Source of the DNA: Calothrix brevissima NIES-22
GTDB lineage: Bacteria; Cyanobacteriota; Cyanobacteriia; Cyanobacteriales; Nostocaceae
Direction: 5' to 3'
DNA: 64,000 nucleotides
NCBI RefSeq assembly: GCF_002367995.1
Contig: NZ_AP018207.1
Span: forward strand, 2,118,660-2,182,659
The translations under genes were made by a program, and so were the position numbers. The notes under the pieces were generated by a model. The model saw only the letters and a list, made by a program, of their open reading frames with translations. It searched no databases and was not told the DNA's origin. This document shows positions 1-64,000 of this stretch, one piece after another (position 1 is the first letter of the stretch; every line of letters begins with the position of its first letter).

Positions 1-313
1 CCCTTATCTCCTCTGTCCCCAATTCCCCCAATGCTGACTCAAAACCAAATTGACAGGCGGGTAAATCATCGGGAATGGTGAAAATCGCCTTGGCTGTAAT
101 TTCTTGGGGTAGTTGGTGACAAAAATCCAAAGCTTGTGTGAGAGTTTCCGAACCAAACCAGCTAATAGGCGCAATTTCACCGAATCCCACCCTACCCGCA
201 TCATCAATCAGCCGAATAATAATGCTTTCGCGGATATCCCAGTTACCATGACTCGTGGTAAGCGATCGCAAAAACTTTCGCGCGATTGGCCTAAATTCAA
301 ATTTGTAAGTCAC
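1..313 (-). CDS. menC: o-succinylbenzoate synthase MenC, N-terminal part (cut by window edge)
   Basis: Dehydrates SHCHC to o-succinylbenzoate in phylloquinone/menaquinone synthesis (enolase superfamily). About 104 residues are visible before the gene leaves the window on the left. The reading contains YKFEFRPIARKFLRSL, then SHGNWDIRESIIIRL and VGFGEIAPISWFGSETL, which match the N-terminal capping domain of cyanobacterial MenC. I place the start at the GTG at 313 because homologs begin close to the YKFEFRP segment. An in-frame ATG at 363 would force translation through a dispersed palindrome (332-351) and STRR-like sequence, which is less likely. menA lies about 100 bp upstream on the same strand and menF is divergent, so this is a phylloquinone gene cluster. 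The catalytic lysines lie in the missing part. Family call is firm; start is moderate. Confidence 0.88.
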   Translation of the reverse strand, partial: MTYKFEFRPIARKFLRSLTTSHGNWDIRESIIIRLIDDAGRVGFGEIAPISWFGSETLTQALDFCHQLPQEITAKAIFTIPDDLPACQFGFESALGELGTEEIR

Positions 314-331
314 ATTATCAATAGTCAATGG

Positions 332-351
332 AGACGCGATTAATCGCGTCT
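332..351. repeat. Dispersed 20-bp palindrome, copy 1 of 4
   Basis: The sequence is AGACGCGATTAATCGCGTCT, two perfect 9-bp arms around two central bases. Other copies lie at 8800-8819, 23490-23509 and 40297-40316, differing only in the centre. The copies sit beside STRR arrays and the sequence TGTACAATT or similar. This copy lies in the leader of menC. Confidence 0.85.
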
Positions 352-413
352 GTACAATTTTCATGTGTCATTTGTCCCCCTTCCTTATCTTTCTAGCCCC
401 TAGCCCCTAGCCT

Positions 414-1310
414 CTACAACACGAACCCGACGCCTAATAGCAAACAACTCCAAAAATGGACGGCGACGGCGATAAATTTACAATTGCTTACCTTGTCTGG
501 TTGGTTGTGATTTTGCTGTACGTGGCGACATAACTTAAAGGCTGAGGGTAAACTTAGCCAACTTAACAATGTCCATACGGGAAAAACGCCCCATAACACC
601 AAAATCAAGCTGAGGGGGTAAATACTGGCGGTAAACCAAGTCAGGAGTTGCGAACCTTTATCAGTTCCTAAGCGAACAATAGGCGATCGCTTTCCGGCGG
701 CTATGTCATCGTCAACTTGGTGAAAGTGGGAGCAAAACAAAATTAAACTAGTAACAATGCCAACTATTACCGAAGCTAGTAAGCTGGTTGTTGACCAAGT
801 TTGGGTTTGGCTGTAGTATGCTGCACTCACTGCCAACGGCCCAAAGGCAAAAAAACACAGAATCTCACCTAAACCCTGGTATCCTAAACGAAAGGGAGGC
901 CCTTGGTACATATAGCCCAAACCACAGCAAAGCAGAATTAACCAAATCACAGTTAGGTCTTGTTGCCAAATTGCGATCGCTAGAATGCCTAGCAACCCTA
1001 AAATTAAGCACAGATTTCCTAACCAAAATACTGCTAATTTTTTGCCTGTTAAATTTACCAATGAATGGTGTTTATTTTTATCTATACCCGTTTCCGAATC
1101 AAACACATCATTACTGATATTTTCCCAGGCTAAAATTAAAATCGCCGCCGCAATAAAAGTAGAAAATATTGCCCCATTAAAAATTTTTGTTTCTGCAAAT
1201 GCTACGGATGTTCCTACCCAAATAGGCATAATGGCAACGCTATACATTGGCGGTTTAATAGCCGCCATCCATAACTTGCCTTTGGGATATAAAATCTGCT
1301 TTGTAGTCAT
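414..1310 (-). CDS. menA: 1,4-dihydroxy-2-naphthoate phytyltransferase MenA
   Basis: Integral membrane prenyltransferase of the UbiA superfamily that attaches the phytyl chain to 1,4-dihydroxy-2-naphthoate in phylloquinone (photosystem I A1 cofactor) synthesis. The 298-residue protein has the first Asp-rich motif (NDVFDSETGIDKNKHHS, about residues 66-82) and the second (HQVDDDIAAGKRSPIVRLG, about 196-214), both expected to bind the Mg-diphosphate. Some eight to nine hydrophobic segments are visible, for instance AIFSTFIAAAILILAW and AVFWLGNLCLILGLLGILAI. Length is normal for cyanobacterial MenA. It reads toward menC on the same strand with about 100 bp between, and menF is divergent 288 bp away, consistent with one pathway locus. 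Function is assigned by family and neighbourhood. Confidence 0.93.
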   Translation of the reverse strand: MTTKQILYPKGKLWMAAIKPPMYSVAIMPIWVGTSVAFAETKIFNGAIFSTFIAAAILILAWENISNDVFDSETGIDKNKHHSLVNLTGKKLAVFWLGNLCLILGLLGILAIAIWQQDLTVIWLILLCCGLGYMYQGPPFRLGYQGLGEILCFFAFGPLAVSAAYYSQTQTWSTTSLLASVIVGIVTSLILFCSHFHQVDDDIAAGKRSPIVRLGTDKGSQLLTWFTASIYPLSLILVLWGVFPVWTLLSWLSLPSAFKLCRHVQQNHNQPDKVSNCKFIAVAVHFWSCLLLGVGFVL

Positions 1311-1598
1311 CAGCCGTGGTTAACTAAATTGCCATAAGCTTACACATCTTTAGATTTTATTATTTTGTGAGACACCAAATATTGCTAATTTGTCAAAAAT
1401 TTTGGTTTTTACTCGCAGCATATTCTCAAATTGCAGCATAAAACTGAGCATGGCTTGTCGTGGTCTTGCAACACCGAAAACAAGGCAAACCATACTCTGG
1501 TGAAATGGCGACTTAATATGTTACCTGTAAGAATACATGACCATGTTTAATTGCACTTTAGGAAGATAACTTAAAAAAAATTTACTATTACTAGATCC
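1311..1598. promoter_or_regulatory. Divergent menA/menF intergenic region
   Basis: These 288 bp separate two genes read outward, so they must hold both promoters. The sequence is AT-rich. I see no clear NtcA-type GTA-N8-TAC site and no convincing paired -35/-10 boxes that I could place with confidence. Confidence 0.4.
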
Positions 1599-3014
1599 AT
1601 GACAGTTTCACCATGTCGTCACAACCTCTTTGTAGATCGCAAAGGCCTCTACCAATTTCTGGAAGGAGTGCAGCAAAATTGCCTGACAAATAATAGTAGG
1701 CAAATCGTCAGTATCTCTCTAGAAATTGACTTGGTCGATCCTTTAGTGATCTTGGATACAATTTCTCAAGTGAATGAGATAAATTTTTATTTTGAAAATA
1801 AGGGTAAAGGCGAAGCGATCGCCGCGATTGATTCTGTAGCCGAGTTACATATTGATGGCAGCGATCGCTTTAATAAAGCCGAATATTTTATCAAAAATTC
1901 TCTCAAAAATATTATTAGCTTTGGAAATAATAACAAACCTTTTTCAGGGCCACATTTTTTCTGTTACTTCAGCTTTTTTAATCAAAATTTTCAAGCAGAT
2001 TATCCCTTTCCATCGGCAACTATTTTTCTCCCACGTTGGCAAATTTCTGTCAAAAATCAATCTTGTATGTTGGTAATGAATTCAGTCATGAATGCCAGCG
2101 TTAATATTTCTAAATTAATTCAAACTCTCTTTAATAAAATTGATACTATCAGTTCTTTAAAATATCACTCGCCAAAAATTGACAATTTTCCCAGCAATTA
2201 TCAAAAAACCTCTGTTACAAACGCTGCTCATTTTAAAAATTCTGTCTCATCTGCTTTAGATAAAATTCATGCCAAACATTTAACTAAAGTTGTGTTAGCA
2301 GATGTTTTAGATGTCAAATCTAGCAATCATTTTAACTTATTTAAATCTTTAAATAATCTCCGAGAAATTCATCCGAATTGCTATATTTTTTCTACAAGTA
2401 ATGGTAAAGGACAAAACTTTATTGGTGCTAGTCCAGAACGTTTAATTAGCATTCGTCAACAGCAGTTAATCACTGACGCTTTAGCCGGTTCCGCACCTAG
2501 AGGTAAAACACCTGCGGAAGATGCAGCAAACGCCAATAGTTTAATTAATAGCGAAAAGGAAAAACACGAACATTCCCTAGTTATTGATTATATTACTCAA
2601 CGCCTCTCGCACATCGGCTTATTACCCCAGATATTACCGCCACGTTTACGACAGTTAACCAACATTCAGCATTTATGGACGCCCATTAGCGCCATAGTTC
2701 CACCTAACGTCCATCCTCTCAAGATTGTCGGACAATTGCATCCTACACCGGCTGTAGCTGGCGCAGCGCGGGATATTGCTTGCGCAGAAATCCGCCGTTA
2801 CGAAAACTTTGAGAGAGGTTTATATGCTGCGCCTTTAGGCTGGGTAGACTCTCACGGTAACTGCGAGTTTATTGTGGGGATTCGTTCAGCACTAATAGAT
2901 GGCGATCGCGCTAGGTTGTATGCTGGTGCTGGTATCGTCGCCGGTTCCGACCCAGAAAAAGAATTTGCAGAGGTACAATTGAAACTTCAGGCTTTATTAA
3001 AAGCTTTAGTTTAG
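1599..3014 (+). CDS. menF: Isochorismate synthase MenF
   Basis: Converts chorismate to isochorismate, the entry step to phylloquinone. The 471-residue protein has a variable N-terminal half and a C-terminal chorismate-binding domain with GASPERLISI (about 279), DALAGSAPRGKTPAEDA (about 294-310), the substrate/Mg region around HEHSLVIDYI, the conserved PTPAVAGAAR (about 387) and the tail RLYAGAGIVAGSDPEKEF. These are hallmarks of isochorismate/anthranilate synthase component I enzymes. The adjoining menA and menC make MenF much more likely than anthranilate synthase, salicylate synthase or a siderophore EntC. The ATG at 1599 has no good Shine-Dalgarno sequence, only A-rich DNA. The N-terminal half is unusually rich in N, F and K compared with the C-terminal half. 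Confidence 0.93.
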   Translation: MTVSPCRHNLFVDRKGLYQFLEGVQQNCLTNNSRQIVSISLEIDLVDPLVILDTISQVNEINFYFENKGKGEAIAAIDSVAELHIDGSDRFNKAEYFIKNSLKNIISFGNNNKPFSGPHFFCYFSFFNQNFQADYPFPSATIFLPRWQISVKNQSCMLVMNSVMNASVNISKLIQTLFNKIDTISSLKYHSPKIDNFPSNYQKTSVTNAAHFKNSVSSALDKIHAKHLTKVVLADVLDVKSSNHFNLFKSLNNLREIHPNCYIFSTSNGKGQNFIGASPERLISIRQQQLITDALAGSAPRGKTPAEDAANANSLINSEKEKHEHSLVIDYITQRLSHIGLLPQILPPRLRQLTNIQHLWTPISAIVPPNVHPLKIVGQLHPTPAVAGAARDIACAEIRRYENFERGLYAAPLGWVDSHGNCEFIVGIRSALIDGDRARLYAGAGIVAGSDPEKEFAEVQLKLQALLKALV

Positions 3015-3042
3015 CCAAAAATTATTTTTTAAATTAACCTTA

Positions 3043-3176
3043 AATTGTAGGGTGTGTTATCGCTTCAGCGTAACGCACCATGTAAATATATTTATTAGGT
3101 TAAAGTTATATTTGCATTGATCAGGTATATAAAAATTGAAGGTGCGTTAGCCTGCGGCATAACACACCCTACAATT
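3043..3176. repeat. Inverted-repeat element (TAACGCACC / GTAGGGTGTGTTA type)
   Basis: A left arm (3043-3079) and a right arm (3141-3176) are inverted copies. They share the outer 18 bp AATTGTAGGGTGTGTTAT and the inner TAACGCACC, separated by a short variable stretch. The 61-bp centre is AT-rich. It looks like a small non-autonomous dispersed element placed just after menF. A second kind of dispersed repeat, CACGCAGAGGCGCAGAGGCG, follows at about 3212. Confidence 0.7.
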
Positions 3177-3254
3177 AATTTTGGCTTTGTTTATTGGGGG
3201 ATGGTTTTTCTCACGCAGAGGCGCAGAGGCGCAGAGAGTAAGAGAATTTTGAGG

Positions 3255-3551
3255 TTAAGTATTTACCATTTCCTGTACTATTACGTATGGCTGAACAATC
3301 AGCGTTTGAAACCGTTTTTGGGGATTACTATTCCATTCTCCTAACTGTTCTTTTGAAGGTTTAGTAATTAATTGCTCATCAATCCATATTTGTACTTGGG
3401 GAATATTATCACCTGCGATCGCAACTCCCACATCTAACAAGTCTAGTCCCTGTGCTACTAGAATTACTGCATCTCTTTTGACATGAGGAATTAGCCATTC
3501 CCATTCCGCCTCATCTAAATTCTCTGTCAAATCTGCTCTTAAGTCTGGCAT
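3255..3551 (-). CDS. DUF2288 family protein
   Basis: A 98-residue protein of unknown function, recognised as DUF2288 by the start MPDLRADLTENLDEAEWEWL, then HVKRDAVILVAQGLDLLDVGVAIAGDN and the acidic/aromatic tail. Homologs are small, soluble and widespread in cyanobacteria and some proteobacteria. There is no signal peptide or membrane segment. It is followed on the same strand, 72 bp upstream, by the AI-2E-type permease gene, but a shared function is not evident. The C-terminal residues run close to the dispersed repeats near 3210-3240 without being disrupted. Confidence 0.8.
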   Translation of the reverse strand: MPDLRADLTENLDEAEWEWLIPHVKRDAVILVAQGLDLLDVGVAIAGDNIPQVQIWIDEQLITKPSKEQLGEWNSNPQKRFQTLIVQPYVIVQEMVNT

Positions 3552-3623
3552 AAATCCTCATCTTTTTATCATCCTCAATTTAATTGTACATTTTTGTAAA
3601 CACCACAAACAAATAACAAATTA

Positions 3624-4661
3624 CTAACTCTCTGCTTGCATTTCCTCAATTTCAAACAAAGAGACAATTACACCAGCGATAGGGATAGATATAAAAACTC
3701 CTAGCAAACCTGCTACTCTGGCACCTACTAGCAATGCAAAAAATACTACTATTGGGTTTAAATTGAGCGCACCTTGCATAATTCGCGGCGCAATTAAGTT
3801 ATCTTGAATTTGCTGAAGAATAATGCAAGCAATAAATACTTTTACAGCTAGCCACACATTTTGAGATAATACAATTAAGGTGATAGTACTCACTCCTAAT
3901 GTTGCGCCGATACCAGGTATAACATCTAATAGACCCACAATTACTGATAATAGTAAGGCGAAAGGCACGTTTAAAAGTAAAAATACTAATAAAGTAGCGC
4001 TGGTTAAAAATAAAGTTAATAACAATTGACCGCGAAAAAATCCTAAAAAGCTGCGTTGGATGACTTTATTAAATCTAGTACGTCGCTGTCTGGGAACTAT
4101 TTTTAATATTAATTGCCAAATTTTCTCGCCATCTAACAACATAAAGAAGGCAATTACAGAAATTAATATAAAAGTGACAAAATTAGTTAAGAATTGTTGT
4201 AAAATAGTTAAGCTGTTAACTAAGCTATTAACAGCTTGATTGCGTAATTGCTCTTGAATAAAAGCTAAATCTATTTGCAGGTTGCGGTTGCGTAAAAATG
4301 TTTCTAATCGCTCTATAAAAGGAGCTAAAGAATTTAAAAAAGTAGTGATACTATCTATTAGTTGTTGACCTTGAGATAAAACAGCTAAACCTAATGTAAT
4401 TGCTATTCCCCCAATAATCACAATGCTGAGGAGAAAAACCACAAATACAGCGATACCGTGGGGTAAAAAACGCCGCAGCCATTGTACGGGATAGCTGAGT
4501 AAAAAAGCTAAAATAGCGGCGAATGTAAAAATTACAATCACCCCTTGAAAGTATTCTAAAAGTAGGATGCTTGCCCAGCCAGAAGCTACTAAAAGCAAAA
4601 AACGGACTAACGCTAAATTATTTAATCGTTCCCAAAAAGTCTTAGCTTCAAAGGCGCTCAT
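3624..4661 (-). CDS. AI-2E transporter/PerM family permease
   Basis: A 345-residue polytopic inner-membrane protein of the UPF0118 (AI-2E transporter, PerM/YhhQ-like) family. Two to three N-terminal membrane helices (about 16-90) are followed by a helical cytoplasmic or periplasmic stretch (about 110-160) and a C-terminal membrane block with VIVGLLDVIPGIGATLG (about 240-256), a family signature, and LIAPRIMQGALNLNPIVVFFALLVGARVAGLLGVFISIP. Some members export AI-2 or act as Na/H antiporters; the substrate here cannot be read from the sequence. No linked regulator is present. It sits just downstream of the lipid operon with about 90 bp to plsC, so possible read-through. Confidence 0.85.
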   Translation of the reverse strand: MSAFEAKTFWERLNNLALVRFLLLVASGWASILLLEYFQGVIVIFTFAAILAFLLSYPVQWLRRFLPHGIAVFVVFLLSIVIIGGIAITLGLAVLSQGQQLIDSITTFLNSLAPFIERLETFLRNRNLQIDLAFIQEQLRNQAVNSLVNSLTILQQFLTNFVTFILISVIAFFMLLDGEKIWQLILKIVPRQRRTRFNKVIQRSFLGFFRGQLLLTLFLTSATLLVFLLLNVPFALLLSVIVGLLDVIPGIGATLGVSTITLIVLSQNVWLAVKVFIACIILQQIQDNLIAPRIMQGALNLNPIVVFFALLVGARVAGLLGVFISIPIAGVIVSLFEIEEMQAES

Positions 4662-4751
4662 AAGGAATTCAAAAAAGGCATTGTATTTAAACCTACAGAA
4701 ACCTAAGAGCGATCGCTACCTCCTTTGAGCAGATTTTTCTGGTTTTCTCAC

Positions 4752-5390
4752 TTATCTTCCTAAATCATGCATCTGGTTAATTACATCGGCGCATTTTTGC
4801 GTCAGCGCTTGTAATTCCTCTTTATTTGTGGAAGTAGGTGCATCAATTACCTTACCAATCCTAACAGTGATGGGTACTGCTTGGGGTATTGACGAGCCTT
4901 TTTGGAGAATTTTCTCCGTACCCCATAAACTCACGGGTAATATAGGTGCTTTCGCCTTGGCGGCTAACAAAGCTGCGCCTCTTTTAGGGTCTGTAATTCG
5001 TCCATCTGGGGTGCGGGTACCTTCCAAGAAAACACCTACAGCCCAACCATTATCAATACATTCTAAAGCTGAACGAATAGCAGTGCGATCGGCTGCACCC
5101 CGGCTTACTGGGTAAGCACCATATAATTTAATTGCTTGCGCCAAAACAGGTACTTTAAATAACTCTTCCTTCGCCATGTACGCTACAGGACGCAGCACAC
5201 AGTTAGAGACAATTGGCGGGTCAAAGTAGCTAGCATGATTACTTATCACCAATAAAGGCCCGGATTGCGGCACATTTTCCACACCCTCAATCCGGACACG
5301 AAAGTAAGTATGTAGCATAGGGCTGACTACTGACCACTTAAAAGCGTGATACAGTGCCAAACTAATTAATGGTTCTCGGCTTTTGGTCAT
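4752..5390 (-). CDS. plsC: 1-acyl-sn-glycerol-3-phosphate acyltransferase (PlsC-type)
   Basis: Acylates lysophosphatidic acid to phosphatidic acid at the membrane. The 212-residue protein has the four acyltransferase blocks: NHASYFDPP (motif I, H-x4-D, about 51-59), VPVLAQAIKLYGAYPVSR, the FLEGTRTPDGR block (motif III, about 120-130), and APILPVSLWG (motif IV). It is the last gene of plsX-fabH-fabD-plsC, so the operon supplies acyl-phosphate, elongation starters and phosphatidic acid. The start ATG at 5390 is the last unit of an AATGACA heptamer array and has no Shine-Dalgarno sequence, which is unusual. A second PlsC-like gene lies at 13915-14640. Confidence 0.92.
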   Translation of the reverse strand: MTKSREPLISLALYHAFKWSVVSPMLHTYFRVRIEGVENVPQSGPLLVISNHASYFDPPIVSNCVLRPVAYMAKEELFKVPVLAQAIKLYGAYPVSRGAADRTAIRSALECIDNGWAVGVFLEGTRTPDGRITDPKRGAALLAAKAKAPILPVSLWGTEKILQKGSSIPQAVPITVRIGKVIDAPTSTNKEELQALTQKCADVINQMHDLGR

Positions 5391-5475
5391 TTGTCATTTG
5401 TCATTTGTCATTTGTCATTGTCCTCCTTGTCCCCTTTGTCCCCCTTGTCCTCCTTCCCTAGCCCCTAGCCCCTAA
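5388..5475. repeat. STRR array (TCATTTG, CCCCTTGT and CCCCTAG units)
   Basis: Four TCATTTG heptamers, then TTGTCC(C/T)CC-type units, then CCCCTAG heptamers fill the whole plsC-fabD gap. The first unit overlaps the plsC start codon and the last reaches the end of fabD. Confidence 0.9.
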
Positions 5476-6353
5476 CTAGGCAACTCAGAGGCGTTACGAA
5501 TATTTTCTAAGCTTAAATCAGAGGTGGTACGTTTAATTAAACCAGTTAGCACGTTACCAGGGCCGATTTCTACTACTTTCTCAATACCAATGGTGGGAAG
5601 TAGTAAGGAAATTTCTCGCCATCTGACTGAACCAGTCATTTGATTGATGAGGCGCTGTTTTAAATTCTCTGCGTCATCGCTGGGTGCAGGTTCGACGTTG
5701 GAAATTACGGGGACGTTAGCAGGTTGAAATTCCACAGCTGCGAGAATTTCTTGGAATTCTTGCGAAGCGGCTTCCATTAAGGGGGAGTGGAATGCACCGG
5801 AAACTTTTAACGGGATGGCGCGTTTGGCTTTAACTTCAGACATTACCTTTTGTACGGCGTCTGGAGTGCCAGAAATAACGACTTGGGCGGGGCTGTTATC
5901 ATTGGCTAGGACTGCATCAGGTGTGGCGGCGATAACCGTATCCAACTGTTCGCGGTCAAAGTTCATCAGCGCCGCCATCATTCCCCCAGAAACGCTATCC
6001 ATGAGTTCGGCGCGACGCTTGACTAGGCGTAAACCTTCAGCCCAACCAAATACACCTGCAACGTAAAGGGCTATGTATTCGCCTAAACTGTGACCGGCGA
6101 CTAAATCTGGCTGTTGTCCCCGTTCCCTAGTTAAGTCAGCAAGAATGGTTTCTACTACATAGAGACAAGGCTGGGTGTAGAGAGTACGCGATAACTCTTC
6201 TACTTCACTTTGGCACTTTTCGATGACAGACCAGCCTAAGATAGTCTCAGCTTCGGCAAATCTCTCTTTTGCCAAAGGTATATCTAACAAATCTATTCCC
6301 ATTCCTGTAGCTTGGGAACCTTGTCCGGGAAACACCCATGCAGTTTTAGTCAT
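5472..6353 (-). CDS. fabD: Malonyl-CoA:ACP transacylase FabD
   Basis: Transfers malonyl from CoA to acyl carrier protein in type II fatty acid synthesis. The 293-residue protein starts with WVFPGQGSQ, has the nucleophile elbow GHSLGEY (Ser89), the catalytic His in GAFHSPLM (His189), and the C-terminal VVEIGPGNVLTGLIKR. Length is normal. It lies between fabH and plsC on the same strand, in the order typical for cyanobacteria. The ATG at 6353 directly follows STRR-like sequence (TTGACCAATGACATTGACCA), so the initiation region is repeat-derived and lacks a clear Shine-Dalgarno sequence. Confidence 0.96.
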   Translation of the reverse strand: MTKTAWVFPGQGSQATGMGIDLLDIPLAKERFAEAETILGWSVIEKCQSEVEELSRTLYTQPCLYVVETILADLTRERGQQPDLVAGHSLGEYIALYVAGVFGWAEGLRLVKRRAELMDSVSGGMMAALMNFDREQLDTVIAATPDAVLANDNSPAQVVISGTPDAVQKVMSEVKAKRAIPLKVSGAFHSPLMEAASQEFQEILAAVEFQPANVPVISNVEPAPSDDAENLKQRLINQMTGSVRWREISLLLPTIGIEKVVEIGPGNVLTGLIKRTTSDLSLENIRNASELPS

Positions 6354-6425
6354 TGGTCAATGTCATTGGTCAACAGTCAACAGTCAACAGTCAACAGTCA
6401 CAGTCATTTGACTATGGACTATGGA
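6354..6425. repeat. STRR array between fabH and fabD
   Basis: CAGTCAA heptamers in tandem flanked by TTGGTCA and GACTATG units fill the 86-bp gap between fabD and fabH. Confidence 0.88.
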
Positions 6426-6439
6426 CTCTTGACTAAGCT

Positions 6440-7432
6440 TTATCTTCCCCACTGGAAAATTGCTGCACCCCATGTGAGTCCAGCGCCAAAGCCGGATACA
6501 GCTATTGTGTCATTGGGTTTTATTTTACCTTGCCGCACGGCTTCATCTAAGGCGATGGGGATGGAGGCGGCGGAGGTGTTGCCATAATTGGCGAGATTAC
6601 TAATAACTTTATCGTTGGGAATATTGAGGCGTTGAGCCACCGCATCTAAAATTCGTTGGTTGGCTTGGTGTAAGACTAACCAATCTATTTGGTCGATGGT
6701 GAGGTTAGCCTGAAATAAGGTTTTATCGATGACTTCTGGCACTTTTTGCACGGCGAAGCGATAGACTTCTTTGCCGTTCATCGTGATGGGATGATATTTA
6801 CCTTGGCTGATGTTAACGCCAGGAATCAGTTCTTGATCTGCAGCTTGATAGGCGAGATTCAGGTAGTGGTTTTGGCTGCCATCACTTTTGAGTGTAAATC
6901 CTAGCAAGCGATCGCTTTCATTGGCTTGCAATACTACTGCCCCTGCACCATCACCGAACAATACACAGGTGCGGCGGTCTTGCCAATCTACCCAACGAGA
7001 GAGGATGTCTGCCCCGATCAAAAGTACATTTTGATATACGCCAGTTCTGATGTATTGGGCAGCCGTTACTAGTCCAAATACAAAGCCAGAACAGGCAGCA
7101 GTTAAGTCAAAAGCTACGGCTCCCTTCGCTCCTAGTTCAGCCTGGATTTGACAAGCACTGCCAAATAAATCGTCAGGGGTAGAGGTTGCCAATAATATTA
7201 AGTCTACATCTTCTGGAGTAATACCCGCTTGGGCGATCGCTTGACGACCGGCTTTAGCTGCCAGTAAACTCAAAGACTCTGTTGGCGATGCTACTCTTCT
7301 TTGGCGAATTCCTGTTCTCGTGGTAATCCATTCGTCGGATGTTTCCACCAGTTCTGTCAGCGCTTCATTTGCTAGGGAAGTTTCTGGTACTGCCGAGCCA
7401 CTTCCAGTAATTGCTATGCCTAACTTATGCAC
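6440..7432 (-). CDS. fabH: 3-oxoacyl-ACP synthase III FabH
   Basis: Starts fatty acid synthesis by condensing acetyl-CoA with malonyl-ACP. The 330-residue protein carries the complete Cys-His-Asn triad: Cys114 in DLTAACSGFVFG, His255 in VLHQANQR and Asn285 in NYGNTSAAS. The N-terminal IAITGSGSAVP and the ACP-contacting RTGIRQRR are also present. The start is the GTG at 7432; AAGGAG lies only one base before it, so the spacing is tight. The gene lies 123 bp downstream of plsX and precedes fabD in the lipid operon. Nothing suggests divergence from the housekeeping enzyme. Confidence 0.96.
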   Translation of the reverse strand: MHKLGIAITGSGSAVPETSLANEALTELVETSDEWITTRTGIRQRRVASPTESLSLLAAKAGRQAIAQAGITPEDVDLILLATSTPDDLFGSACQIQAELGAKGAVAFDLTAACSGFVFGLVTAAQYIRTGVYQNVLLIGADILSRWVDWQDRRTCVLFGDGAGAVVLQANESDRLLGFTLKSDGSQNHYLNLAYQAADQELIPGVNISQGKYHPITMNGKEVYRFAVQKVPEVIDKTLFQANLTIDQIDWLVLHQANQRILDAVAQRLNIPNDKVISNLANYGNTSAASIPIALDEAVRQGKIKPNDTIAVSGFGAGLTWGAAIFQWGR

Positions 7433-7555
7433 TCCTTGTCTCCCGAAATCTCACCTATCAGCTGTTAGTCATTAGTAATCATTAGTCGTTAGTTAATAAC
7501 TATTGACTAATCCCTGTTTTTGTACTTTATATTTTTGCTGTATTTTGGCTGATTG
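7433..7555. repeat. Degenerate STRR spacer between plsX and fabH
   Basis: The spacer has irregular TTAGTCA, TAGTAAT and GACTATT heptamers, for example around 7464-7515, more degenerate than the other arrays in the operon. Confidence 0.6.
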
Positions 7556-8581
7556 CTAATCACTATCACGCTGTAGGGCTTCATATTGAGACCGAAGTCG
7601 TTGTAGTACTTGATTGTCTACAGCTTCTTTGGCTATGCGAACTGCATTAAAAACTGAAGGTGCTTGCGAGCTACCGTGACCAATTAAGCAAACTCCGTCC
7701 ACGCCTAAGAGCAAAGCACCGCCATGTTCTGCGTGATCCATGCGCTGCTTAATTCGTTTGAGGTTGGGTTTTAAAATTGCTGTACCGATTTGACCGTGCA
7801 ATCCTTGGGGTAATTCTTCCCGGAGAATTTGCAAAATCACGCCGCCTACGGCTTCAGCAAATTTCAACAGAACATTGCCGACGAAGCCATCACAGACAAT
7901 TACATCAAAGTCGCCGGAAAGCACATCACGCCCTTCGGCATTTCCCTTAAAAGAGATTTGGGAATTTTCCCGTAGGAGTTGATGGGCGCGCAAAGCTACT
8001 TCATTACCTTTGGTGTCTTCTTCGCCGATGTTCAACAAACCTACTTTTGGTTCGTCTGTACCCAGCACATACTTACTGTAGGCAGAACCCATCACAGCAA
8101 ACTGCTCTAAAAATTTTGGTCGGCAGTCTACATTGGCACCCACATCAAGTATAAGTACTTGCTTGCCAGCTTTAATTGTGGGAAAAACTGTGCCAATTGC
8201 GGGGCGGTCAATTCCCGGCAAGCGTCCTAGACGCAGCAAAGCAGAGGCCATAGCCGCCCCGGAGTGTCCGGCTGAGAACACTGCATCAGCTTGCTGTTGT
8301 TTGACTAGATCCATCGCCACATTAATTGAAGCCTTACGTTTGCGCCTAACCGCGTTTAAAGGCTCCTCATCCATTGCGATCGCATCCTCTGCAGGAACGA
8401 TCTCTACCTCCGCCATGTTGGTTTTTGGCGGTAGGGCAGCTTCAATTTGTTGGGGATCACCCACCAACAGGACTTTTACACCCAATTCTTCTCGCGCTCG
8501 TATTGCGCCAGCTACGATTTCAGCGGGTGCATGATCCCCTCCCATTGCGTCAATTGCGATCCTTACGCCAGTCGATCCCAT
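7556..8581 (-). CDS. plsX: Phosphate acyltransferase PlsX
   Basis: Makes acyl-phosphate from acyl-ACP, the first step of the PlsX/PlsY route to phosphatidic acid; a peripheral membrane enzyme. The 341-residue protein begins VRIAIDAMGGDHAP, and has AVRRKRKASINVAMDLVK, SAGHSGAAMASALLRLGRLPGIDRPAIG, VLDVGANVDCRP-like ILDVGANVDC, and FVGNVLLKFAEAVG, all characteristic. The ATG at 8581 fits homolog starts. First gene of the plsX-fabH-fabD-plsC operon, so the promoter should lie in the 8582-8700 region before the repeat block. Housekeeping copy. Confidence 0.96.
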   Translation of the reverse strand: MGSTGVRIAIDAMGGDHAPAEIVAGAIRAREELGVKVLLVGDPQQIEAALPPKTNMAEVEIVPAEDAIAMDEEPLNAVRRKRKASINVAMDLVKQQQADAVFSAGHSGAAMASALLRLGRLPGIDRPAIGTVFPTIKAGKQVLILDVGANVDCRPKFLEQFAVMGSAYSKYVLGTDEPKVGLLNIGEEDTKGNEVALRAHQLLRENSQISFKGNAEGRDVLSGDFDVIVCDGFVGNVLLKFAEAVGGVILQILREELPQGLHGQIGTAILKPNLKRIKQRMDHAEHGGALLLGVDGVCLIGHGSSQAPSVFNAVRIAKEAVDNQVLQRLRSQYEALQRDSD

Positions 8582-8724
8582 TGCTTAGAGCTTTTAGAAA
8601 CCTTACAAATTTTACCAGATGGCTTGTACCGAAAAATCGGAACTTTAGACTGCCAAATTACTCTGCCTACTACGTAAGAGTTTGTGGCAAGCCCAACATA
8701 ACATGAATTGGTGGTGTGTGGGGG

Positions 8725-8878
8725 GATTGGAGGCAAGGGGGCAGGGGGCAGGGGGACAAGGAGGACAAGGAGGACAAGGGAGACGAATGACAATTGTAGA
8801 GACGCGATTCATCGCGTCTTTGCCCATGCCCAATGCCCAATGCCCAATGCCCGATGCCCAATGCCCAATGCCCTTAAC
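8725..8878. repeat. Composite STRR block with palindrome copy 2
   Basis: GGGGGCA and GGACAAGGA units (about 8730-8782) are followed by the 20-bp palindrome at 8800-8819 and seven CCCAATG-type units (about 8822-8872). The block lies between the divergent end of plsX upstream sequence and the end of pepA. Confidence 0.9.
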
Positions 8879-10346
8879 TCAATACCCAGTCAATGAGGGT
8901 TCTGACACCGAAACCTGTGGCACCGGGGCCGTTGTAGCCGTTTTCTTTATCTGACCATACTGGGCCTGCAATATCTAAGTGTGCCCAAGGGGTGTCTTTA
9001 ACGAATTGTTTGAGGAATAAAGCAGCAGTAATTGCGCCGCCGGGACGGGGGCCAGTATTTTTCATGTCGGCGATGCCAGATTTTAGCCCCTCAAAATATT
9101 TTTCTTCCATTGGCATCCGCCAAATCTTTTCGCCGGTGTTAGCTGCTGCTTTTTCTAATTGGGTAGCTACACCATCATCGGGAGTAAATAAACCAGCAAT
9201 ATCATCACCCAAGGCGATAACATTAGCACCAGTGAGAGTGGCTAAATCCACGATCGCATCTACACCTAATTTATCAGCATAAACTAAGGCGTCAGCAAGG
9301 GTTAAACGTCCTTCTGCATCGGTGTTATTAACTTCAATGGTTTTGCCATTGGAAGCTTTAAGGATGTCGCCTGGGTGCATTGCTTTACCGCTAATCATGT
9401 TTTCGGTGACGGCAGAAATAAAGTGTACTTCGACACCAGGCTTTAATTGGGCAATGGCTTTGGCTGCGCCTAAGGTGGCGGCGGCTCCACCCATATCAAT
9501 TTTCATAGTTTCAATTCCGCTACCAGCGCCTTTAATGTTGAGTCCGCCGGAGTCGAAGGTTAAACCTTTACCAATAATTGCTAGTTTGCGTGTGGGTGTG
9601 CCTTCTGGCTTATAAGTTAGGTGAATAAATTTTGGTGGCAAATCGGAAGCTTGGGCAACTCCGAGAAAAGCACCCATGCCCAACTTTTCACAATCTTCCT
9701 TTTCTAAAATTTGCAGTTGTAAACCGTGGTCTTTGGCGATCGCTTGCGCAGTTTCCGCCATTGTAATCGGTGTTACAGCATTGGCTGGGGCTGCTACTAA
9801 TTCTCTAGCTAAAATTACCCCGGAAACTATTTGATTTGCCTTGGTAATAGCCGCTTCTTGTCCGCCAAATCCTAGTAAATCTACTGTTTCAACTTGTGAT
9901 TTATTTTCTTCAGATTCCGACTTAAAGCGGGTATCTTGATAAAGCGCTAATTGTACACCTTCCGCGATCGCTTGGGCAGTTATCGCCGGATCGTTGTTCC
10001 ATAATGGAAAACTAAAACCTAAAACTTTCGTTTTTTGCTTCTTCGCTACCCGCCCAACAGCCGCAGCAGCCCGTCGTAAACCATCGACTTTCAGTGAGTC
10101 AGCTTTTCCCAAACCCACCAAAATCACTTTTTTTACAGGAGTACTAGCAGCTATCCGCGTAAAAATAGTGCTATTGGCTTTACCCTTAAATTCTTCTTCG
10201 GCAATAAGTTCTTTCAAAATCCCGGCAAATTTACTATCTAAAGTCGCCAATTCGCCAGTTAACTCTACGCCATCTTCAAATAAGCCAATTGCTAAAGTAT
10301 CTCCTGTCCACTCCAATAGAGAGGTATCACTTGCTCTAATTACCAT
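8874..10346 (-). CDS. pepA: Leucyl (cytosol) aminopeptidase PepA
   Basis: A 490-residue M17 family metallo-aminopeptidase that removes N-terminal residues from peptides in the cytoplasm. The C-terminal catalytic domain has the two-metal/active-site signatures [30 protein letters not shown], and the family pattern [14 protein letters not shown]. The N-terminal domain (about 1-170) is the macro-like domain of the hexameric enzyme. Length and motif spacing are ordinary. It starts at the ATG at 10346. The stop codon runs into the CCCAATG repeat block (8874 overlaps its end). No operon partner is evident; the next gene upstream on the strand is separated by an STRR array. Confidence 0.96.
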
Positions 10347-10406
10347 TTTGGGATTTTGTGTAAAACTTCTTGTACCAGTATTGCTTAAAAATCTCTGTTC
10401 GTGCTT

Positions 10407-10545
10407 AGAAAGATTAGGGGCTAGGGGCTAGGGGCTAGGGGCTAGGGACTAGGGAAGGGGACAAGAAAGACAAGGAGGACAAGGGAGACAAGGAGGATAA
10501 GTAACTATTGACTATGGACTATTGACCATTGACTATTGACCAATA
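10407..10545. repeat. STRR array (GGGGCTA, GGACAAGGA, GACTATT)
   Basis: Four GGGGCTA heptamers, then GACAAGGAG-type 9-mers, then GACTATT heptamers. The last units overlap the 3' end of the EcsC-like gene (stop at 10533). Confidence 0.9.
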
Positions 10546-11618
10546 TCAAATTTCTTTGCGATCGCGTCAATGATATTCTGTTCTACTTCTGTAGTTTCAC
10601 TGTTGAGTTGGGCAATTTTTTGACATTGTGCTAGCAAGGGAATGGCAAAATCACGATTGAGTTGATTCAGCAGGCTATCTAAAGGTTGGGGCGATTTGAT
10701 ATTCTGGGCGATCGCAGTTAATGAATTCTCACTCAGGTTGATGGCTTTTAACTCCGGGAGAATTTCTGCCCAAGTTTTGTCAGGGTGGCTGGCAAGGATC
10801 ATGTGGACTAAAATTTGATCCATGACTGCTTCTTGTGCGATCGCGGTTTCTAAGTATTTTTCACTTTGTTGCTTTAATGTATTTAATGTCTCTGGCGAAT
10901 TGAGAGACGTAGATTCATCTAACTTAGCTTCGTAAAATCGACAAGCAGCATAACCCAGAGAATAAATCATTGTCGCATTAGAACTAACCGCGATCGCTGC
11001 ACCAGCAAACGGTACATTTCGCAGCAAACCTAAACCCGCAGCTTTTAATAAACGACTACCGCCCAAAGCTAAACCAAAAATTGCCAACACTTCACCCTTG
11101 CGCGCCGAATCTTTTAAATCTAATCCGTAGGCGGCGGCAATTTGATACAGCATTTCTGATTGTAATTCTGTTGTCGCCGCCAAATCAATGGCTAATAAAG
11201 CTGCTGCGACTCCTGGCAAAATACTAGTAGCTAATCCAATTCCACCAGCTTTAGTAGCTTTTTCTACCATGATGCGGTGAGCAATTTGGCTGGGTGATTC
11301 TTGGGGATACTGTTGTTTTAATTTGTTGACTGTATCTTGGGCTTTTTGCAAATCAATATTTGCACTTGCACCAATCAACCAATTAAGATTTAAGACACCA
11401 GATAATTTGCGAATTAGCCAATTTTCACCAAGGCTATTCACTAAATTTCCCGTGTTTTGGGTAGATTGTTCAATTAGCTTGTGGGTTTCCTTAACAAAAT
11501 TTCTGGCTACCCAGCTTACAGTTTCAGCAACAGTTTCTAAAAATGATTTTTCATCTTTTTTTGTATTCTTAATAGAAGAATTATTTTCTTGCTGATTTAT
11601 TTTAATTTTCTCTGCCAT
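10533..11618 (-). CDS. EcsC-like protein of unknown function
   Basis: A 361-residue protein. The N-terminal 50 residues are polar and K/N-rich (SSIKNTKKDEKSFLETV). The middle has glycine/alanine-rich hydrophobic helices: KAGGIGLATSILPGVAAALLAIDLAAT (about 122-148), GLALGGSRLLKAAGLGLL (about 181-198) and VPFAGAAIAVSSNATMIYSLGYAACRFYEAK (about 201-231). This pattern resembles the EcsC family, soluble or membrane-attached proteins with no settled role. The C-terminal 110 residues are helical and charged. I cannot name a function. The gene stands alone, between repeat blocks, and its stop lies in an STRR array. Confidence 0.6.
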   Translation of the reverse strand: MAEKIKINQQENNSSIKNTKKDEKSFLETVAETVSWVARNFVKETHKLIEQSTQNTGNLVNSLGENWLIRKLSGVLNLNWLIGASANIDLQKAQDTVNKLKQQYPQESPSQIAHRIMVEKATKAGGIGLATSILPGVAAALLAIDLAATTELQSEMLYQIAAAYGLDLKDSARKGEVLAIFGLALGGSRLLKAAGLGLLRNVPFAGAAIAVSSNATMIYSLGYAACRFYEAKLDESTSLNSPETLNTLKQQSEKYLETAIAQEAVMDQILVHMILASHPDKTWAEILPELKAINLSENSLTAIAQNIKSPQPLDSLLNQLNRDFAIPLLAQCQKIAQLNSETTEVEQNIIDAIAKKFDIGQ

Positions 11619-11974
11619 TGCTGGGCACCTTAATTGTTAAGCCTTGCTAGTTTATTTGTAGCAAAGATGCCTGAAATTAACCTCTTTCTCTGAGAATAAG
11701 TCTTTAGTTAATCATCAACTACAGCAAATCTAAATTGTTCGTGAAAATCTTCTCTGTGTTCTTTCTTCGTGTACTTTGTGTACTAGCCTGCGGCAACGGC
11801 TTCGCCGAACGCGGTTCATTATAATCATTTTTTGTTCACAACCTATCTAGGATTGCTGTATAACCATTAGACAATACAGTTCAGTTAAGCATTACTTCCT
11901 TCTATTTCTTCTTCTCTCCGCGTCCTTGGCGTCTTGGCGGTTCATTAAAAAAATTGAGCATCGCAGCAACTCGC

Positions 11975-12244
11975 AGGGGCGGGGTTGCCCATTGGTGTCA
12001 ACTTAAGTTCTCTCACTTACCCGACGTACCGCCCGCAGGCTGTAAGCCTGGGGCTAACGTTACAAAGCCCACCTGCGTGGGCTAAGAAAATTTAGCCCGC
12101 GCAGGTGGGCTTTGTTCAATTAGCCGCACCCTTCGAGGGTGACGGCGGTTGATTGGGTAAGCGAGGGGTTGGGGGTGAGGGGAAAAACCTTGCTACAAAG
12201 CGGGTTTCGCCTTAAATTGACACAAATGGGTTCCCCCGCCCCTA
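11975..12244. mobile_element. MITE-like element, copy 1
   Basis: About 270 bp bounded by imperfect 33-bp inverted ends at 11975-12007 and 12211-12243/4; 28 of 33 positions match. The shared core is CCCATTGGTGTCAACTTAAG, with AGGGGCGGGG at the tips. The interior has smaller hairpins, for instance AGCCCACCTGCGTGGGCTAA facing TTAGCCCGCGCAGGTGGGCT (about 12067-12114). No ORF. A second element with the same end core lies at 44026-44253. Confidence 0.7.
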
Positions 12245-12419
12245 CAATTTGGCATAATTTATTTTTTGGAATTCCCGGATTGTCGTGTTAACCGCTTTTT
12301 GGGTATCTTCATCACAAAAACATAATTAAACCGATTGTCATCATCCAAAAGGCAAATTCCTGCATAATTTAGCGAAAAACTTACTCATTTTGCCTTTTTG
12401 CCTACTCATTTATCGAAAA

Positions 12420-12615
12420 CGCTTACTGAAAAAGCTTTAACGCTTACTCATTTTGGTGTTTTCCGCAGATGAAATGCTGTAACGCTTACTTAAAAAGCTT
12501 AAATGCTTACTCATTTTGGTATTTTCCGCAGATGAAAAGGTTAAACACTTTCTCATTTTGGTGTTTTCCGCAGGTGAAAAGGTTAAACACTTTCTCATTT
12601 CGGTGTTTCACGAAC
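12420..12615. repeat. Tandem repeat with 21- and 42-nt units
   Basis: Unit B (21 nt, CGCTTACTGAAAAAGCTTTAA type) occurs at 12420-12440 and 12483-12503. Unit A (42 nt, containing CTCATTTTGGTGTTTTCCGC) occurs at 12441-12482, 12504-12545 and 12546-12587, with a decayed copy from 12588. The order is B-A-B-A-A-A'. Confidence 0.85.
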
Positions 12616-12731
12616 TTATTTTGGTCTACAGCTTACCCAAGATAAAATTAGGGATTGAACCGCCAAGACGCCAAGGACGCCAAGATTTAAGAGATTAGGA
12701 GAATTGAGAGTATCTTCAGCAAGAAAGGCTA

Positions 12732-13568
12732 TTATCTGACAGCATCTCTAATTTTCATCGCTTGACTTAGCACTGCGCCATTTGACAAAAATTGATTATC
12801 CCGCAATATCTCATAGAGATTCGTCTGACTCTCTAGTAAGCAAGCATGTCCACTTTCAGGTAAAACTACCATTTGGCTGTGAGGGAAGATATTAACTAGC
12901 CGCTTGACTTCCTCTACAGAAGGTAAAAGTCGATCCTGAAGACCGGCGATGAGTAATACTGGTTGTGTCAGTTGGCGTAGTTTTTCTTCTTCAACCTCAA
13001 ATTCGCGTAGTAAAGCCACGCGCCACATAATTGTTTCGGGGGGTACGGAACGCATACTTTTGAGTAGTTCTTGGCGATCGCTCTGCGTCATCCGTTGTAA
13101 AGATGCTAAAAATGGTAAAAGTCCTAACGCGCCGATTTCATACAGCCAAGGATGTACTAGGTAAGTTAGCTGGGAAGCCCAGGTGAACCAAGGACGTAAT
13201 TTAAAGCTAGAAGCAGGGTTAATCAGGATAATTCTTGTAAATAACTGGGGTGCTTGGATGGCTACTTTCATCGCTAAACAACCACCAAAGGATTCACCAC
13301 ACAGATAAATGGGGCGCTGAGAGTTTTTGGACAACTCAGTATAAATTAATTCCACTACGTTATTGGTGAGTACTTCCCAGGTAGTCAAGTCTTGACGGGG
13401 AATTGCTAAACAGCGCACATCAAAACCCTTTTCCAATCCCGCAGTTTGCGATCGCAATAGTTGACCTGTGCCATCCATTCCTGGCAAATAAACAAATAAG
13501 GGAAATTCTGGCTGGATACGTTTAGGAGTGAGGAAACAGGGCTTTAACTCAACTTCTGGCATTGTCAA
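12732..13568 (-). CDS. Alpha/beta hydrolase resembling the hydrolase domain of phytyl ester synthases
   Basis: A 278-residue alpha/beta hydrolase fold protein. It has LFVYLPGMDGTGQLLRSQ (oxyanion region, about 24-41), the nucleophile elbow CGESFGGCLAMKVA (Ser about 93), ILINPASSF, the acid region LLIAGLQDRLLPS (Asp about 213) and the His in ESGHACLLES (about 240). The LPGMDGTG and GESFGGCLA motifs resemble the N-terminal half of plant phytyl ester synthases (PES1/PES2). The next gene on the strand, 346 bp upstream, encodes a PlsC-like acyltransferase, the type of domain forming the other half of PES. A role in phytol, galactolipid or acyl ester metabolism is inference. Alternatives are a generic esterase or thioesterase. 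Confidence 0.75.
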   Translation of the reverse strand: MTMPEVELKPCFLTPKRIQPEFPLFVYLPGMDGTGQLLRSQTAGLEKGFDVRCLAIPRQDLTTWEVLTNNVVELIYTELSKNSQRPIYLCGESFGGCLAMKVAIQAPQLFTRIILINPASSFKLRPWFTWASQLTYLVHPWLYEIGALGLLPFLASLQRMTQSDRQELLKSMRSVPPETIMWRVALLREFEVEEEKLRQLTQPVLLIAGLQDRLLPSVEEVKRLVNIFPHSQMVVLPESGHACLLESQTNLYEILRDNQFLSNGAVLSQAMKIRDAVR

Positions 13569-13914
13569 TTTTTAATTAATTTTGTTATATTTCTCAACTT
13601 TACCTGGTGTCAGCGCCATATTTTTTAAGTTTGACCATTCATTTGCAGTTAATTTGTGAATTTATATACATTTCTGGTCAAAAATCGGAGATAAAAAATC
13701 AAAATCAATATACATATATATTGTGTAATTTTTGTGTAAATTCTTGCCAAAAAAATTTACAAATTCCCTAATTTAAAACTCCTTGACATTTAATTTTTGC
13801 TAGTGCTATCACTAAAAAGATTGTCCTGCGGTCGATGTATAGGCAATTAATTTATAGTAAGTATCGCTATCATGTTGTAGATGGTGAGATAAACCATCCA
13901 CAATTGGAGATATT
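13569..13914. other. AT-rich intergenic region
   Basis: These 346 bp between the acyltransferase and hydrolase genes are AT-rich with runs of A and T. I see no ORF, hairpin terminator or repeat in it. A promoter for the hydrolase is likely but not resolved. Confidence 0.5.
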
Positions 13915-14640
13915 TTAATAACAACCTTGGCGAAGTAAGTTGGCGATTTCATCATGACAGCTATCTGTCAGTTCAGCCACAACATTTTTCGCTTGTTTTC
14001 CTTGATATTGTTTTTGATGTTGGGGTTTAATCCAATAGGGATGACCAATTAACACTGCGACTCGACGATAGATAACCAAGGGATGCCAACCTGGTTGATT
14101 AAACAAAGCTTCGCTAGGGTCAAAGAGACTTAATAGGCGTAAGGGCACAGCTGTGGTGTTGACTTCTTCTAAAGAGGCGATCGCGATTGGTAAAACCGCC
14201 AAGTCTCTCACCGATGCTCGTAATGCCAAATGCGCAAATCCTCGCTGAAATTCACCAATATGATGGGGCTGAGTATATTTTACCATTGGTTCAGTGCCTT
14301 CGGGAAACACTCCCACCATCTGTTTGGACTGCAACAGCATCTGCGATTGGGCAAAAAAGCTCTGTTGGCGTTTATGAGTATCCTCTAAAGGAAAGCACCC
14401 CAATTGTCCTGTCACCAATTCCCGCAGAATTGGTACTTGTCCCATGTAATGATGACAAGCAAAGCGGATAGGAGTGGATAGCGCCGCCATTAAAATCAGC
14501 GCATCCATAAAGCTGCGGTGATTGCTAACGACTAAAACACTAGCATCACGAGGAATCCGATCCTCGTAATAAAGAAGCATTCTCGTTGATAATGCTGCTA
14601 ATGACCATCGAGAAATCTCCAGAGGATTATTTACATTCAT
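13915..14640 (-). CDS. Lysophospholipid acyltransferase family protein (PlsC-like)
   Basis: A 241-residue member of the LPLAT superfamily. Motif I is SNHRSFMDAL (H-x4-D, about 43-50), a substrate region GQVPILRELVTGQLGCFPL follows, motif III is GVFPEGTEPM (about 113), and motif IV lies near LAVLPIAIAS. The start is the ATG at 14640; an upstream in-frame TTG (14649) is less likely. It is distinct from the operon PlsC at 4752-5390. Its neighbour on the same strand is an alpha/beta hydrolase, a pairing that recalls the fused hydrolase-acyltransferase layout of plant phytyl ester synthases; cyanobacterial acyltransferases of this broad type (for example slr2103 of Synechocystis) make phytyl esters and triacylglycerol. 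Substrate is not established here. Confidence 0.8.
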   Translation of the reverse strand: MNVNNPLEISRWSLAALSTRMLLYYEDRIPRDASVLVVSNHRSFMDALILMAALSTPIRFACHHYMGQVPILRELVTGQLGCFPLEDTHKRQQSFFAQSQMLLQSKQMVGVFPEGTEPMVKYTQPHHIGEFQRGFAHLALRASVRDLAVLPIAIASLEEVNTTAVPLRLLSLFDPSEALFNQPGWHPLVIYRRVAVLIGHPYWIKPQHQKQYQGKQAKNVVAELTDSCHDEIANLLRQGCY

Positions 14641-14649
14641 AGCAATCAA

Positions 14650-15011
14650 TATATTTTTCCGAAAATATCGCAGTTTATCTTGACTTAAGATTACATTTCT
14701 TCACCAGTATCACGACTGTCTTCAGGTAGAAATGTCTCATTTCCAAGTCGTCTATATTTTCTGAGTCAGGATTTTTGTATTTTTCGCCACAATCAGTCCA
14801 ATTAAACGCTTTACTAACTATCTGTTAGCCGCTATTTTTTAACTATTGGCATAAATTAGCTGGCGTTATATCAGTCATAAAATAATTGGTCTGAATAGAT
14901 TTGCTAATATTAAGGTGTCATTTGAAAAAAAAGTAGCAATGTTATATAATTACGTGGTTTTGCCGACAATAGTAAGATAAAAACGTTTTAATAAGTTGTT
15001 TTTAATTGTGC
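14650..15011. promoter_or_regulatory. Divergent intergenic region upstream of metG
   Basis: About 360 AT-rich bp between divergent genes, so it should hold promoters for both. The stretch TTGAAAAAAAAGTAGCAATGTTATATAATTACG is seen in part near 14921-14955: TTGAAA at 14922 and TATAAT at 14944 are spaced 16 bp, a plausible promoter for metG. Confidence 0.45.
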
Positions 15012-16613
15012 ATGAATCTAGTGAATAAAAAAGTAAAAACATTTGCACTGACAACACCGCTATATTATGTCAACGATGTCCCTCATGTTGGTAGTGCTTA
15101 TACAACGATGGCTGCTGATGTCGTAGCACGATTTCAACGGCTTTTAGGAAATGAAGTCCTGCTCATTACCGGAACAGATGAACATGGTCAAAAAATCCAG
15201 CGTTCAGCAGAAAATCTCGGCAAAGCACCCCAGGAATTTTGCGATGAAATCTCTTTGACTTTCTCTTCTCTGTGGGAATTGCTGAATATTAAATACGATC
15301 GCTTTATTCGCACTACCTCACCCCGTCATGAGGCGATCGTCAAAGAATTTTTCCAGCGAGTGTGGGATGCTGGTGATATCTATCAGGGACAACAAAAAGG
15401 CTGGTATTGTGTATCTTGTGAAGAATTTAAGGAAGAACGTGAACTATTAGAGGGAAACCGTTGTCCCATTCACACTAACAAAGAAGTTGAATGGCGCGAC
15501 GAACAAAACTACTTCTTCCGCTTATCCAAATACCAAAGTCAACTCCAAGCACTTTACGCAGCCAAACCTGATTTTATCCAGCCAGCAAGTAGGCGTAATG
15601 AAGTCCTTAACTTCGTAAATCAAGGGTTGCAAGACTTTTCTATTTCCAGAGTCAATTTAGATTGGGGTTTTCCTGTACCAGTAGATCCCCAGCATACCCT
15701 TTATGTCTGGTTTGATGCGCTGCTAGGTTATGTCACAGCATTATTAGAACCAGATGCGGAACCCACTTTAGCGAACGCCTTAGCTAAATGGTGGCCGATG
15801 AATTTACATCTAATTGGTAAGGATATTTTACGCTTTCATGCAGTGTACTGGCCTGCTATGTTACTAAGTGCTGGCTTACCCTTACCAGAACAAGTATTTG
15901 GACATGGTTTTTTAACTAAAGACGGGCAAAAAATGGGTAAAAGCTTGGGGAATACCCTCAACCCCGTAGAACTTGTGCAGCGTTATGGTAGCGACGCCGT
16001 TCGTTATTACTTCCTTAAGGAAATAGAATTTGGCAAGGATGGCGATTTTAATGAAGTTAGATTCATTAATGTTTTGAATGCAGATTTGGCAAATGATTTA
16101 GGTAATTTGCTCAATCGTACCCTCAACATGGTGAAGAAATATTGCGGCGGTAATGTACCAGCAGTTGCTAGTGCAGCCATTCCCACAGAAAATCCTTTAA
16201 AAACGATTGGGTTAGATTTAGGAGAAAAAGTCAAAAATGCTTACTTTACGCTAGCCTTTAACCAGGCTTGCGAGGCTATTTTATTGCTCGTGCAAGCCAG
16301 CAATAAATTTATTGATGAACAAGCTCCTTGGACATTATACAAGCAAGGACAACAGGAAAAATTAGAACAAGTGCTGTATGCAGTTCTAGAATCAGTTAGA
16401 CTAGCTGCTTATCTGTTGTCCCCAGTAATTCCCAATATCAGTAGCGATATTTATCAGCAATTGGGCTTCGGAATTAACTTTAATGAGCCAAGAGAAAGTG
16501 CGATCGCCGCACCTTTCGATGTTCATGCCACCTGGGGGTTACTATCGGATCAACAACAGTTGGGTACACCCCAACCAATTTTTAAGCGGATAGAAGCTCC
16601 GAAAAACGATTAG
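15012..16613 (+). CDS. metG: Methionyl-tRNA synthetase
   Basis: Class I aminoacyl-tRNA synthetase that charges tRNA-Met in the cytoplasm. The HIGH motif is HVGS (residues 25-28) and the KMSKS motif is KMGKS in DGQKMGKSLGNTL (about 300). A connective-peptide zinc knuckle of short type is reduced to CVSCEEF and a later lone CPIH, so a single metal site at most. The C-terminal anticodon-binding domain follows (LNADLANDLGNLLNR). At 533 residues it lacks the C-terminal EMAP-like dimerisation domain, as is usual in many cyanobacteria. I chose the ATG at 15012; the in-frame TTG at 15006 is less likely. Confidence 0.95.
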   Translation: MNLVNKKVKTFALTTPLYYVNDVPHVGSAYTTMAADVVARFQRLLGNEVLLITGTDEHGQKIQRSAENLGKAPQEFCDEISLTFSSLWELLNIKYDRFIRTTSPRHEAIVKEFFQRVWDAGDIYQGQQKGWYCVSCEEFKEERELLEGNRCPIHTNKEVEWRDEQNYFFRLSKYQSQLQALYAAKPDFIQPASRRNEVLNFVNQGLQDFSISRVNLDWGFPVPVDPQHTLYVWFDALLGYVTALLEPDAEPTLANALAKWWPMNLHLIGKDILRFHAVYWPAMLLSAGLPLPEQVFGHGFLTKDGQKMGKSLGNTLNPVELVQRYGSDAVRYYFLKEIEFGKDGDFNEVRFINVLNADLANDLGNLLNRTLNMVKKYCGGNVPAVASAAIPTENPLKTIGLDLGEKVKNAYFTLAFNQACEAILLLVQASNKFIDEQAPWTLYKQGQQEKLEQVLYAVLESVRLAAYLLSPVIPNISSDIYQQLGFGINFNEPRESAIAAPFDVHATWGLLSDQQQLGTPQPIFKRIEAPKND

Positions 16614-16663
16614 TATTTTCATTTTTTGATTTTGCCTAATCTCTAATTCTGTCAAAAAAAGCT

Positions 16664-16686
16664 TGGGGCTATAGAGATTAGCCCCA
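16664..16686. terminator. Hairpin downstream of metG
   Basis: An 8-bp perfect stem TGGGGCTA (16664-16671) / TAGCCCCA (16679-16686) with a 7-nt loop, 50 bp after the metG stop. It has no T-run on the plus strand (seven As precede it), so it is a weak terminator candidate for metG. Confidence 0.4.
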
Positions 16687-16767
16687 GGGGATTATCATAA
16701 ATCGCTGTCAATTTCCATGAAAAAAGTTAAAACCAGTATCAAAAATCACAAGAATAATAATTGAGGT

Positions 16768-17406
16768 ATGACATCAATGTTGAATAATTTAGAAAATGAT
16801 TCCATATTTACCCCGGAACAAGTTTTAGAAAATCGGGGTCGTGTAGCTATATTTATTGATGGTTCAAATTTATTTTATGCGGCACTGCAATTAGGAATCG
16901 AAATTGATTACACCAAGTTACTTTGTAGATTAACTGGCGGTTCTAGACTGTTACGGGCTTTTTTCTACACAGGCGTAGACCGCACCAACGAAAAACAACA
17001 AGGCTTTCTGTTGTGGATGCGGCGCAATGGCTATCGAGTCATCGCCAAAGATTTAGTCCAGCTACCAGACGGCTCAAAAAAAGCCAATTTAGATGTGGAA
17101 ATAGCCGTAGATATGATGGCATTAGTTGACTCTTATGATACCGCAGTCTTAGTCAGTGGTGATGGCGATTTAGCCTATGCAGTCAACTCAGTCAGCTATC
17201 GGGGTGTCAGGGTAGAAGTAGTTAGTTTACGTTCCATGACTAGCGACAGCTTAATCAACGTGAGCGATCGCTATATTGACTTAGAAGCAATCAAAGAAGA
17301 TATCCAAAAAACCCCCCGCCAAAGCTATCCATACCGTCCTTTATCGGGTATGGGCTTTTTAGACGATCCCAGAGACGCTGATGGACATTTAGAAATTCAA
17401 GATTAA
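16768..17406 (+). CDS. NYN-domain protein, LabA/DUF88 family
   Basis: A 212-residue protein with a PIN-like NYN nuclease domain: GRVAIFIDGSNLFYAAL (about 26-42, first acidic residue), the middle LDVEIAVDMMALVDSYDTAVLVSGDGDLAYAVN (about 110-142, acidic cluster), and VEVVSLRSMTSDSLINVSDRYIDL. This is the family of cyanobacterial LabA, a regulator in circadian output, and may bind or cut RNA. Whether this copy is the LabA ortholog cannot be settled here. The GAGG before the ATG at 16768 is only one base away, so an ATG at 16777 (start MLNNLEND) is a real alternative. Its stop overlaps the start of the next gene by one base (TAATG), so the two are translationally linked. Confidence 0.88.
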   Translation: MTSMLNNLENDSIFTPEQVLENRGRVAIFIDGSNLFYAALQLGIEIDYTKLLCRLTGGSRLLRAFFYTGVDRTNEKQQGFLLWMRRNGYRVIAKDLVQLPDGSKKANLDVEIAVDMMALVDSYDTAVLVSGDGDLAYAVNSVSYRGVRVEVVSLRSMTSDSLINVSDRYIDLEAIKEDIQKTPRQSYPYRPLSGMGFLDDPRDADGHLEIQD

Positions 17407-18665
17407 TGAAGCAGGACGCGAATAATTATCAAGGGAGACGAGTTTCACAAAAACAGGGGGGAATTATTCAAGCACATTCCCCTCAATTATTTTTCCCAAC
17501 AATTCTCAGTGCTTTACCAAAGAAAATCAATTGGTTGAGTCTCCCTTTGATATTTTTCTTATTATTTGGTTTAGTTGCTTGCAACAACAAAGCTAATAAT
17601 AATCAAGCAAATAATTCTGGCGAACAAAATACAGATAGTAAATTAACCTTTTTTGGTGTTGCATTTGAACAATTTGATGAAGTCGGAAGACCAATTTGGA
17701 AAGTTAACGCCAAAGCCGCAAAATATACCAAAGAAAAACAAATCGGTGAAGCCGAAAGCCCTTATGGCGAACTATATCAAGATGGCAAAGTAGTATATCA
17801 AATTAAAGCAGAACGCGCAGATATTGAACAGGATGGTAAGCAATTATTTCTGAAGGGTAAGATAGTCGCCACAGACCCCAGCAATGGCATTGTTTTGCGC
17901 GGTAACGAATTAGAATGGCGACCCCAAGAAGATTTATTAATTGTCCGCAATCAATTAACAGGTAGTCATCAAAAACTCCAAGCAGTAGCCCAAGAAGCGA
18001 AAGTTAAAACCCGCGAACAGCGCATGGAATTTTCTGGAGGAGTCATAGCCAACTCCCTAGATCCCCAATTGCAAATGCGCACAGAACATTTAATTTGGAA
18101 AATTAAAGAAGAAAAATTAATTGGCGATCGCCCCGTACAAATTGACCGTTATAAAAACAATCAAATTACCGACCGTGGGCGCGGAAATGCGACAGAAATT
18201 AGTTTAAAAACTAAAATTGCGACTGTAAAAAATAATGCCCAGCTAGAATTACTAGACCCACCTATGCAGATAACTAGTAATTCTATGACCTGGAACATGA
18301 ATGCCGAAACTGTGACGACAAATTCACCGCTACGGGTATTTCATAAGGCAGAAAATGTCACAGTTACTGCGAATCAAGGAGAAATGAAGATACCACAAAA
18401 AACAGTTTATTTAACAGGTAATGTTAACGCTATTGGACAGCGTCGCCAGTCTCTCAAATCGCAAACATTAACTTGGTATCTAGACAATAAATTATTGGAA
18501 GCAAAAGGTAATGTATTGTATCGACAAATTGAGCCACCATTAAACTTCGCTGGAGATACAGCCGTTGGCAACCTGCAAACAGAAAATATCGTTGTCAAAG
18601 GCGGTGGTAGTGGTAGCAGAGTCGTTACAGAAATTATTCCTCAAGAGAAAGGAAGAGGGCAATAA
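17406..18665 (+). CDS. lptC: LptC-like LPS export protein (lipoprotein)
   Basis: A 419-residue protein. Hydrophobic LSLPLIFFLLFGLVAC (about 44-59) ends in a lipobox LVAC with the putative lipidated Cys near 59, followed by an N-rich linker. The rest is beta-rich with repeated FTG.. WKVNAKAAKYTKEKQ, GNELEWRPQEDLL, LTWYLDNKLLEAKGNVLYR segments, typical of the LptC/LptA beta-jellyroll that carries lipopolysaccharide across the periplasm. Twice the length of E. coli LptC, as is usual in cyanobacteria, which suggests a duplicated jellyroll. It overlaps the NYN gene by one base. The 43 residues before the signal sequence are long for a lipoprotein, so an internal start is possible. Confidence 0.85.
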   Translation: MKQDANNYQGRRVSQKQGGIIQAHSPQLFFPTILSALPKKINWLSLPLIFFLLFGLVACNNKANNNQANNSGEQNTDSKLTFFGVAFEQFDEVGRPIWKVNAKAAKYTKEKQIGEAESPYGELYQDGKVVYQIKAERADIEQDGKQLFLKGKIVATDPSNGIVLRGNELEWRPQEDLLIVRNQLTGSHQKLQAVAQEAKVKTREQRMEFSGGVIANSLDPQLQMRTEHLIWKIKEEKLIGDRPVQIDRYKNNQITDRGRGNATEISLKTKIATVKNNAQLELLDPPMQITSNSMTWNMNAETVTTNSPLRVFHKAENVTVTANQGEMKIPQKTVYLTGNVNAIGQRRQSLKSQTLTWYLDNKLLEAKGNVLYRQIEPPLNFAGDTAVGNLQTENIVVKGGGSGSRVVTEIIPQEKGRGQ

Positions 18666-18669
18666 TGAT

Positions 18670-18785
18670 TAGTCAATGGTCAATGGTCAATGGTCAATAG
18701 TGATGAGATATTTGACTGTTGACGGTTGACGGTTGACTGTTGACGGTTGACGGTTGACTGTTGACTGTTGACGGTTGACTAACTC
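18670..18785. repeat. STRR array (GGTCAAT, GTTGACT/GTTGACG)
   Basis: GGTCAAT heptamers followed by about nine alternating GTTGACT and GTTGACG heptamers fill the gap between the convergent lptC-like and PBP4-type genes; the last unit overlaps the stop of the latter. Confidence 0.9.
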
Positions 18786-20104
18786 TTAAACATAACCTGA
18801 TTGCGGCTGGCTGCGCCTAGTTCGGGGAGGTTGTTGGCGCTGGTGGAATGAGGGGTTAAGGCTGCGGGGATTTGGGGTGCTAGGGGAAATTTTTGCACAA
18901 GACGTTGTAGTAATTGGTCTTGTCCTGTACGGAAACCGGAGACATTATTACCTCGGTTAATAATCGCAAACCAAACCAAACCGCGATCGCGTGTGGGTAT
19001 AACTCCCGCTAAAGCGCTGACATCTCGTAGCGTTCCAGTTTTCATTACTGTACCAGCTGGTAGGTGTCTGGCGTGCATTGTCCCCCGATGATCGAACCCA
19101 GACATGGGAAATAAATCGGCTATGGTGAGATTATTAACTACAGCTTGTTGTTGTAGTGCCATCAGCATCGCACAAACAGCGCGGGGAGAAATGCGATTTT
19201 CTGGCCCTAATCCCGAACCATTGATTAGCTGAATTTCGCCTTCTGGAACTCTCGCTAATTTGGCTGCGGTTGCTTGAACTACCGTATGTCCGCCTACTGA
19301 CTCAGCTAGCATTTCTGCGATATCGTTGTTGCTGTAAACGTTCATCTCTTTGATGATTTGCTTCATCGGTAAAGAGAGATGACGAATTAGCACGGCGCGT
19401 TGAGCTTTTGGTTGTGCTTCAACTTTGACAGTACCTGCGATCGCTACTTGTGGTTTTGCTGTCCCCTTAGGCATGATTGAATGAATGTAAATCGCTGGAC
19501 GAGTCCAAGTCGCCGAATTTAAAGCTTCCTTAAACATTTGCCCAGCTAATAGAGGATGGCGCTGGAAATTCATGGAAAAAGAGCCAGTAATCACCAAATT
19601 TCCTTTTACCTGCTTAATTCCCATGCGGTTGAGAGTATTACCCAAAGCGATCGCTTCTTCCCAAACCATCATCGGATCGCCACCGCCAGTAATTACCAAA
19701 TCGCCTTGCAATACACCATTAACTATTGGCCCTGTAGCGCTGACTAAAGTCTCAAATTGATGATCTGGGCCCCAAGTTTTAAAAGCAACCAGTGAAGTAG
19801 CAATTTTCGTTAAAGAAGCAGCAGGTAAAGGCGTTGTTCCTTGATGATTAGCCATCAACATCGGCCCCGACTGCATCCAAATTCCCTGACTTTGTTCGAG
19901 ATTTGGTTCTATTAGTTTCGATGTAATCAGCCCCTTTAAATATTCTTGGACTGTATTAACACTAGCTGGATTAGGATCGGGAGCTACAACCAAGCCAGGG
20001 CTACTTTGCCAAGCCAATGCATCTAAAGCATCGAAAGGCTTAATTTGTAAGCCAGCCATTTCTAGCCAAATTGAAACTAAACCTGAACTCAATAACTCCA
20101 GCAT
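18779..20104 (-). CDS. dacB: D-alanyl-D-alanine carboxypeptidase, PBP4/DacB type (peptidase S13)
   Basis: A 441-residue class C penicillin-binding protein that trims or cuts peptide cross-links in peptidoglycan. It has the three active-site motifs: SxxK as SLTK (Ser97-Lys100), SxN as SNN (258-260) and KTG (355-357) followed by TLRDVSALAG. NGSGLGPENRISP is the S13 signature. The N-terminus (LLSSGLVSIWLEMAGL) is only weakly hydrophobic, so export by a clear signal peptide is not obvious; the real start could differ. The stop codon lies within the STRR array. It stands alone on the strand. Confidence 0.9.
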   Translation of the reverse strand: MLELLSSGLVSIWLEMAGLQIKPFDALDALAWQSSPGLVVAPDPNPASVNTVQEYLKGLITSKLIEPNLEQSQGIWMQSGPMLMANHQGTTPLPAASLTKIATSLVAFKTWGPDHQFETLVSATGPIVNGVLQGDLVITGGGDPMMVWEEAIALGNTLNRMGIKQVKGNLVITGSFSMNFQRHPLLAGQMFKEALNSATWTRPAIYIHSIMPKGTAKPQVAIAGTVKVEAQPKAQRAVLIRHLSLPMKQIIKEMNVYSNNDIAEMLAESVGGHTVVQATAAKLARVPEGEIQLINGSGLGPENRISPRAVCAMLMALQQQAVVNNLTIADLFPMSGFDHRGTMHARHLPAGTVMKTGTLRDVSALAGVIPTRDRGLVWFAIINRGNNVSGFRTGQDQLLQRLVQKFPLAPQIPAALTPHSTSANNLPELGAASRNQVMFKS

Positions 20105-20752
20105 TCTTGATGTCCTCTATTAGGATTATTTAAGATTTGCGAACTAGTTTACAGTGCTAATATACAAACTTTTTGCTGCCGATCAGCATGGAGTCATAAT
20201 AACTAGTGTTTTTCCCAGATAAAAGTAAGGCAGATAACATTGATAAGGTGTGATTTTTACATCATTAACTAACTAGTAAATTAGTAAAATCTACTAACTA
20301 TAAACATAGTGAATATCATTGCACCTTAATTAATATAATTAATCGGGCACAATTACATTTTCAGGTGAAAATTAAGTCACACCTTGAATTAGGTATAATT
20401 AATTTTTGCCACTACTGACACACTTACATAAACAAATTCCCCGTAGAGAAATCCATGCTGTAGCAAAAGTTGTGTGCATTGGTATAGCACTATAACACCA
20501 ATTCAGCAATAGGTATCAGTGAAAAATTTTCAACTCAGATATTCAGAGAAGCTTTATCTTTGTTCGTGAGTGTAAATTATGGATTATCTTACATCAACCC
20601 ATGTTTTGAATATCCATTCATAGATAAACAATGATAGTGATGATTGTTTATCTATGCTGAATACCATTCTCTGCCTAATTTTATCCAGAAAACCTCAACA
20701 AACTATCAAGAAAATTTCTCTTCTCTAGCCCCTAATCCCTAGCCCCTAACCC
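20105..20752. other. Gene-free AT-rich region
   Basis: About 650 bp with no supportable gene on either strand. It contains many short AT runs, TTAATTAA-type stretches near 20330, and a CCCCTAA/CCCCTAG STRR at about 20727-20757 abutting the next gene. No tRNA or hairpin terminator seen. Confidence 0.55.
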
Positions 20753-22312
20753 CTAAAAATAATCAACCCTTGCATCTAAACCATAAGAACGTAGTTGCTT
20801 AGAAAGATTTTCTGCTTCTGCGCGATTGCTAAACCTCCCCGCATTGACATAATCACCTAAACCTGATTTTTCTACTACAGGATTAGCGATATATTGACGT
20901 ATTTTGTTGAGCGTATCAGCATTATGAATGGGTATGACTACCACATAGCCTTTTTGATTAGTATTATTGCCGTTAACTCCACTAGGATTACTTGACCATA
21001 AAGCTTGCCAAGTTTGAGAATCGACATTTCCCGTTGGTGTTAGTCGCATATATTGTTGAAAAGCATAGACGTATTGTCTAGTATCTTCACCGTAATATCC
21101 ATCAGGATTGCCATTAAAAAAGCCTAATTGTAACAACCGCTCCTCAAGAGATTTCACACTATCCCCACTGTCACCAACTGTGAGATAATTTCTACCTGGT
21201 TGAATAGGTCTGCTTTGATTTTGTCCAACTGCCCGGACTGCTTCTAACGCTTGGATATTAGCTATACCATCAGCTGGTAGTTGATAATCTCGCTGGAACC
21301 GGATCAGCGCATCCCTAGTTAAAGCGCCAAAATTACCAGTCGGATTAGCTTTTAAGTATCCCATCTCCCGTAAGCGTTCTTGCAATTCGCGAATTTGTGC
21401 GGAAGAAAGACTGTTTCTTTCGGGTGAGATAACAGTTGAGGAATTGAATAGTCTATTCCAAGTTGGTTGATCTGTAATCCCATTAGCATATAAACCAGAG
21501 TTCTTCTGGAATGCAATTAATGCATCTTTTGTCAAGGGGCCAAAATTCCCGGTGGGATTAGCATTCAAATAACCTAACTGTTGCAAACGCTGTTGTAGTT
21601 TGGTGACTTCTGGGCCTTGACTACCTTGAGAAAGAATCGGGTAAGCTCCTCCTTGGCTGGGAGTGTTAAATTGTGCTGACTGGACTCTAGGCGTAACAGT
21701 CGGATTACGAGGAACTCTAGCAACTTGAACTTTAGCACCTTGCTGATAGCGAATTAATGCTTGCTGAGTTTGTTGTCCAAAATAGCCTGTAATGGGGCCT
21801 TGAAAATAGCCTAAGCGCTGTAAACGCTGTTGGAGTTTAACAACTTCTGGGCCTCTACTACCTAAGCGCAGATTACCAGCGACATTAGTATTATTAACAT
21901 TATTAACATTACTAGTAGAAACTATCCCTGGGCAAGATTGTTGTAGCGATCGCTCTGTACCTACACCCACAACACCATCCGTAGGTAATTTCTTGGCTTG
22001 CTGAAAAGCAATTACAGCTTGTTGGGTTTGGGAACCAAAGTTACCATTAATCGGGCCGTTAAAATATCCTAATCTTTTCAAACATCTTTGGATATTTGCT
22101 ACTTCTGAGCCGTTACTGCCAAATTTTTGTAATGCTAAACTTTGTCCAGCTATACTTACAATACCCAAGGTAATTGCTAAAGATAAAAAACGCATCAAAA
22201 CTGTGCCAGATAGCTTTGTCCAATTCCAAAATCTGAAATTTATCGGCACAATATGATAACTTTCAGATAATTCGGCAACAGTATCGATCGGTAGAGCACT
22301 GATAATTTTCAT
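20753..22312 (-). CDS. Protein with five peptidoglycan-binding repeats
   Basis: A 519-residue exported protein. A hydrophobic segment LSLAITLGIVSIAGQSLA (about 43-60) acts as signal or anchor. Five PG_binding_1 repeats follow, each with a G..V..LQ.RL..LGY......G.FG..T..A...FQ pattern: about 60-125, 145-195, 222-285, 295-352 and 362-425. The C-terminal 70 residues (GYVVVIPIHNADTL.. to GLDARVDYF) resemble a SPOR-like domain, with AGRFSNRAEAENLSKQLRS. Such proteins bind the cell wall. I start at the ATG at 22312; the upstream TTG (22324) is less likely, and an ATG at 22195 would give a conventional signal peptide. The second repeat is shorter than the others. Confidence 0.85.
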   Translation of the reverse strand: MKIISALPIDTVAELSESYHIVPINFRFWNWTKLSGTVLMRFLSLAITLGIVSIAGQSLALQKFGSNGSEVANIQRCLKRLGYFNGPINGNFGSQTQQAVIAFQQAKKLPTDGVVGVGTERSLQQSCPGIVSTSNVNNVNNTNVAGNLRLGSRGPEVVKLQQRLQRLGYFQGPITGYFGQQTQQALIRYQQGAKVQVARVPRNPTVTPRVQSAQFNTPSQGGAYPILSQGSQGPEVTKLQQRLQQLGYLNANPTGNFGPLTKDALIAFQKNSGLYANGITDQPTWNRLFNSSTVISPERNSLSSAQIRELQERLREMGYLKANPTGNFGALTRDALIRFQRDYQLPADGIANIQALEAVRAVGQNQSRPIQPGRNYLTVGDSGDSVKSLEERLLQLGFFNGNPDGYYGEDTRQYVYAFQQYMRLTPTGNVDSQTWQALWSSNPSGVNGNNTNQKGYVVVIPIHNADTLNKIRQYIANPVVEKSGLGDYVNAGRFSNRAEAENLSKQLRSYGLDARVDYF

Positions 22313-22670
22313 AAGCAAACACAAGAAAATCTTGATTATTAACTAAGTAAAAATTTTTATAACTTTTGTAGTGCGATCGCGTCATCTAAATATCTCAGTA
22401 GATGAACGTTCCCACCATCATCGCCAGCATTACATAGAGAAAACTCAATCAACCATAATTCACATCACAGGAATATAGCCTTGCAACACAAGGATTATTA
22501 CTCTCAAAACAGGTAAGGCTTTAATCTTTTACCTTTTTTGTGAAGTTACTTTTGAGCTACATTTGTGAGGAATTTTGGCTACCAGTATACTATAAAATAA
22601 AGATAACTTGAAACAATTAATACATAAAAAAATAACCTGGTAAGCAAGCCTTAACCAGGTTGTTGAAATC

Positions 22671-22808
22671 AGCTATTCTGCTTTTAAGTTGCACAATCCA
22701 TCGTGAGGGCTGTTAACAGTCAACAGTCAACAGTCAACAGTCAACAGTCAACAGTCAATAGTCAATAGTCAACAGTCAACAGTCCTTATTAGTAGTTATG
22801 CATTAGAC
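22671..22808. repeat. STRR-centred composite element, copy 1
   Basis: Left flank AGCTATTCTGCTTTTAAGTT..., then a CAGTCAA heptamer array, then right flank TTATTAGTAGTTATG...AGAC. A second copy with the same flanks and a shorter heptamer array lies at 43342-43453. The gap 22313-22849 holds nothing else I can name. Confidence 0.85.
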
Positions 22809-22849
22809 GCCCATTAGCTTACCTATTCAGTGAAAATTTATCAGCCTAT

Positions 22850-23419
22850 CTATTGGTTTTCTGGTTTCTGGTTTTCTGGTTGCTGGTTTTCTTGTGGCGC
22901 TTGTGGTTGTTGAGTTTCCTCGTTATCGTCAACTCGTTGGGTATTACCAGCTTTGACCCAACCTTCTTGATTTGTATCTTCTTGGCGAATTTTCTGCCAG
23001 AGTTTATCAGGACTTTCCTCTAAAATTACCACTTTTTGATTAAAACCAACGCCACCAACACGTTCAGCATCTTGTTTTGGTTCAGATCGCAAACTCAAAC
23101 CTTGAGACCAAGTAACTTTTCCGCGATAAGCGCCAGCTGGTAACGGTTGGGGTGATGCTTCTGCTGTAGGTGATTCCGTGGGAGTAGGTGAGGGTGAAGC
23201 GCTAGGAGATGGTGACGCCGTAGATTGAGATTGAGCTACTTTTCCCGTCGGTTTCGGTGATTGGATTTTCTGAGATTGGTTATCGTTGGGAAAAATTGGT
23301 TTTGACGGCGGTATAGCAGTGCGATTCATGAAATACAGCGCCGTAGCCACACCACTACCGATTAAAATAGCGATCGCCAACAAAACACCAAGTATAAATT
23401 TTAGTACGTTAGTAAACAT
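22850..23419 (-). CDS. Membrane-anchored SH3-domain protein
   Basis: A 189-residue protein with one N-terminal membrane helix (VLKFILGVLLAIAILIGSGVATALYF, about 5-30), a proline/serine/threonine-rich linker with SPSPSASPSPTPTESPTAE (about 70-90), a bacterial SH3 domain (about 98-165: GKVTWSQGLSLRSEPKQDAERVG..., ending EGWVKAGN) and a Q/P/E/N-rich tail with repeats PQAPQENQQPENQKPENQ. The layout suggests a cell-wall-binding protein anchored in the inner membrane and spanning into the periplasm. No enzyme domain is present. It lies between the peptidoglycan-binding protein gene and ycf46, both on this strand, but repeat-filled gaps make one operon doubtful. Confidence 0.8.
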   Translation of the reverse strand: MFTNVLKFILGVLLAIAILIGSGVATALYFMNRTAIPPSKPIFPNDNQSQKIQSPKPTGKVAQSQSTASPSPSASPSPTPTESPTAEASPQPLPAGAYRGKVTWSQGLSLRSEPKQDAERVGGVGFNQKVVILEESPDKLWQKIRQEDTNQEGWVKAGNTQRVDDNEETQQPQAPQENQQPENQKPENQ

Positions 23420-23439
23420 AATTTATAACCTTATTACCA

Positions 23440-23591
23440 TTGGTCAATTGTCAATGGTCAACAGTCAAGGGTCAATGGTTATTGGTTAGAGACGCGATTT
23501 ATCGCGTCTGTACAGTTGTCATTTGTCATTTGTCATTGGTCATTTGTCATTGGACTATTGACTATTGACTATTGACTATTGACTATTGACT
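23440..23591. repeat. Composite STRR block with palindrome copy 3
   Basis: TGGTCAA and GTCAACA units, the 20-bp palindrome at 23490-23509, GTCATTT heptamers, then GACTATT heptamers up to the ycf46 end. Confidence 0.9.
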
Positions 23592-23608
23592 ACTTTTTGT
23601 TAAAAACC

Positions 23609-25120
23609 TTAACGTAGCTTACCAAAGCTATCGCTTAAAGGAGCTTGTTTTGAGGCTAGTCTAGCGCGTCCAGCCGCAGCCCATTCTTGTAGTTGCTGAA
23701 TTTGTTCTACAGCAGTCCGTGCTAAGGGAATGATTTGACTAGCAGCTTCTAAAATGTCATCGTTGGTAAAATCACGATTTTGACTAAATCCGATATGCAT
23801 CGCTTCTATTAAAGTTTGTTCAATCTCCGCACCGGAAAAATCTGGTGTCTCGTATGCTAGCCTATCAATGTCATAACTTTTCAAGTTATGAGGGCGCAGT
23901 CGGGATAAATGGACGTTGAAAATTGCTTTTCTCTCTTCTTGCGTTGGTAAACCGACAAAGAAAATTTCATCAAATCGCCCTTTACGCAGCATTTCTGGTG
24001 GTAAAGCTTGAATATCGTTAGCGGTAGCAACGACAAATACAGGTGAGGTTTTTTCGGCTAACCAGGTAATAAATGTCCCAAATACACGGCTAGTTGTCCC
24101 CGCATCGCCTTTACTCCCCAATCCCGAAAAGGCTTTATCAATTTCATCAATCCACAATACACAGGGTGCTAAAGCTTCCGCAACTTGGATCATTTGGCGA
24201 GTACGCGATTCGGATTCGCCTACTAAACCGCCAAATAACCGCCCAACATCTAAGCGTAATAAAGGTAAATGCCAATGATGGGCGATCGCTTTTGCTGTTA
24301 AAGATTTCCCTGTACCTTGAATCCCCACCAACATTAAACCACGCGGGTGCGGTAATCCGTACTGTCTCGCCCGTTCGGTGAAGGAACCACCCCGACGCAA
24401 CAACCAATCCTTGAGGTTATCCAATCCGCCAATATCAGAAATTTTCTCGGTTGCGGGGTAAAAGTCCAAAATTTGGGTTTGGCGGATAGTTTGGCGTTTT
24501 TCTTCTAAAACCAAATCCACATCTTCCGGTTGCAATTCCCCGTGAGTTGCGATCGCTTTTGCTAATACCCGGCGAATCCTTTCCATTGATAACCCTTGAC
24601 AGGAGCGCACCAAATCGTCGATGACTTTATTACTGAGAGAATTAGCCGTCGCTTGCAGTAAACGTTCTACCTCGGTTTTAATTTCTGCAGCTGCTGGTAA
24701 GGGAAATTCCACAACTGTCAGCACTTCGGTTAAATCGTCAGGAATGGCAATTCGCGGCGATAAAATTACAATATTTTTGGGTTGGGATTTTAACAGTCTT
24801 GCTAAATTGCGCAGCTTACGCGCGATCGCCACATCTTCTAAAAATCGGTGATAATCTCGCAGTACAATTACCGCAGGCGCTGAAGCAGGTAATTTTTCAA
24901 TGAATTCCAAAGCTTGCAACGGGTTACGCCGTCCAAAATTTGCATCATTGGGATTTCCTTGATAACCATCAACAAAATCCCAAGTATATACCGGACGATT
25001 ACCTTGATTTGTGGCTTCTTCCCGAATTGTTGCCTCTACCCGTTCCTCTTCGTATGTCGGAATATAAATTAAAGGGTAACGGGCGCGTAGCAGTAGTTTA
25101 AACTCATCACGAAAAGTCAT
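23609..25120 (-). CDS. ycf46: Ycf46-type AAA+ ATPase
   Basis: A 503-residue AAA+ ATPase conserved in cyanobacteria and red-algal plastids; the cyanobacterial protein has been linked to control of inorganic carbon uptake. The C-terminal AAA domain (about 255-400) has Walker A GIQGTGKSLTAKAIA (about 266), Walker B CVLWIDEIDKAF (about 320), sensor-1 VVATANDIQALP and an arginine finger region MLRKGRFDEIF. The N-terminal 230 residues hold a degenerate first ATPase-like region (LIYIPTYEEERVE; IVLRDYHRFL; IVILSPRIAIP). Start at the ATG at 25120 matches homologs. No membrane segment, so cytoplasmic. Confidence 0.92.
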   Translation of the reverse strand: MTFRDEFKLLLRARYPLIYIPTYEEERVEATIREEATNQGNRPVYTWDFVDGYQGNPNDANFGRRNPLQALEFIEKLPASAPAVIVLRDYHRFLEDVAIARKLRNLARLLKSQPKNIVILSPRIAIPDDLTEVLTVVEFPLPAAAEIKTEVERLLQATANSLSNKVIDDLVRSCQGLSMERIRRVLAKAIATHGELQPEDVDLVLEEKRQTIRQTQILDFYPATEKISDIGGLDNLKDWLLRRGGSFTERARQYGLPHPRGLMLVGIQGTGKSLTAKAIAHHWHLPLLRLDVGRLFGGLVGESESRTRQMIQVAEALAPCVLWIDEIDKAFSGLGSKGDAGTTSRVFGTFITWLAEKTSPVFVVATANDIQALPPEMLRKGRFDEIFFVGLPTQEERKAIFNVHLSRLRPHNLKSYDIDRLAYETPDFSGAEIEQTLIEAMHIGFSQNRDFTNDDILEAASQIIPLARTAVEQIQQLQEWAAAGRARLASKQAPLSDSFGKLR

Positions 25121-25140
25121 TCACTTACTCCTATCAAATT

Positions 25141-25185
25141 GGGCATTGGGCATGGGGCATTAGGCATGGGGCATTTGTCTGCCTG
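25141..25185. repeat. STRR (GGGCATT/GGGGCAT units)
   Basis: A short run of GGGCATTGGGCATGGGGCAT-type units directly upstream of ycf46. Confidence 0.75.
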
Positions 25186-25270
25186 GTTTGCTTTCCCCTT
25201 ATTTCCTCAATGCTTGCTTTGCTGATGTTTGAGTTTTATCGTCATCCTATAATGATTGCTGGCACAACAA

Positions 25271-25301
25271 GATCCCCGACTTCTTCAAGAAGTCGGGGAT
25301 C
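25271..25301. repeat. Perfect 15-bp inverted repeat hairpin
   Basis: GATCCCCGACTTCTT and its exact complement flank one central base. It lies in the gap between ycf46 upstream sequence and the yceD end, and could act as a terminator for yceD (no strong T-run) but is more like a dispersed palindromic repeat. Confidence 0.8.
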
Positions 25302-25421
25302 TAAAGTTCTCTTTGTTGAGAAACAGGAATATTTTTGAAGAGGTTTAGTATATATGCCCACACCTTCTCCATTATTCATATGATATCCTGTCAACAATTC
25401 AAAAGTCAACAGTTAGCATCA

Positions 25422-25928
25422 CTAACCCGGAAGTTTCTTTTTCAAAGCTTCCAAGGAAGCCCAGCGCTTATCAACAGGCTTTTCGGAACTTTCAGCACTA
25501 CTATTCACAATTCCTGGGCAATTGCGATCGCATAATTGGCGTTGCGGCAAAGCTAAACACATTTGCTCATACAGCCATTCACTAGGATAAAAATAGCCAT
25601 CAGGTGGTAGAGTTTCTACCAAATCTTCTACCGCTACTTCTCGCTCTAATGGTAAGTCTTGTGATTGATTAGCTGTGGCATCTAACCAAATAACTTCTTT
25701 GGTATCAACCACCAAACGCTGATTGTATTGCTGTAGGCATCGGTTACAAGTACAAGTAATTATAGCTTCTGCTTGTCCAGCTACTTCTAAGTAATTACCC
25801 TGATGCTGTATGCGGAGCGTACCGCGAACCGGGGTCAAAGTTTCCAAACCAGGCAGAAAATCCTTAACTTGAATTTCCTCTGTCCGCTCCGGGGCTTTGG
25901 TGAGCTGCGGAATAAAAATTGCGTCCAT
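25422..25928 (-). CDS. YceD/DUF177 family protein
   Basis: A 168-residue member of the YceD (DUF177) family, linked to 23S rRNA accumulation in bacteria and plastids. Signs are GTLRIQHQGNYLEVAGQAEAIITCTCNRCLQQY (the CxxC pair CNRC, about 62), the acidic DLPLEREVAVEDLVETLPPDGYFYPSEWLYEQMCLALP and a second cysteine pair CDRNC. A single zinc or paired Cys site is possible. It usually lies beside rpmF; here no rpmF follows, and the jag-yidC cluster is upstream, separated by an STRR block. The tail is rich in E/K. Translation start at the ATG at 25928. Confidence 0.85.
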   Translation of the reverse strand: MDAIFIPQLTKAPERTEEIQVKDFLPGLETLTPVRGTLRIQHQGNYLEVAGQAEAIITCTCNRCLQQYNQRLVVDTKEVIWLDATANQSQDLPLEREVAVEDLVETLPPDGYFYPSEWLYEQMCLALPQRQLCDRNCPGIVNSSAESSEKPVDKRWASLEALKKKLPG

Positions 25929-26028
25929 AGGATTTGTGAGACATCCTCACTCAACGAAACTTAGTTTAATTACCAGCAAAATTGCCGATCTTAGATCTAT
26001 ATTTTAGCTGTTAGTGTCAATGTTTATT

Positions 26029-26139
26029 GGGCATGGGGCATCCTTTCGACTTCGCTCAAGGCGAGTGGGCATTGGGTAATAGATATTTATCCCCCTTGTC
26101 CCCCTTGTCCTCCTTGTCTCCCTTGTCCCCCTTCTCTTC
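26029..26139. repeat. STRR block (GGGCATT and CCCCCTTGT units)
   Basis: GGGCATGGGGCAT units, a CTTTCGACTTCGCTCAAGGC dispersed repeat (about 26043-26062), and about six CCCCCTTGT-type 9-mers ending at the jag gene. Confidence 0.85.
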
Positions 26140-26141
26140 CC

Positions 26142-26657
26142 TCAAGGAGCGATCGCGGGACGCACGACAAGATGACGATGGGGTTCTTTGCCTCGGCTAA
26201 AGGTTTCTAAATCGGTAAATTCTTTCAAAAATGTATGAATTTGCCGTCTTTCTGCCGAACTTAACGATTTTATTTCTACTTCTCTACCTGTAGCCCGCAC
26301 TTCTTCTGATGCAGTTTCTGCCAAAGCGCGAATTTCCGCTTGTCTTTTGACGCGGTAGCCATTTAACTCAATGGTATAGGAAGCTTGGTCTTCTTGTGCT
26401 TGGTTAATATTCAGTACTGAATTAGCTAGGTACTGAATTGCATCCAAAACCGAGCCATCAGCCCCAATCAAAATATTGATTTGTTCGGGGCTGAAAGTGG
26501 TTTGATCAATGGTTAACCAATAATTATCTGGTTCTTCGGAGTCGCCGCTCTGAGGTTGAGCAGGTTCTAAATTTCCCTCAACCTCAGCAGATACCCCAGT
26601 AAGCAGCAGCAATGTTTTTAACCATTGCTGCCCTCGCTGCATGGGACTGTTGCTCAT
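26142..26657 (-). CDS. Jag/KhpB family RNA-binding protein (KH and R3H)
   Basis: A 171-residue RNA-binding protein. The KH part includes PEQINILIGADGSVLDAIQYLANSVLN (GxxG-like loop about 68-74), and the C-terminal R3H part includes LSSAERRQIHTFLKEF (R-x3-H) and KEPHRHLVVRP. In many bacteria this protein (KhpB/Jag) follows yidC and affects cell division, wall growth and RNA. Here its ATG at 26657 lies two bases after the yidC stop (26660-26662), so the two are almost certainly co-translated. The start at TTG 26663 would overlap yidC and is less likely. The N-terminal jag domain is absent or reduced. Confidence 0.9.
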   Translation of the reverse strand: MSNSPMQRGQQWLKTLLLLTGVSAEVEGNLEPAQPQSGDSEEPDNYWLTIDQTTFSPEQINILIGADGSVLDAIQYLANSVLNINQAQEDQASYTIELNGYRVKRQAEIRALAETASEEVRATGREVEIKSLSSAERRQIHTFLKEFTDLETFSRGKEPHRHLVVRPAIAP

Positions 26658-26659
26658 GA

Positions 26660-27805
26660 TCAACTTGTAGCCTTTTTCTTAGAACTTTTTGGCTCAAACG
26701 GCAACGCTTTCTGTTCTGCCGTTGCTGCTTCCTTTTCTTGGGTTGCTACGATTTTTTGCAATTCTTCCGGTAAGGGTTCGCGGGAGAGAATAAAGGTTTG
26801 CAGAGTTTGGAAGATATTTCCAATTACCATATACATTAAAACCCCAGCTGGCAGAGGGAAGAACAAGAACATCCCCGAAAAGATTACAGGGGTGATTTTG
26901 TTCACAGTATCCTGCTGTGGATTGCCACTGCCAGAATTTTGCCCGGAAAGAATTTGGCTGACGTAGAGACTGATCCCAAAGAAAATCACCATCGCCACAA
27001 TATCCCAGTGGATTTTACCATCTGGATCGATCGCGCCGACTCTACCTAAGGCGTCAATGAACAGGAATCCTTTATCTGCTGCTAATCCGGGAATAGTGCC
27101 TTGCAGTGTCACATCTCCCGGCTGTAAGGCTTCTATATTGCCTTCAGCGTCAATTTTGATTCTGTCTTCACCCTTGGTAATTTTCCAATCAGGAATCAAT
27201 TTATTTTCTGGGTGTTCTGCTAAAAGCACCTGAAATGGTTTGCCTTCAACAGTTTGGTATTGGATCTTAGTGTGTTCGCCTACCGCTAACTTATTACCGC
27301 CTGGCAGAATTGCTGTGACGGGAGTGTGTTCGCCATCAGCAATATAGATGTTCTGTGGTGGAGTCGCAAAGGCTTGGGGTTGAATTCGTTCGATTTGTTC
27401 GGCGGGCAGTATTTGCAAATTAACGTTGTAATTGACACCAGCAAAGGGTGAACCTCGCAAAGTGGCAAACAGCGCTAACAATACTGGCATTTGCAATAGC
27501 AGTGGTAAACAGCCTGCTAGAGGATTGCCAAATTCCTTTTGAACATTGACCATTTCCTCTTGCTGCTTTTGGGGATCGTCTTTATAACGCTCCTTAATTT
27601 CTGCCATCCGCTTTTGCATGAGCGGTTGAACAATCCGCATCCGCCGCATATTCCGAATGGAACCGGCACTCAGGGGATAGAGCGCGAAACGAATTATCAA
27701 AGTTAAAGCAACGATCGCCAATCCATAGCTAGGCACAATGCCATAGAAAAAGTCTATGATCGGCAGCATCACGTTGTTCGAGAGAAACCCGATACCAAAA
27801 TCCAT
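26660..27805 (-). CDS. yidC: Membrane protein insertase YidC
   Basis: A 381-residue Oxa1/YidC/Alb3 insertase that helps insert membrane proteins in plasma and thylakoid membranes. The first helix is [32 protein letters not shown] (about 15-46) with the arginine of the hydrophilic groove (IIRFALYP). The cytoplasmic hairpin [25 protein letters not shown] (about 54-78) follows. A long loop of about 115 residues ([13 protein letters not shown]... to ...[13 protein letters not shown]) lies between helices 2 and 3, larger than in E. coli lacking its P1 domain but usual for cyanobacteria. The tail is lysine-rich ([10 protein letters not shown]), suited for ribosome contact. Gene order rpmH-rnpA-PH-yidC-jag is conserved. 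Confidence 0.95.
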
Positions 27806-28041
27806 TATTCTGAATTCAACCTGAGGTACTGTAAACTGACTGAATCTAATTTATCTAAATCACGATCTGTCTGCGACTATCATTCACTACGGATAGCCGC
27901 CCATGATATGAAAAAATGAATGCTAAATATCAACCGGGCCAAAATTTCCCAAAGCTATGTGTATAGGTAGTTTTCACCACTTGCACGAGCTATTGCTGCT
28001 GAGTAAGGGAAGGTGTTGGACTCAGCATTAATGCTCATAGA

Positions 28042-28431
28042 TTATTTGGCAGCAGTAGTATATTCAGAATTTTTGGCAGCAACTCTTTCGTTAATGTAGT
28101 CATAAACCGCCCGAAAATTAGGCACAGCCCGCATTTCTAGACGGCTACCATTTCTCAGGGTGATGACCATATCTCCCCACAAGCCTACGCCACGGGGAAC
28201 TTTAACCACTTTGACAATTTCTGCATAAATTACGTCAGTGCGATCGCGTCCCATCCAACCCCCAGTCACAGTCACTCGGCGATCGGTGATGCGAAAGCGC
28301 AGCCACAATGCTCTGACAATGGCTCCCACTGCCAAAGGTATGCCCACAACCGTTAATCCCACGAGCAAATTTAGAATCAAATCACCAATATGGGGGCCAC
28401 CTTCATAATAAATTTCTTCACGAATGCCCAT
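28042..28431 (-). CDS. PH domain-containing membrane protein
   Basis: A 129-residue protein. Two or so hydrophobic segments at IGDLILNLLVGLTVVGIPLAVGAIVRAL (about 15-42) precede a bacterial PH-like (bPH2) domain: FRITDRRVTVTGGWMGRDRTDVIYAEIVKVVKVPRGVGLWGDMVITLRNGSRLEM. Function is not known; it is regularly found between rnpA and yidC in cyanobacteria, which suggests a role in membrane protein biogenesis. I chose the ATG at 28431 (MGIREEIYYEGG), which overlaps the rnpA stop by 14 bp; the TTG at 28443 is less likely. Confidence 0.82.
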   Translation of the reverse strand: MGIREEIYYEGGPHIGDLILNLLVGLTVVGIPLAVGAIVRALWLRFRITDRRVTVTGGWMGRDRTDVIYAEIVKVVKVPRGVGLWGDMVITLRNGSRLEMRAVPNFRAVYDYINERVAAKNSEYTTAAK

Positions 28432-28840
28432 TGAGTACCTCAACTTGTGCTAACAACTGCTCTAATTCTTGCAGAAATTGTTGGCTTACGCACTCTTGTT
28501 CTGCTGCTGTTGGTTTCACAACTACCACTAACCGCCATCCAGGTGACAATCTGGGCAACAACTTATACAAAGCTACTGTTATCTGACGTTTGATCCGGTT
28601 GCGGACTACTGCACGCTTGCTGACTTTGGTGCTAATGGAAATGCCAAATTTGGTGCTGTCTAAAGGTGCTGTTTGGATTAACTGTGAATTTTCATCGGCA
28701 GTATCCACAGAAGGTTGTTTGGCGATCGCCGGTTTCAAGGCCCTTAATGTGAACAAGTAACCATGACGCCGAATTCCTTCGCGGAAAACTGCCTGAAAAT
28801 CTTTGCGAGATTTTAGCCGATATGCTTTGGGCAAAGCCAC
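28418..28840 (-). CDS. rnpA: Ribonuclease P protein component RnpA
   Basis: Protein subunit of RNase P, which removes 5' leaders from pre-tRNAs together with the rnpB RNA. The 140-residue protein has LKSRKDFQAVFREGIRRHG (about 8-26) and the RNR motif SKRAVVRNRIKRQ (about 79-91), with GWRLVVVVKP. An insert of about 20 residues between LRALKP and FGIS is usual for cyanobacteria. Start is GTG at 28840, 24 bp after rpmH. The 3' end overlaps the PH protein gene by 14 bp, so they are coupled. Confidence 0.95.
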   Translation of the reverse strand: MALPKAYRLKSRKDFQAVFREGIRRHGYLFTLRALKPAIAKQPSVDTADENSQLIQTAPLDSTKFGISISTKVSKRAVVRNRIKRQITVALYKLLPRLSPGWRLVVVVKPTAAEQECVSQQFLQELEQLLAQVEVLNGHS

Positions 28841-28864
28841 AGATGCTCTTTCGCCTAATACGCC

Positions 28865-28999
28865 CTAAACACTCAAACGATGACGACCCTTTTTTCTTCT
28901 AGCTCTAATCACGTTTCTGCCGTCTGGAGTCCGCATTCTGGCGCGAAAACCAGAAGTTCTCTTTCTTTTACGGTTAGTCCCGCCCAGGGTTCTTTGCAT
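28865..28999 (-). CDS. rpmH: 50S ribosomal protein L34
   Basis: A 44-residue basic protein of the large ribosomal subunit, not easily seen in long-ORF lists. Translation from the ATG at 28997-28999 gives [18 protein letters not shown], then [20 protein letters not shown] and RHRLSV, a textbook L34. AGGAGC lies about 9 bases before the start. First gene of the rpmH-rnpA-PH-yidC-jag cluster. Confidence 0.97.
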
Positions 29000-29079
29000 A
29001 ATATGCTCCTCTTAGGTACTGATAAAAAGTCACAATCTCTAATTTTATCACTCTTATGGCTAAAGGGTAGATATTAGGA

Positions 29080-29133
29080 TTCACAGTCAACCGTCAACCG
29101 TCAACCGTCAACCATCAACCGTCAACCGTCAAC
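29080..29133. repeat. STRR array (GTCAACC heptamers)
   Basis: Seven GTCAACC-type heptamers between the rpmH upstream region and the DUF2808 gene. Confidence 0.9.
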
Positions 29134-29142
29134 TGACCCAAG

Positions 29143-29655
29143 TTAAGAAATACTCAAAATCCATGTTCCCAGATAGCGCAATAGGGGAACGTCTCCAGGA
29201 GAGAGAACTTGGCAGGTGAAATAGAAGGTTCCACCAAAAGACGGGTTTTTCACGTCAGATAACACAACTTCGACTTTACTGCCTGAGGGTATTGGCTCTT
29301 GGGGGTAAATTTGAAGCACCCGGCCTTCTTTATCCCACTTCACTTCCGAAAGAGGGACAGCTTTATCTTTGATCATCACCTCAATCTTTTTGGGATTGAA
29401 ACTGCCTTTGTAATAGTTAGGGTAAGTAATGGCAATTTGCGCCACTGCTAATTTCATCTTGTCGGCAGGGATTCTTAATATATAGCGATCCCAACCATCA
29501 GCTTGTCCGCCAAAGTCTAAACGATAGGGTAGTTGATTTTCGGCTTTAATACCGCTAAATAGCGTCAATCCTGGTAAACCCTGTGCCCAGCTGACAGCTT
29601 GAAAACCCGTCAACAAGCAGCTAGTCACCGCTAAGGTAGAAAATAAACGTTTCAT
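29143..29655 (-). CDS. DUF2808 family secreted protein
   Basis: A 170-residue exported protein. Signal peptide MKRLFSTLAVTSCLLTGF followed by QAVSWA, with probable cleavage after AWA-like SWA. The mature part has the DUF2808 pattern LPYRLDFGGQADGWDRYILRIP, AVAQIAITYPNYYKGSFNPKKIEV, and ends FTCQVLSPGDVPLLRYLGTWILSIS. Many cyanobacteria carry several DUF2808 proteins; function unknown. Start at the ATG at 29655 is supported by GAGGAG seven bases upstream; the longer TTG reading at 29676 is not. Confidence 0.85.
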   Translation of the reverse strand: MKRLFSTLAVTSCLLTGFQAVSWAQGLPGLTLFSGIKAENQLPYRLDFGGQADGWDRYILRIPADKMKLAVAQIAITYPNYYKGSFNPKKIEVMIKDKAVPLSEVKWDKEGRVLQIYPQEPIPSGSKVEVVLSDVKNPSFGGTFYFTCQVLSPGDVPLLRYLGTWILSIS

Positions 29656-29676
29656 AATTAAGCTCCTCACTATCAA

Positions 29677-30461
29677 GTAGTCAGCTGGGATTTTTGTACT
29701 AAATAACTAAAAATTTAGTATTCGTAACTAAACTTTACTACTGAATTTCTGAAAATAGACGTTCAATAGTCATAAAAAGTGCCGTTAGTCATTAGTCATT
29801 AGTCATTAGTCATTAGTCATTAGTTTGTCCCCCTTGTCCCCCTTGTCCCCCTTGTCCCCCTTGTCTCCCTTATCTCCCTTGTCTCCCTTGTCTTCCTTGT
29901 CCTCTCTTTACCCTCATTCTCTACCCCAAACTTACACATGGGGATCAAGGATTGTTGCTGAATATGTACAAATGTATCTGAATTGTAAGACGTTTGTTAT
30001 AAAAATTGAGCAATCCAAACAGCGATCGCTGGTGAACTTGGGCTAGATTGATAAAAACAAGCACGAATCCAAGTACTAATCAGTAAAATTTACTTTGGGC
30101 ATAATCAAGTTTTTTCTAATTGGATGCATATTGCAATATGTCATAGAGGAATACAAAATTTTTTCAATCCCTAAAATAAGCTGAAGACACAGATGCAAAT
30201 TCTGGGAATTAACATAGGATATGCAGTATGTAAGCCTATTTAAATTATCTCAGATTGTTAACATTTGTGATTAAAAAAATGAGACTTGGCCGTAGAACCA
30301 GCAAGATGATACAACCAAGGGTCAAGATTCAATCTAGAGAATCAATCAACGGCTGAAATGACCAGCCGATAAGGCATAAGAGCGGGGAATCATTCAGCGA
30401 ATAATTGCAGAGTTTGCACATAGTTTGCAGAGATGCTAAGTATTTATCTCCAGGAGATTTC
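29677..30461. other. Intergenic region upstream of pntA
   Basis: About 785 bp without a gene between divergent genes. It holds an STRR block at 29785-29911 (TTAGTCA heptamers, then CCCCCTTGT 9-mers), a HIP1-like GCGATCGC near 30022, and then AT-rich sequence that should contain the pnt promoter and a long leader. No hairpin or riboswitch seen. Confidence 0.6.
29785..29911. repeat. STRR block (TTAGTCA and CCCCCTTGT units)
   Basis: About six TTAGTCA heptamers followed by about nine CCCCCTTGT-type 9-mers. Confidence 0.9.
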
Positions 30462-31625
30462 ATGAGAATAGCAGTAGCCAAAGAAATTGAAGTTGGTGAG
30501 CGTCGTGTATCATTAATTCCTGACATTGTTGCCAAATTGGTCAAACAAGGTTTAGAAGTTTGGGTAGAAACAGGTGCGGGAGAAAGAGCATTTTTTAGCG
30601 ATTCTGCTTATGAAGCAGCAGGAGCAAAAATCATATCCGATCCCGCTACATTATGGGGCGAAGCTGATATTTTATTGAAAGTTAGTCCGCCTCAAGAACG
30701 GGAAGATGGACGCTCCGAAATTGATTTTCTCAAAGCAGGTTCTGTCTTAATTAGCTTTCTCAATCCTTTAGGAAATCCGGCGATTGTAGAAAAATTGGCA
30801 AGTCGCCAAGTAACAGCCTTGAGTATGGAATTGATCCCCCGCACTACCAGGGCGCAAAGCATGGATGCATTATCCTCGCAAGCATCCTTAGCGGGTTACA
30901 AATCTGTATTGATTGCGGCGGCTGCATTGCCGAAATATTTCCCCATGCTCACCACAGCCGCAGGTACAATCGCCCCAGCGAAAGTATTTGTCATGGGCGC
31001 AGGTGTAGCTGGATTGCAAGCGATCGCCACCGCCAGACGCCTGGGAGCGATTGTAGAAGCTTTTGATATCCGTCCCGCTGTTAAAGAAGAAGTCCAAAGC
31101 TTAGGCGCGAAATTTGTCGAAGTTCAACTAGAAGAAGAAACCGTAGCAGCTGGTGGCTACGCTAAAGAAATCTCTGAAGCTAGTAAACAACGCACCCAAG
31201 AAGTTATCAGCGAACATATTAAACATGCCGATGTGGTAATTACCACCGCCCAAGTACCAGGGAAAAAAGCCCCCCTACTAGTCACCGAAGAAATGGTGAA
31301 ACAGATGAAACCAGGTTCAGTGATTGTAGACTTAGCCGCCGAACAAGGTGGTAATTGTGCTTGCACCGATCCCGGTAAAGACATCGTATACAACGGCATC
31401 ACCATCATCGGGCCGATTAATTTGCCATCATCAATGCCAGTTCACGCCAGCCAACTGTACGCCAAGAACCTGACATCATTGATGCAATTGCTAATTAATA
31501 AAGAAAAAGCTTTAAATGTAGACTTTGCCGATGACATCGTTGAAGCAGCTTGCGTCACCCATGCTGGTGAAATTCGCAATCAACGAGTCAGCGAAGCATT
31601 AGCAGCGTTGAAGGTTAGAGGCTAG
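30462..31625 (+). CDS. pntA: NAD(P) transhydrogenase subunit alpha part 1
   Basis: Soluble NAD(H)-binding domain I of the proton-pumping transhydrogenase, which couples hydride transfer between NADH and NADP+ to proton flow. The 387-residue protein has MRIAVAKEIEVGERRVSLIP, ALSMELIPRTTRAQSMDALSSQASLAGYKSV (RQD-loop-like region), the dinucleotide fold VFVMGAGVAGLQAIATARRLGAIVEAFDIRP (about 174-204) and the mobile-loop part PGKKAPLLVTEEMV. AGGAG six bases before the ATG at 30462 fixes this start over upstream candidates. First of three pnt genes, which together match the three-subunit form. Confidence 0.95.
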   Translation: MRIAVAKEIEVGERRVSLIPDIVAKLVKQGLEVWVETGAGERAFFSDSAYEAAGAKIISDPATLWGEADILLKVSPPQEREDGRSEIDFLKAGSVLISFLNPLGNPAIVEKLASRQVTALSMELIPRTTRAQSMDALSSQASLAGYKSVLIAAAALPKYFPMLTTAAGTIAPAKVFVMGAGVAGLQAIATARRLGAIVEAFDIRPAVKEEVQSLGAKFVEVQLEEETVAAGGYAKEISEASKQRTQEVISEHIKHADVVITTAQVPGKKAPLLVTEEMVKQMKPGSVIVDLAAEQGGNCACTDPGKDIVYNGITIIGPINLPSSMPVHASQLYAKNLTSLMQLLINKEKALNVDFADDIVEAACVTHAGEIRNQRVSEALAALKVRG

Positions 31626-31626
31626 A

Positions 31627-31789
31627 TAGGGACTAGGGGCTAGAGGCTAGGGGCTAGGGAACAAGGGGGACAAGGGGGACAAGGGGGACAAAGAATTTTA
31701 GATTTTAGATTTTAGATTTTAGATTCAAACTCAATCCAAAATCGCAAATCCAAAATCCAAAATTGAATTGCCCAATGCCCAATGCCCAT
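31627..31789. repeat. STRR block inside the pnt operon
   Basis: GGGGCTA heptamers, ACAAGGGGG 9-mers, TTTTAGA heptamers, AATCCAA units and CCCAATG units fill the pntA1-pntA2 gap. Confidence 0.9.
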
Positions 31790-31811
31790 TTAAACAAGGA
31801 GTTTTTATTTC

Positions 31812-32105
31812 ATGACAGAGGCATTACTTGCTGCTTTGTTTGTGTTTGTGCTGGCATCTTTTATTGGCTTTGAAGTCATCAATAAAGTGCCACCAACATT
31901 ACACACTCCCCTAATGTCGGGATCGAATGCGATTTCAGGAATTGCTGTATTAGGCGCGATCGTGGCTTCTGGTGCTAGAGAAACCAGCGTATCAGTGATT
32001 CTCGGTTTAATTGCCGTAGTACTAGCGACGGTTAACGTTGTGGGTGGCTTTCTCGTAACAGACAGAATGTTGCAAATGTTTAAGAAAAAGGAGATTAAGG
32101 CGTGA
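31812..32105 (+). CDS. NAD(P) transhydrogenase subunit alpha part 2 (membrane)
   Basis: A 97-residue membrane subunit (PntA2). Three or four hydrophobic segments: LLAALFVFVLASFIGFEVI (about 4-22), SGSNAISGIAVLGAIVASG (about 36-54) and SVILGLIAVVLATVNVVGGFLV (about 61-82), with a basic tail MFKKKEIKA. It forms part of the proton channel with PntB. AAGGAG lies about ten bases before the ATG. Its stop overlaps the GTG start of pntB by 4 bp. The 186-bp gap to pntA1 is filled with repeats. Confidence 0.93.
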   Translation: MTEALLAALFVFVLASFIGFEVINKVPPTLHTPLMSGSNAISGIAVLGAIVASGARETSVSVILGLIAVVLATVNVVGGFLVTDRMLQMFKKKEIKA

Positions 32106-33505
32106 GCGATTTTCTACCAACTGGGATTCAGTTAACGTACTTAGTCGCTGCATCCTTATTTATTCTCGGATTGAAAAAGCTAGGTTCACCTGCAACAGCT
32201 AGGAATGGAAATGTTGTCGCGGCTGTGGGGATGTTGTTGGCGATTGTCGCCACAATGTTAGATCAACACGTGTTGAACTACGAGATGATTTTGTTAGGTT
32301 TAGCGATTGGATCGGGGATTGGTGCGATCGCGGCTTACAAAGTCCAAATGACGGAAATGCCCCAAATGGTGGGTTTACTCAATGGTTTGGGTGGTGCAGC
32401 TTCCGCATTAGTCGCTGTGGCTGAATTTTGGCGATTATTGGATTCAGGCTCACCCATACCCTTAGATGTCAACATTTCCATGCTGTTGGATGTGTTAATC
32501 GGTGGTGTTACCTTCACAGGGAGTTTTCTCGCCTTTGCCAAATTGCAAGGTTTAATTAGCGGTTCCCCGATTACATTTCCTTTCCAGCAACCATTTAACC
32601 TTTTATTGCTGGGGCTATATATCGCAGGTAGCGCCTATTTAATCGTTACACCAGATAGCCTACCGATATTCTTAGCAGTAGTAGCTGTTTCTCTAGTACT
32701 AGGTGTGATGTTCGTCATCCCCATTGGTGGCGGCGATATGCCGGTAGTAATTTCGCTGTTGAACTCTTTATCAGGGATAGCAGCCGCCGCCGCAGGTTTC
32801 GTGGTGATGAACAATATGTTAATCATCGCTGGGGCGTTGGTGGGAGCATCAGGGCTGATCCTCACCGAGATTATGTGTAAAGCCATGAACCGCTCTCTGT
32901 TCAGCGTGCTGTTTAGTGCTTTTGGTACAGGCGGTGCGGCTGGTGGTGCGGCTGGTGGTGATGTCATCGATCAAACCGTGCGCAGCATCGATCCCGAAGA
33001 AGGGGCGATGATGTTGGGTTATGCCCGTTCTGTGGTAATTGTGCCTGGTTATGGTATGGCGGTAGCGCAAGCACAACATAGCGTGCGGGAGTTGGCAGAT
33101 CAATTAGAACGCATGGGTGTTGATGTTAAGTATGCCATTCACCCTGTAGCGGGAAGAATGCCAGGACACATGAACGTGTTGCTAGCTGAGGCGAATGTGG
33201 CTTACACCCAGTTGTATGACATGGAAGATATTAATCCTCAATTTGAACAAGCGGATGTGGCTTTAGTAATTGGGGCTAATGATGTAGTTAATCCAGCAGC
33301 GCGTACTGATGTGAATAGCCCAATTTACGGGATGCCAATTTTAGAAGTAGATCGGGCGAAGCATACAATTGTGATTAAGCGCGGGATGAGTACGGGTTTT
33401 GCCGGTGTAGATAATGAATTGTTCTACAAGGATAAAACTACGATGCTTTTTGGTAGCGCGAAGGATATGGTGTCGAAGTTGGTTTCGGAAGTGAAGCAGC
33501 TTTAA
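32102..33505 (+). CDS. pntB: NAD(P) transhydrogenase subunit beta
   Basis: A 467-residue subunit with about nine membrane helices (about 1-270) and a C-terminal NADP(H)-binding domain III (about 285-467) with VVIVPGYGMAVAQAQHSVRELAD (the GYGxAVAQAQ dinucleotide signature), HPVAGRMPGHMNVLLAEANV, and VALVIGANDVVNPAARTDVNSPI. It binds NADP and pairs with PntA1. The GTG start at 32102 overlaps the pntA2 stop by 4 bp, so they are coupled. A hairpin with a T-run follows 54 bp later. Confidence 0.95.
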   Translation: MSDFLPTGIQLTYLVAASLFILGLKKLGSPATARNGNVVAAVGMLLAIVATMLDQHVLNYEMILLGLAIGSGIGAIAAYKVQMTEMPQMVGLLNGLGGAASALVAVAEFWRLLDSGSPIPLDVNISMLLDVLIGGVTFTGSFLAFAKLQGLISGSPITFPFQQPFNLLLLGLYIAGSAYLIVTPDSLPIFLAVVAVSLVLGVMFVIPIGGGDMPVVISLLNSLSGIAAAAAGFVVMNNMLIIAGALVGASGLILTEIMCKAMNRSLFSVLFSAFGTGGAAGGAAGGDVIDQTVRSIDPEEGAMMLGYARSVVIVPGYGMAVAQAQHSVRELADQLERMGVDVKYAIHPVAGRMPGHMNVLLAEANVAYTQLYDMEDINPQFEQADVALVIGANDVVNPAARTDVNSPIYGMPILEVDRAKHTIVIKRGMSTGFAGVDNELFYKDKTTMLFGSAKDMVSKLVSEVKQL

Positions 33506-33558
33506 CAAACCGCAAAGACGCGAAGGGCGCGATGTAAATAAAGGATTAGAAAGTTCAC

Positions 33559-33596
33559 TTGCCTTGAAATTTAAAAATCTCAAGGCAAATTTTTTA
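33559..33596 (+). terminator. Rho-independent terminator of the pnt operon
   Basis: Nine-bp stem TTGCCTTGA (33559-33567) / TCAAGGCAA (33580-33588), 12-nt loop, then ATTTTTT. Located 54 bp after the pntB stop. Confidence 0.75.
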
Positions 33597-33633
33597 GTAA
33601 AGGCAATGAATCTGACAATTAGCCTAATCAATT

Positions 33634-34029
33634 TTAATTACGCCAAAAAGCTCCAATATGGTGACCATCTGGGTCTTTGACAGAAGTAGCATAATAGTTG
33701 TCTTCTCTTAAGCCTGGTTTTTCAATTTCAGTAGCTCCATTTGCTATTGCAGTTGCAAAAAATGTATCTACAGTAGTCTTATTTTTAGCTGGAAAACTAG
33801 ACAAACTAGTAAAAGGTTGGATATTTTCTGAAGCGTAGCCTGGAGTTTCAATAATTGATAAAACTTTTGAATCTTCGTCGAAACAATATTGTGCTTCCTT
33901 TGTGCCGTTTGTCTCAAAGTTATTACAGCGAGTAAAACCTAATGCTGTCATTGTAGCATCATAGAATACTAAACTACGCTCAAAATCAGATACTAGTAAT
34001 ACAGGAGATATATTCATGATAAATGTCAT
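33634..34029 (-). CDS. VOC family protein (glyoxalase/dioxygenase fold)
   Basis: A 131-residue protein of the vicinal oxygen chelate superfamily. It has ISPVLLVSDFERSLVFYDATMTALGF (N-terminal beta-alpha-beta unit) and the C-terminal YATSVKDPDGHHIGAFW, where the expected metal-ligand positions (His near DPDGHHIGA; Glu is replaced) can be partly seen. Substrate unknown; could be a glyoxalase-like, bleomycin- or fosfomycin-type resistance-like or simple binding protein. The start is either ATG 34029 or ATG 34017 (MNISPVLL); neither has a Shine-Dalgarno sequence. Alone on the strand, followed by the pnt terminator region. Confidence 0.8.
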   Translation of the reverse strand: MTFIMNISPVLLVSDFERSLVFYDATMTALGFTRCNNFETNGTKEAQYCFDEDSKVLSIIETPGYASENIQPFTSLSSFPAKNKTTVDTFFATAIANGATEIEKPGLREDNYYATSVKDPDGHHIGAFWRN

Positions 34030-34123
34030 TTTTTATAATTTTGCAAATAAATTTAAGTAGTTCTAAACTTAGCACAAACAAAACTTTCAGGATCTTACTT
34101 ACCTCTTTCAAAAATAGGCAAAT

Positions 34124-34462
34124 TTAAGCCAAGTCACGATTGCATTGAGGACAATGATAAATGGAAGCGTTAGCATCTGTACTGAAAGCTATATTGCAAA
34201 AAGGACAAATGGCCATAGGATGATGGCATTGTTCACATCCTATAATATCAACAGCATTTGTTGCATTAAGTAAATCGACAAAAGATTGTCCTTTAGTCCA
34301 AAAAGTTTTAGTCACACTAGAAAATATTGCAAATGCAACATTAGTATCAAAACACTGATGATTAAAAAGACGCTCTTGATCACATATAGGGCATACTCCT
34401 TTCCATACAGATTCTAACCTTTTACCAGAACCTTCATGTAAGGTAACTTTGATAATAGCCAT
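34124..34462 (-). CDS. Small zinc-ribbon protein with four CxxC motifs
   Basis: A 112-residue protein I cannot assign to a family. It has four CxxC pairs: CPIC (about 24-27), CEQC (about 76-79), CPFC (about 85-88) and CPQC (about 104-107), enough for two zinc ribbons. A basic beta-rich start MAIIKVTLHEGSGKRLESVW precedes it. The middle (about 40-75) is hydrophobic and T/N/F-rich. The pairing suggests a rubredoxin-like or nucleic-acid-binding fold. It sits in the accessory stretch next to the DUF3800 gene and a truncated toxin. No function is proposed. Confidence 0.6.
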   Translation of the reverse strand: MAIIKVTLHEGSGKRLESVWKGVCPICDQERLFNHQCFDTNVAFAIFSSVTKTFWTKGQSFVDLLNATNAVDIIGCEQCHHPMAICPFCNIAFSTDANASIYHCPQCNRDLA

Positions 34463-34661
34463 TAATACACCTGACTCTCGAATTTATCTTTTGATGATAT
34501 CTGCTGTTTAACTAATATGTCACTATAGTTTAAGGTATAAAAAGCTTCTTTAATAAATAGACTATCTTTCTGCTTCGCAAATCTTCAGCAAGCGATACCT
34601 TTGGTAATGTTAGCTAACCCATTCTCTAAAACCAGCAGAACAGAAGAAACTATACTAAAAG

Positions 34662-34690
34662 TTGACAATCAGCAAGTTATAGGATAGCCT
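34662..34690 (+). promoter_or_regulatory. Promoter of candidate small RNA
   Basis: TTGACA at 34662-34667, a 17-bp spacer, and TAGCCT at 34685-34690, a near-canonical sigma70-type promoter (TTGACA/TAxxxT). A start of transcription near 34697 is expected. Confidence 0.55.
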
Positions 34691-34696
34691 ATATAT

Positions 34697-34774
34697 AGGC
34701 AAAGCCTAGGGGTAGTCGTATGACTGCCGCATCATAAACCGCTTGCAAAGCTGCAAAGCGGTTTTGTTGTTTTT
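34697..34774 (+). ncRNA. Candidate small RNA with three hairpins
   Basis: About 78 nt between a good promoter (34662-34690) and a strong terminator. Three hairpins can be drawn: AGGC-AAA-GCCT (34697-34707), GGTAGTC-GTAT-GACTGCC (34711-34728, seven perfect base pairs), and a terminator stem AAACCGCTT / AAGCGGTTT (34736-34744 with 34756-34764, plus two further pairs and one bulge) followed by a T-rich tail. No protein-coding reading is present, and no upstream plus-strand gene needs this terminator, because the flanking genes are on the minus strand. I do not recognise a known family (Yfr1, 6S, tmRNA and tRNA do not fit). Confidence 0.55.
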
Positions 34775-34775
34775 A
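34736..34775 (+). terminator. Terminator of the candidate small RNA
   Basis: Nine-bp stem AAACCGCTT (34736-34744) / AAGCGGTTT (34756-34764), extended by two inner pairs, followed by TTTTGTTGTTTTT. It overlaps the stop codon of the convergent DUF3800 gene by a few bases. Confidence 0.7.
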
Positions 34776-35582
34776 AGGGTTATCAAAGCAATAATACTTA
34801 ATTCCTAATGTATTAATTTGATCCTGTTGCAAACCACAATCTACAAGTAAATTAGCATTCTGAAGAGCTATAAATGCTTGGTTATCCGGATTGTCTTTAC
34901 TGCGGACGACAGGGTACAAACATAAATCAGCAATTTGCATAATTGAATTAGCCTTTTTCTTACTATCTATTCCCCGGAGAATTTTTGATAAATCTTCAGC
35001 AGATAAAGGTGAATATTTGTCTGAGGTAGTAGTATTAAAAGGTTGACCTTTTGCGCGTAAATCATAAAAATATTGTTTTAACAGGCTATCTTCACTCTTT
35101 CCTGCTGTTTCAAAATAAACCATCAAAGTACCATTATTCATAGCTGCATACTTGGCACTGCGTTCAACTAAAATAGAGAACGCGCTTTTCATCATCTCCC
35201 AAGTTTCCTCACCATACTTTTCAAGATAACGACTTAGATATCCCTGACGAGATACAACACAGGCGTTAACAATTATTGGGCAGCTAATAACTGTAAGTGT
35301 CAAGTCTTCTAGAAAACGATCTTGCTCTACTTTCGGAAGTTTACCTAACCAAGCAAAGCCTTTTTTTCGGGATCGTATTTCGTTACCGTGCAAAGGTTGC
35401 TCTTGAGAAATAGACCATCGATTTTTAAAGTCTGATACTAATTGTTTAATTGTTTGCTCATCACTCCTTTTAATTAAAACTCCACCCATAGCAAAGAATG
35501 GATAGGGGTCTTTGGGGTCTGGCTTTGGGCTTCCAGAATCGTCAATATATATAGCAAATTCAATCTCATTCTTTTGATTCAT
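34773..35582 (-). CDS. DUF3800 domain protein
   Basis: A 269-residue protein of the DUF3800 family. The N-terminal AIYIDDSGSPKPDP (the DDSG acidic motif, about 10-18) and the C-terminal SIMQIADLCLYPVVRSKDNPDN (acidic residue in IADLC) match the RNase H-like core of DUF3800. An HGNEIRSRKKGFAW segment lies between. These proteins are common in mobile and defence-rich regions but their activity is not settled; a nuclease role is inferred. The neighbours on the same strand are a truncated mazF, its antitoxin and a small hypothetical gene. Start at the ATG at 35582. Confidence 0.78.
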   Translation of the reverse strand: MNQKNEIEFAIYIDDSGSPKPDPKDPYPFFAMGGVLIKRSDEQTIKQLVSDFKNRWSISQEQPLHGNEIRSRKKGFAWLGKLPKVEQDRFLEDLTLTVISCPIIVNACVVSRQGYLSRYLEKYGEETWEMMKSAFSILVERSAKYAAMNNGTLMVYFETAGKSEDSLLKQYFYDLRAKGQPFNTTTSDKYSPLSAEDLSKILRGIDSKKKANSIMQIADLCLYPVVRSKDNPDNQAFIALQNANLLVDCGLQQDQINTLGIKYYCFDNP

Positions 35583-35603
35583 GGGCGGAATGTTGTCTTT
35601 GAA

Positions 35604-35813
35604 TTACTTACCACTTTTACAAGCAGTATTACCTGTTTTATCACAAAAAAGCTTTTGTGATCGCCCCTTCTGTTGACACTCCGCGTCTTTGCATCTTTGC
35701 GCCTCTGCGTGAGCCAAAAAAAGCGATCGCATCTCACGCGCCAAAATGCGATCGCTAATTTCTGTCCCTACGGTTGGATCTAAATTAACTAACCAGACTT
35801 CACCTCTATACAT
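35604..35813 (-). pseudogene. mazF-type toxin gene, truncated by repeat sequence
   Basis: The reading begins MYRGEVWLVNLDPTVGTEI, the exact start of a MazF/PemK mRNA interferase. It then turns abruptly into SDRILAREMRSLF and HAEAQRCKDAE, which is the translation of dispersed repeats (TGCGTGAGCC and HIP1 sequence, 35668-35735). The rest of MazF, with the catalytic core, is not found in any frame down to the DUF3800 start. An intact antitoxin lies 11 bp upstream on the same strand. I read this as a toxin gene broken by repeat-associated insertion or deletion. Confidence 0.8.
35668..35735. repeat. Dispersed repeat with HIP1 octamer, inside mazF remnant
   Basis: Contains GCGCCTCTGCGTGAGCC followed by seven As and GCGATCGCA. 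The same string (GCGCCTCTGCGTGAGCC, As, GCGATCGCA) lies at about 36515-36545. Confidence 0.8.
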
Positions 35814-35824
35814 AAGACTCTGAG

Positions 35825-36073
35825 TTACTTTAAGTCTTCATCTGGATATTCATAAAAATCTTCTCCATCCAAATCAGAAAAGATATTTAATTCACCATCA
35901 CGTGCATAATCTTCAATAGCTGTCATTGCGGCTAATTTTAATTGACGTTTTTGCTCATCTTTAGTTAGTGAATTTTGCTCTTGAAGCACCAATTTCAAAG
36001 CTACTTCAGCTATTTTTAGGCGATCGCTTACATTTAGATTTGCAAGTGCTTGGAGAATTTGCTGAGTTTCCAT
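35825..36073 (-). CDS. Antitoxin of a MazEF-type module
   Basis: An 82-residue acidic protein of the type that precedes MazF-like toxins in Nostoc relatives. It starts METQQILQALANLNVSDRLKIAEVALKLV and ends with acidic SDLDGEDFYEYPDEDLK, which would bind and block a toxin. The order antitoxin-then-toxin and the 11-bp gap to the truncated mazF match normal modules. Because the toxin is broken, the antitoxin is either a relic or still acts on another toxin. Assigned by context and pattern, not by full family recognition. Confidence 0.7.
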   Translation of the reverse strand: METQQILQALANLNVSDRLKIAEVALKLVLQEQNSLTKDEQKRQLKLAAMTAIEDYARDGELNIFSDLDGEDFYEYPDEDLK

Positions 36074-36097
36074 CTTAATTACTATAAATATGTAATT

Positions 36098-36421
36098 TTA
36101 AATAGAGATACCTTTCATAGAATCAATAATTTCTAATGTTTCTTGTTGTTCTTTCTGTTCATCTATATTTCTCCATGAAGTGAATAAATTTTGAATATTG
36201 GCTCTCCGGTTTTGTTTTTGATTATCATCGCTCTGATTAATTTCATTCATAGCTTGTTCCCAATCATTTAACGCAGCCTGTTTCATCATTATACTTTGAC
36301 GAAACAAACGGATAATTTTTAGTAGTTCTGGCAGATATTCTTCTGGGGTTTGTTCTATTTCTAATAACAAATCATTGCGAGGGTTGCTTGAAGATTCTGA
36401 GATAGGTTGATTATTGCTCAT
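36098..36421 (-). CDS. Hypothetical protein, possible toxin-antitoxin-like component
   Basis: A 107-residue charged protein. SSNPRNDLLLEIEQTPEEYLPELLKIIRLFRQSIMMK (about 10-48) is helical and resembles small Nostoc antitoxin-like proteins. The tail ETLEIIDSMKGISI is also of that type. It lies 25 bp upstream of the antitoxin gene on the same strand, so they may be co-transcribed. No toxin partner of its own is evident. I do not recognise a named family. Confidence 0.6.
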   Translation of the reverse strand: MSNNQPISESSSNPRNDLLLEIEQTPEEYLPELLKIIRLFRQSIMMKQAALNDWEQAMNEINQSDDNQKQNRRANIQNLFTSWRNIDEQKEQQETLEIIDSMKGISI

Positions 36422-36558
36422 AACTCATAAGTTTATTTCTGGTATTAATAAAATTATAACGGTGACAGTATAGCTTAGTGCAGTTATCACTCTCTTCTTC
36501 CTCCGCGCCTCCGCGCCTCTGCGTGAGCCAAAAAAAGCGATCGCACAGCTAAAATTGC

Positions 36559-39500
36559 TTAACTTACTTCCCGTTTTATCGGTATTTCTACCCGAAATTC
36601 AGCACCCTTACCAGGTTCAGATATACATTGAATTTGACCGCCATGTTTATCAACAACAATTTGATAACTAATATACAATCCTAAACCAGTACCTTTACCA
36701 GGTTCTTTTGTGGTAAAGAAGGGATCAAAAATCCGCGATCGCACATCATCAGGAATACCACAACCATTGTCAACAATCTGAATCGCAATAGAGTTTTCAT
36801 CTATTACTTCTGTTTGAATATGAATTTGTGGCTGATGCAATTTTTTGTCTTTGCTGATTGAATGTTCTAGCGCATCAATGGCGTTACTAATCACATTCAT
36901 AAAAACTTGATTTAACTGAGCCGCATAACATTCTACTAAAGGTAAGTTGCCATATTCTTTAAATACCTCAATTGCTGTAAAATTATCCTGGGGCTTTAAA
37001 CGATGTTCGAGAATTAATAAAGTACTATCAATACCCTCATGAATATTGACTGGTTTCATGTCGGCTTCATCTAAGCGAGAAAAAGTACGTAATGAAAGTA
37101 CTAATTCGCTGATGCGTTCTGCACCAACAGTCATGGAATTGATAATTTTGGGCAAATCTTTCGCCAGAAAATCTAAATCTAGATTTGCTATATGCTTTTG
37201 AACTTCTGCTTTCGGGTTAGGATAGTTTTTTTGATAAATATGTAGCAGTTTCAGTAAATCTTCTGCATATTCAGATACATAGGTAATATTCCCATAGATA
37301 AAATTTATGGGGTTATTGATTTCATGAGCTACACCAGCCACTAACTGTCCTAAACCTGCCATTTTTTCACTTTGAATCAACTGGCTTTGAGTTTGTTGTA
37401 ATTCTTGTAGCGTCTGCTTTAGTTCTTCTTTTTGGATCTGAGTCTTTTCTAGTAACTCTGCTTGCTGAATTCCTACGCCCAATTGATTGCCAATATGTAC
37501 CAATAAATCGATTTCGTCTTGTTGCCAATTCCGGGGCTTAGTATTTTGATAAGCTGCTAATAATCCCCAGATTTTATCTCCTTGAAAAATTGGTACAATC
37601 ATATATGCTCTAGCCACAATGGGTTTGAGCAAATTAATTTGACTAGGATAATCTACAGTATTGTAAATATCTTTAATTATGACAATCTGACCAATATCAT
37701 AATTTTCTCCTTGATTTTGTTGTAAGTAATCCTGAATAATAAAAGGTACGACTTCTTGATTTGATGTACTATTATGAGCTAATGATTCAGCCACAAATTC
37801 CACATTTTTGTTAGGAAGTAAACGGTAAATTGTCGCCCGATCTACTTCTAAAAGTTGTCTAACTTCTTTGGTACTGGTAGCAAAAATAGTCTTTAAATCA
37901 AGGGACTGGCGAATTTTTTCTACTGTTGCAGCTAATGTTTTTTCTCTTTCGGTAGCTTTGCGTTCTCGTTCTGCAGCTTCCCGTTCTCGTTCTGCTGCTT
38001 GTGCAAGTTGCTGTGCTTGTAGTTGTACTTGCTTTAATGTTTCTGCTTGTTGTATGGCTACGCCTAATTGCACGCCGACTTGCGCCAGTAAGTTGATTTC
38101 TTCATCTTGCCAATAACGTGCGTGGGAGTTTTGATAAGCTACCAATAATCCCCAGAGTTTTTCGCCTTGAGAAATGGGGACAAAAACTTCATGACGAGGA
38201 TGTTTGTTTGCTGGTGTTTTGGGTAAGAGATTATGTGCGATCGCTAATTGCGGTCTCATGTCGGGTATGGCATTATCAGCAATAGAATCAGCAACAAAAT
38301 CACCACTCCAATCAGGGTAGAAGCGATAAATTGATACTCTCTCTACTTCTAAAAGTCCACGCACTTCTTGAGTCGTCGCCTGAAAAATTGTATCTATATC
38401 TAAAGATTGGCGAATTTTCTCGACGGTATTCGCTAAAGCTCTTTGTCTTTCAGCCGCTTTGGTGAGTGCTGCTGCTTGAGTTTGCAATTGTTGTAAAAAT
38501 TCTGCTTGCTGTAATGCTACACCTAGTTGAGTACTAACCTGGGTGAGCAAATATACCTCATCTTCTTGCCAATCACGCCGACTGTCGTTTTGGTAAACAG
38601 CTAGCAAACCCCAAAGCCTTTGTCCGTGGTAAATAGCAATGATGACATAAGCTTTTGCTTGATAGCTTTCTAGAACTTTGAGGTAGCATTCACTAAAACC
38701 AGCATTGTATATATCATTACAGATGCGGTAGACTTCACCCCTAGCAAAACGACCGCCTTCTGTGTCTTGTAAGTAAGTATCTACTACTGGCGTTTCTGCC
38801 AAATCTTTAACAGTACATTCGCTGACATTTTCACCTAATTCTGGGCGTTGGACTTGTTCATCTATTAAAGAAGTCCAACCTGCTGCTACCGATTCAAAGA
38901 CAAATTCACCGCTCCAATCTGGATAAAATCGGTAGATAGCAACGCGATCGGTATTTAAAAGTTTTCTGAGTTCTTCAGTACTAGCGCGAAAAATGCTTTC
39001 TAAATCAAGAAACTGACGAATTTTTTCTACAGTTATAGCTATGGTTTTTTGCCATTCTGCTACTTTGGCTCTAGCTTTTGCTTTTGCTAGTTGTGCAGAT
39101 TGTATTTTTGCTTGTTCGAGATAATCTGCTTGTTGCAACGCTACACTTAAATGTTCCGCAATTAGTTGCACAAATTCAACTTCTGAGGCTTGCCATTGTC
39201 TAGCTTCGCTACAATGATGAATACAAAGCAATCCCCATAAATTTTTACCTTTCATCAAGGGAGCCGCAATATTAGCTCTGACTTGAAATCTTTCGAGAAT
39301 TTTGATATGGCAATCACTAATACTAGCTTGATGAATATCAGCTATAACATTAATAGTACCTTGCTCATAAAGTTCTACAAATTCTTCGGCAAAGCAATGG
39401 TCGTAAAGTTTAGCTGTTAGTACAGAATTCCATTCATTTCCCACATCTTCATAGATAAATTCTCCTTCCCACCCCAACTCAGGGTAAAAACGAAACACCC

Positions 39501-39702
39501 CTACTCTGTCATTATTTAAAAGTTGCCTGACTTCTGTAACTGTAGTCTTGAATATAGTATCTATATCTAATGACTCGCGAATTCGGGCGATCACTTTAGA
39601 TAAGGCTTTATACTTATCACCTTGATGAAAAGAATGATCGGGTTGATATTCTTTTAGCTCTGAATTCGGTTGTGTTGATGCCAGGGTAAAGGAGTTTTCC
39701 AT
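36559..39702 (-). CDS. Multi-GAF histidine kinase with a DXCF-type cyanobacteriochrome GAF
   Basis: A 1047-residue cytoplasmic sensor kinase. Four GAF domains (about 38-195, 227-400, 430-555, 590-752), a coiled coil (about 753-785), a HisKA domain with the phospho-acceptor His in GVAHEINNP (His793), and an HATPase domain ([31 protein letters not shown]). GAF1 has DHCF (Cys103) and, at the canonical bilin site, [13 protein letters not shown] (Cys131-His132); this pair marks DXCF cyanobacteriochromes, which bind a phycocyanobilin or phycoviolobilin. GAF2 keeps the canonical position as ECYLKVL (Cys339-Tyr340) without the DXCF Cys. GAF3 and GAF4 lack both. No membrane segment. No response regulator is adjacent. 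Confidence 0.9.
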
Positions 39703-39953
39703 GCCGAATAGAACTTTAAATATTGAAAGTCTTCTATTTCAGAATTCCCTGAATCACTATCAAGGTAACAACTATGTAAATATATCTCTCTGAAGTAACA
39801 GATATTCACATAAATCCAGAATTTTTCACAATAAAAGTAATAAATATCACAAAAAATATTAATAATTTTAACTTAGTAATATATAAAACAATATAGGGAC
39901 AACGATCGCTCGTGTCCCTACAGAAGAATTATTGGTGAAAGAAAAGCGGGAAA
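39703..39953. other. AT-rich intergenic region
   Basis: About 250 bp upstream of the kinase gene. AT-rich sequence that should hold the kinase promoter; no ORF or repeat other than HIP1-like bases near 39903. Confidence 0.4.
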
Positions 39954-40115
39954 TCACCGTCGCTTAGGAGTGATGGGTTTGGTATCGCGTTTTTCATTTT
40001 CTTGACGACGGCGATCGCGCCAATCAGCCAAGGTTAAATAACCAACACCCCCAGTCACTAAGACTAGCAGCAGTAAGCCCAACAATGCCAAAATATTTAG
40101 GACTGGATTTTCCAC
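39954..40115 (-). CDS. Small single-helix membrane protein downstream of petN
   Basis: A 53-residue reading not visible in long-ORF lists. The GTG at 40113-40115 is preceded by AGAGGTAAC. It encodes one membrane helix VLNILALLGLLLLVLVTGGVGYL (about 5-27) followed by a basic, charged tail (DWRDRRRQENEKRDTKPITPKRR). It follows petN on the same strand with a 7-bp gap, so it should be co-transcribed with it. Function unknown; the basic tail would face the cytoplasm. A conserved small protein associated with photosynthetic membranes is possible but I cannot name it. Confidence 0.7.
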   Translation of the reverse strand: MENPVLNILALLGLLLLVLVTGGVGYLTLADWRDRRRQENEKRDTKPITPKRR

Positions 40116-40122
40116 GTTACCT

Positions 40123-40212
40123 CTATAATCCGTTACGTCCCCAAACTACCATTGCAATAGACCAAGTAAACACGACTAAGAGTGATACCCAACCCAGTGT
40201 CAAAATTGCCAT
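40123..40212 (-). CDS. petN: Cytochrome b6f subunit PetN
   Basis: A 29-residue subunit VIII of the cytochrome b6f complex, essential for its assembly. The translation from the ATG at 40210-40212 begins [17 protein letters not shown] and ends [10 protein letters not shown], matching PetN almost letter for letter. One membrane helix spans the protein. Too short for ordinary ORF filters. Divergent from the membrane protein gene at 40425 and followed after 7 bp by the 53-residue small ORF. Confidence 0.96.
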
Positions 40213-40261
40213 AATCCCACTTTTAAAATAATTACAAAACGTTTCTAATATTTATCATACT

Positions 40262-40378
40262 GGGAAAGGGGGCATTGGGTATGGGGCATTGGGCAGAGAC
40301 GCGATTCATCGCGTCTTTACAATTGTCCCCCTTGTCCCCCTTGTCCCCCTTCCCTTGTCTACCTTGTCCTTATTTCCC
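40262..40378. repeat. Composite STRR block with palindrome copy 4
   Basis: GGGGCAT/GGGCATT units, palindrome at 40297-40316, then CCCCCTTGT 9-mers. Confidence 0.88.
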
Positions 40379-40424
40379 TCTTTGGCGTTGCAATATTGTG
40401 AAGAGAATTTTCGAGCCTCAGTTA

Positions 40425-40874
40425 ATGTTAGAACGGATAGAATCGCTAAAAGTGGGAATTATTGGCGCTTTTTCCCTGTTTATCGCGTTTATTGTCGCTA
40501 GTATTGTCAATACCCTGGTTCTATCGAAGTATTTCCCGGTGCTTGCAAGTTTAGCAATTGAGCCGTTAGATTTGGATTTTGCCCTGAGTGGCGCGATCGC
40601 ATCTTTCTCTGGTTTTTTATTTGGCGCTACCTACCGCTATATTATCCGCAAAGACAGCAATCCTCATCTCAAATCTGGTGGTGTGTTGGCTTTTGGCTTG
40701 GTGCGGGGGTTAGCACAAATAGAAGCTAGCTGGAATTCTTTGGCTACAGTGCTACCTTCTGTGGTTTTAGCTGGTGAAAGTGTCTTATGGTTTGCGATCG
40801 CTGCTAGAGTCATAGATACCGCGATGCAAATTGGTTGGCTCAAACCTTTCCCCTCAATCCCCACAGACTATTGA
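40425..40874 (+). CDS. Conserved cyanobacterial membrane protein
   Basis: A 149-residue protein with two or three hydrophobic segments: VGIIGAFSLFIAFIVASIVNTLVL (about 9-32), FALSGAIASFSGFLFGATYRYII (about 50-72) and a C-terminal ATVLPSVVLAGESVLWFAIAARVI. I place the start at ATG 40425 (MLERIESLKVG); a GTG at 40398 is also possible, and the longer reading from 40275 runs through the STRR block and is spurious. No named family; it is conserved in cyanobacteria by its look. It lies 212 bp from divergent petN. Confidence 0.7.
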   Translation: MLERIESLKVGIIGAFSLFIAFIVASIVNTLVLSKYFPVLASLAIEPLDLDFALSGAIASFSGFLFGATYRYIIRKDSNPHLKSGGVLAFGLVRGLAQIEASWNSLATVLPSVVLAGESVLWFAIAARVIDTAMQIGWLKPFPSIPTDY

Positions 40875-40977
40875 CGGCTAAAACAATTATGTAATATATG
40901 TATTACATAGAGAAATATTATTAATCTAACTGCGTTATAACTAGTAACGCAGTTAACTAACTTACTTATATTTACTT

Positions 40978-41550
40978 ATGAATACGACAGCTAAAAATTC
41001 CCAATATTATCTCATCATAGATTTAGAGGCCACATGTTGTGATGCTGGCTCAGTTCCTAGACATGAAATGGAAATCATCGAAATTGGTGCAGTTATACTC
41101 AATCGCACCACATGGGAAATTGATTCCGAATTTCAACAATTTATCCAGCCTGTAAGACATCCGCAATTAACCAATTTTTGTACAACATTAACTAGCATTC
41201 AACAGCAAGACATTGCCCAAGCACCCAAATTTACCGAAGCAATTGAGAAATTACAAGCATGGCTGAAATTATTTCCTGATTATATTTTCTGCTCTTGGGG
41301 CAACTATGATAAAAATCAATTTTTGCAAGATTGTAAATATCATAAAATCCCCTACCCCTTTAGTTCAGAGCATATAAATATTAAAGAGAAATTTTCCGAA
41401 TATCTGGGTGTATCTAAAAGATTTGGCATGGCACAGGCACTAGAACATCTAGGATTAGAATTGCAAGGTACACACCATCGCGGTATTGATGATGCTCGCA
41501 ATATTGCAGTTATTTATAGATATATGAACCTCAACAAAATTAATAAATAA
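40978..41550 (+). CDS. DEDDh 3'-5' exonuclease
   Basis: A 190-residue exonuclease of the DnaQ-like superfamily, resembling ERI1/RNase T-type proteins. ExoI motif IIDLEATCCD (Asp/Glu pair, about 14-23), ExoII in SWGNYDKNQFLQDC (Asp about 114), and ExoIII in HHRGIDDARNIAVIYRYM (His and Asp about 172-176) give the DEDDh set. Substrate could be RNA or DNA; the EATCC and PRHEMEIIEIGAV context favours the ERI1-like group. No neighbour points to a pathway. AT-rich gap and no good Shine-Dalgarno sequence before the ATG at 40978. Confidence 0.88.
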   Translation: MNTTAKNSQYYLIIDLEATCCDAGSVPRHEMEIIEIGAVILNRTTWEIDSEFQQFIQPVRHPQLTNFCTTLTSIQQQDIAQAPKFTEAIEKLQAWLKLFPDYIFCSWGNYDKNQFLQDCKYHKIPYPFSSEHINIKEKFSEYLGVSKRFGMAQALEHLGLELQGTHHRGIDDARNIAVIYRYMNLNKINK

Positions 41551-41580
41551 TCCCCTTGAGTAGAGCATAAAAAACTGTTC

Positions 41581-41699
41581 TAATACCAATTAGATGTCAG
41601 CCTACATATTAACGCCCTCACCCTCCAAGGGTGGGGCTAAACCAACAAAGCCTGCCTTCGCAGGCTAATTATATACATCTTCATTAAGAATTGGTATTA
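41581..41699. repeat. Small element with TAATACCAATT inverted ends
   Basis: Perfect 11-bp inverted ends TAATACCAATT (41581-41591) and AATTGGTATTA (41689-41699) enclose about 97 bp with short hairpins, for instance GCCTGCCTTCGCAGGC. No ORF. Confidence 0.6.
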
Positions 41700-41703
41700 C
41701 CAA

Positions 41704-41750
41704 ATGACTATTGACTATTGACTATTGACTATTGACTATTGACTATTGAC
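41704..41750. repeat. STRR array (GACTATT heptamers)
   Basis: About six and a half GACTATT heptamers just upstream of the BMC gene. Confidence 0.9.
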
Positions 41751-41827
41751 ACCCATCGCCAATATTTACATTGCAACGCCCCACTGACTTATAGTAATTT
41801 TAAATTTTAAATTCGGAGCGAGGCGAC

Positions 41828-42166
41828 GTGACACTGGCACTGGGAATGATTGAGGTTTATGGTATCCCCGCAGCAGTGGAAGCTGGGGATGCTATGTGTA
41901 AAGCTGCTCGCATCACTCTGGTAGGGTATGAAAATACTGATTTGGGAAGAATTACCGTGCTGATTCGGGGGGAAGTGGGTGAGGTAAATGTGGCTGTAGT
42001 CTCCGGTTTAGCCGCAGTAGGGCGAGTTAATGGGGGTGAAATTCTTTCCCATCATATTATTCCCCGTCCCCATGAAAATTTAGAATATGTGTTACCGATT
42101 CATCGCAGTGCCAATGTTGAGCAATTTAGTGCCGATATCCGCTTTCCCCCACCCCTATCAGCGTAA
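41828..42166 (+). CDS. BMC-domain carboxysome-type shell protein (CcmK-like)
   Basis: A 112-residue single BMC-domain protein that should form hexameric shell tiles. ALGMIEVYGIPAAVEAGDAMCKAA, GRITVLIRGEVGEVN, and VNGGEILSHHIIPRPHENLEYVLPI are typical of CcmK. The loop lining the hexamer pore, which reads KIGS in CcmK1/CcmK2, is NTDL here (YENTDLGRI), so a different pore lining. The tail (ADIRFPPPLSA) is short. It is away from a ccm operon and is followed after 9 bp by an aminotransferase. The GTG at 41828 is preceded by GAGG. It could be a CcmK3/CcmK6-type paralog of the carboxysome or belong to something else. Confidence 0.85.
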   Translation: MTLALGMIEVYGIPAAVEAGDAMCKAARITLVGYENTDLGRITVLIRGEVGEVNVAVVSGLAAVGRVNGGEILSHHIIPRPHENLEYVLPIHRSANVEQFSADIRFPPPLSA

Positions 42167-42175
42167 AAATTTAAT

Positions 42176-43342
42176 ATGAAATCCCTAATATCTCGTATGC
42201 AGGCGGTACAATCGCCGATTATTCCGGTAGTTGGGGAATTAATTAAAAACTCTCCCGGAACAATTTCTTTAGGACAAGGTGTTGTTTCATACAGCCCGCC
42301 GCAATCATCTATAGACTTTTTAGCCAAATTTTTATCAGAGCCAACTAATAATTTATACAAAGCTGTTGAGGGAATTCCGCCGTTAATAGCGGCATTAACT
42401 GCCAAGTTACAAGCTTTTAATAATATTGAAATTAACTCCGAAAATTGCATAGTTGTGACTGCGGGTAGCAATATGGCGTTTATGAACGCTATTTTGGCAA
42501 TTACTAGCCCAGGCGATGAGATTATTTTGAATAAGCCATACTATTTCAATCATGAAATGGCGATCGCAATGGCGGGTTGTCGGGCAGTATTAGTAGATAC
42601 AGATGAAAACTATCAACTGCGTCCGGAAGCGATCGCGCAAGCAATTACACCCAAAACCAAAGCAGTAGTGACAATTTCACCGAATAACCCTACAGGAGTG
42701 GTGTATCCAGAAGCAACATTACGGGCAGTTAATCAATTATGTAGCGATCGCGGTATTTATCATATTAGCGATGAAGCCTATGAATACTTTACCTATAAAG
42801 GCGTAAAACACGTATCACCAGGAGCTTTTGCTGGTAGTAGCGACTACACCATTTCTCTTTACAGCCTGTCTAAAGCCTACGGTTTTGCTAGCTGGCGTAT
42901 CGGTTATATGGTAATTCCTCAACACCTACTCGATCCGATTAAAAAAGTCCAAGATACAATTTTGATTTGTCCGCCTGTAATTTCTCAGTATGCCGCATTA
43001 GGGGCATTACAAGCCACAGAGGAATATTTTACAGAACATATTGGTGCAATTGCCCAAGTGCGAGAATTAGTAATTGAATATCTCAATCACTTACAAGGTT
43101 TATGTACTATTACCCCTGCTGATGGCGCTTTTTATTTTTTCCTCAAAGTTCATACCCAAATCGATGCTTTTGAATTAGTAAAACGACTCATTCAAGAACA
43201 TCAAATCGCCGTAATTCCTGGTACAACTTTTGGTATGGAAGATGGCTGTTATCTGCGAGTTGCTTACGGTGCGCTACAACAAGAAACAGTCAAAATAGGT
43301 ATGGAAAGATTAGTACAAGGCTTACAAACAATATTGAAGTAA
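42176..43342 (+). CDS. Class I/II PLP-dependent aminotransferase
   Basis: A 388-residue fold-type I aminotransferase. The PLP lysine is in SLSKAYGFASWRIGY (about 241-255), with TAGSNMAFMNAI (phosphate-binding), ISPNNPTGVVY (about 162-172) and SDEAYEYFTY. Arg in LRVAYG is the carboxylate clamp. It resembles aspartate/aromatic-type or methionine-type aminotransferases; substrate cannot be read. Its ATG lies 9 bp after the stop of the BMC shell-protein gene, so the two are co-transcribed, an uncommon pairing. An STRR-centred element starts at its stop codon. Confidence 0.88.
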   Translation: MKSLISRMQAVQSPIIPVVGELIKNSPGTISLGQGVVSYSPPQSSIDFLAKFLSEPTNNLYKAVEGIPPLIAALTAKLQAFNNIEINSENCIVVTAGSNMAFMNAILAITSPGDEIILNKPYYFNHEMAIAMAGCRAVLVDTDENYQLRPEAIAQAITPKTKAVVTISPNNPTGVVYPEATLRAVNQLCSDRGIYHISDEAYEYFTYKGVKHVSPGAFAGSSDYTISLYSLSKAYGFASWRIGYMVIPQHLLDPIKKVQDTILICPPVISQYAALGALQATEEYFTEHIGAIAQVRELVIEYLNHLQGLCTITPADGAFYFFLKVHTQIDAFELVKRLIQEHQIAVIPGTTFGMEDGCYLRVAYGALQQETVKIGMERLVQGLQTILK

Positions 43343-43453
43343 GCTATTCTGCTTTTAAGTTGCACAATCCATCATGAGGGCTATTGACAGTCAACAGTCA
43401 ACAGTCAACAGTCAACAGTCAACAGCCCTGATTAGTAGTTATCCAATTTAGAC
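43342..43453. repeat. STRR-centred composite element, copy 2
   Basis: Flanks AGCTATTCTGCTTTTAAGTT and TTAGTAGTTAT as in the copy at 22671-22808; the central CAGTCAA heptamer array is shorter. It begins at the last base of the aminotransferase stop. Confidence 0.85.
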
Positions 43454-43478
43454 TTGTATTAGCTTAGTAATTGAAGAT

Positions 43479-43916
43479 ATGACAATTATTCATCAAATCA
43501 TAGAAATTAAAACCGAACAGGGAATTAATATCCGTAACATCACCCCCCAAATTCAGGATGTAATTAACTCCACATCAATTCAAAATGGACAAGCGTTAGT
43601 ATTTTCACGACATACCACAACTGCTTTAACTATCAATGAAAATGAAGAACGTTTATTAGAAGATATCAAAGTCTTCTTGCGGAAATTAGCGCCAGAGTCA
43701 GATAAATATTTACATAATGACTTGCATTTAAGGATTGTCCCCGAAGACGAACCGATGAATGCACATTCTCATTTAATGGCAATGATGCTCAGTACTAGCG
43801 AAGTTATTCCTATTGTCGATGGCAAATTAGCTTTAGGAACTTGGCAATCAATATTATTTTTTGAATTAGATGGCCCCCGTCAGCGTACAGTATTTGTACA
43901 AATATCTGGCGAATAG
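43479..43916 (+). CDS. YjbQ/UPF0047 family protein
   Basis: A 145-residue protein of the YjbQ family (secondary thiamine-phosphate synthase enzyme in some annotations). FSRHTTTALTINENEERLLEDI (about 43-64), HNDLHLRIVPEDEPMNAHSHLMAM (about 80-103), and LGTWQSILFFELDGPRQRTVFVQI match. The HTTTAL, H(x)D and NAHSHL positions could bind a metal. Role not certain. It follows the aminotransferase gene after the composite repeat, so linkage is weak. Confidence 0.88.
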   Translation: MTIIHQIIEIKTEQGINIRNITPQIQDVINSTSIQNGQALVFSRHTTTALTINENEERLLEDIKVFLRKLAPESDKYLHNDLHLRIVPEDEPMNAHSHLMAMMLSTSEVIPIVDGKLALGTWQSILFFELDGPRQRTVFVQISGE

Positions 43917-44025
43917 TTTAAATGATCGTGAGCCATGATAATGTTTATAAATCTGTTCACAATTATTATCTGTATCGCTAGCAGTTCAAGTTATACCAAT
44001 TTGAAAAAAGAATGCAACAGATGGT

Positions 44026-44253
44026 AGGGGTATGGCACTGCCCATTGGTATCAACTTAAGCTAAAACGCTTACCCCGCAAGCCTTTAACCCCACCCCTTA
44101 ATCCCCTCCCCGTAAACGGGGAGGGGAGGTTTTGCGTTAGCAAAGCCGGGGTGGGGTAACGCGGAGCTTGATGGTAGGCGATAGAATTCGCTCATCGAGT
44201 CTTGGCAAGGGTTTCACGTTAAGTTAACACCAATGGGCACTGCCATGCCCTTT
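44026..44253. mobile_element. MITE-like element, copy 2
   Basis: About 228 bp with imperfect inverted ends 44026-44060 and 44219-44253; 29 of 34 positions match. The core TGCCCATTGGT and AACTTAA are shared with the element at 11975-12244. A nested stem (CCCCTCCCCGTAAACGGGGAGGGG, seen as TCCCCTCCCCG / CGGGGAGGGGA around 44103-44128) lies inside. No ORF. Confidence 0.7.
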
Positions 44254-44397
44254 AGAATATATTGATGTGCCGCAGAATCTATTTAAATTGGTATTGGGTG
44301 TTGGTGAGGTTATTGAGTATGGGGAAAATAAGCGATCGCTCCTGTGCATCATGCCGCCATAATGTTGTTGAGATAGAAGAGCGATCGCATTTACAGC

Positions 44398-45075
44398 TTA
44401 ATCTAAATTAAATTCCGCAAAATCCGCTTGTGCAAACAACTGATTTTTATCAACTGCTGATAACACCTTATTATTAGCACGCTCCGAGTTAAGAGCGCGG
44501 ACAACTAACTGCGCCACATCTGCACGATGAATACTACCAACAATACTTATATCTTCAGTTAAAACCGCACTACCCGTTGCAGGTTCCGACTTAAGCCCCC
44601 CTGGACGGATGATGGTATAGGTGAGTCCACTATTAATTAAATGTTGTTCAGCCTTGTCTTTTTCAATCAAAACATTTTGCAACACCGCTAACACTTGTGG
44701 CGACAAAGCACCAACACTATTACCCGTACCAATCGAAGTCACGAGAATAAACTTTTGTACCCCAGCTTTAACTGCTGCATCAATCAAGTTTTTGTTACCT
44801 GGGTAATCAGCCCTGGTTGCCTCATCAGGTACACCACCTATAGTACTAATTACCGTATCGATTGGTTCATCTGTCAGCATGGCACGTTCTACATCGCTGA
44901 CATTCAGCGCATCGCCAAATACCACCTGAACACCTAATGCTTCTAAATCAGCAGCCGCATCTGGCTTTCTCAGCAATGCTTTAATTTTGATGTGTTGTGC
45001 TGTGAGGTAGTTGGCAATTTCTCGCCCCACACCACGACTGGCTCCAGCCAGAAAAATGTAAGATGCCTTTGTCAT
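44398..45075 (-). CDS. SDR/NmrA-like NAD(P)-binding protein
   Basis: A 225-residue atypical short-chain dehydrogenase/reductase with an NmrA-like pattern. The dinucleotide fold is IFLAGASRGVGREIANYL (about 7-24; GxxxxGxG form), then ALLRKP for NADP preference, VVFGDALNVSDVERAM, TVISTIGG, LVTSIG and LTYTIIRPGGL. The catalytic Tyr-x3-Lys is not in its normal place, as in other atypical members. Likely NADPH-sensing or reductase role; substrate unknown. The gene faces the AT-rich 1.2-kb region upstream. Confidence 0.82.
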   Translation of the reverse strand: MTKASYIFLAGASRGVGREIANYLTAQHIKIKALLRKPDAAADLEALGVQVVFGDALNVSDVERAMLTDEPIDTVISTIGGVPDEATRADYPGNKNLIDAAVKAGVQKFILVTSIGTGNSVGALSPQVLAVLQNVLIEKDKAEQHLINSGLTYTIIRPGGLKSEPATGSAVLTEDISIVGSIHRADVAQLVVRALNSERANNKVLSAVDKNQLFAQADFAEFNLD

Positions 45076-46295
45076 AGCTGCTGTTATTTATCTCTTGAGA
45101 CACAAATGTTGACATTTCCCAGATGCTATCAAAGGATGGGCGTTATTTTGCAAACATTACCAGCATAGCTAAAAAAATATCTGCATTGTGAGCTTTGTAC
45201 TAATGATTTACCTACGAGTTCAATTTACTACTTAGGTAAATTCCACAAATAAATGATTCTGCTTTAAGTTTTTCATAGATGTACTCGCTTGCCGAAGTAT
45301 TGAATTTTGACTGTTAAGTGCGAATTTGCAGCTATATGCAGAATCCTGTATGCTGACTACAGCCATCTAGGAAAGCTAACTCAAGACTTACCTAACTACG
45401 TAATTTCAGACAAAAAACACACTTCGTGTGAAAGTTTGTCAAGTAACCATAACATTTATGTATTAACAATGAAAATTAAATGTATATTTTATTACTAAAA
45501 TATTTTTGTTTTAATTATACAAAAAAGTCTAACTATAATAAAAAATTATGTTTTCCAGTTAATCTACAGAAAAATACGTATAGGTAAGCACAATTTACTA
45601 TAATGTTCTTAGATAGAAAGCAAGCTATGCCTAGCTTTACAACCTATACGGACATTTACAGCTATCTTTTATATCAGCATGTATTTTTTTTTACATTGTA
45701 TTTGAATGTAAAAAAAAAATAAATAGTTGCCGATATTTACTGATACTTTTGTAGCTTAAAAATTAAAAAATAATTAAACAGATTAATTCTTGGACATCTA
45801 AATTAGAGATAATACATACTGCTAATAGCAGCATACATAATATTTATGAAGTTGTGTAGAAGTAGTATTAAATTGATTGATGTTTCCAGAAATATTACCA
45901 GATAAGAATTCTTTGATGACTTGTTAGTCATTAATTTGTTCTGTGTTGCGGAATGATTATGGTAATCAAGGTGCATTTGAATACCTAATGTAATTAAGGT
46001 GAAGAAAAAACAGATTCTCATTAACGAATAAATCGGGTAGTTAAATTTTTGAGAACATAAATGTTGATGTTCTAGCAAGATATGCTTGTTTTTGGGTGCT
46101 TCACTTCAGTTTCTAGAACAAAAATCAACATTACTTTTTTCGGCTAGTTATTTTTTGTAGTCATACCAATTTTTTTACACAGGCGATCGCTATTTTATTA
46201 ACGGTCGTAATAGTTGGTTATGAAGACGATATTACCAAGAAACTTACTATAAAGTATCAGAGTCTACTTTAATCCAACTTTTGAGAGGATTGAAC
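45076..46295. other. AT-rich gene-free region of 1.2 kb
   Basis: No supportable gene. It holds a T/A-only inverted repeat (nine Ts ACATT / AATGT nine As, 45684-45719) and a promoter-like TATAAA at 46248-46253. ORFs of 63 and 91 codons (45307-45498 plus, 45803-46078 minus) look like chance readings of AT-rich DNA. Confidence 0.6.
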
Positions 46296-47054
46296 ATGAA
46301 AGAAGTTCTGGAATTGATTCAACTCAGAAAAGAAGAATTTGCTAAATTGCCATTATTTGAGTACTTACAAAATGAGAATATAGATCCCAGAGAAAGAGTA
46401 GCTTGGGCACCTTGTTTTGCTCCATTTGCAATGAATTTTAAAGATTTGAATGCATATGCTTTACGAGAAGAACCAACTACTGACCCTATTCAAGAGATGA
46501 TTAATACACACACTTATGAAGATGGTCAACACTGGGCTTGGTATTTAACAGATCTAGAAAGATTAAATATCGATCCATCAATGCGATTTACAGAAACGTT
46601 AAGATTTCTCTGGGGTGATGAAACCAAGAGAACAAGATATTTATGTTACGAGCTATTTGCTATAACTTTATCTCAAACCGATCCGCTTTTGAAACTGGCA
46701 ATTATTGAGTCAATAGAAGTAACAGGAACAGTAGCTTTAGCAGCTTTAGCAAAGCTTGGTCAAGATTTAGAGGAAATAACTAACAAACATTATCGTTACT
46801 TTAGTGCTCGCCATTTAGATGTAGAAACAGGTCATGTTCAGGGAGGGCTAAGTTATGATGATACAGATAATTTTTTGCAAAAACTCCAATTGACAGAACA
46901 GCAAAAAAAACAAGCTATAGAGATAGTTAACCGTGTATTTGACAGCTTTACTAATTGCGTCATAGAGCTTATGGAGTATGGACAAAATCATAGTTTTGCC
47001 CAACCTTTCCCCAAAATCCACAAGTCAGAAATACTCGCGTCAGCTATAGCATAA
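46296..47054 (+). CDS. Heme-oxygenase-fold diiron oxygenase-like protein
   Basis: A 252-residue all-helical protein of the iron-containing redox (heme-oxygenase-like diiron, HDO) type. The segment THTYEDGQHWAWYLTDLE (Glu75, His79), IIESIEVTGTVAL (Glu138 or Glu141) and YFSARHLDVETGHVQG (His173-x3-Glu177-x2-His180) give a plausible six-ligand diiron set; the H-x3-D/E-x2-H pattern is the one used by HDO enzymes such as CADD and SznF. Family members do N-oxygenation, C-C cleavage or decarboxylation; the substrate here is unknown. GAGAGGA precedes the ATG at 46296 (the TTG at 46281 is unlikely). It is one base before the FOXRED2-like flavoprotein gene, so they act together. Confidence 0.72.
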   Translation: MKEVLELIQLRKEEFAKLPLFEYLQNENIDPRERVAWAPCFAPFAMNFKDLNAYALREEPTTDPIQEMINTHTYEDGQHWAWYLTDLERLNIDPSMRFTETLRFLWGDETKRTRYLCYELFAITLSQTDPLLKLAIIESIEVTGTVALAALAKLGQDLEEITNKHYRYFSARHLDVETGHVQGGLSYDDTDNFLQKLQLTEQQKKQAIEIVNRVFDSFTNCVIELMEYGQNHSFAQPFPKIHKSEILASAIA

Positions 47055-47055
47055 A

Positions 47056-48684
47056 ATGAATAAAAATTTAGATTTATATTATTTAATAATAGGTGCCGGC
47101 CCTGCTGGCTTACAGCTAGGTTATTTCTTAGAAAAATCCCAAAGAAAATATTTGATACTAGAATCAGGAGACTCTCCAGGGACTTCTTTTGAAAAGTTTC
47201 CCCGACACGGTAAGTTAATTTCGATTAATAAAGTTCACACTGGCTATGATGACAAAGAAATTAATCTGAGGTGGGATTGGAATTCTCTATTGAATGATAG
47301 CGATATCATGCTGTTCAAGAATTACAGCAGGAAATATTTTCCCAATGCAAGCGATCTCGTCAGATATCTTCACGATTTTGCTAACCACTTTCATCTCAAC
47401 GTTAAATACGGCTGCCAAGTTGTCAATATCAAGAAAGATAGTAAATTTGTTGTCACTGACAAAGACAATAACATATATTCTGCATCCCGTCTCATCATCG
47501 CTACAGGGTTTGCAAAACCCTACATTCCACAAATACCTGGAATTGAACTAGCAGAAAACTACATTGATGTCAGCATAGATCCAGAAGATTTTGTGAATCA
47601 AAAAGTCTTAATAATTGGTAAAGGAAATTCTGGCTTTGAAACAGCTGATAATCTCATCGATACAGCCGCAATAATTCATATAGCTAGTCAAAATCCTATA
47701 TCTATGGCATGGAAAACCAAATATGTAGGACATCTACGAGCAGTCAATAATAATTTTCTCGATACATACCAGCTAAAATCTCAGAATGCTGTTTTAGATG
47801 CAAGTATTACTAAGATAGAGCGTCATGAAGGTAAATTCATTGTATCTTTTGCCTATACACATGCTAATGGAGAAGAAGAAGATCTAGTTTACGATCGCGT
47901 TATTGTCTGTACTGGCTTTCGCTTTGATGATTCAATTTTTGATCAATCCTGTAAACCTGAGTTAGTTATCAACAACCGTTTTCCGGCTCAAACTAGTGAA
48001 TGGGAATCAGTCAATATTAAAGATTTGTATTTTATCGGAGTACTGAGTCATATGCGAGATTTCAAGAAAAAGCAATCCGGCTTTATTCATGGATTCCGTT
48101 ATAATATTCGTGCAATTAAAAAAATTTTAGATTACAAGTATCATAACCAAGAATTACCCTATCAATTACTCAGTGCTACACCCCAATCTTTGACAGAGGA
48201 AATCTTGAAGCGAGTTAATACAAGTTCTGGATTATGGCAGCAAACAGGCTTTCTCTGCGACTTAATAGTTATTTCAGAGCCAGGTAAATCAGCTAAGTAT
48301 TATCAGGAACTACCTAAAGACTATATCCATGAAAGTGAACTTGGTAAATGTAATCATTACTATACTATTTCCTTAGAATTTGGTTTGGAAGCAGGTGAAA
48401 TTTCAGATCCTTTCGCACTTGATCGGGTTCATAAAAATGATGCTGGCAATGCTGCACAAAGCGCTTTCATCCATCCTGTTATTAGATGTTTTTGTGGTAG
48501 TACATTAATTCAAGAACATCATGTTATTGAGGATTTGGCTGCAGAATGGTTAGAAGATGTGCATATAATACCATTGCTAGAATTCTTCAAAGTTCAACTA
48601 TCAGAAAATTTAGAATATTCTCTAGTAAATGAAGATAAAGGATATTTAACTTCTGAGATGTTAAGTCTAGCTCTTGTGGAGTAA
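47056..48684 (+). CDS. FOXRED2-like FAD/NAD(P)-dependent oxidoreductase
   Basis: A 542-residue flavoprotein monooxygenase-like protein. FAD fold LIIGAGPAGLQLGYFLEKS (Gly13-x-Gly15-x2-Gly18), the linker FPRHGKLISINKVHTG (about 48-63) and LRWDWNSLL (about 71-79), the ATGF motif (149-152) and the NAD(P) fold VLIIGKGNSGFETADNL (184-200). PRHGKLISINK, NLRWDWNSLL and YFPNASDLVRYLHDF match the pattern of animal FOXRED2/ERFAD proteins. The C-terminal 150 residues, including CFCGSTLIQEHHV (about 480), are outside the flavin core. One base after the diiron protein gene ends; it probably reduces or supplies a partner enzyme or oxidises a shared substrate. No signal peptide seen. Confidence 0.78.
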   Translation: MNKNLDLYYLIIGAGPAGLQLGYFLEKSQRKYLILESGDSPGTSFEKFPRHGKLISINKVHTGYDDKEINLRWDWNSLLNDSDIMLFKNYSRKYFPNASDLVRYLHDFANHFHLNVKYGCQVVNIKKDSKFVVTDKDNNIYSASRLIIATGFAKPYIPQIPGIELAENYIDVSIDPEDFVNQKVLIIGKGNSGFETADNLIDTAAIIHIASQNPISMAWKTKYVGHLRAVNNNFLDTYQLKSQNAVLDASITKIERHEGKFIVSFAYTHANGEEEDLVYDRVIVCTGFRFDDSIFDQSCKPELVINNRFPAQTSEWESVNIKDLYFIGVLSHMRDFKKKQSGFIHGFRYNIRAIKKILDYKYHNQELPYQLLSATPQSLTEEILKRVNTSSGLWQQTGFLCDLIVISEPGKSAKYYQELPKDYIHESELGKCNHYYTISLEFGLEAGEISDPFALDRVHKNDAGNAAQSAFIHPVIRCFCGSTLIQEHHVIEDLAAEWLEDVHIIPLLEFFKVQLSENLEYSLVNEDKGYLTSEMLSLALVE

Positions 48685-48813
48685 AATTTAAACCTTTTTA
48701 AACTAGTGTGCATCAGATCTGATTCACATCTAGTCTGGGTGTCTACTTTACATTACATTGCTGAGACACCTTATACATAATGCTATGTGTAATGCCTATG
48801 ACAGAGAAAATCA

Positions 48814-49683
48814 ATGCTGTATCGTAATTTTGGAACACAAGCTGAACTTGATGCTGAGTATAATGCTGCTGAGTTAGGTATTGATATAACCTCGTATATA
48901 AATTTTTATGCTACGAGTAGTTTTAAGGTACGTGAAGAACTGACTTGCCATCTCAGTATTCCTTTTGGCCCAACGCTAGCTGAACACTTAGATATATTCC
49001 CAGCATCTCGTCCTGGTGCGCCGATTTTGGTATTTATTCACGGCGGATACTGGATTATGCTTAGTAGCAAGGAGTTTAGCTTTGTCGCTAAAGGTATGGT
49101 TGCCGCAGATGTCACAGTGATAGTTATCAACTATGCTTTGTGTCCAAAAGTGACGATTGACGAAATTGTCCGCCAAAACCGTGCTGCGATCGCCTGGATT
49201 TACAATAATGCTGAAAGCTTTGGTGCTGACCCTAATCGCATCTATGTATCTGGTCACTCAGCAGGCGGTCATCTCACAGCTATGCTGATGGCGACAGACT
49301 GGAAAAACGATTATGGTTTACCACAGAACATTATTAAAGGTGGCTGTGCTATTAGTGGTTTGTTTGATTTGATGCCCTTTCCGTATACATGGCTACAACC
49401 AAAACTACAATTAACTTGGGGTGAAGTTCTCCGCAATAGTCCTATTCGGCATATTCCTCCACAGGCTGGTTCGCTGATTGTCACTTACGGTGGTGAAGAA
49501 ACAAAAGAGTTTCAGCGTCAATCACAAGATTTTCTTGCTGCATGGAAAGCTAAAGGACTGGAGGGTGAATATTTACCACAGCCCGCTCAAAATCACTTTA
49601 CTGCGATTAATGGTTTTCTTGACCGAAATAGCCCACTTTGCCAATCTATTTTGCAACAGATGGGAATTGTAGTCCAAATTTAA
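48814..49683 (+). CDS. Alpha/beta hydrolase of the arylformamidase (HGGYW) type
   Basis: A 289-residue alpha/beta hydrolase. The oxyanion motif VFIHGGYWIML (HGGYW, about 67-77) and the nucleophile elbow VSGHSAGGHLTAML (Ser about 149) match arylformamidase/kynurenine formamidase of the AFMID/BNA7 type and related carboxylesterases. A His in AQNHFTAING (about 270) closes the triad. AT-rich gap of 129 bp from the flavoprotein gene, same strand. With the two upstream oxidases it suggests cleavage of an oxidised aryl or formyl product, but this is inference. It ends 12 bp before the convergent giant kinase. Confidence 0.78.
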   Translation: MLYRNFGTQAELDAEYNAAELGIDITSYINFYATSSFKVREELTCHLSIPFGPTLAEHLDIFPASRPGAPILVFIHGGYWIMLSSKEFSFVAKGMVAADVTVIVINYALCPKVTIDEIVRQNRAAIAWIYNNAESFGADPNRIYVSGHSAGGHLTAMLMATDWKNDYGLPQNIIKGGCAISGLFDLMPFPYTWLQPKLQLTWGEVLRNSPIRHIPPQAGSLIVTYGGEETKEFQRQSQDFLAAWKAKGLEGEYLPQPAQNHFTAINGFLDRNSPLCQSILQQMGIVVQI

Positions 49684-49694
49684 TTCAAGCTAAA

Positions 49695-52600
49695 TTACAT
49701 AGGAATTTCAACGAGAAATTCTGTACCTTCACCCAGAGTAGAACTACAGATCAACTGACCTTTATGTTTATCGACGACTACCTGATAGCTAATTGATAAG
49801 CCCAAACCTGTACCACTACCTACAGGTTTAGTAGTAAAAAATGGGTCGAAAATTTTCTGTAAAATTAACTCTGGTATACCACAACCATTATCAATAATTC
49901 TAATCCTGACGGTATTTAATTCGCCTAATTCTGTGCAAATACGAATTGTTGGTTGGAAATTTTTATTTTTTTTATTTTCTGACTCCTCTAAGGCATCAAT
50001 TGCATTACTTAAAATATTCATAAATACCTGATTGAGTTGACTGGCATAACAATTGACTTCTGGCAATTGCTGATACTCTTTGATAACCTGAATCTCAGGG
50101 CGATCGCTTTTTTTCTGAAGTCTGTGTTGTAAAATCATCAAAGTGTTTTCCAGTCCATCATGAATATTAGCAGGCTTCATGTCAGATTCATCTAATCTAG
50201 AGAAGTTACGCAAACCCAAAACAATATTCCGGATTCTGGTACTGCCTGTTTTCATTGAATCTAGTATTTTCAGCAAATCTGACGCAATAAAATCTAAATC
50301 AATTTCCGCTGCTTTTTCATTAAAAAAATCAGCAGATGCATATTCTTCTTGGCATATATTAATGAATTCTAATAATTCTTTTATATATTCACCAACGTGA
50401 TTGATATTACCATGAATAAAATTAATAGGATTATTAATTTCATGAGCTACTCCCGCTACCATTTGCCCCAAACTAGACATTTTTTCTGTTTGAATTAATT
50501 GAGTTTGGGTGCGGCGTAGTTCTTGTATTGCTTGCTGTAAATTTTGATTTTTTTCGTTAAGTTCTTGTGTCCTTGCCTCTACTTTGTCTTCTAAAGAATG
50601 GTTATATTCTTCTAAATGTTTATTGGCTTGGTTCAAATTATTGTAGAGAATAGAATTTTCCAGAGAAATAGCTGCTTGAGTAGTTAAGAGTTTGATAGTT
50701 TCTATCCGCTCTTGCGTAAATGCTCCTGTTGCCAGATTATTTTCTAGGTAAAGAATACCTAGTAATTTACCTTGATTCACAACAGGTATACATAAAATGC
50801 TTTTAGGCTTTTGACACAATAAATATCTTTCATCTACTAAAAATTTATCAATTTTAGCATCATCAATTACTAATATTTCTCTTGTTCGTTTGACATAGTT
50901 AATGACATTTATAGGTACATCATCAATTGATACTATATGAGTTGATATAATACTTGTAGAAGTATATATTTCACTAGAATTACCATTAGCTGCATTAATT
51001 ATTAAACTGAAATCATCACCTTGATTTAAGATAAAAGCTGATTTTGATGCTCCGGCATTTTCCATTAAAACTTCCATTAATACAGCAATCAAGCGCTCCG
51101 TCTCCATTTCTCCAGATAAAGCTTGCGAGGCTTTAATTACAGCTAACAAATCTAGAGAATCTGAAATACTGGTTTTACCACCAATCATAGTTTGGTGGCT
51201 ACTATGAGTTGATAAATGTATTTCATTGATTAATGAGTTTTTTCTAACAAAATTTGGGCTAGTTCTTTCTTCTTGAAGAATTGGATTAAGGAATTGAGAG
51301 TAACGTTTTTCCAATTCGCTGACTTTGGCTTTAGCTCCCCAGTATATATAGCCATAATATGCATCAATTAAGTGAATTTTAGCAATCTTGTGCTTGCTCC
51401 AGTCAAAATATAATTTTGCAGCCAATTCGTTAGCGATCGCTTCTTCATGAATATATCTATTTTCATGGGCTATAGATATAGCATTTTCATACTTATCCAT
51501 TGCTTCTATATATTTACCAGTAACTCGATATATTTCAGCTTCAACTAAATAAAATTTATGCAAATAGTTCATGGGTGCATAATGTGCCCAATTTTCTAGT
51601 TTTGAATTATTTGCTATTACTCTTTCCATGATTTCTTGTTGCTGAGATGCATCAACATCTGAATAGATAGACAGATGAGCTAATGAGTCATAAAAATGAA
51701 ATTGAACAATTATTAGCATTCCTATGCCAGCATACAAATATTGTTCTGCTTGCTTGGCATTTTCTATTGCTTTTGGGTAATCTGCTAGCAAATAACACAG
51801 TTGAAGCTTAACTGTAAATAAGAAAAAAAGAGCAATACCATCATTATATTTAATATGAATAGGCAACATCTTTACTTCATCATATGCTTCGCCAACTAAA
51901 TAATAAGGAGTCTCTGCTTTTCCTGATAGATTCAAAATCGTTTGTCGATATATTTCATTCCAGTAAAAAGCTCTATCTTGTTTAATTTGATGAATAATTT
52001 TGCCGTTATTTGCTACATCTTTTTCAAGTATTAATAACTCTTGTCCAATAAAATATGCACTATAAGAATAAGCATAAATAGCATAAGAAGCAAATTCTAA
52101 ATCTCCTGTTTCGAGATTGGTAAAATATGCTTCCATTAAAGGCTGTAAAGTATCTTTAACATGTTCTTTCCAAGGTCTAATGAGTTGATTAAATGTTTCT
52201 AGAACTTTTAAGTTAACTGCTTTGTTCGGGAATTTATTTAGCATAGTCACAGCTAATTTACCGAATTGATACCCAGACTCGATGTCTCCAATTACTCCAC
52301 ACAGCATTACCCCATATGCAACATAAGAGAAAGCAGACAAAGGGCCATTACCATAGTTGATCGATAGATTGATCTGTTTAAGTACAATTAAGGGAAATAG
52401 TGCAGGAATGGCAGTATAAGCAAAAGCAGTTGTATTCGATAAAATACGCATAACCACTAATGCTTGAGTATCTGTCATTTGGGGTAAATTGATTAAGTCT
52501 TCAATATTCCTTCCTGCTAGATTTGATGCTGTTTCTGCGATTGCTATTTGAATATCGTATTGACTAGGTTGTTCGGGGAATTCCACTGCTAATAATTTCA

Positions 52601-55286
52601 AGAAGCTTAATGCAACATTTACGGCTTCTAGTGCCTTACCTTGCGCTCCATAAGCTTGAATTTCGACTTCATAAACTTTAACTTTGTCTAGCAGTACTTT
52701 AGCGTTTATCAAGACTACTTCTACTAATTTTTCCATCTCCGCAAATTCGCCAGCTAAATATGCTGCTTCTGCTGCTGTTTCATATAAAGCTAAAGTCAGT
52801 TCATATTTGCTATCCCAGCTATCGTCAGCTAGTAATTCAATACCAATCTTTAAATACTTAAGTGCAGATGAATAAGCTGTTGAAGCTAAGGCTTTACGTC
52901 CAGCCATTAAATTCATCTCAGCCAAATTATTGCGTTTAGATTGGTGAGTAATAAACTCTAAAGCAATATTGAATTGGTTAACAAGCTCAAAAATCTTTTC
53001 TTCTCGTTCAGATAGAGGAATATTACTTAATAACAAAATGCCAATTTTTAAATGAATTGGCTTTTTCTCTTCAACTGGAATTAAAGAATAGGCGGCTTGC
53101 TGGATTCTGTCATGAACAAATTTATATTTGGGAAATTGAAAGTTAGATGTTTGTAATGGCTGCTTTTCTTGACGTTCAATACTAATTTCTAGAGCTTGTT
53201 CATTCTGAAATAATTTGTAAGCTTCATTCTGAGGTAAAACTAAGCCATCACGTAATGCTGGTAATAAATCTAATGCTGTATCTTGAGCAGATTTCTCATG
53301 GACGATCGCTAAAGTTTTTAAGTCAAATTCATTACCAATACATGATGCTAGCATCAATACTTTTTGAGTCGGTACTGGCAACTTTTCTATTTGCATAGCT
53401 ATGAATTTGACAACATCATCTGTCAGAGATAATGCTTCTATTTCTCTAATATCATATTCCCAAAAGCCAGTATCAAAGTTAATGTTAATTAAATTATCAT
53501 CATACAAACTTTGGAGGAATTGATTAGCAAAAAATGGATTACCTTTAGTTTTAGCAAATACCATTTGTGTTAATGGTGCTGCTGTTTTCTCTTGACAATA
53601 GAGAGTGTCTACAATTAAGTGGTTTAAATCGCTTTGAGTTAAAGGTGCTAAATTAATATTATTAATTGTTGCTCCTATCTTCTCAAGCTCTTGGAGTTTC
53701 AAATACAGGGGGTGAGCCTGTGAAACTTCATTATCTCGATAAGCACCAATCAGTAGTAAACCTCTAGTTATTTCTGCTTGATTTTCAATTTCACCAATCA
53801 TCTGAGAAGATGTATGTTCGCTCATTAAGAGTTGAATAAATTTTAACGAAGTTACATCCGACCATTGCAAGTCATCTAAAAAAATTACTAGAGGATGCTC
53901 TTTGCTGCTAAATACCTGAATGAATCTTTGAAATAATAAATTGAAGCGATTTTGCACCGCGCTACCAGAAAGTTCTGCGACTTCAGGCTGCTTACCTAAA
54001 ATTAGTTCTAGTTCGGGAATCACATCAATAATTAGCTGACTTTGTTCGCCTAAAGCTGACAAAATCTTTGTTTTCCATTGTTGAATTTGGGCGTCAGTTT
54101 CGCTTAATAATTGCCCAATTAAATCGCGAAATGCTTGTACTAATCCAGATAAGGGTATGTCACGCTGAAATTGATCGAATTTACCTTTAATGAAGTAACT
54201 CCGTTGGCGGACAATTGGTTTATGAACTTCGTTAACTACAGCAGTTTTACCAATTCCCGATGAACCTGTAACTAAAACCATTTCGGTTTTACCACTGGCG
54301 ACTCTTTCAAAAGCAGCAAGTAGAGTTTCTACTTCTTGTTGACGACCATAGAGTTTTTCTGGGATAAGGAAGCGATCGCAAAAATCACGCAATCCTAACT
54401 CAAAGCTGGGAATATCGCCTGTATCTTGCCACAGTTGGCGACACTTTTCTAAGTCATGCTTCAGTCCCTGGCTGCTTTGATAGCGGTCTTCGGCATTTTT
54501 CGCCATCAGCTTATCGATAATATCGGATAATATCTGTGGTATATTAGAATTAATTTGGCTGACTTTTGGTGCTTCTTTGGCGATGTGGCAATAAACTAAC
54601 TCCATTGGATCGGTTGTAGTGAAAGGTAACTGTCCGGTGAGGAGTTCAAAAAGAGTAACACCCAAGGAATAAAAATCGGTACGGTAATCAATACCTCTAT
54701 TCATTCTTCCCGTTTGTTCGGGAGAAATATAAGCTAATGTTCCTTCTAAGACGTTGGGATTAGTCAGGAATTGAATTTCTCTAGGTAGGAGAGTCGCAAG
54801 ACTAAAATCAATAATTTTAACTTCACCTGAAATAGGGTGAATTAAAATGTTAGCTGGTTTAATATCCTTATGAATAATGCGATCGCGATGCAGTTCTTCT
54901 AATATAGATGTAATTTCGATGGCGATGGGAAAAAACTCATCAAGGGAAATACAATTAGCTTCTATTCTCTGATGAGAGAATTGCCATTCCTTGAGAGAGA
55001 GTCCACCAAAATCTTCCATAATTAAGGCGTAGCCATTGCGGCAATTTTCTAAGCTTAAAGGCTGGACTATGCCTTTAATATCCAGGTTTTTGATAATGTT
55101 ATATTGATTGCGGAATTGAGCAATTTCACTAAATGTAGGGTATTCATTCCGCATCAGTTTAATAATGACAGATTGTTTATCTTGTTCTCGGATACCCCGA
55201 TAAACAAGGGTTTTAGTACCTGAGTAAATTTTCTCTGTCAGACGATAACCAGTAATAAGATTTATTGTATCGATGGGTACGGACAT
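49695..55286 (-). CDS. Ser/Thr kinase-ATPase-GAF-histidine kinase (HstK type), 1863 residues
   Basis: A single large signalling protein. An N-terminal Ser/Thr kinase domain (about 10-285: VIIK lysine, catalytic loop [10 protein letters not shown] about 138-147, but DFS rather than DFG, then [14 protein letters not shown]). An AAA/NACHT-like ATPase (Walker [13 protein letters not shown] about 339-350; [11 protein letters not shown]). A long helical repeat region (about 700-1350, TPR-like). A GAF domain (about 1378-1540), coiled coil, HisKA with GVAHEINNP (His near 1610), and HATPase ([25 protein letters not shown]). This matches the HstK family of multi-kinases abundant in Nostocales. The ligand is unknown. 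Confidence 0.92.
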
Positions 55287-55891
55287 TGATTTTGAGTTTT
55301 ATATACTTGCTTGTTAGTTATAATTCCCAGGTAAGTCTGACAAATATCATGAAAATTTAAAAAAATCTTGTAAAAAATCCACTTTCGCTGTTCTTTTATA
55401 AGTAGGACAAGCTAGAGTTAGTGAATTCACAAGTATCACTACCCCATAAAATTAATTTATAAATTTAAAATATACTTATTGCAGTTTATCCGTGAGTGCC
55501 GTTATCTAATAAAACAACAAGGGACATTCAATTTTTTAAATCCCCAATCAATTTTTAGTGCGAGCATCTTGCTCGCTTTTGAACACCAGCGAGCAAGATG
55601 CTCGCACTACGGAATTTGGGTAATTTATTTTTTGTAAGTCCCCAACTGCACTGGATTGTTGATATATGACTCAACATTAAAAAGTTGATATTTCCGGCTT
55701 TGACACTGCTTTGAGTAATTTGAATTTTAAATGTTTTCTAAATTACTTAAAATATTTACATTTGAAAATAAATCCATCAGGATGCGATCGCATCTCTAGG
55801 GTAAATCAAGTAAATATACTTAACCCAAACGTAGGAAGTATTTTTACGGGTAATTGTGCGAACCTAGAACTACCTCATCTAGGATAAAGTT
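55287..55891. other. Gene-free region with a perfect inverted repeat
   Basis: About 600 bp between divergent genes. It holds the hairpin at 55556-55609 and HIP1-like bases near 55781. No ORF of note. Promoters for the kinase and the small membrane protein should lie here. Confidence 0.5.
55556..55609. repeat. Perfect 22-bp inverted repeat hairpin
   Basis: TAGTGCGAGCATCTTGCTCG... and its exact complement ...CGAGCAAGATGCTCGCACTA (arms 55556-55577 and 55588-55609) with a 10-nt loop. Each arm is itself partly self-complementary (CGAGCATCTTGCTCG). Dispersed palindromic element. Confidence 0.85.
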
Positions 55892-56263
55892 ATGGCTTCC
55901 CAATCACAAAACAACCTAGAGTCAGCGCACAATTTCCGAGTTGCAGCTACAGCAAAAATCTGGGGAACTACGGTAGGAATCTTTGCATTATGCATTCCTC
56001 TGTCAGCCGTTACAAGAAGCGGAGCGATTTTACCTTTAGCGGCTCTCGGTGGTGCCGCAGTTGGTACAGTGGCTGTATGGCGTGGTGATGACAAAAAATC
56101 TCAACCTAATTATCTGGCGCAACAGCAGATACAACTTTTAGAAGCCAGAATTGCCAATTTAGAAACAATTATTAGCAGTAATGATTTGGATTTGCACCTA
56201 AAAATTCAACAATTAGGAACGAGCGATCGCCATCCAGATTCACTACCAGAACGTCAAAATTAA
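55892..56263 (+). CDS. Small membrane protein with coiled-coil tail
   Basis: A 123-residue hypothetical protein. Two hydrophobic helices (IWGTTVGIFALCIPLSAVTRSGAILPLAALGGAAVGTVAVW, about 23-63) are followed by a basic WRGDDKKSQ stretch and a helix-forming coiled-coil tail QQIQLLEARIANLETIISSN (about 78-97). The tail could bind a partner in the cytoplasm. No family recognised. AT-rich upstream with no strong Shine-Dalgarno sequence before the ATG at 55892. Confidence 0.65.
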   Translation: MASQSQNNLESAHNFRVAATAKIWGTTVGIFALCIPLSAVTRSGAILPLAALGGAAVGTVAVWRGDDKKSQPNYLAQQQIQLLEARIANLETIISSNDLDLHLKIQQLGTSDRHPDSLPERQN

Positions 56264-56666
56264 AATCAACTGATATTTATCGTTGATGTTGATCTGATTA
56301 CTGAGGCTTTAGAGTTAGCATAATCAGACTATTTTGATATAGCTATCTATAGTTTAGCATTTCTACTGCCATTACTGTCAGCCTTTAATCAAACTATTCA
56401 TTGCTGTCAGAACTGTTTCCATCGAAACAATATATTATTCTCTATATTAGTTAGAATGATTTGACATCAATTAACTCTCTATACCTCAGCCATATCAGTT
56501 ATTGTGTGTTTGAGGGCTATCTAGGTGTATCTTTACCGCGAACATCTGCTTTTGCTTGTGTTCTCTGAGACTGTTAGAATTACGGAATTTTCATCCACAA
56601 AGATGATTAACTTGAGTAATTGTATTCGTATAGATTACCTTAAGTATGCAATAGTGTGCGGCTCTA
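56264..56666. other. AT-rich intergenic region
   Basis: About 400 bp between two plus-strand genes. No repeat array, hairpin or ORF that I can support. Presumably holds the promoter of the WD40 gene. Confidence 0.45.
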
Positions 56667-58460
56667 ATGCAGATGGATTGGATTAGCTTACTCAAAGCTC
56701 AACAAGCTGACTTTCTCCAACGAGTCAAAAAACTTAAAACTTATGACTTGTCTGTACTCAAAAGTCAAATGAAAGGTTGTCATAGTGAAATTATGACTTT
56801 TTGGGGTGAGCCATTGGCTCAATTAATCGAATTATCGCGCCAACAAGCGGAAATTTTCGCCAAAAATCCACCACCAACACCACCAGAATATCCTGAACCT
56901 CCTGATTGGACGATTCCTTTTCCCCAATACTTTCAACAGCAAGCTCAAGATTATCTTTTGCGCGAACAAATTGTTGATCGCGCGATCGCCGAACGTTTGG
57001 GTAAGATAGTGAAAAAGGTATCTCATGATACCATCAACAACATGGTTTTAGATGATGAGGGCAATTTACGCGGTGATAGTAAATTTGCTTATGTACTCTC
57101 AGCTAACAAAAAACTCAGTATTCAAGTTTACGCTGCTGATGGCGAAAGTTTTAATAGTCTGAAAAAGAATAAAATTAATTGGACAGTTACCCAAGAGGAT
57201 TTAAAAAAGCACCAAGTCTTAATTTTTTTGGCTTTATTCTATCCTAATTCTAGTAAAATTGGCTACGAAAAAAAAGTTATAATTGCTGGCTTTTTACCTA
57301 CTGCCCAACTAGAATTTACTGAACAAAAAACTACCATTAATCCCAGTAATTTATTGTATGCGGGGGGATTGAATTGGTATTTAGAATCACTAGTGAAGAA
57401 GCAAGATCTAGCTATAATAGTGAATGAGGTAAGAATAGCCGAAAAAGTTGAGACTGTCGCCGCAGAACATCCCCTGAAAAAAATCATTGGTGACTGGGAA
57501 TATTGGCAGACTTTAAAAGGACATACTAGAGGCATTAATTGTCTCGCCTATTCTGCGAGAATCCCACAACAGAATGTTTCGGTATGTAGTCTCAGCAAAA
57601 CACCGCCGATATTAGCTAGCGGGAGTCGAGGTGAAACTAAGTTATGGGATTTATCTAGAGGAGAATTAATCGAAACATTATCAGAGTCGCCTTGGGTTGT
57701 CTCTGGATTAGTTGATGAAGTTAATTCCCTGGCTTTTAGTGCTGATGGACAAACTTTAGCCAGCGTCGGCGCAGATTCCACAATTAAAATTTGGCATGTC
57801 GGCGCATTAGATTTAATTGATATCTTGCACAAACATAACGGGGTAGTGAGGTGCGTAGCTTTTACCCCTGATGGCAGAATGTTAGCTACTGGTGGAGACG
57901 ATCGCAAAATTTTGTTTTGGGATTTGATGCAGCGTCAAGTGGCGATCGCACTTTCTCTTGATGATACCGCAGCCCATTCTCTCGCATTAAGTCAAGATGG
58001 TCAAACTCTCGTTACCGGTAGTTATCGCAAAATTAAAGTCTGGTGTACTTCTCACCTCGAAGGTGTCAAAGATTTTCAAGATGTGCAACCCCTTTACACC
58101 CTCATGGGACATTCTCACATTGTTCGCTCTTTAGCGATTTCTGGGGATGGTAAAATCTTAGTTAGTGGTAGTCGCGATCAAACAATCAAAATTTGGCATT
58201 TAGCAACTGGGGAATTAATTCATACCCTCAAAGGACATCAAGATGAAGTCTGTACAATTAGCCTCAGTCCCGATGAGCAAATTATCGCTAGTGGTAGCGC
58301 TGATAAAACTATCAAATTGTGGCATTTAGCAACTGGGGAATTACTCGCTACTTTGATCGGACATACGGATACTGTCACAGCAGTCGCCTTTACCGCTTCC
58401 GGCGAGATGTTGGTTAGCGGAAGTCTGGATAAAACCATTAAAATTTGGCAACGCAGTTAG
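56667..58460 (+). CDS. WD40-repeat protein
   Basis: A 597-residue protein. The N-terminal 270 residues are helical and charged with no recognised domain, including a proline-rich PPPTPPEYPEPPDWTIPFPQ (about 72-92). The C-terminal part holds seven WD40 repeats (about 285-597), each ending IKIWH/IKLWH/KLWDL-type, enough for one seven-bladed propeller used for protein binding. The first repeat has a long insert (about 305-325). Such proteins are frequent in Nostocales and act as scaffolds. No enzyme domain. No partner evident from position. Confidence 0.9.
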   Translation: MQMDWISLLKAQQADFLQRVKKLKTYDLSVLKSQMKGCHSEIMTFWGEPLAQLIELSRQQAEIFAKNPPPTPPEYPEPPDWTIPFPQYFQQQAQDYLLREQIVDRAIAERLGKIVKKVSHDTINNMVLDDEGNLRGDSKFAYVLSANKKLSIQVYAADGESFNSLKKNKINWTVTQEDLKKHQVLIFLALFYPNSSKIGYEKKVIIAGFLPTAQLEFTEQKTTINPSNLLYAGGLNWYLESLVKKQDLAIIVNEVRIAEKVETVAAEHPLKKIIGDWEYWQTLKGHTRGINCLAYSARIPQQNVSVCSLSKTPPILASGSRGETKLWDLSRGELIETLSESPWVVSGLVDEVNSLAFSADGQTLASVGADSTIKIWHVGALDLIDILHKHNGVVRCVAFTPDGRMLATGGDDRKILFWDLMQRQVAIALSLDDTAAHSLALSQDGQTLVTGSYRKIKVWCTSHLEGVKDFQDVQPLYTLMGHSHIVRSLAISGDGKILVSGSRDQTIKIWHLATGELIHTLKGHQDEVCTISLSPDEQIIASGSADKTIKLWHLATGELLATLIGHTDTVTAVAFTASGEMLVSGSLDKTIKIWQRS

Positions 58461-58896
58461 ACAAGACTGGTAAGTAGTCGTGCAAAATAAATTATACATT
58501 TAGACAAGGGAATTCCTTTTCCTTATCCCGAACTCAGGTTAGAGAAAATAGATTTTTATTTATGCAAGAAGTCTAACGATTGTTTGTCCCCCTTGTCCTC
58601 CTTGTCCCCCTTGTCTCCCTTCCCTTCCCTTGTCTACCGTCCGTCATCAGGAAAGTACGGATATTGCACTCTTGCGGTGAGCGAGAACCTCACTTGATTT
58701 TCTCGGATGTTTGTTAATTTAAAATCAGATGCTATAGAGCTTGAGATTATACCTGGAAACTCACAGAATCTCATATCTTAGAAAAAGCGCAAAGTCTGAG
58801 CGCCGGCTTTTGGCTATCAGACGGCAGTTCCTTTACACCGGACTGCCTTAACTTTGTAAGAATAACATAACAGAAATTTCTAGAGGAGGCTGGTAG
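58461..58896. other. Intergenic region with an STRR
   Basis: About 435 bp. A CCCCCTTGT-type STRR at 58583-58635, then sequence presumed to hold the dnaJ promoter and leader. I see no CIRCE-type heat-shock operator (TTAGCACTC-N9-GAGTGCTAA). Confidence 0.55.
58583..58635. repeat. STRR array (CCCCCTTGT units)
   Basis: Four to five 9-nt units. Confidence 0.85.
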
Positions 58897-59877
58897 ATGG
58901 CTACAACCGACTTTAAAGACTATTACACAATTTTGGGAATTAGTAAGACTGCTAGTCCAGAGGAAATTAAACAAGCTTTTCGTCGGTTAGCCCGTAAATA
59001 TCATCCTGATGTTAACCCAGGCAATAAACAGGCGGAAGCTAGTTTTAAAGAAGTTAACGAAGCTTATGAGGTATTGTCTGACCCAGATAAGCGCAAAAAG
59101 TATGACCAATTTGGTCAATACTGGAAACAAGCAGGTGAAGGCTTCCCTGGTGGTGCTGGGGTTGATATGGGCGGCTTTGACTTCAGCCAATATGGTAGTT
59201 TTAATGACTTCCTAAATGAGTTATTTGGTGGTGCTGGGCCTCGCAGTAGCCGAAGCTATTCTTATAAAAGTTCCACAGGTAGACCTGGGGGTTTTGGCGG
59301 TCTTAATGATTTTGGTTTCCAAGATGTAGGTGCTGGTGGTTCACAAGATAGTGAAGCAACTATATCTCTAACTTTTAGTGAAGCGTTTGCTGGCGTACAA
59401 AAGCGCTTTAGTTTAGGTAGCGAAACCATAGATGTGCGTATCCCGGCTGGTGCTAAATCGGGTACTCGTCTGCGCGTGCGGGGAAAAGGTCAAATTAATC
59501 CGATGACGCAGCAACGGGGTGATTTGTACTTAAAGGTAGAATTACAACCCCATTCTTTCTTTCAAATTGAAGGTGATAATTTGGTTTGCGAACTCCCAAT
59601 TACACCAGATGAAGCTACTTTAGGCGCTTCCATTGATGTACCGACACCTGATGGTTCTGTAAACGTTAAGCTACCTGCGGGTGTACGTTCTGGTCAATCC
59701 CTGCGTTTGCGTGGTAAAGGCTGGCCGATAGCTAAGGGCGGACGAGGCGATCAGTTGGTGAAGGTGGCAATTGTACCACCCAAAGAACTTAGCCAACAAG
59801 AGCGGGAATATTATGAAAAAATTCGGTCTATACGTACTTATAATCCCCGCAGTCACTTGCAACAGGTCAAGTTATAG
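58897..59877 (+). CDS. DnaJ-type co-chaperone (CbpA-like)
   Basis: A 326-residue type II (class B) J-domain protein, partner of Hsp70/DnaK. J domain at about 7-72 with the HPD motif in RKYHPDVNPG (His37) and the YDQFG end. A G/F-rich region (about 80-150: GGAGVDMGGFDFSQYGSFN, SGGFGGLNDF-like) follows. Two beta-barrel C-terminal domains (about 155-300) with no CxxCxGxG zinc repeats. The carboxy end is basic. GAGGAGG seven bases before the ATG. A terminator follows. Confidence 0.92.
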   Translation: MATTDFKDYYTILGISKTASPEEIKQAFRRLARKYHPDVNPGNKQAEASFKEVNEAYEVLSDPDKRKKYDQFGQYWKQAGEGFPGGAGVDMGGFDFSQYGSFNDFLNELFGGAGPRSSRSYSYKSSTGRPGGFGGLNDFGFQDVGAGGSQDSEATISLTFSEAFAGVQKRFSLGSETIDVRIPAGAKSGTRLRVRGKGQINPMTQQRGDLYLKVELQPHSFFQIEGDNLVCELPITPDEATLGASIDVPTPDGSVNVKLPAGVRSGQSLRLRGKGWPIAKGGRGDQLVKVAIVPPKELSQQEREYYEKIRSIRTYNPRSHLQQVKL

Positions 59878-59886
59878 GAAATGTTT

Positions 59887-59917
59887 CGCGCCTCAGAATT
59901 ATAGAATCTGAGGCGCG
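59887..59917. terminator. Bidirectional terminator between dnaJ-type gene and GST gene
   Basis: CGCGCCTCAGAATT / AATCTGAGGCGCG stem (59887-59900 with 59905-59917, one mismatch-bulge), followed by GCCATTTTTAG on the plus side. The convergent genes end at 59877 and 59942. Confidence 0.75.
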
Positions 59918-59941
59918 AAGCCATTTTTAGGGTTTATTGGT

Positions 59942-60598
59942 TTAATTGGCTTGTTTTTTCGCCATTAAAGTTTTTATCCGAGACTTAAACGCTGCAATTG
60001 TCTCTGGAGTGGGTTGAGTAGTTTGCCAAGATGGGCGTTGCATGATGCGATCGCTCCAATTTTGCAATTTAGAATTAAAACTAACCCCCATTTGCGGTAA
60101 AAAAAGAATGCTACTACCTGCAACAATATCAGCTAGAGTTAATTGTTCGCTACCAAAGTAAGAGCGATCGCCTAGCAGTTGCTCAAAAAAATTCAGTACG
60201 ATAGTTGCTTTCTGTTTAGCTTCCTCAATTTTCTCAGGCTCGGAGTCTAAGCCAATCATTTGCCGCAACAGGGGATTGATAGCTGGTAAAAGTTCATTTA
60301 CGGTTACCATTTCCACCATGCGCACAATTGCTAAAGCTTTCTCTTCTTTGGGTAATAAACTAGGGTGAGGATACTTAGCTTCTAGATAATCGAGAATTGC
60401 TAAAGATTCCACTACCCGAAAGTCATCATCAATTAATACGGGAATATGATGAAAGGGATTTAGCGCCACAAACTCTGGCTGAAACTGATCGCCATTCAGC
60501 TGCATTTCGATTAATTCAAAATCCAGTCCCTTTTCTAGTAAAGCAATCCAAGGACGACGGGAGTTAAATGAAATCGGTTGGTGGTAAAGTTTGAGCAT
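59942..60598 (-). CDS. Glutathione S-transferase family protein
   Basis: A 218-residue GST. The thioredoxin-fold N-terminal domain has LKLYHQPISFNSRRPWIALLEKGL and NPFHHIPVLIDDDFRVVESLAILDYLEAKYP (the cis-Pro VPVL-type loop and ES glutathione contact). The C-terminal helical domain ends at about 218. The TTG at 60604 is an alternative; I chose the ATG at 60598, preceded by GAGGGA. It is the downstream one of two tandem GSTs, similar at the N-terminus. Likely detoxification or stress role; substrate unknown. Confidence 0.9.
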   Translation of the reverse strand: MLKLYHQPISFNSRRPWIALLEKGLDFELIEMQLNGDQFQPEFVALNPFHHIPVLIDDDFRVVESLAILDYLEAKYPHPSLLPKEEKALAIVRMVEMVTVNELLPAINPLLRQMIGLDSEPEKIEEAKQKATIVLNFFEQLLGDRSYFGSEQLTLADIVAGSSILFLPQMGVSFNSKLQNWSDRIMQRPSWQTTQPTPETIAAFKSRIKTLMAKKQAN

Positions 60599-60638
60599 CA
60601 GCAAATCCCTCAGCTATCATCAGTATTAGCTTAATGCT

Positions 60639-61295
60639 TCAGCCTGGTTTTTGCTGTGGCATTCTGGTTGCCATTCGTGCTTTGAGCGCTTCTAGAGATG
60701 CCTCAGTGGCTTGCCAACTCGGACGCGCCAGCAAGCTGTCTCGCCAAGCACTGAGTTTAGGAAATTCGCTTAAGGATACATCTGCTTTTGCCAACCAGGG
60801 TATAACAGTACCAGCCACAGGTTCAGCTAGAGTAATATTTTCACTACCAAAGTAAGGGCGATCGTCCAATACATCGTCGAAGAATTTCAGCACTATTGAC
60901 ACTTTCTGCTTTGCTTGAGCAATTTTTTCTGGATCTCCCCCAGGAAAACCTAGCATCAGGGGAAACAATGGCCCAATACTCGGTAACAACTCATTAATTG
61001 TGACCATTTGCACCATCCGCGCGATCGCTAAATCCTTGGCATCTTTCGGTAGCATCGCTGGTGCGGGATATTTAGCTTCCAAATAATCCAGAATTGCTAT
61101 TGATTCTACTATGTGAAATCCTTCATCTTCTAACACTGGAACATGATGAAACGGATTCATTGCCAAAAATTCAGGTTTAAGCTGTTCTCCATCTAAATTG
61201 ACCTCTACTAGCTCAAACTCCAGTCCTTTTTCTAACAGCGTAATCCAGACACGGCGGGAGTTAGGAGACATGGGGGCATGATAAAGCTTCAACAT
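60639..61295 (-). CDS. Glutathione S-transferase family protein (paralog)
   Basis: A 218-residue GST, close paralog of the next gene downstream. It shares MLKLYHAPMSPNSRRVWITLLEKGLEFELVEVNLDGEQ-type N-terminus and the MNPFHHVPVLEDEGFHIVESIAILDYLEAKYP block, but has a GFPGGDPEKIAQAKQKVSIVL segment. Starts at ATG 61295 with GAGG seven bases upstream. Both lie near peroxiredoxin-type genes, so a thiol-based stress cluster is plausible. Confidence 0.9.
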   Translation of the reverse strand: MLKLYHAPMSPNSRRVWITLLEKGLEFELVEVNLDGEQLKPEFLAMNPFHHVPVLEDEGFHIVESIAILDYLEAKYPAPAMLPKDAKDLAIARMVQMVTINELLPSIGPLFPLMLGFPGGDPEKIAQAKQKVSIVLKFFDDVLDDRPYFGSENITLAEPVAGTVIPWLAKADVSLSEFPKLSAWRDSLLARPSWQATEASLEALKARMATRMPQQKPG

Positions 61296-61434
61296 AAGTC
61301 AAACCTCAATACCTTATAAATATGTAAAGCCACGTCAATTTTATACTTTATAAGGTATTGGGCAAAATTTAACTTATGCATGAAAAATTTGCTAATTTAT
61401 CTTGTGAGTCTTGCCTAGTAAATCTTATACTTAC

Positions 61435-61980
61435 TCAACTACATGCATCAAATTGTGCTAATAATGTCTCCACACTAGCATTATGATCCAGAAAAGAAAA
61501 TAAATGATAATAGCGGAGCTTGCCAGATTTATCTAATACAAATTGTGCAGGTAAAGGTGCGCCTAAAGCTTGTCCTACGCGATATCTGCGAAAGACACCA
61601 CAAGCAGGATCGCTGAGTAAAGGCATTTTTAAACCTAAGTCTCTGACTACTATTTCGCTTTGTCTTTCATCAGTACTAGTAATCAGCAAAATCTCGACAT
61701 CACGCTCTTGAAATTGCTCGTAGTTTTCATTCAAAGATTTGATGTGCGGATAACAAAATGGGCAATATTGCTTTTCTGTAAATATCCTGGTGAAAGCCAA
61801 TAATACTGGTCGCTTGCCGCGAAACGCAGACAATTTTACCAAACTATTATTTGTAATATCTGGTAATTGAAAATCTGGCGTTCCCACTTCCAGTCTTAAC
61901 TCATTTATCGGGGGAATTGGCAGAAAATTCCGAAAGAAACGCTCATTTATTAAGCCGCTAAAATCAGTTGAAGTTAGCAT
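61435..61980 (-). CDS. Peroxiredoxin/thioredoxin-like protein with CPFC motif
   Basis: A 181-residue AhpC/TSA-family-like protein. GTPDFQLPDITNNSLVKLSAFRGKRPVLLAF (about 30-60), then KQYCPFCYPHIKSL (Cys pair about 72-75) in place of the peroxidatic site TxxC, so it resembles redoxin or thiol-disulfide oxidoreductases more than a 2-Cys Prx. Start at ATG 61980 with AAGGA upstream; the 36-bp longer reading (62016) is less likely. Lies between the GST pair and a true 2-Cys peroxiredoxin on the same strand. Confidence 0.85.
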   Translation of the reverse strand: MLTSTDFSGLINERFFRNFLPIPPINELRLEVGTPDFQLPDITNNSLVKLSAFRGKRPVLLAFTRIFTEKQYCPFCYPHIKSLNENYEQFQERDVEILLITSTDERQSEIVVRDLGLKMPLLSDPACGVFRRYRVGQALGAPLPAQFVLDKSGKLRYYHLFSFLDHNASVETLLAQFDACS

Positions 61981-62021
61981 ATTTATTATCCTTGATAATT
62001 GAAAATCAAGAGTCAATTATC

Positions 62022-62126
62022 TGTTGACTGTTGACTGTTGACTGTTGACTGTTGACTGTTGACTGTTGACTGTTGACTGTTGACAAATGACAAATGACAA
62101 ATGACAAATGACAAATGACAAATGAC
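62022..62126. repeat. STRR array (GTTGACT then ACAAATG heptamers)
   Basis: About eight GTTGACT heptamers followed by about six ACAAATG heptamers, upstream of the peroxiredoxin-like gene. Confidence 0.92.
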
Positions 62127-62129
62127 CAA

Positions 62130-62198
62130 TGAAAAAACCACAGATATGCACTGAAGTTAACACTGATTCATCTGTATCTGTGTTCATCGGTGATTATC
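62130..62198. repeat. Inverted-repeat element (ACCACAGATA ends)
   Basis: ACCACAGATA (62130-62139) and TATCTGTGGT (62189-62198) are exact inverted ends around a 49-bp stretch with further short inverted pairs (ATCTGTATCTGTG). Confidence 0.65.
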
Positions 62199-62264
62199 TG
62201 TGGTTATAAATGATACTGCTCTTCAATCCAGTATACTGCGTTGCCAATTTATGGCAAGAGCAAT

Positions 62265-62876
62265 CTAGACTGCGGAGAAGTAAACTTTAGACTTGACGGG
62301 GTCGGGATTCATGGTTTTATCCCCTGGTTGCCAACCGGCGGGACAAACTTCGTCAGGGTGAGACTGAACGTACTGAATTGCTTGTAATGTCCGCAGGGTT
62401 TCATCAACGCTACGACCAAAAGCGAGGTTGTTAATAGTTGCGTGCTGGATTACACCATCTTTATCGATGATGAACAGACCGCGTAAAGCAATACCTGCTG
62501 CTGGATCGAGAACGTTGTAAGCTGCGCTGATTTCTTTCTTAATGTCGGAAACTAAGGGATAATTCAAGTCGCCAACACCACCAGATTTGCGGTCAGTTTG
62601 AATCCAAGCTAGGTGAGAAAACTCACTATCTACGGAAACACCAAGAATCTCGGTGTTAATTTTCTTGAATTCTTCGTAGCGATCGCTAAATGCTGTGATC
62701 TCAGTGGGACAAACAAAGGTAAAGTCTAGTGGATAAAAGAATAGAACAACATACTTACCGCGATAGTCGGAAAGTTTGATGCTCTTAAATTCTTGATCCA
62801 CCACAGCTGTTGCTGTAAATTCTGGAGCCTGTTGACCAACGCGGAGGCTTCCTTCTGTTCCGTAAGTGAGGGACAT
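62265..62876 (-). CDS. 2-Cys peroxiredoxin
   Basis: A 203-residue thiol peroxidase that reduces hydrogen and organic peroxides. Peroxidatic Cys in [14 protein letters not shown] (about 45-58) and resolving Cys in [13 protein letters not shown] (about 176-188). The catalytic Arg lies in [18 protein letters not shown] precedes the ATG at 62876. This typical 2-Cys type is the main cyanobacterial peroxiredoxin and works with thioredoxin. It reads in the same direction as the two GST and the CPFC protein genes. Confidence 0.95.
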
Positions 62877-63014
62877 TATCTTAATTCTCCTTCAACTTAT
62901 ATCCATTTACTAGCGTTGGAATTCGGGTCAGTGAAAACTTTCCCTTCCACGCTGTCACAGTTTAATTACGATCTGTTACGACTATATCATAGTCATAACG
63001 ATTTTGAGTAGCAA

Positions 63015-64000
63015 ATGGTTGATTTAGATCAAAGAGAGTGGTTATTGACCAATGGCTTAGGTAGTTTTGCCAGTGGAACAGTAGCCGATGTCAGAACGCG
63101 CACCTACCACGGTTGGCTATTTGCCGCAACAAACCCCCCATCTGGGCGAACTCTGCTGCTGTCGCACTTAGAAGCTAGCCTAGAAGTAGAAAAAAAAGTT
63201 GTCACCTTAGGGACAAATTATTGGGGTAGCGGACGAATAGAAGCTACTGGTTACCAACTGCTACGGGATTTTGAGATTCATCCAGTACCAAAATGGATTT
63301 GGCGACAGGATAATTGGCAACTGAGTCGGCAATTGGTCATGCCTTATGGTTTGGTAGAAGCTGGGGAAAAGGTAAATTCGCCAAATTCTGCGCCTGAGTT
63401 ATGCCATCGGCTATTAATTCAGTATCGTTATGAAGGTACAGAAGCCAGTATTTTAAGATTGCGACTGCTAATTGGCGATCGCGATTTTCATCATCAACAA
63501 ACAGCTTCCCCAGATTTACACTTTTCCCAAGTGCTATTACCCCAGCAAGTTTGTCTCCAAGCAATTATGGATGGAAGTTTTGGCATACCTTGGCATTTAC
63601 GCTGGACAAAAGGAGATTATAAAGCTGATGGTGTGTGGTATTGGGATTATCAATTAATAGAAGAAACTGAACGGGGATTAGGCGATCGCGAAGATCTTTA
63701 TAGTCCAGGTTATTTAACAGTACATCTTCAACCAGGTGATGTTGTCACCTTAGAAGCTAGAGTAGGTTTCCCCAATCCACAGCCAGAACTATTAACTTGC
63801 GAAACATTTACCGAAGCGATCGCAGCAGAAGAAGAAAGATTAGCCCAGGTTTTTGGTTGGGACAAGGGGGACAAGGGGGACAAGGGGGACAAGGAGGACA
63901 AGGAAGCAAGTGCTTTGTTATTTTATGCCCCATGCCCCATGCCCCATGCCCCATGCCCAATATGGCAGAAATTACTTAAAGCCAGCGATCAATTTATTGT
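63015..64000 (+). CDS. Amylo-alpha-1,6-glucosidase (glycogen debranching type), N-terminal part
   Basis: At least 328 residues are visible before the gene leaves the window. The start MVDLDQREWLLTNGLGSFAS, VADVRTRTYHGWLFAA, and LLLSHLEASLEVEKKVVTLG match the N-terminal domain (GDE_N) of bacterial glycogen-debranching/amylo-alpha-1,6-glucosidase proteins (GH133/GH57-linked family). Residues near VFGW turn into DKGDKGDKGDKEDKEASALL and then ALLFYAPCPMPHAPCP before resuming with IWQKLLKASDQFIV; this is an STRR block translated in frame. Homologs should pass straight from the GW region to IWQKLL. Catalytic domain lies outside the window. Confidence 0.85.
   Translation, partial: MVDLDQREWLLTNGLGSFASGTVADVRTRTYHGWLFAATNPPSGRTLLLSHLEASLEVEKKVVTLGTNYWGSGRIEATGYQLLRDFEIHPVPKWIWRQDNWQLSRQLVMPYGLVEAGEKVNSPNSAPELCHRLLIQYRYEGTEASILRLRLLIGDRDFHHQQTASPDLHFSQVLLPQQVCLQAIMDGSFGIPWHLRWTKGDYKADGVWYWDYQLIEETERGLGDREDLYSPGYLTVHLQPGDVVTLEARVGFPNPQPELLTCETFTEAIAAEEERLAQVFGWDKGDKGDKGDKEDKEASALLFYAPCPMPHAPCPIWQKLLKASDQFI
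63862..63956. repeat. STRR block inside a coding sequence
   Basis: GACAAGGGG-type 9-nt units and CATGCCCC 8-nt units, identical in kind to intergenic arrays in this window. The reading frame is preserved through all of it. Confidence 0.9.

Follow-up and report, generated by a model that had tools for sequence, protein, structure and literature searches.

A probable minicluster for a tryptophan-derived small molecule, paired with a giant kinase, in Calothrix brevissima

Results

We analyzed a 64,000-nucleotide stretch of contig NZ_AP018207.1 from Calothrix brevissima NIES-22 (the window), in which three genes, P0001 to P0003, lie opposite a giant kinase gene (Table 1). A prediction made earlier from the DNA letters alone (the original prediction) had described three packed plus-strand genes behind an A+T-rich, gene-free stretch of ∼1.2 kb. 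Both descriptions hold: the open reading frames are real and correctly placed, with gaps of 1 bp (P0001–P0002) and 129 bp (P0002–P0003), and the stretch in front has a G+C content of 0.293 versus 0.40 across the window. P0001 begins with ATG, and an alternative TTG start at 46281 is possible. The kinase gene is convergent with P0003 and ends 11 bp away. Chance does not account for the matches of the three proteins, which are to AetD for P0001 (E 4.5e-61) and, in the profile searches that the original prediction had proposed, to Pyr_redox_3 for P0002 (4.7e-51) and BD-FAE/Abhydrolase_3 for P0003 (BD-FAE, 5.2e-20).

Table 1. Coordinates of the features at the locus, in window positions
Feature	Position	Strand	Length	Assignment
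Upstream region	45076..46295	.	1220 bp	A+T-rich and gene-free; presumed promoter region
P0001	46296..47054	+	252 aa	predicted AetD/SktA-family haem-oxygenase-like diiron oxidase (HDO)
P0002	47056..48684	+	542 aa	FAD/NADPH-type flavoprotein (Pyr_redox_3, FMO-like), HDO partner
P0003	48814..49683	+	289 aa	alpha/beta-hydrolase with HGGYW and GHSAGGH; arylformamidase-like or esterase
Giant kinase	49695..55286	-	1863 residues	dual kinase, HstK/cbSTKIII type; counted into the unit

A regulatory RNA in the upstream region was considered and found no support: an Rfam search of 45076–46295 returned no match, promoter and terminator scans gave the same result as shuffled sequence, and no strongly conserved block was found against the single relative compared. 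Positions 45680–46400 share 66.6% identity with Tolypothrix sp. FACHB-123.

The best solved relative of P0001 in a PDB sequence search is AetD (38–42% identity), known from excerpts of two papers as the nitrile synthase of aetokthonotoxin biosynthesis (PMC11611611; PMC10654658). The two proteins are similar in length, and six predicted iron ligands of P0001 (D76, H79, E141, H173, E177 and H180) align with the published AetD ligands, giving the HDO hallmark of three His and three carboxylate ligands that are spread over three core helices and include H-x3-E-x2-H; Tyr167 is also kept. The predicted model of P0001 (pLDDT 90.9) shows the seven-helix haem-oxygenase-like fold and matches AetD with a TMq of 0.84–0.87. 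AetD chains fill the first 21 places among its fold matches, followed by TenA homologues, UndA and BesC. The original prediction had recognized a diiron enzyme from the H-x3-E-x2-H pattern and called for a structure prediction; ligand alignment and model agree with it. We thus assign P0001 to the AetD/SktA family of HDOs and predict that it binds iron and turns over its substrate in an O2-dependent manner.

The published second-sphere sets, as given in the consulted part of a review (PMC13108848), are M139/A142/S214 in AetD and T139/T142/F214 in SktA, which converts 5-bromotryptophan to 5-bromoskatole. The corresponding P0001 residues I140, T143 and F218 depart from AetD at all three positions and agree with SktA at two of three (T143 and F218), I140 standing in place of T139. 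P0001 also shares its predicted iron-ligand set with SktA. The full SktA set occurs in four relatives (L084, L085, L088 and L092; the residue table omits the short copy L074), each of which has a tryptophan halogenase and an FMO in its operon; the Pfam values of these two enzymes in L085 are 1.5e-146 and 1.8e-55. L091 is a fifth operon of this composition, with Leu at the first of the three positions. P0001 differs from AetD also in its company, which consists of P0002, P0003 and the giant kinase; a Pfam scan of the window neighbours returned no halogenase family.

The kinship with AetD and SktA had been missed when a small or peptide-linked aromatic was first proposed as substrate. The same review, in the part consulted, gives a known reaction for two members of the group, both of which fragment tryptophan (PMC13108848), and some of the matched AetD structures are, by their PDB titles, bound to Trp, 5-Br-Trp, Tyr or Phe. 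Because AetD binds free amino acids, a peptide-linked substrate is disfavored, and since P0001 belongs to this family, free L-tryptophan or a ring-substituted tryptophan is the likelier substrate.

The neighborhood counts below rest on 136 matched HDO places, of which 115 were fetched, corresponding to 114 loci (one with two copies); the other 21 are fragments, weak matches and some full-length matches at E about 1e-44 to 1e-52. With L002, added from another search, the 114 fetched loci make up the 115 HDO loci, the window being one of these; seven further fetched loci carry P0002-type genes and no HDO. Distances in genes are approximate, since open reading frames were called mechanically down to a length of 80 aa.

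P0002, which the original prediction likened to the animal flavoprotein FOXRED2/ERFAD, is indeed an FAD/NADPH-type flavoprotein, with two dinucleotide motifs and a Pyr_redox_3 match that shows the general fold only. Of 15 genomes in which P0002 has a match below E 1e-60, 8 have an HDO gene beside it (one pair is decayed); the other seven have no HDO match. In L202 and L203, from two other genera, HDO and P0002 form one protein. The first two genes form a genuine pair, with linkage in several families and fusion in two genera. Within three genes of an HDO, a P0002-type gene is present in 9 of the 115 loci and absent from 106.

These fusions, with the two dinucleotide motifs and the Pyr_redox_3 match, would suit a dedicated reductase that passes NADPH electrons to the P0001 diiron center and has no monooxygenase or halogenase role. 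We regard this as unlikely, although worth keeping in mind: most HDO loci do without a nearby P0002-type gene, seven genomes have the flavoprotein and no HDO match, and in L064 P0002 occupies the slot that a halogenase-type enzyme fills in L085 and L100. That swap with two sorts of halogenase-type enzyme would instead favor a single-component flavin halogenase like AetF or Bmp5, as would Lys241, which lies behind the NADPH motif, is present in every one of the 14 aligned sequences and falls in the region of the AetF catalytic Lys258 (excerpt of PMC10306068). AetF, as described there, is likewise an FMO-like flavoprotein partnering an AetD-type enzyme. No AetF-named chain, however, occurs in the best 60 of 226 sequence matches or among the 50 fold matches listed for P0002, and the predicted model is poor (pLDDT 62.8, with residues 189–248, around Lys241, below 50), too poor for a placement by structure. 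We therefore find a halogenase somewhat less likely still than a reductase. An FMO fingerprint (F-x-G-x3-H-x3-F, 326–336) was discarded as a chance match, being placed behind the NADPH motif and having a His that varies in the alignment.

Kynurenine formamidases and other arylformamidases have an HGGxW oxyanion motif, a GxSxG nucleophile motif and a Ser-acid-His triad. P0003 has both motifs (HGGYW at 76, GHSAG at 147), and 4/4 aligned relatives keep His261 together with an acidic pair that immediately precedes 'T.EF', the triad being read by eye. Its best PDB match is Lipase 1 (9n8r, E 7.2e-38), with kynurenine formamidase fifth (4e11, E 3.8e-13), and it scores 154 bits against NCBIfam HaHSL, below the cut-off of 320. 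Of the arylformamidase-like protein first proposed, the alpha/beta-hydrolase with HGGYW and GHSAGGH thus stands, whereas the closest solved relative is a lipase. A P0003-type gene is found near the HDO in 4 of 115 loci (the window, L002, L077 and L081, adjoining it or one gene off), and the linkage is seen in three of the seven genomes of the order with a close P0003 relative. The search for the trio in other genomes, which the original prediction had proposed as a test, goes half against it: among the loci surveyed the full trio occurs only in the window and in its near relative Tolypothrix sp. FACHB-123, while the HDO–flavoprotein and HDO–kinase pairs recur.

The kinase has Pfam matches to Pkinase (2e-37), AAA_16, GAF (5.7e-13) and HATPase (9.4e-23). 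HisKA scores 22.2 bits, under the cut-off of 26.9, and an AHEINNP H box is present. A motif scan found [15 protein letters not shown], Walker A and the H, N and G boxes, and left the glycine-loop pattern unmatched. An N-terminal Ser/Thr kinase, a middle GAF and a C-terminal His kinase define the HstK/cbSTKIII dual kinases, numerous in filamentous cyanobacteria according to the part of PMC2176072 consulted, and the window kinase has this arrangement; a role as neighbor of biosynthetic cassettes is not described in that part.

The convergent kinase gene had been taken as the end of the cluster. We count it into the unit: in 56 of 115 loci the HDO has such a kinase no more than three genes away, as against 2 of 581 gene slots located 5–10 genes away. 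At least 1,500 aa long in 49 of the 56, it is shorter in seven, which may be other kinases or fragments. Kinases are the most frequent labelled HDO neighbors (any labelled kinase 57/115, P0002-type 9, P0003-type 4). The linkage occurs in four relative orientations, in several deep kinase groups and in eight families of the order plus three outside it; on the HDO tree the linked/unlinked state needs a minimum of 20 changes. A single ancestral juxtaposition is disfavored by the orientations and kinase groups. Outside the order, the linkage is repeated in 5 of 16 genomes (19 matched; the weak matches G463, G493 and G558 were set aside) versus 0.18 expected (P 1.4e-6), an expectation that may be too low because at most 28 kinase candidates were scored. 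The other 11 have no kinase within 3 kb of the HDO; the HDO copy of G393 sits at a contig end.

HDOs with a broken iron-ligand set have a kinase in 0 of 20 cases and those with an intact set in 56 of 94, raw counts that are uncorrected for descent and come mostly from one clade. Such a kinase is absent within three genes from 59 of the 115 loci, including the tryptophan-halogenase loci L084, L091 and L092, the last with one four genes away. Single linkages can be due to chance, since HstK-type kinases are plentiful (13 genomes have 15–45 matches each, with the scoring limited to at most 35 candidates). Large HDO neighbors considered as other sensors proved to be WD40 proteins (L148, L161) and an alpha-2-macroglobulin of 1952 residues (L088), in a Pfam scan of large neighbors other than those of L117, L127, L133, L138, L139 and L141.

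HDO-linked kinases do not form a clade of their own; non-linked kinases are nested in the clade of the window kinase. The non-linked sample is biased toward that clade, since most of it was picked for closest similarity to the kinase of the window. Four of the eight HDO-free close relatives of the kinase that were inspected flank sesquiterpene-synthase/P450 miniclusters, and the kinases of three sesquiterpene loci (L182, L184 and L185) group with HDO-linked kinases in a single supported set.

Discussion

The locus is probably a minicluster that makes a small molecule from tryptophan and has a giant kinase of its own. In the pathway that we infer, P0001 would act on free L-tryptophan, or on a tryptophan substituted on the ring, and break the side chain oxidatively, yielding a small diffusible indole such as skatole (plus cyanide) or an indole carbonitrile. 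P0002 would oxidize a substrate or product on the same pathway, and P0003 may remove a formyl or ester group from the resulting compound by hydrolysis. The kinase would tie the cassette to signalling: its AAA and GAF parts may sense the product (or the state of the product), or the kinase may control the cassette. That HDO and kinase genes are neighbors in many cyanobacteria points to a small cassette for a chemical signal or for a metabolite under its own control.

Regulators often sit beside biosynthetic genes, and the kinase could be a plain regulator that switches on a metabolite operon in response to an outside cue (nitrogen, iron or redox) with no sensing of the product. In Anabaena PCC 7120, expression of the HstK-type Alr2258 depends on the nitrogen source, and Alr0709 and Alr0710 are induced by iron deprivation under NtcA (excerpt of PMC2176072). 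We give this reading slightly less than an even chance, as a single outside cue explains less simply why one kinase clade flanks chemically unrelated synthases, HDO and sesquiterpene-type. Tryptophan degradation or detoxification by the trio, with a kinase that came to lie beside it by accident and was retained there through descent, would fit L002 and the window, close kin that share whole neighborhoods, but is very improbable given the orientations, deep kinase groups and families involved and the low background.

The minicluster reading has a parallel in composition. Miniclusters of sesquiterpene synthase, P450 and hybrid two-component protein were reportedly described by Agger et al. in 2008. 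For Fischerella and Nostoc, the part of PMC4558948 consulted lists a sesquiterpene synthase, a P450 and a 'putative hybrid two-component protein'. Judged by that description of the two-component proteins, they share with our locus a small-molecule synthase, an oxygenase and a giant kinase; their synthase is a terpene cyclase, whereas here it is a predicted diiron tryptophan enzyme. It is conceivable, although we hold it to be unlikely, that cyanobacterial signal cassettes combine a one-gene synthase (AetD-type or sesquiterpene) and swappable tailoring enzymes, which make a diffusible signal, with an adjoining HstK-type kinase as receptor. By analogy with LuxI/LuxR pairs, here with unrelated parts, the kinase would be retained while synthase and tailoring genes swap. 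P0001, P0002 and P0003 would then make a tailored signal from tryptophan, such as a skatole product after ring opening and deformylation, that the kinase at 49695–55286 would read.

AetD/SktA relatives are widespread, occurring in 98 of 388 genomes of the order Cyanobacteriales, versus the two members for which the consulted part of the review gives a known reaction. The natural HDO–flavoprotein fusion offers a simple, assayable two-enzyme system, and the recurrent pairing of HDO and giant kinase provides a handle on the cues of dual Ser/Thr-His kinases and on cyanobacterial chemical signalling.

A diiron enzyme of the AetD/SktA family

P0001, the product of the first gene in the window's trio, is a haem-oxygenase-like diiron enzyme (HDO) for which Pfam and NCBIfam searches returned no significant family. 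In the PDB it matches AetD (E = 4.5e-61), a diiron enzyme and nitrile synthase that converts 5,7-dibromotryptophan to a carbonitrile during the biosynthesis of aetokthonotoxin (PMC11611611). The AetD iron ligands (D76, H79, E140, H172, E176, and H179; PMC11611611) align with D76, H79, E141, H173, E177, and H180 of P0001, in line with the diiron-type ligand pattern originally proposed for this protein. A model of P0001 (mean pLDDT 90.9, built from a 30-sequence alignment) returned AetD chains as its top 21 PDB matches (38-42% identity); next in the ranking came TenA homologues, UndA, and BesC. A second family member, SktA, is described in a review as converting 5-bromotryptophan to 5-bromoskatole (PMC13108848); the title of the primary SktA paper, as it appears in the reference list there, mentions skatole and cyanide. 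Residues reported to distinguish AetD (M139/A142/S214) from SktA (T139/T142/F214; PMC13108848) correspond to I140/T143/F218 in P0001, which agrees with SktA at two of the three positions. This set together with Tyr168 is the commonest combination among aligned HDO proteins (42/115). On these grounds we assign P0001 to the AetD/SktA family.

Distant AetD-family relatives are also found on many enterobacterial plasmids. Escherichia accounts for 265 of the 331 matching records, and 260 of the 331 are typed as conjugative; among the matches listed, the Escherichia rows align to 95% of P0001 with 22.4% identity, and their proteins are either labelled hypothetical or left unannotated. Plasmid relatives also occur in Streptomyces clavuligerus (36.5%) and Cupriavidus (40.6%).

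HDO genes are often linked to giant kinases

The three plus-strand genes lie where they had been predicted, with intergenic gaps of 1 and 129 bp, and the A+T-rich stretch noted ahead of the first is 1220 bp long (G+C 0.293). P0001 has a single match in the 9.26-Mb genome (nine contigs), and a syntenic copy of the trio and kinase is present in Tolypothrix sp. FACHB-123. This kinase belongs to the HstK/cbSTKIII type (PMC2176072). Elsewhere in the same genome, five HstK-type giant kinases form a tandem array (G000:C1:2805837-2832650; L200 and L201).

Features of the window and of related HDO loci
Feature	Position	Strand	Remark
P0001 gene	46296-47054	+	
P0002 gene	47056-48684	+	
P0003 gene	48814-49683	+	
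Kinase gene	49695-55286	-	1863 residues; ends 11 bp past third gene
L066			O-methyltransferase and P450 beside HDO gene
L065			another methyltransferase beside HDO gene
L128			aromatic prenyltransferase beside HDO gene
Ligand-loss HDO group			L140, L142, L147, L149, L151-L156, L158-L160, L162-L165, L180, L181

We examined 115 HDO loci (114 from 115 of 136 matching places, plus Tolypothrix) and counted as linked any homologue of the window kinase of at least 400 aa within three genes of the HDO gene. Such a kinase occurs in 56/115 loci, downstream on the opposite strand in 29, upstream opposite in 12, downstream on the same strand in 10, and upstream same in 5. Kinases of at least 700 aa occupy slot -1 in 13/113 loci and slot +1 in 19/114, against a background of 2/581 slots 5 to 10 genes away. 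The linked loci span eight families of the order Cyanobacteriales and account for 24 of the 41 genus labels. Separate labels were given to the window and to Tolypothrix, so that the window's genus is possibly counted more than once. An HDO tree of 115 rows was made by a quick method, and 32 of its 112 inner branches have poor support. On this tree the linked/unlinked state requires at least 20 changes, gains and losses not being told apart, and no fewer than 26 are needed for the five states of orientation. The linked kinases themselves fall into several deep groups (FastTree, 72 rows).

Outside the order, 19 genomes had an HDO match, and 16 of them were searched for the kinase. With up to 28 candidates scored in each, this gave 0-11 strong matches per genome and at least 77 in total. 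In five of the 16 (G405, G446, G501, G536, and G557) the two genes are no more than 3 kb apart, where 0.18 would be expected by chance (P = 1.4e-6, among the candidates scored).

HDO copies with broken iron ligands have a neighbouring kinase in 0/20 cases, in contrast to 56/94 intact copies (raw counts, descent ignored), and 19 of the 20 fall in one tree group. Members of this group have lost two to four ligands, keep open frames, and by eye mostly lie beside a glutamate-5-kinase-like gene; they likely have a new, non-diiron function.

Among the kinases closest to that of the window, we inspected eight that lack an HDO neighbor. Four (L182, L184, L185, and L188) adjoin family 2 terpene synthases and P450s; the other four have no such neighbors. 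On a tree of 26 kinases the HDO-linked and non-HDO kinds intermingle, and a minimum of three switches separates the two. At least four of five full single-domain terpene synthases have a kinase of this type no more than 4.5 kb away (13 genomes, among the kinase matches listed). A comparable minicluster of sesquiterpene synthase, P450, and putative hybrid two-component protein has been published for Fischerella and Nostoc (PMC4558948).

Flavoprotein, hydrolase, and other tailoring enzymes

P0002 is a two-dinucleotide flavoprotein (Pyr_redox_3, 4.7e-51) whose profile matches FMOs and related reductases. Matches below E = 1e-60 occur in 15/388 genomes of the order; in eight the gene has an HDO gene no more than three genes away, preceding it in three pairs, one of them decayed, and the remaining seven gave no HDO match in the order-wide search. 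In two genera outside the order, HDO and P0002-type flavoprotein share one open frame (L202 and L203; 906 and 834 codons), with a giant kinase 1.2 kb from the L202 fusion. A P0002-type flavoprotein sits between HDO and FMO in L064, a slot held by a tryptophan halogenase in L085 and by a second halogenase-like enzyme in L100. Monooxygenase, halogenase, and HDO reductase are all candidate roles for P0002, whose AlphaFold model is poor (pLDDT 62.8).

Decay is seen in L074, where the HDO frame and the P0002-type frame are both broken, and in L076, where only P0002-type fragments follow an intact HDO. A tail of ∼55 residues (IGxYLxEAGLxT..LGEIL..GW) ends the P0002-type proteins and the fusions (L062:10443-12224, L202, and L203) at the C terminus and is found at the N terminus of the L065 methyltransferase (L065:8038-10891). 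Its only family call is a weak DUF4388, and it might be a docking module.

P0003 is an alpha/beta-hydrolase. The HGGYW and GHSAGGH motifs behind its putative arylformamidase-like character were found as described. Among solved structures a lipase is the top match (E = 7.2e-38), and kynurenine formamidase ranks fifth. Close relatives (E up to 1e-60) occur in 7/376 genomes of the order: adjoining HDO or one gene off in three, with HDO elsewhere in two, and without a listed HDO in two. P0003 is accessory.

None of four labelled flavoenzyme types is present in 36/56 kinase-linked loci. SktA-residue-set HDOs occur in HDO - tryptophan halogenase - FMO operons (L084, L085, L088, and L092), which are candidate bromoskatole clusters; in L085 and L088 a giant kinase is within three genes. 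In L128 (L128:9458-11301) HDO adjoins the Orf2-type prenyltransferase and a giant kinase, possibly a prenylated indole cassette.

A proposed tryptophan-cleaving cassette

Most likely, free tryptophan would be held at Fe1 as it is in AetD, by the amino group and the carboxylate. The HDO would then activate O2 and cleave the side chain, and the flavoprotein and hydrolase would modify the resulting indole; the kinase would be coupled to the product or to cassette expression. One possible route leads from skatole through ring opening to a formamido ketone, which P0003 would deformylate, a hypothetical sequence that would be chemically coherent in the window by general indole chemistry.

Overall, the loci look like small cassettes in which the HDO is constant, the tailoring enzymes can be swapped, and a giant kinase is often present. 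Our searches of the open-licence literature, which excludes the primary SktA paper, found no paper linking AetD-type enzymes with HstK-type kinases. The window enzymes join a young, already known family as new members, and the HDO-kinase cassette is, as far as we searched, an unreported variation on the known pairing of synthase and kinase in miniclusters.
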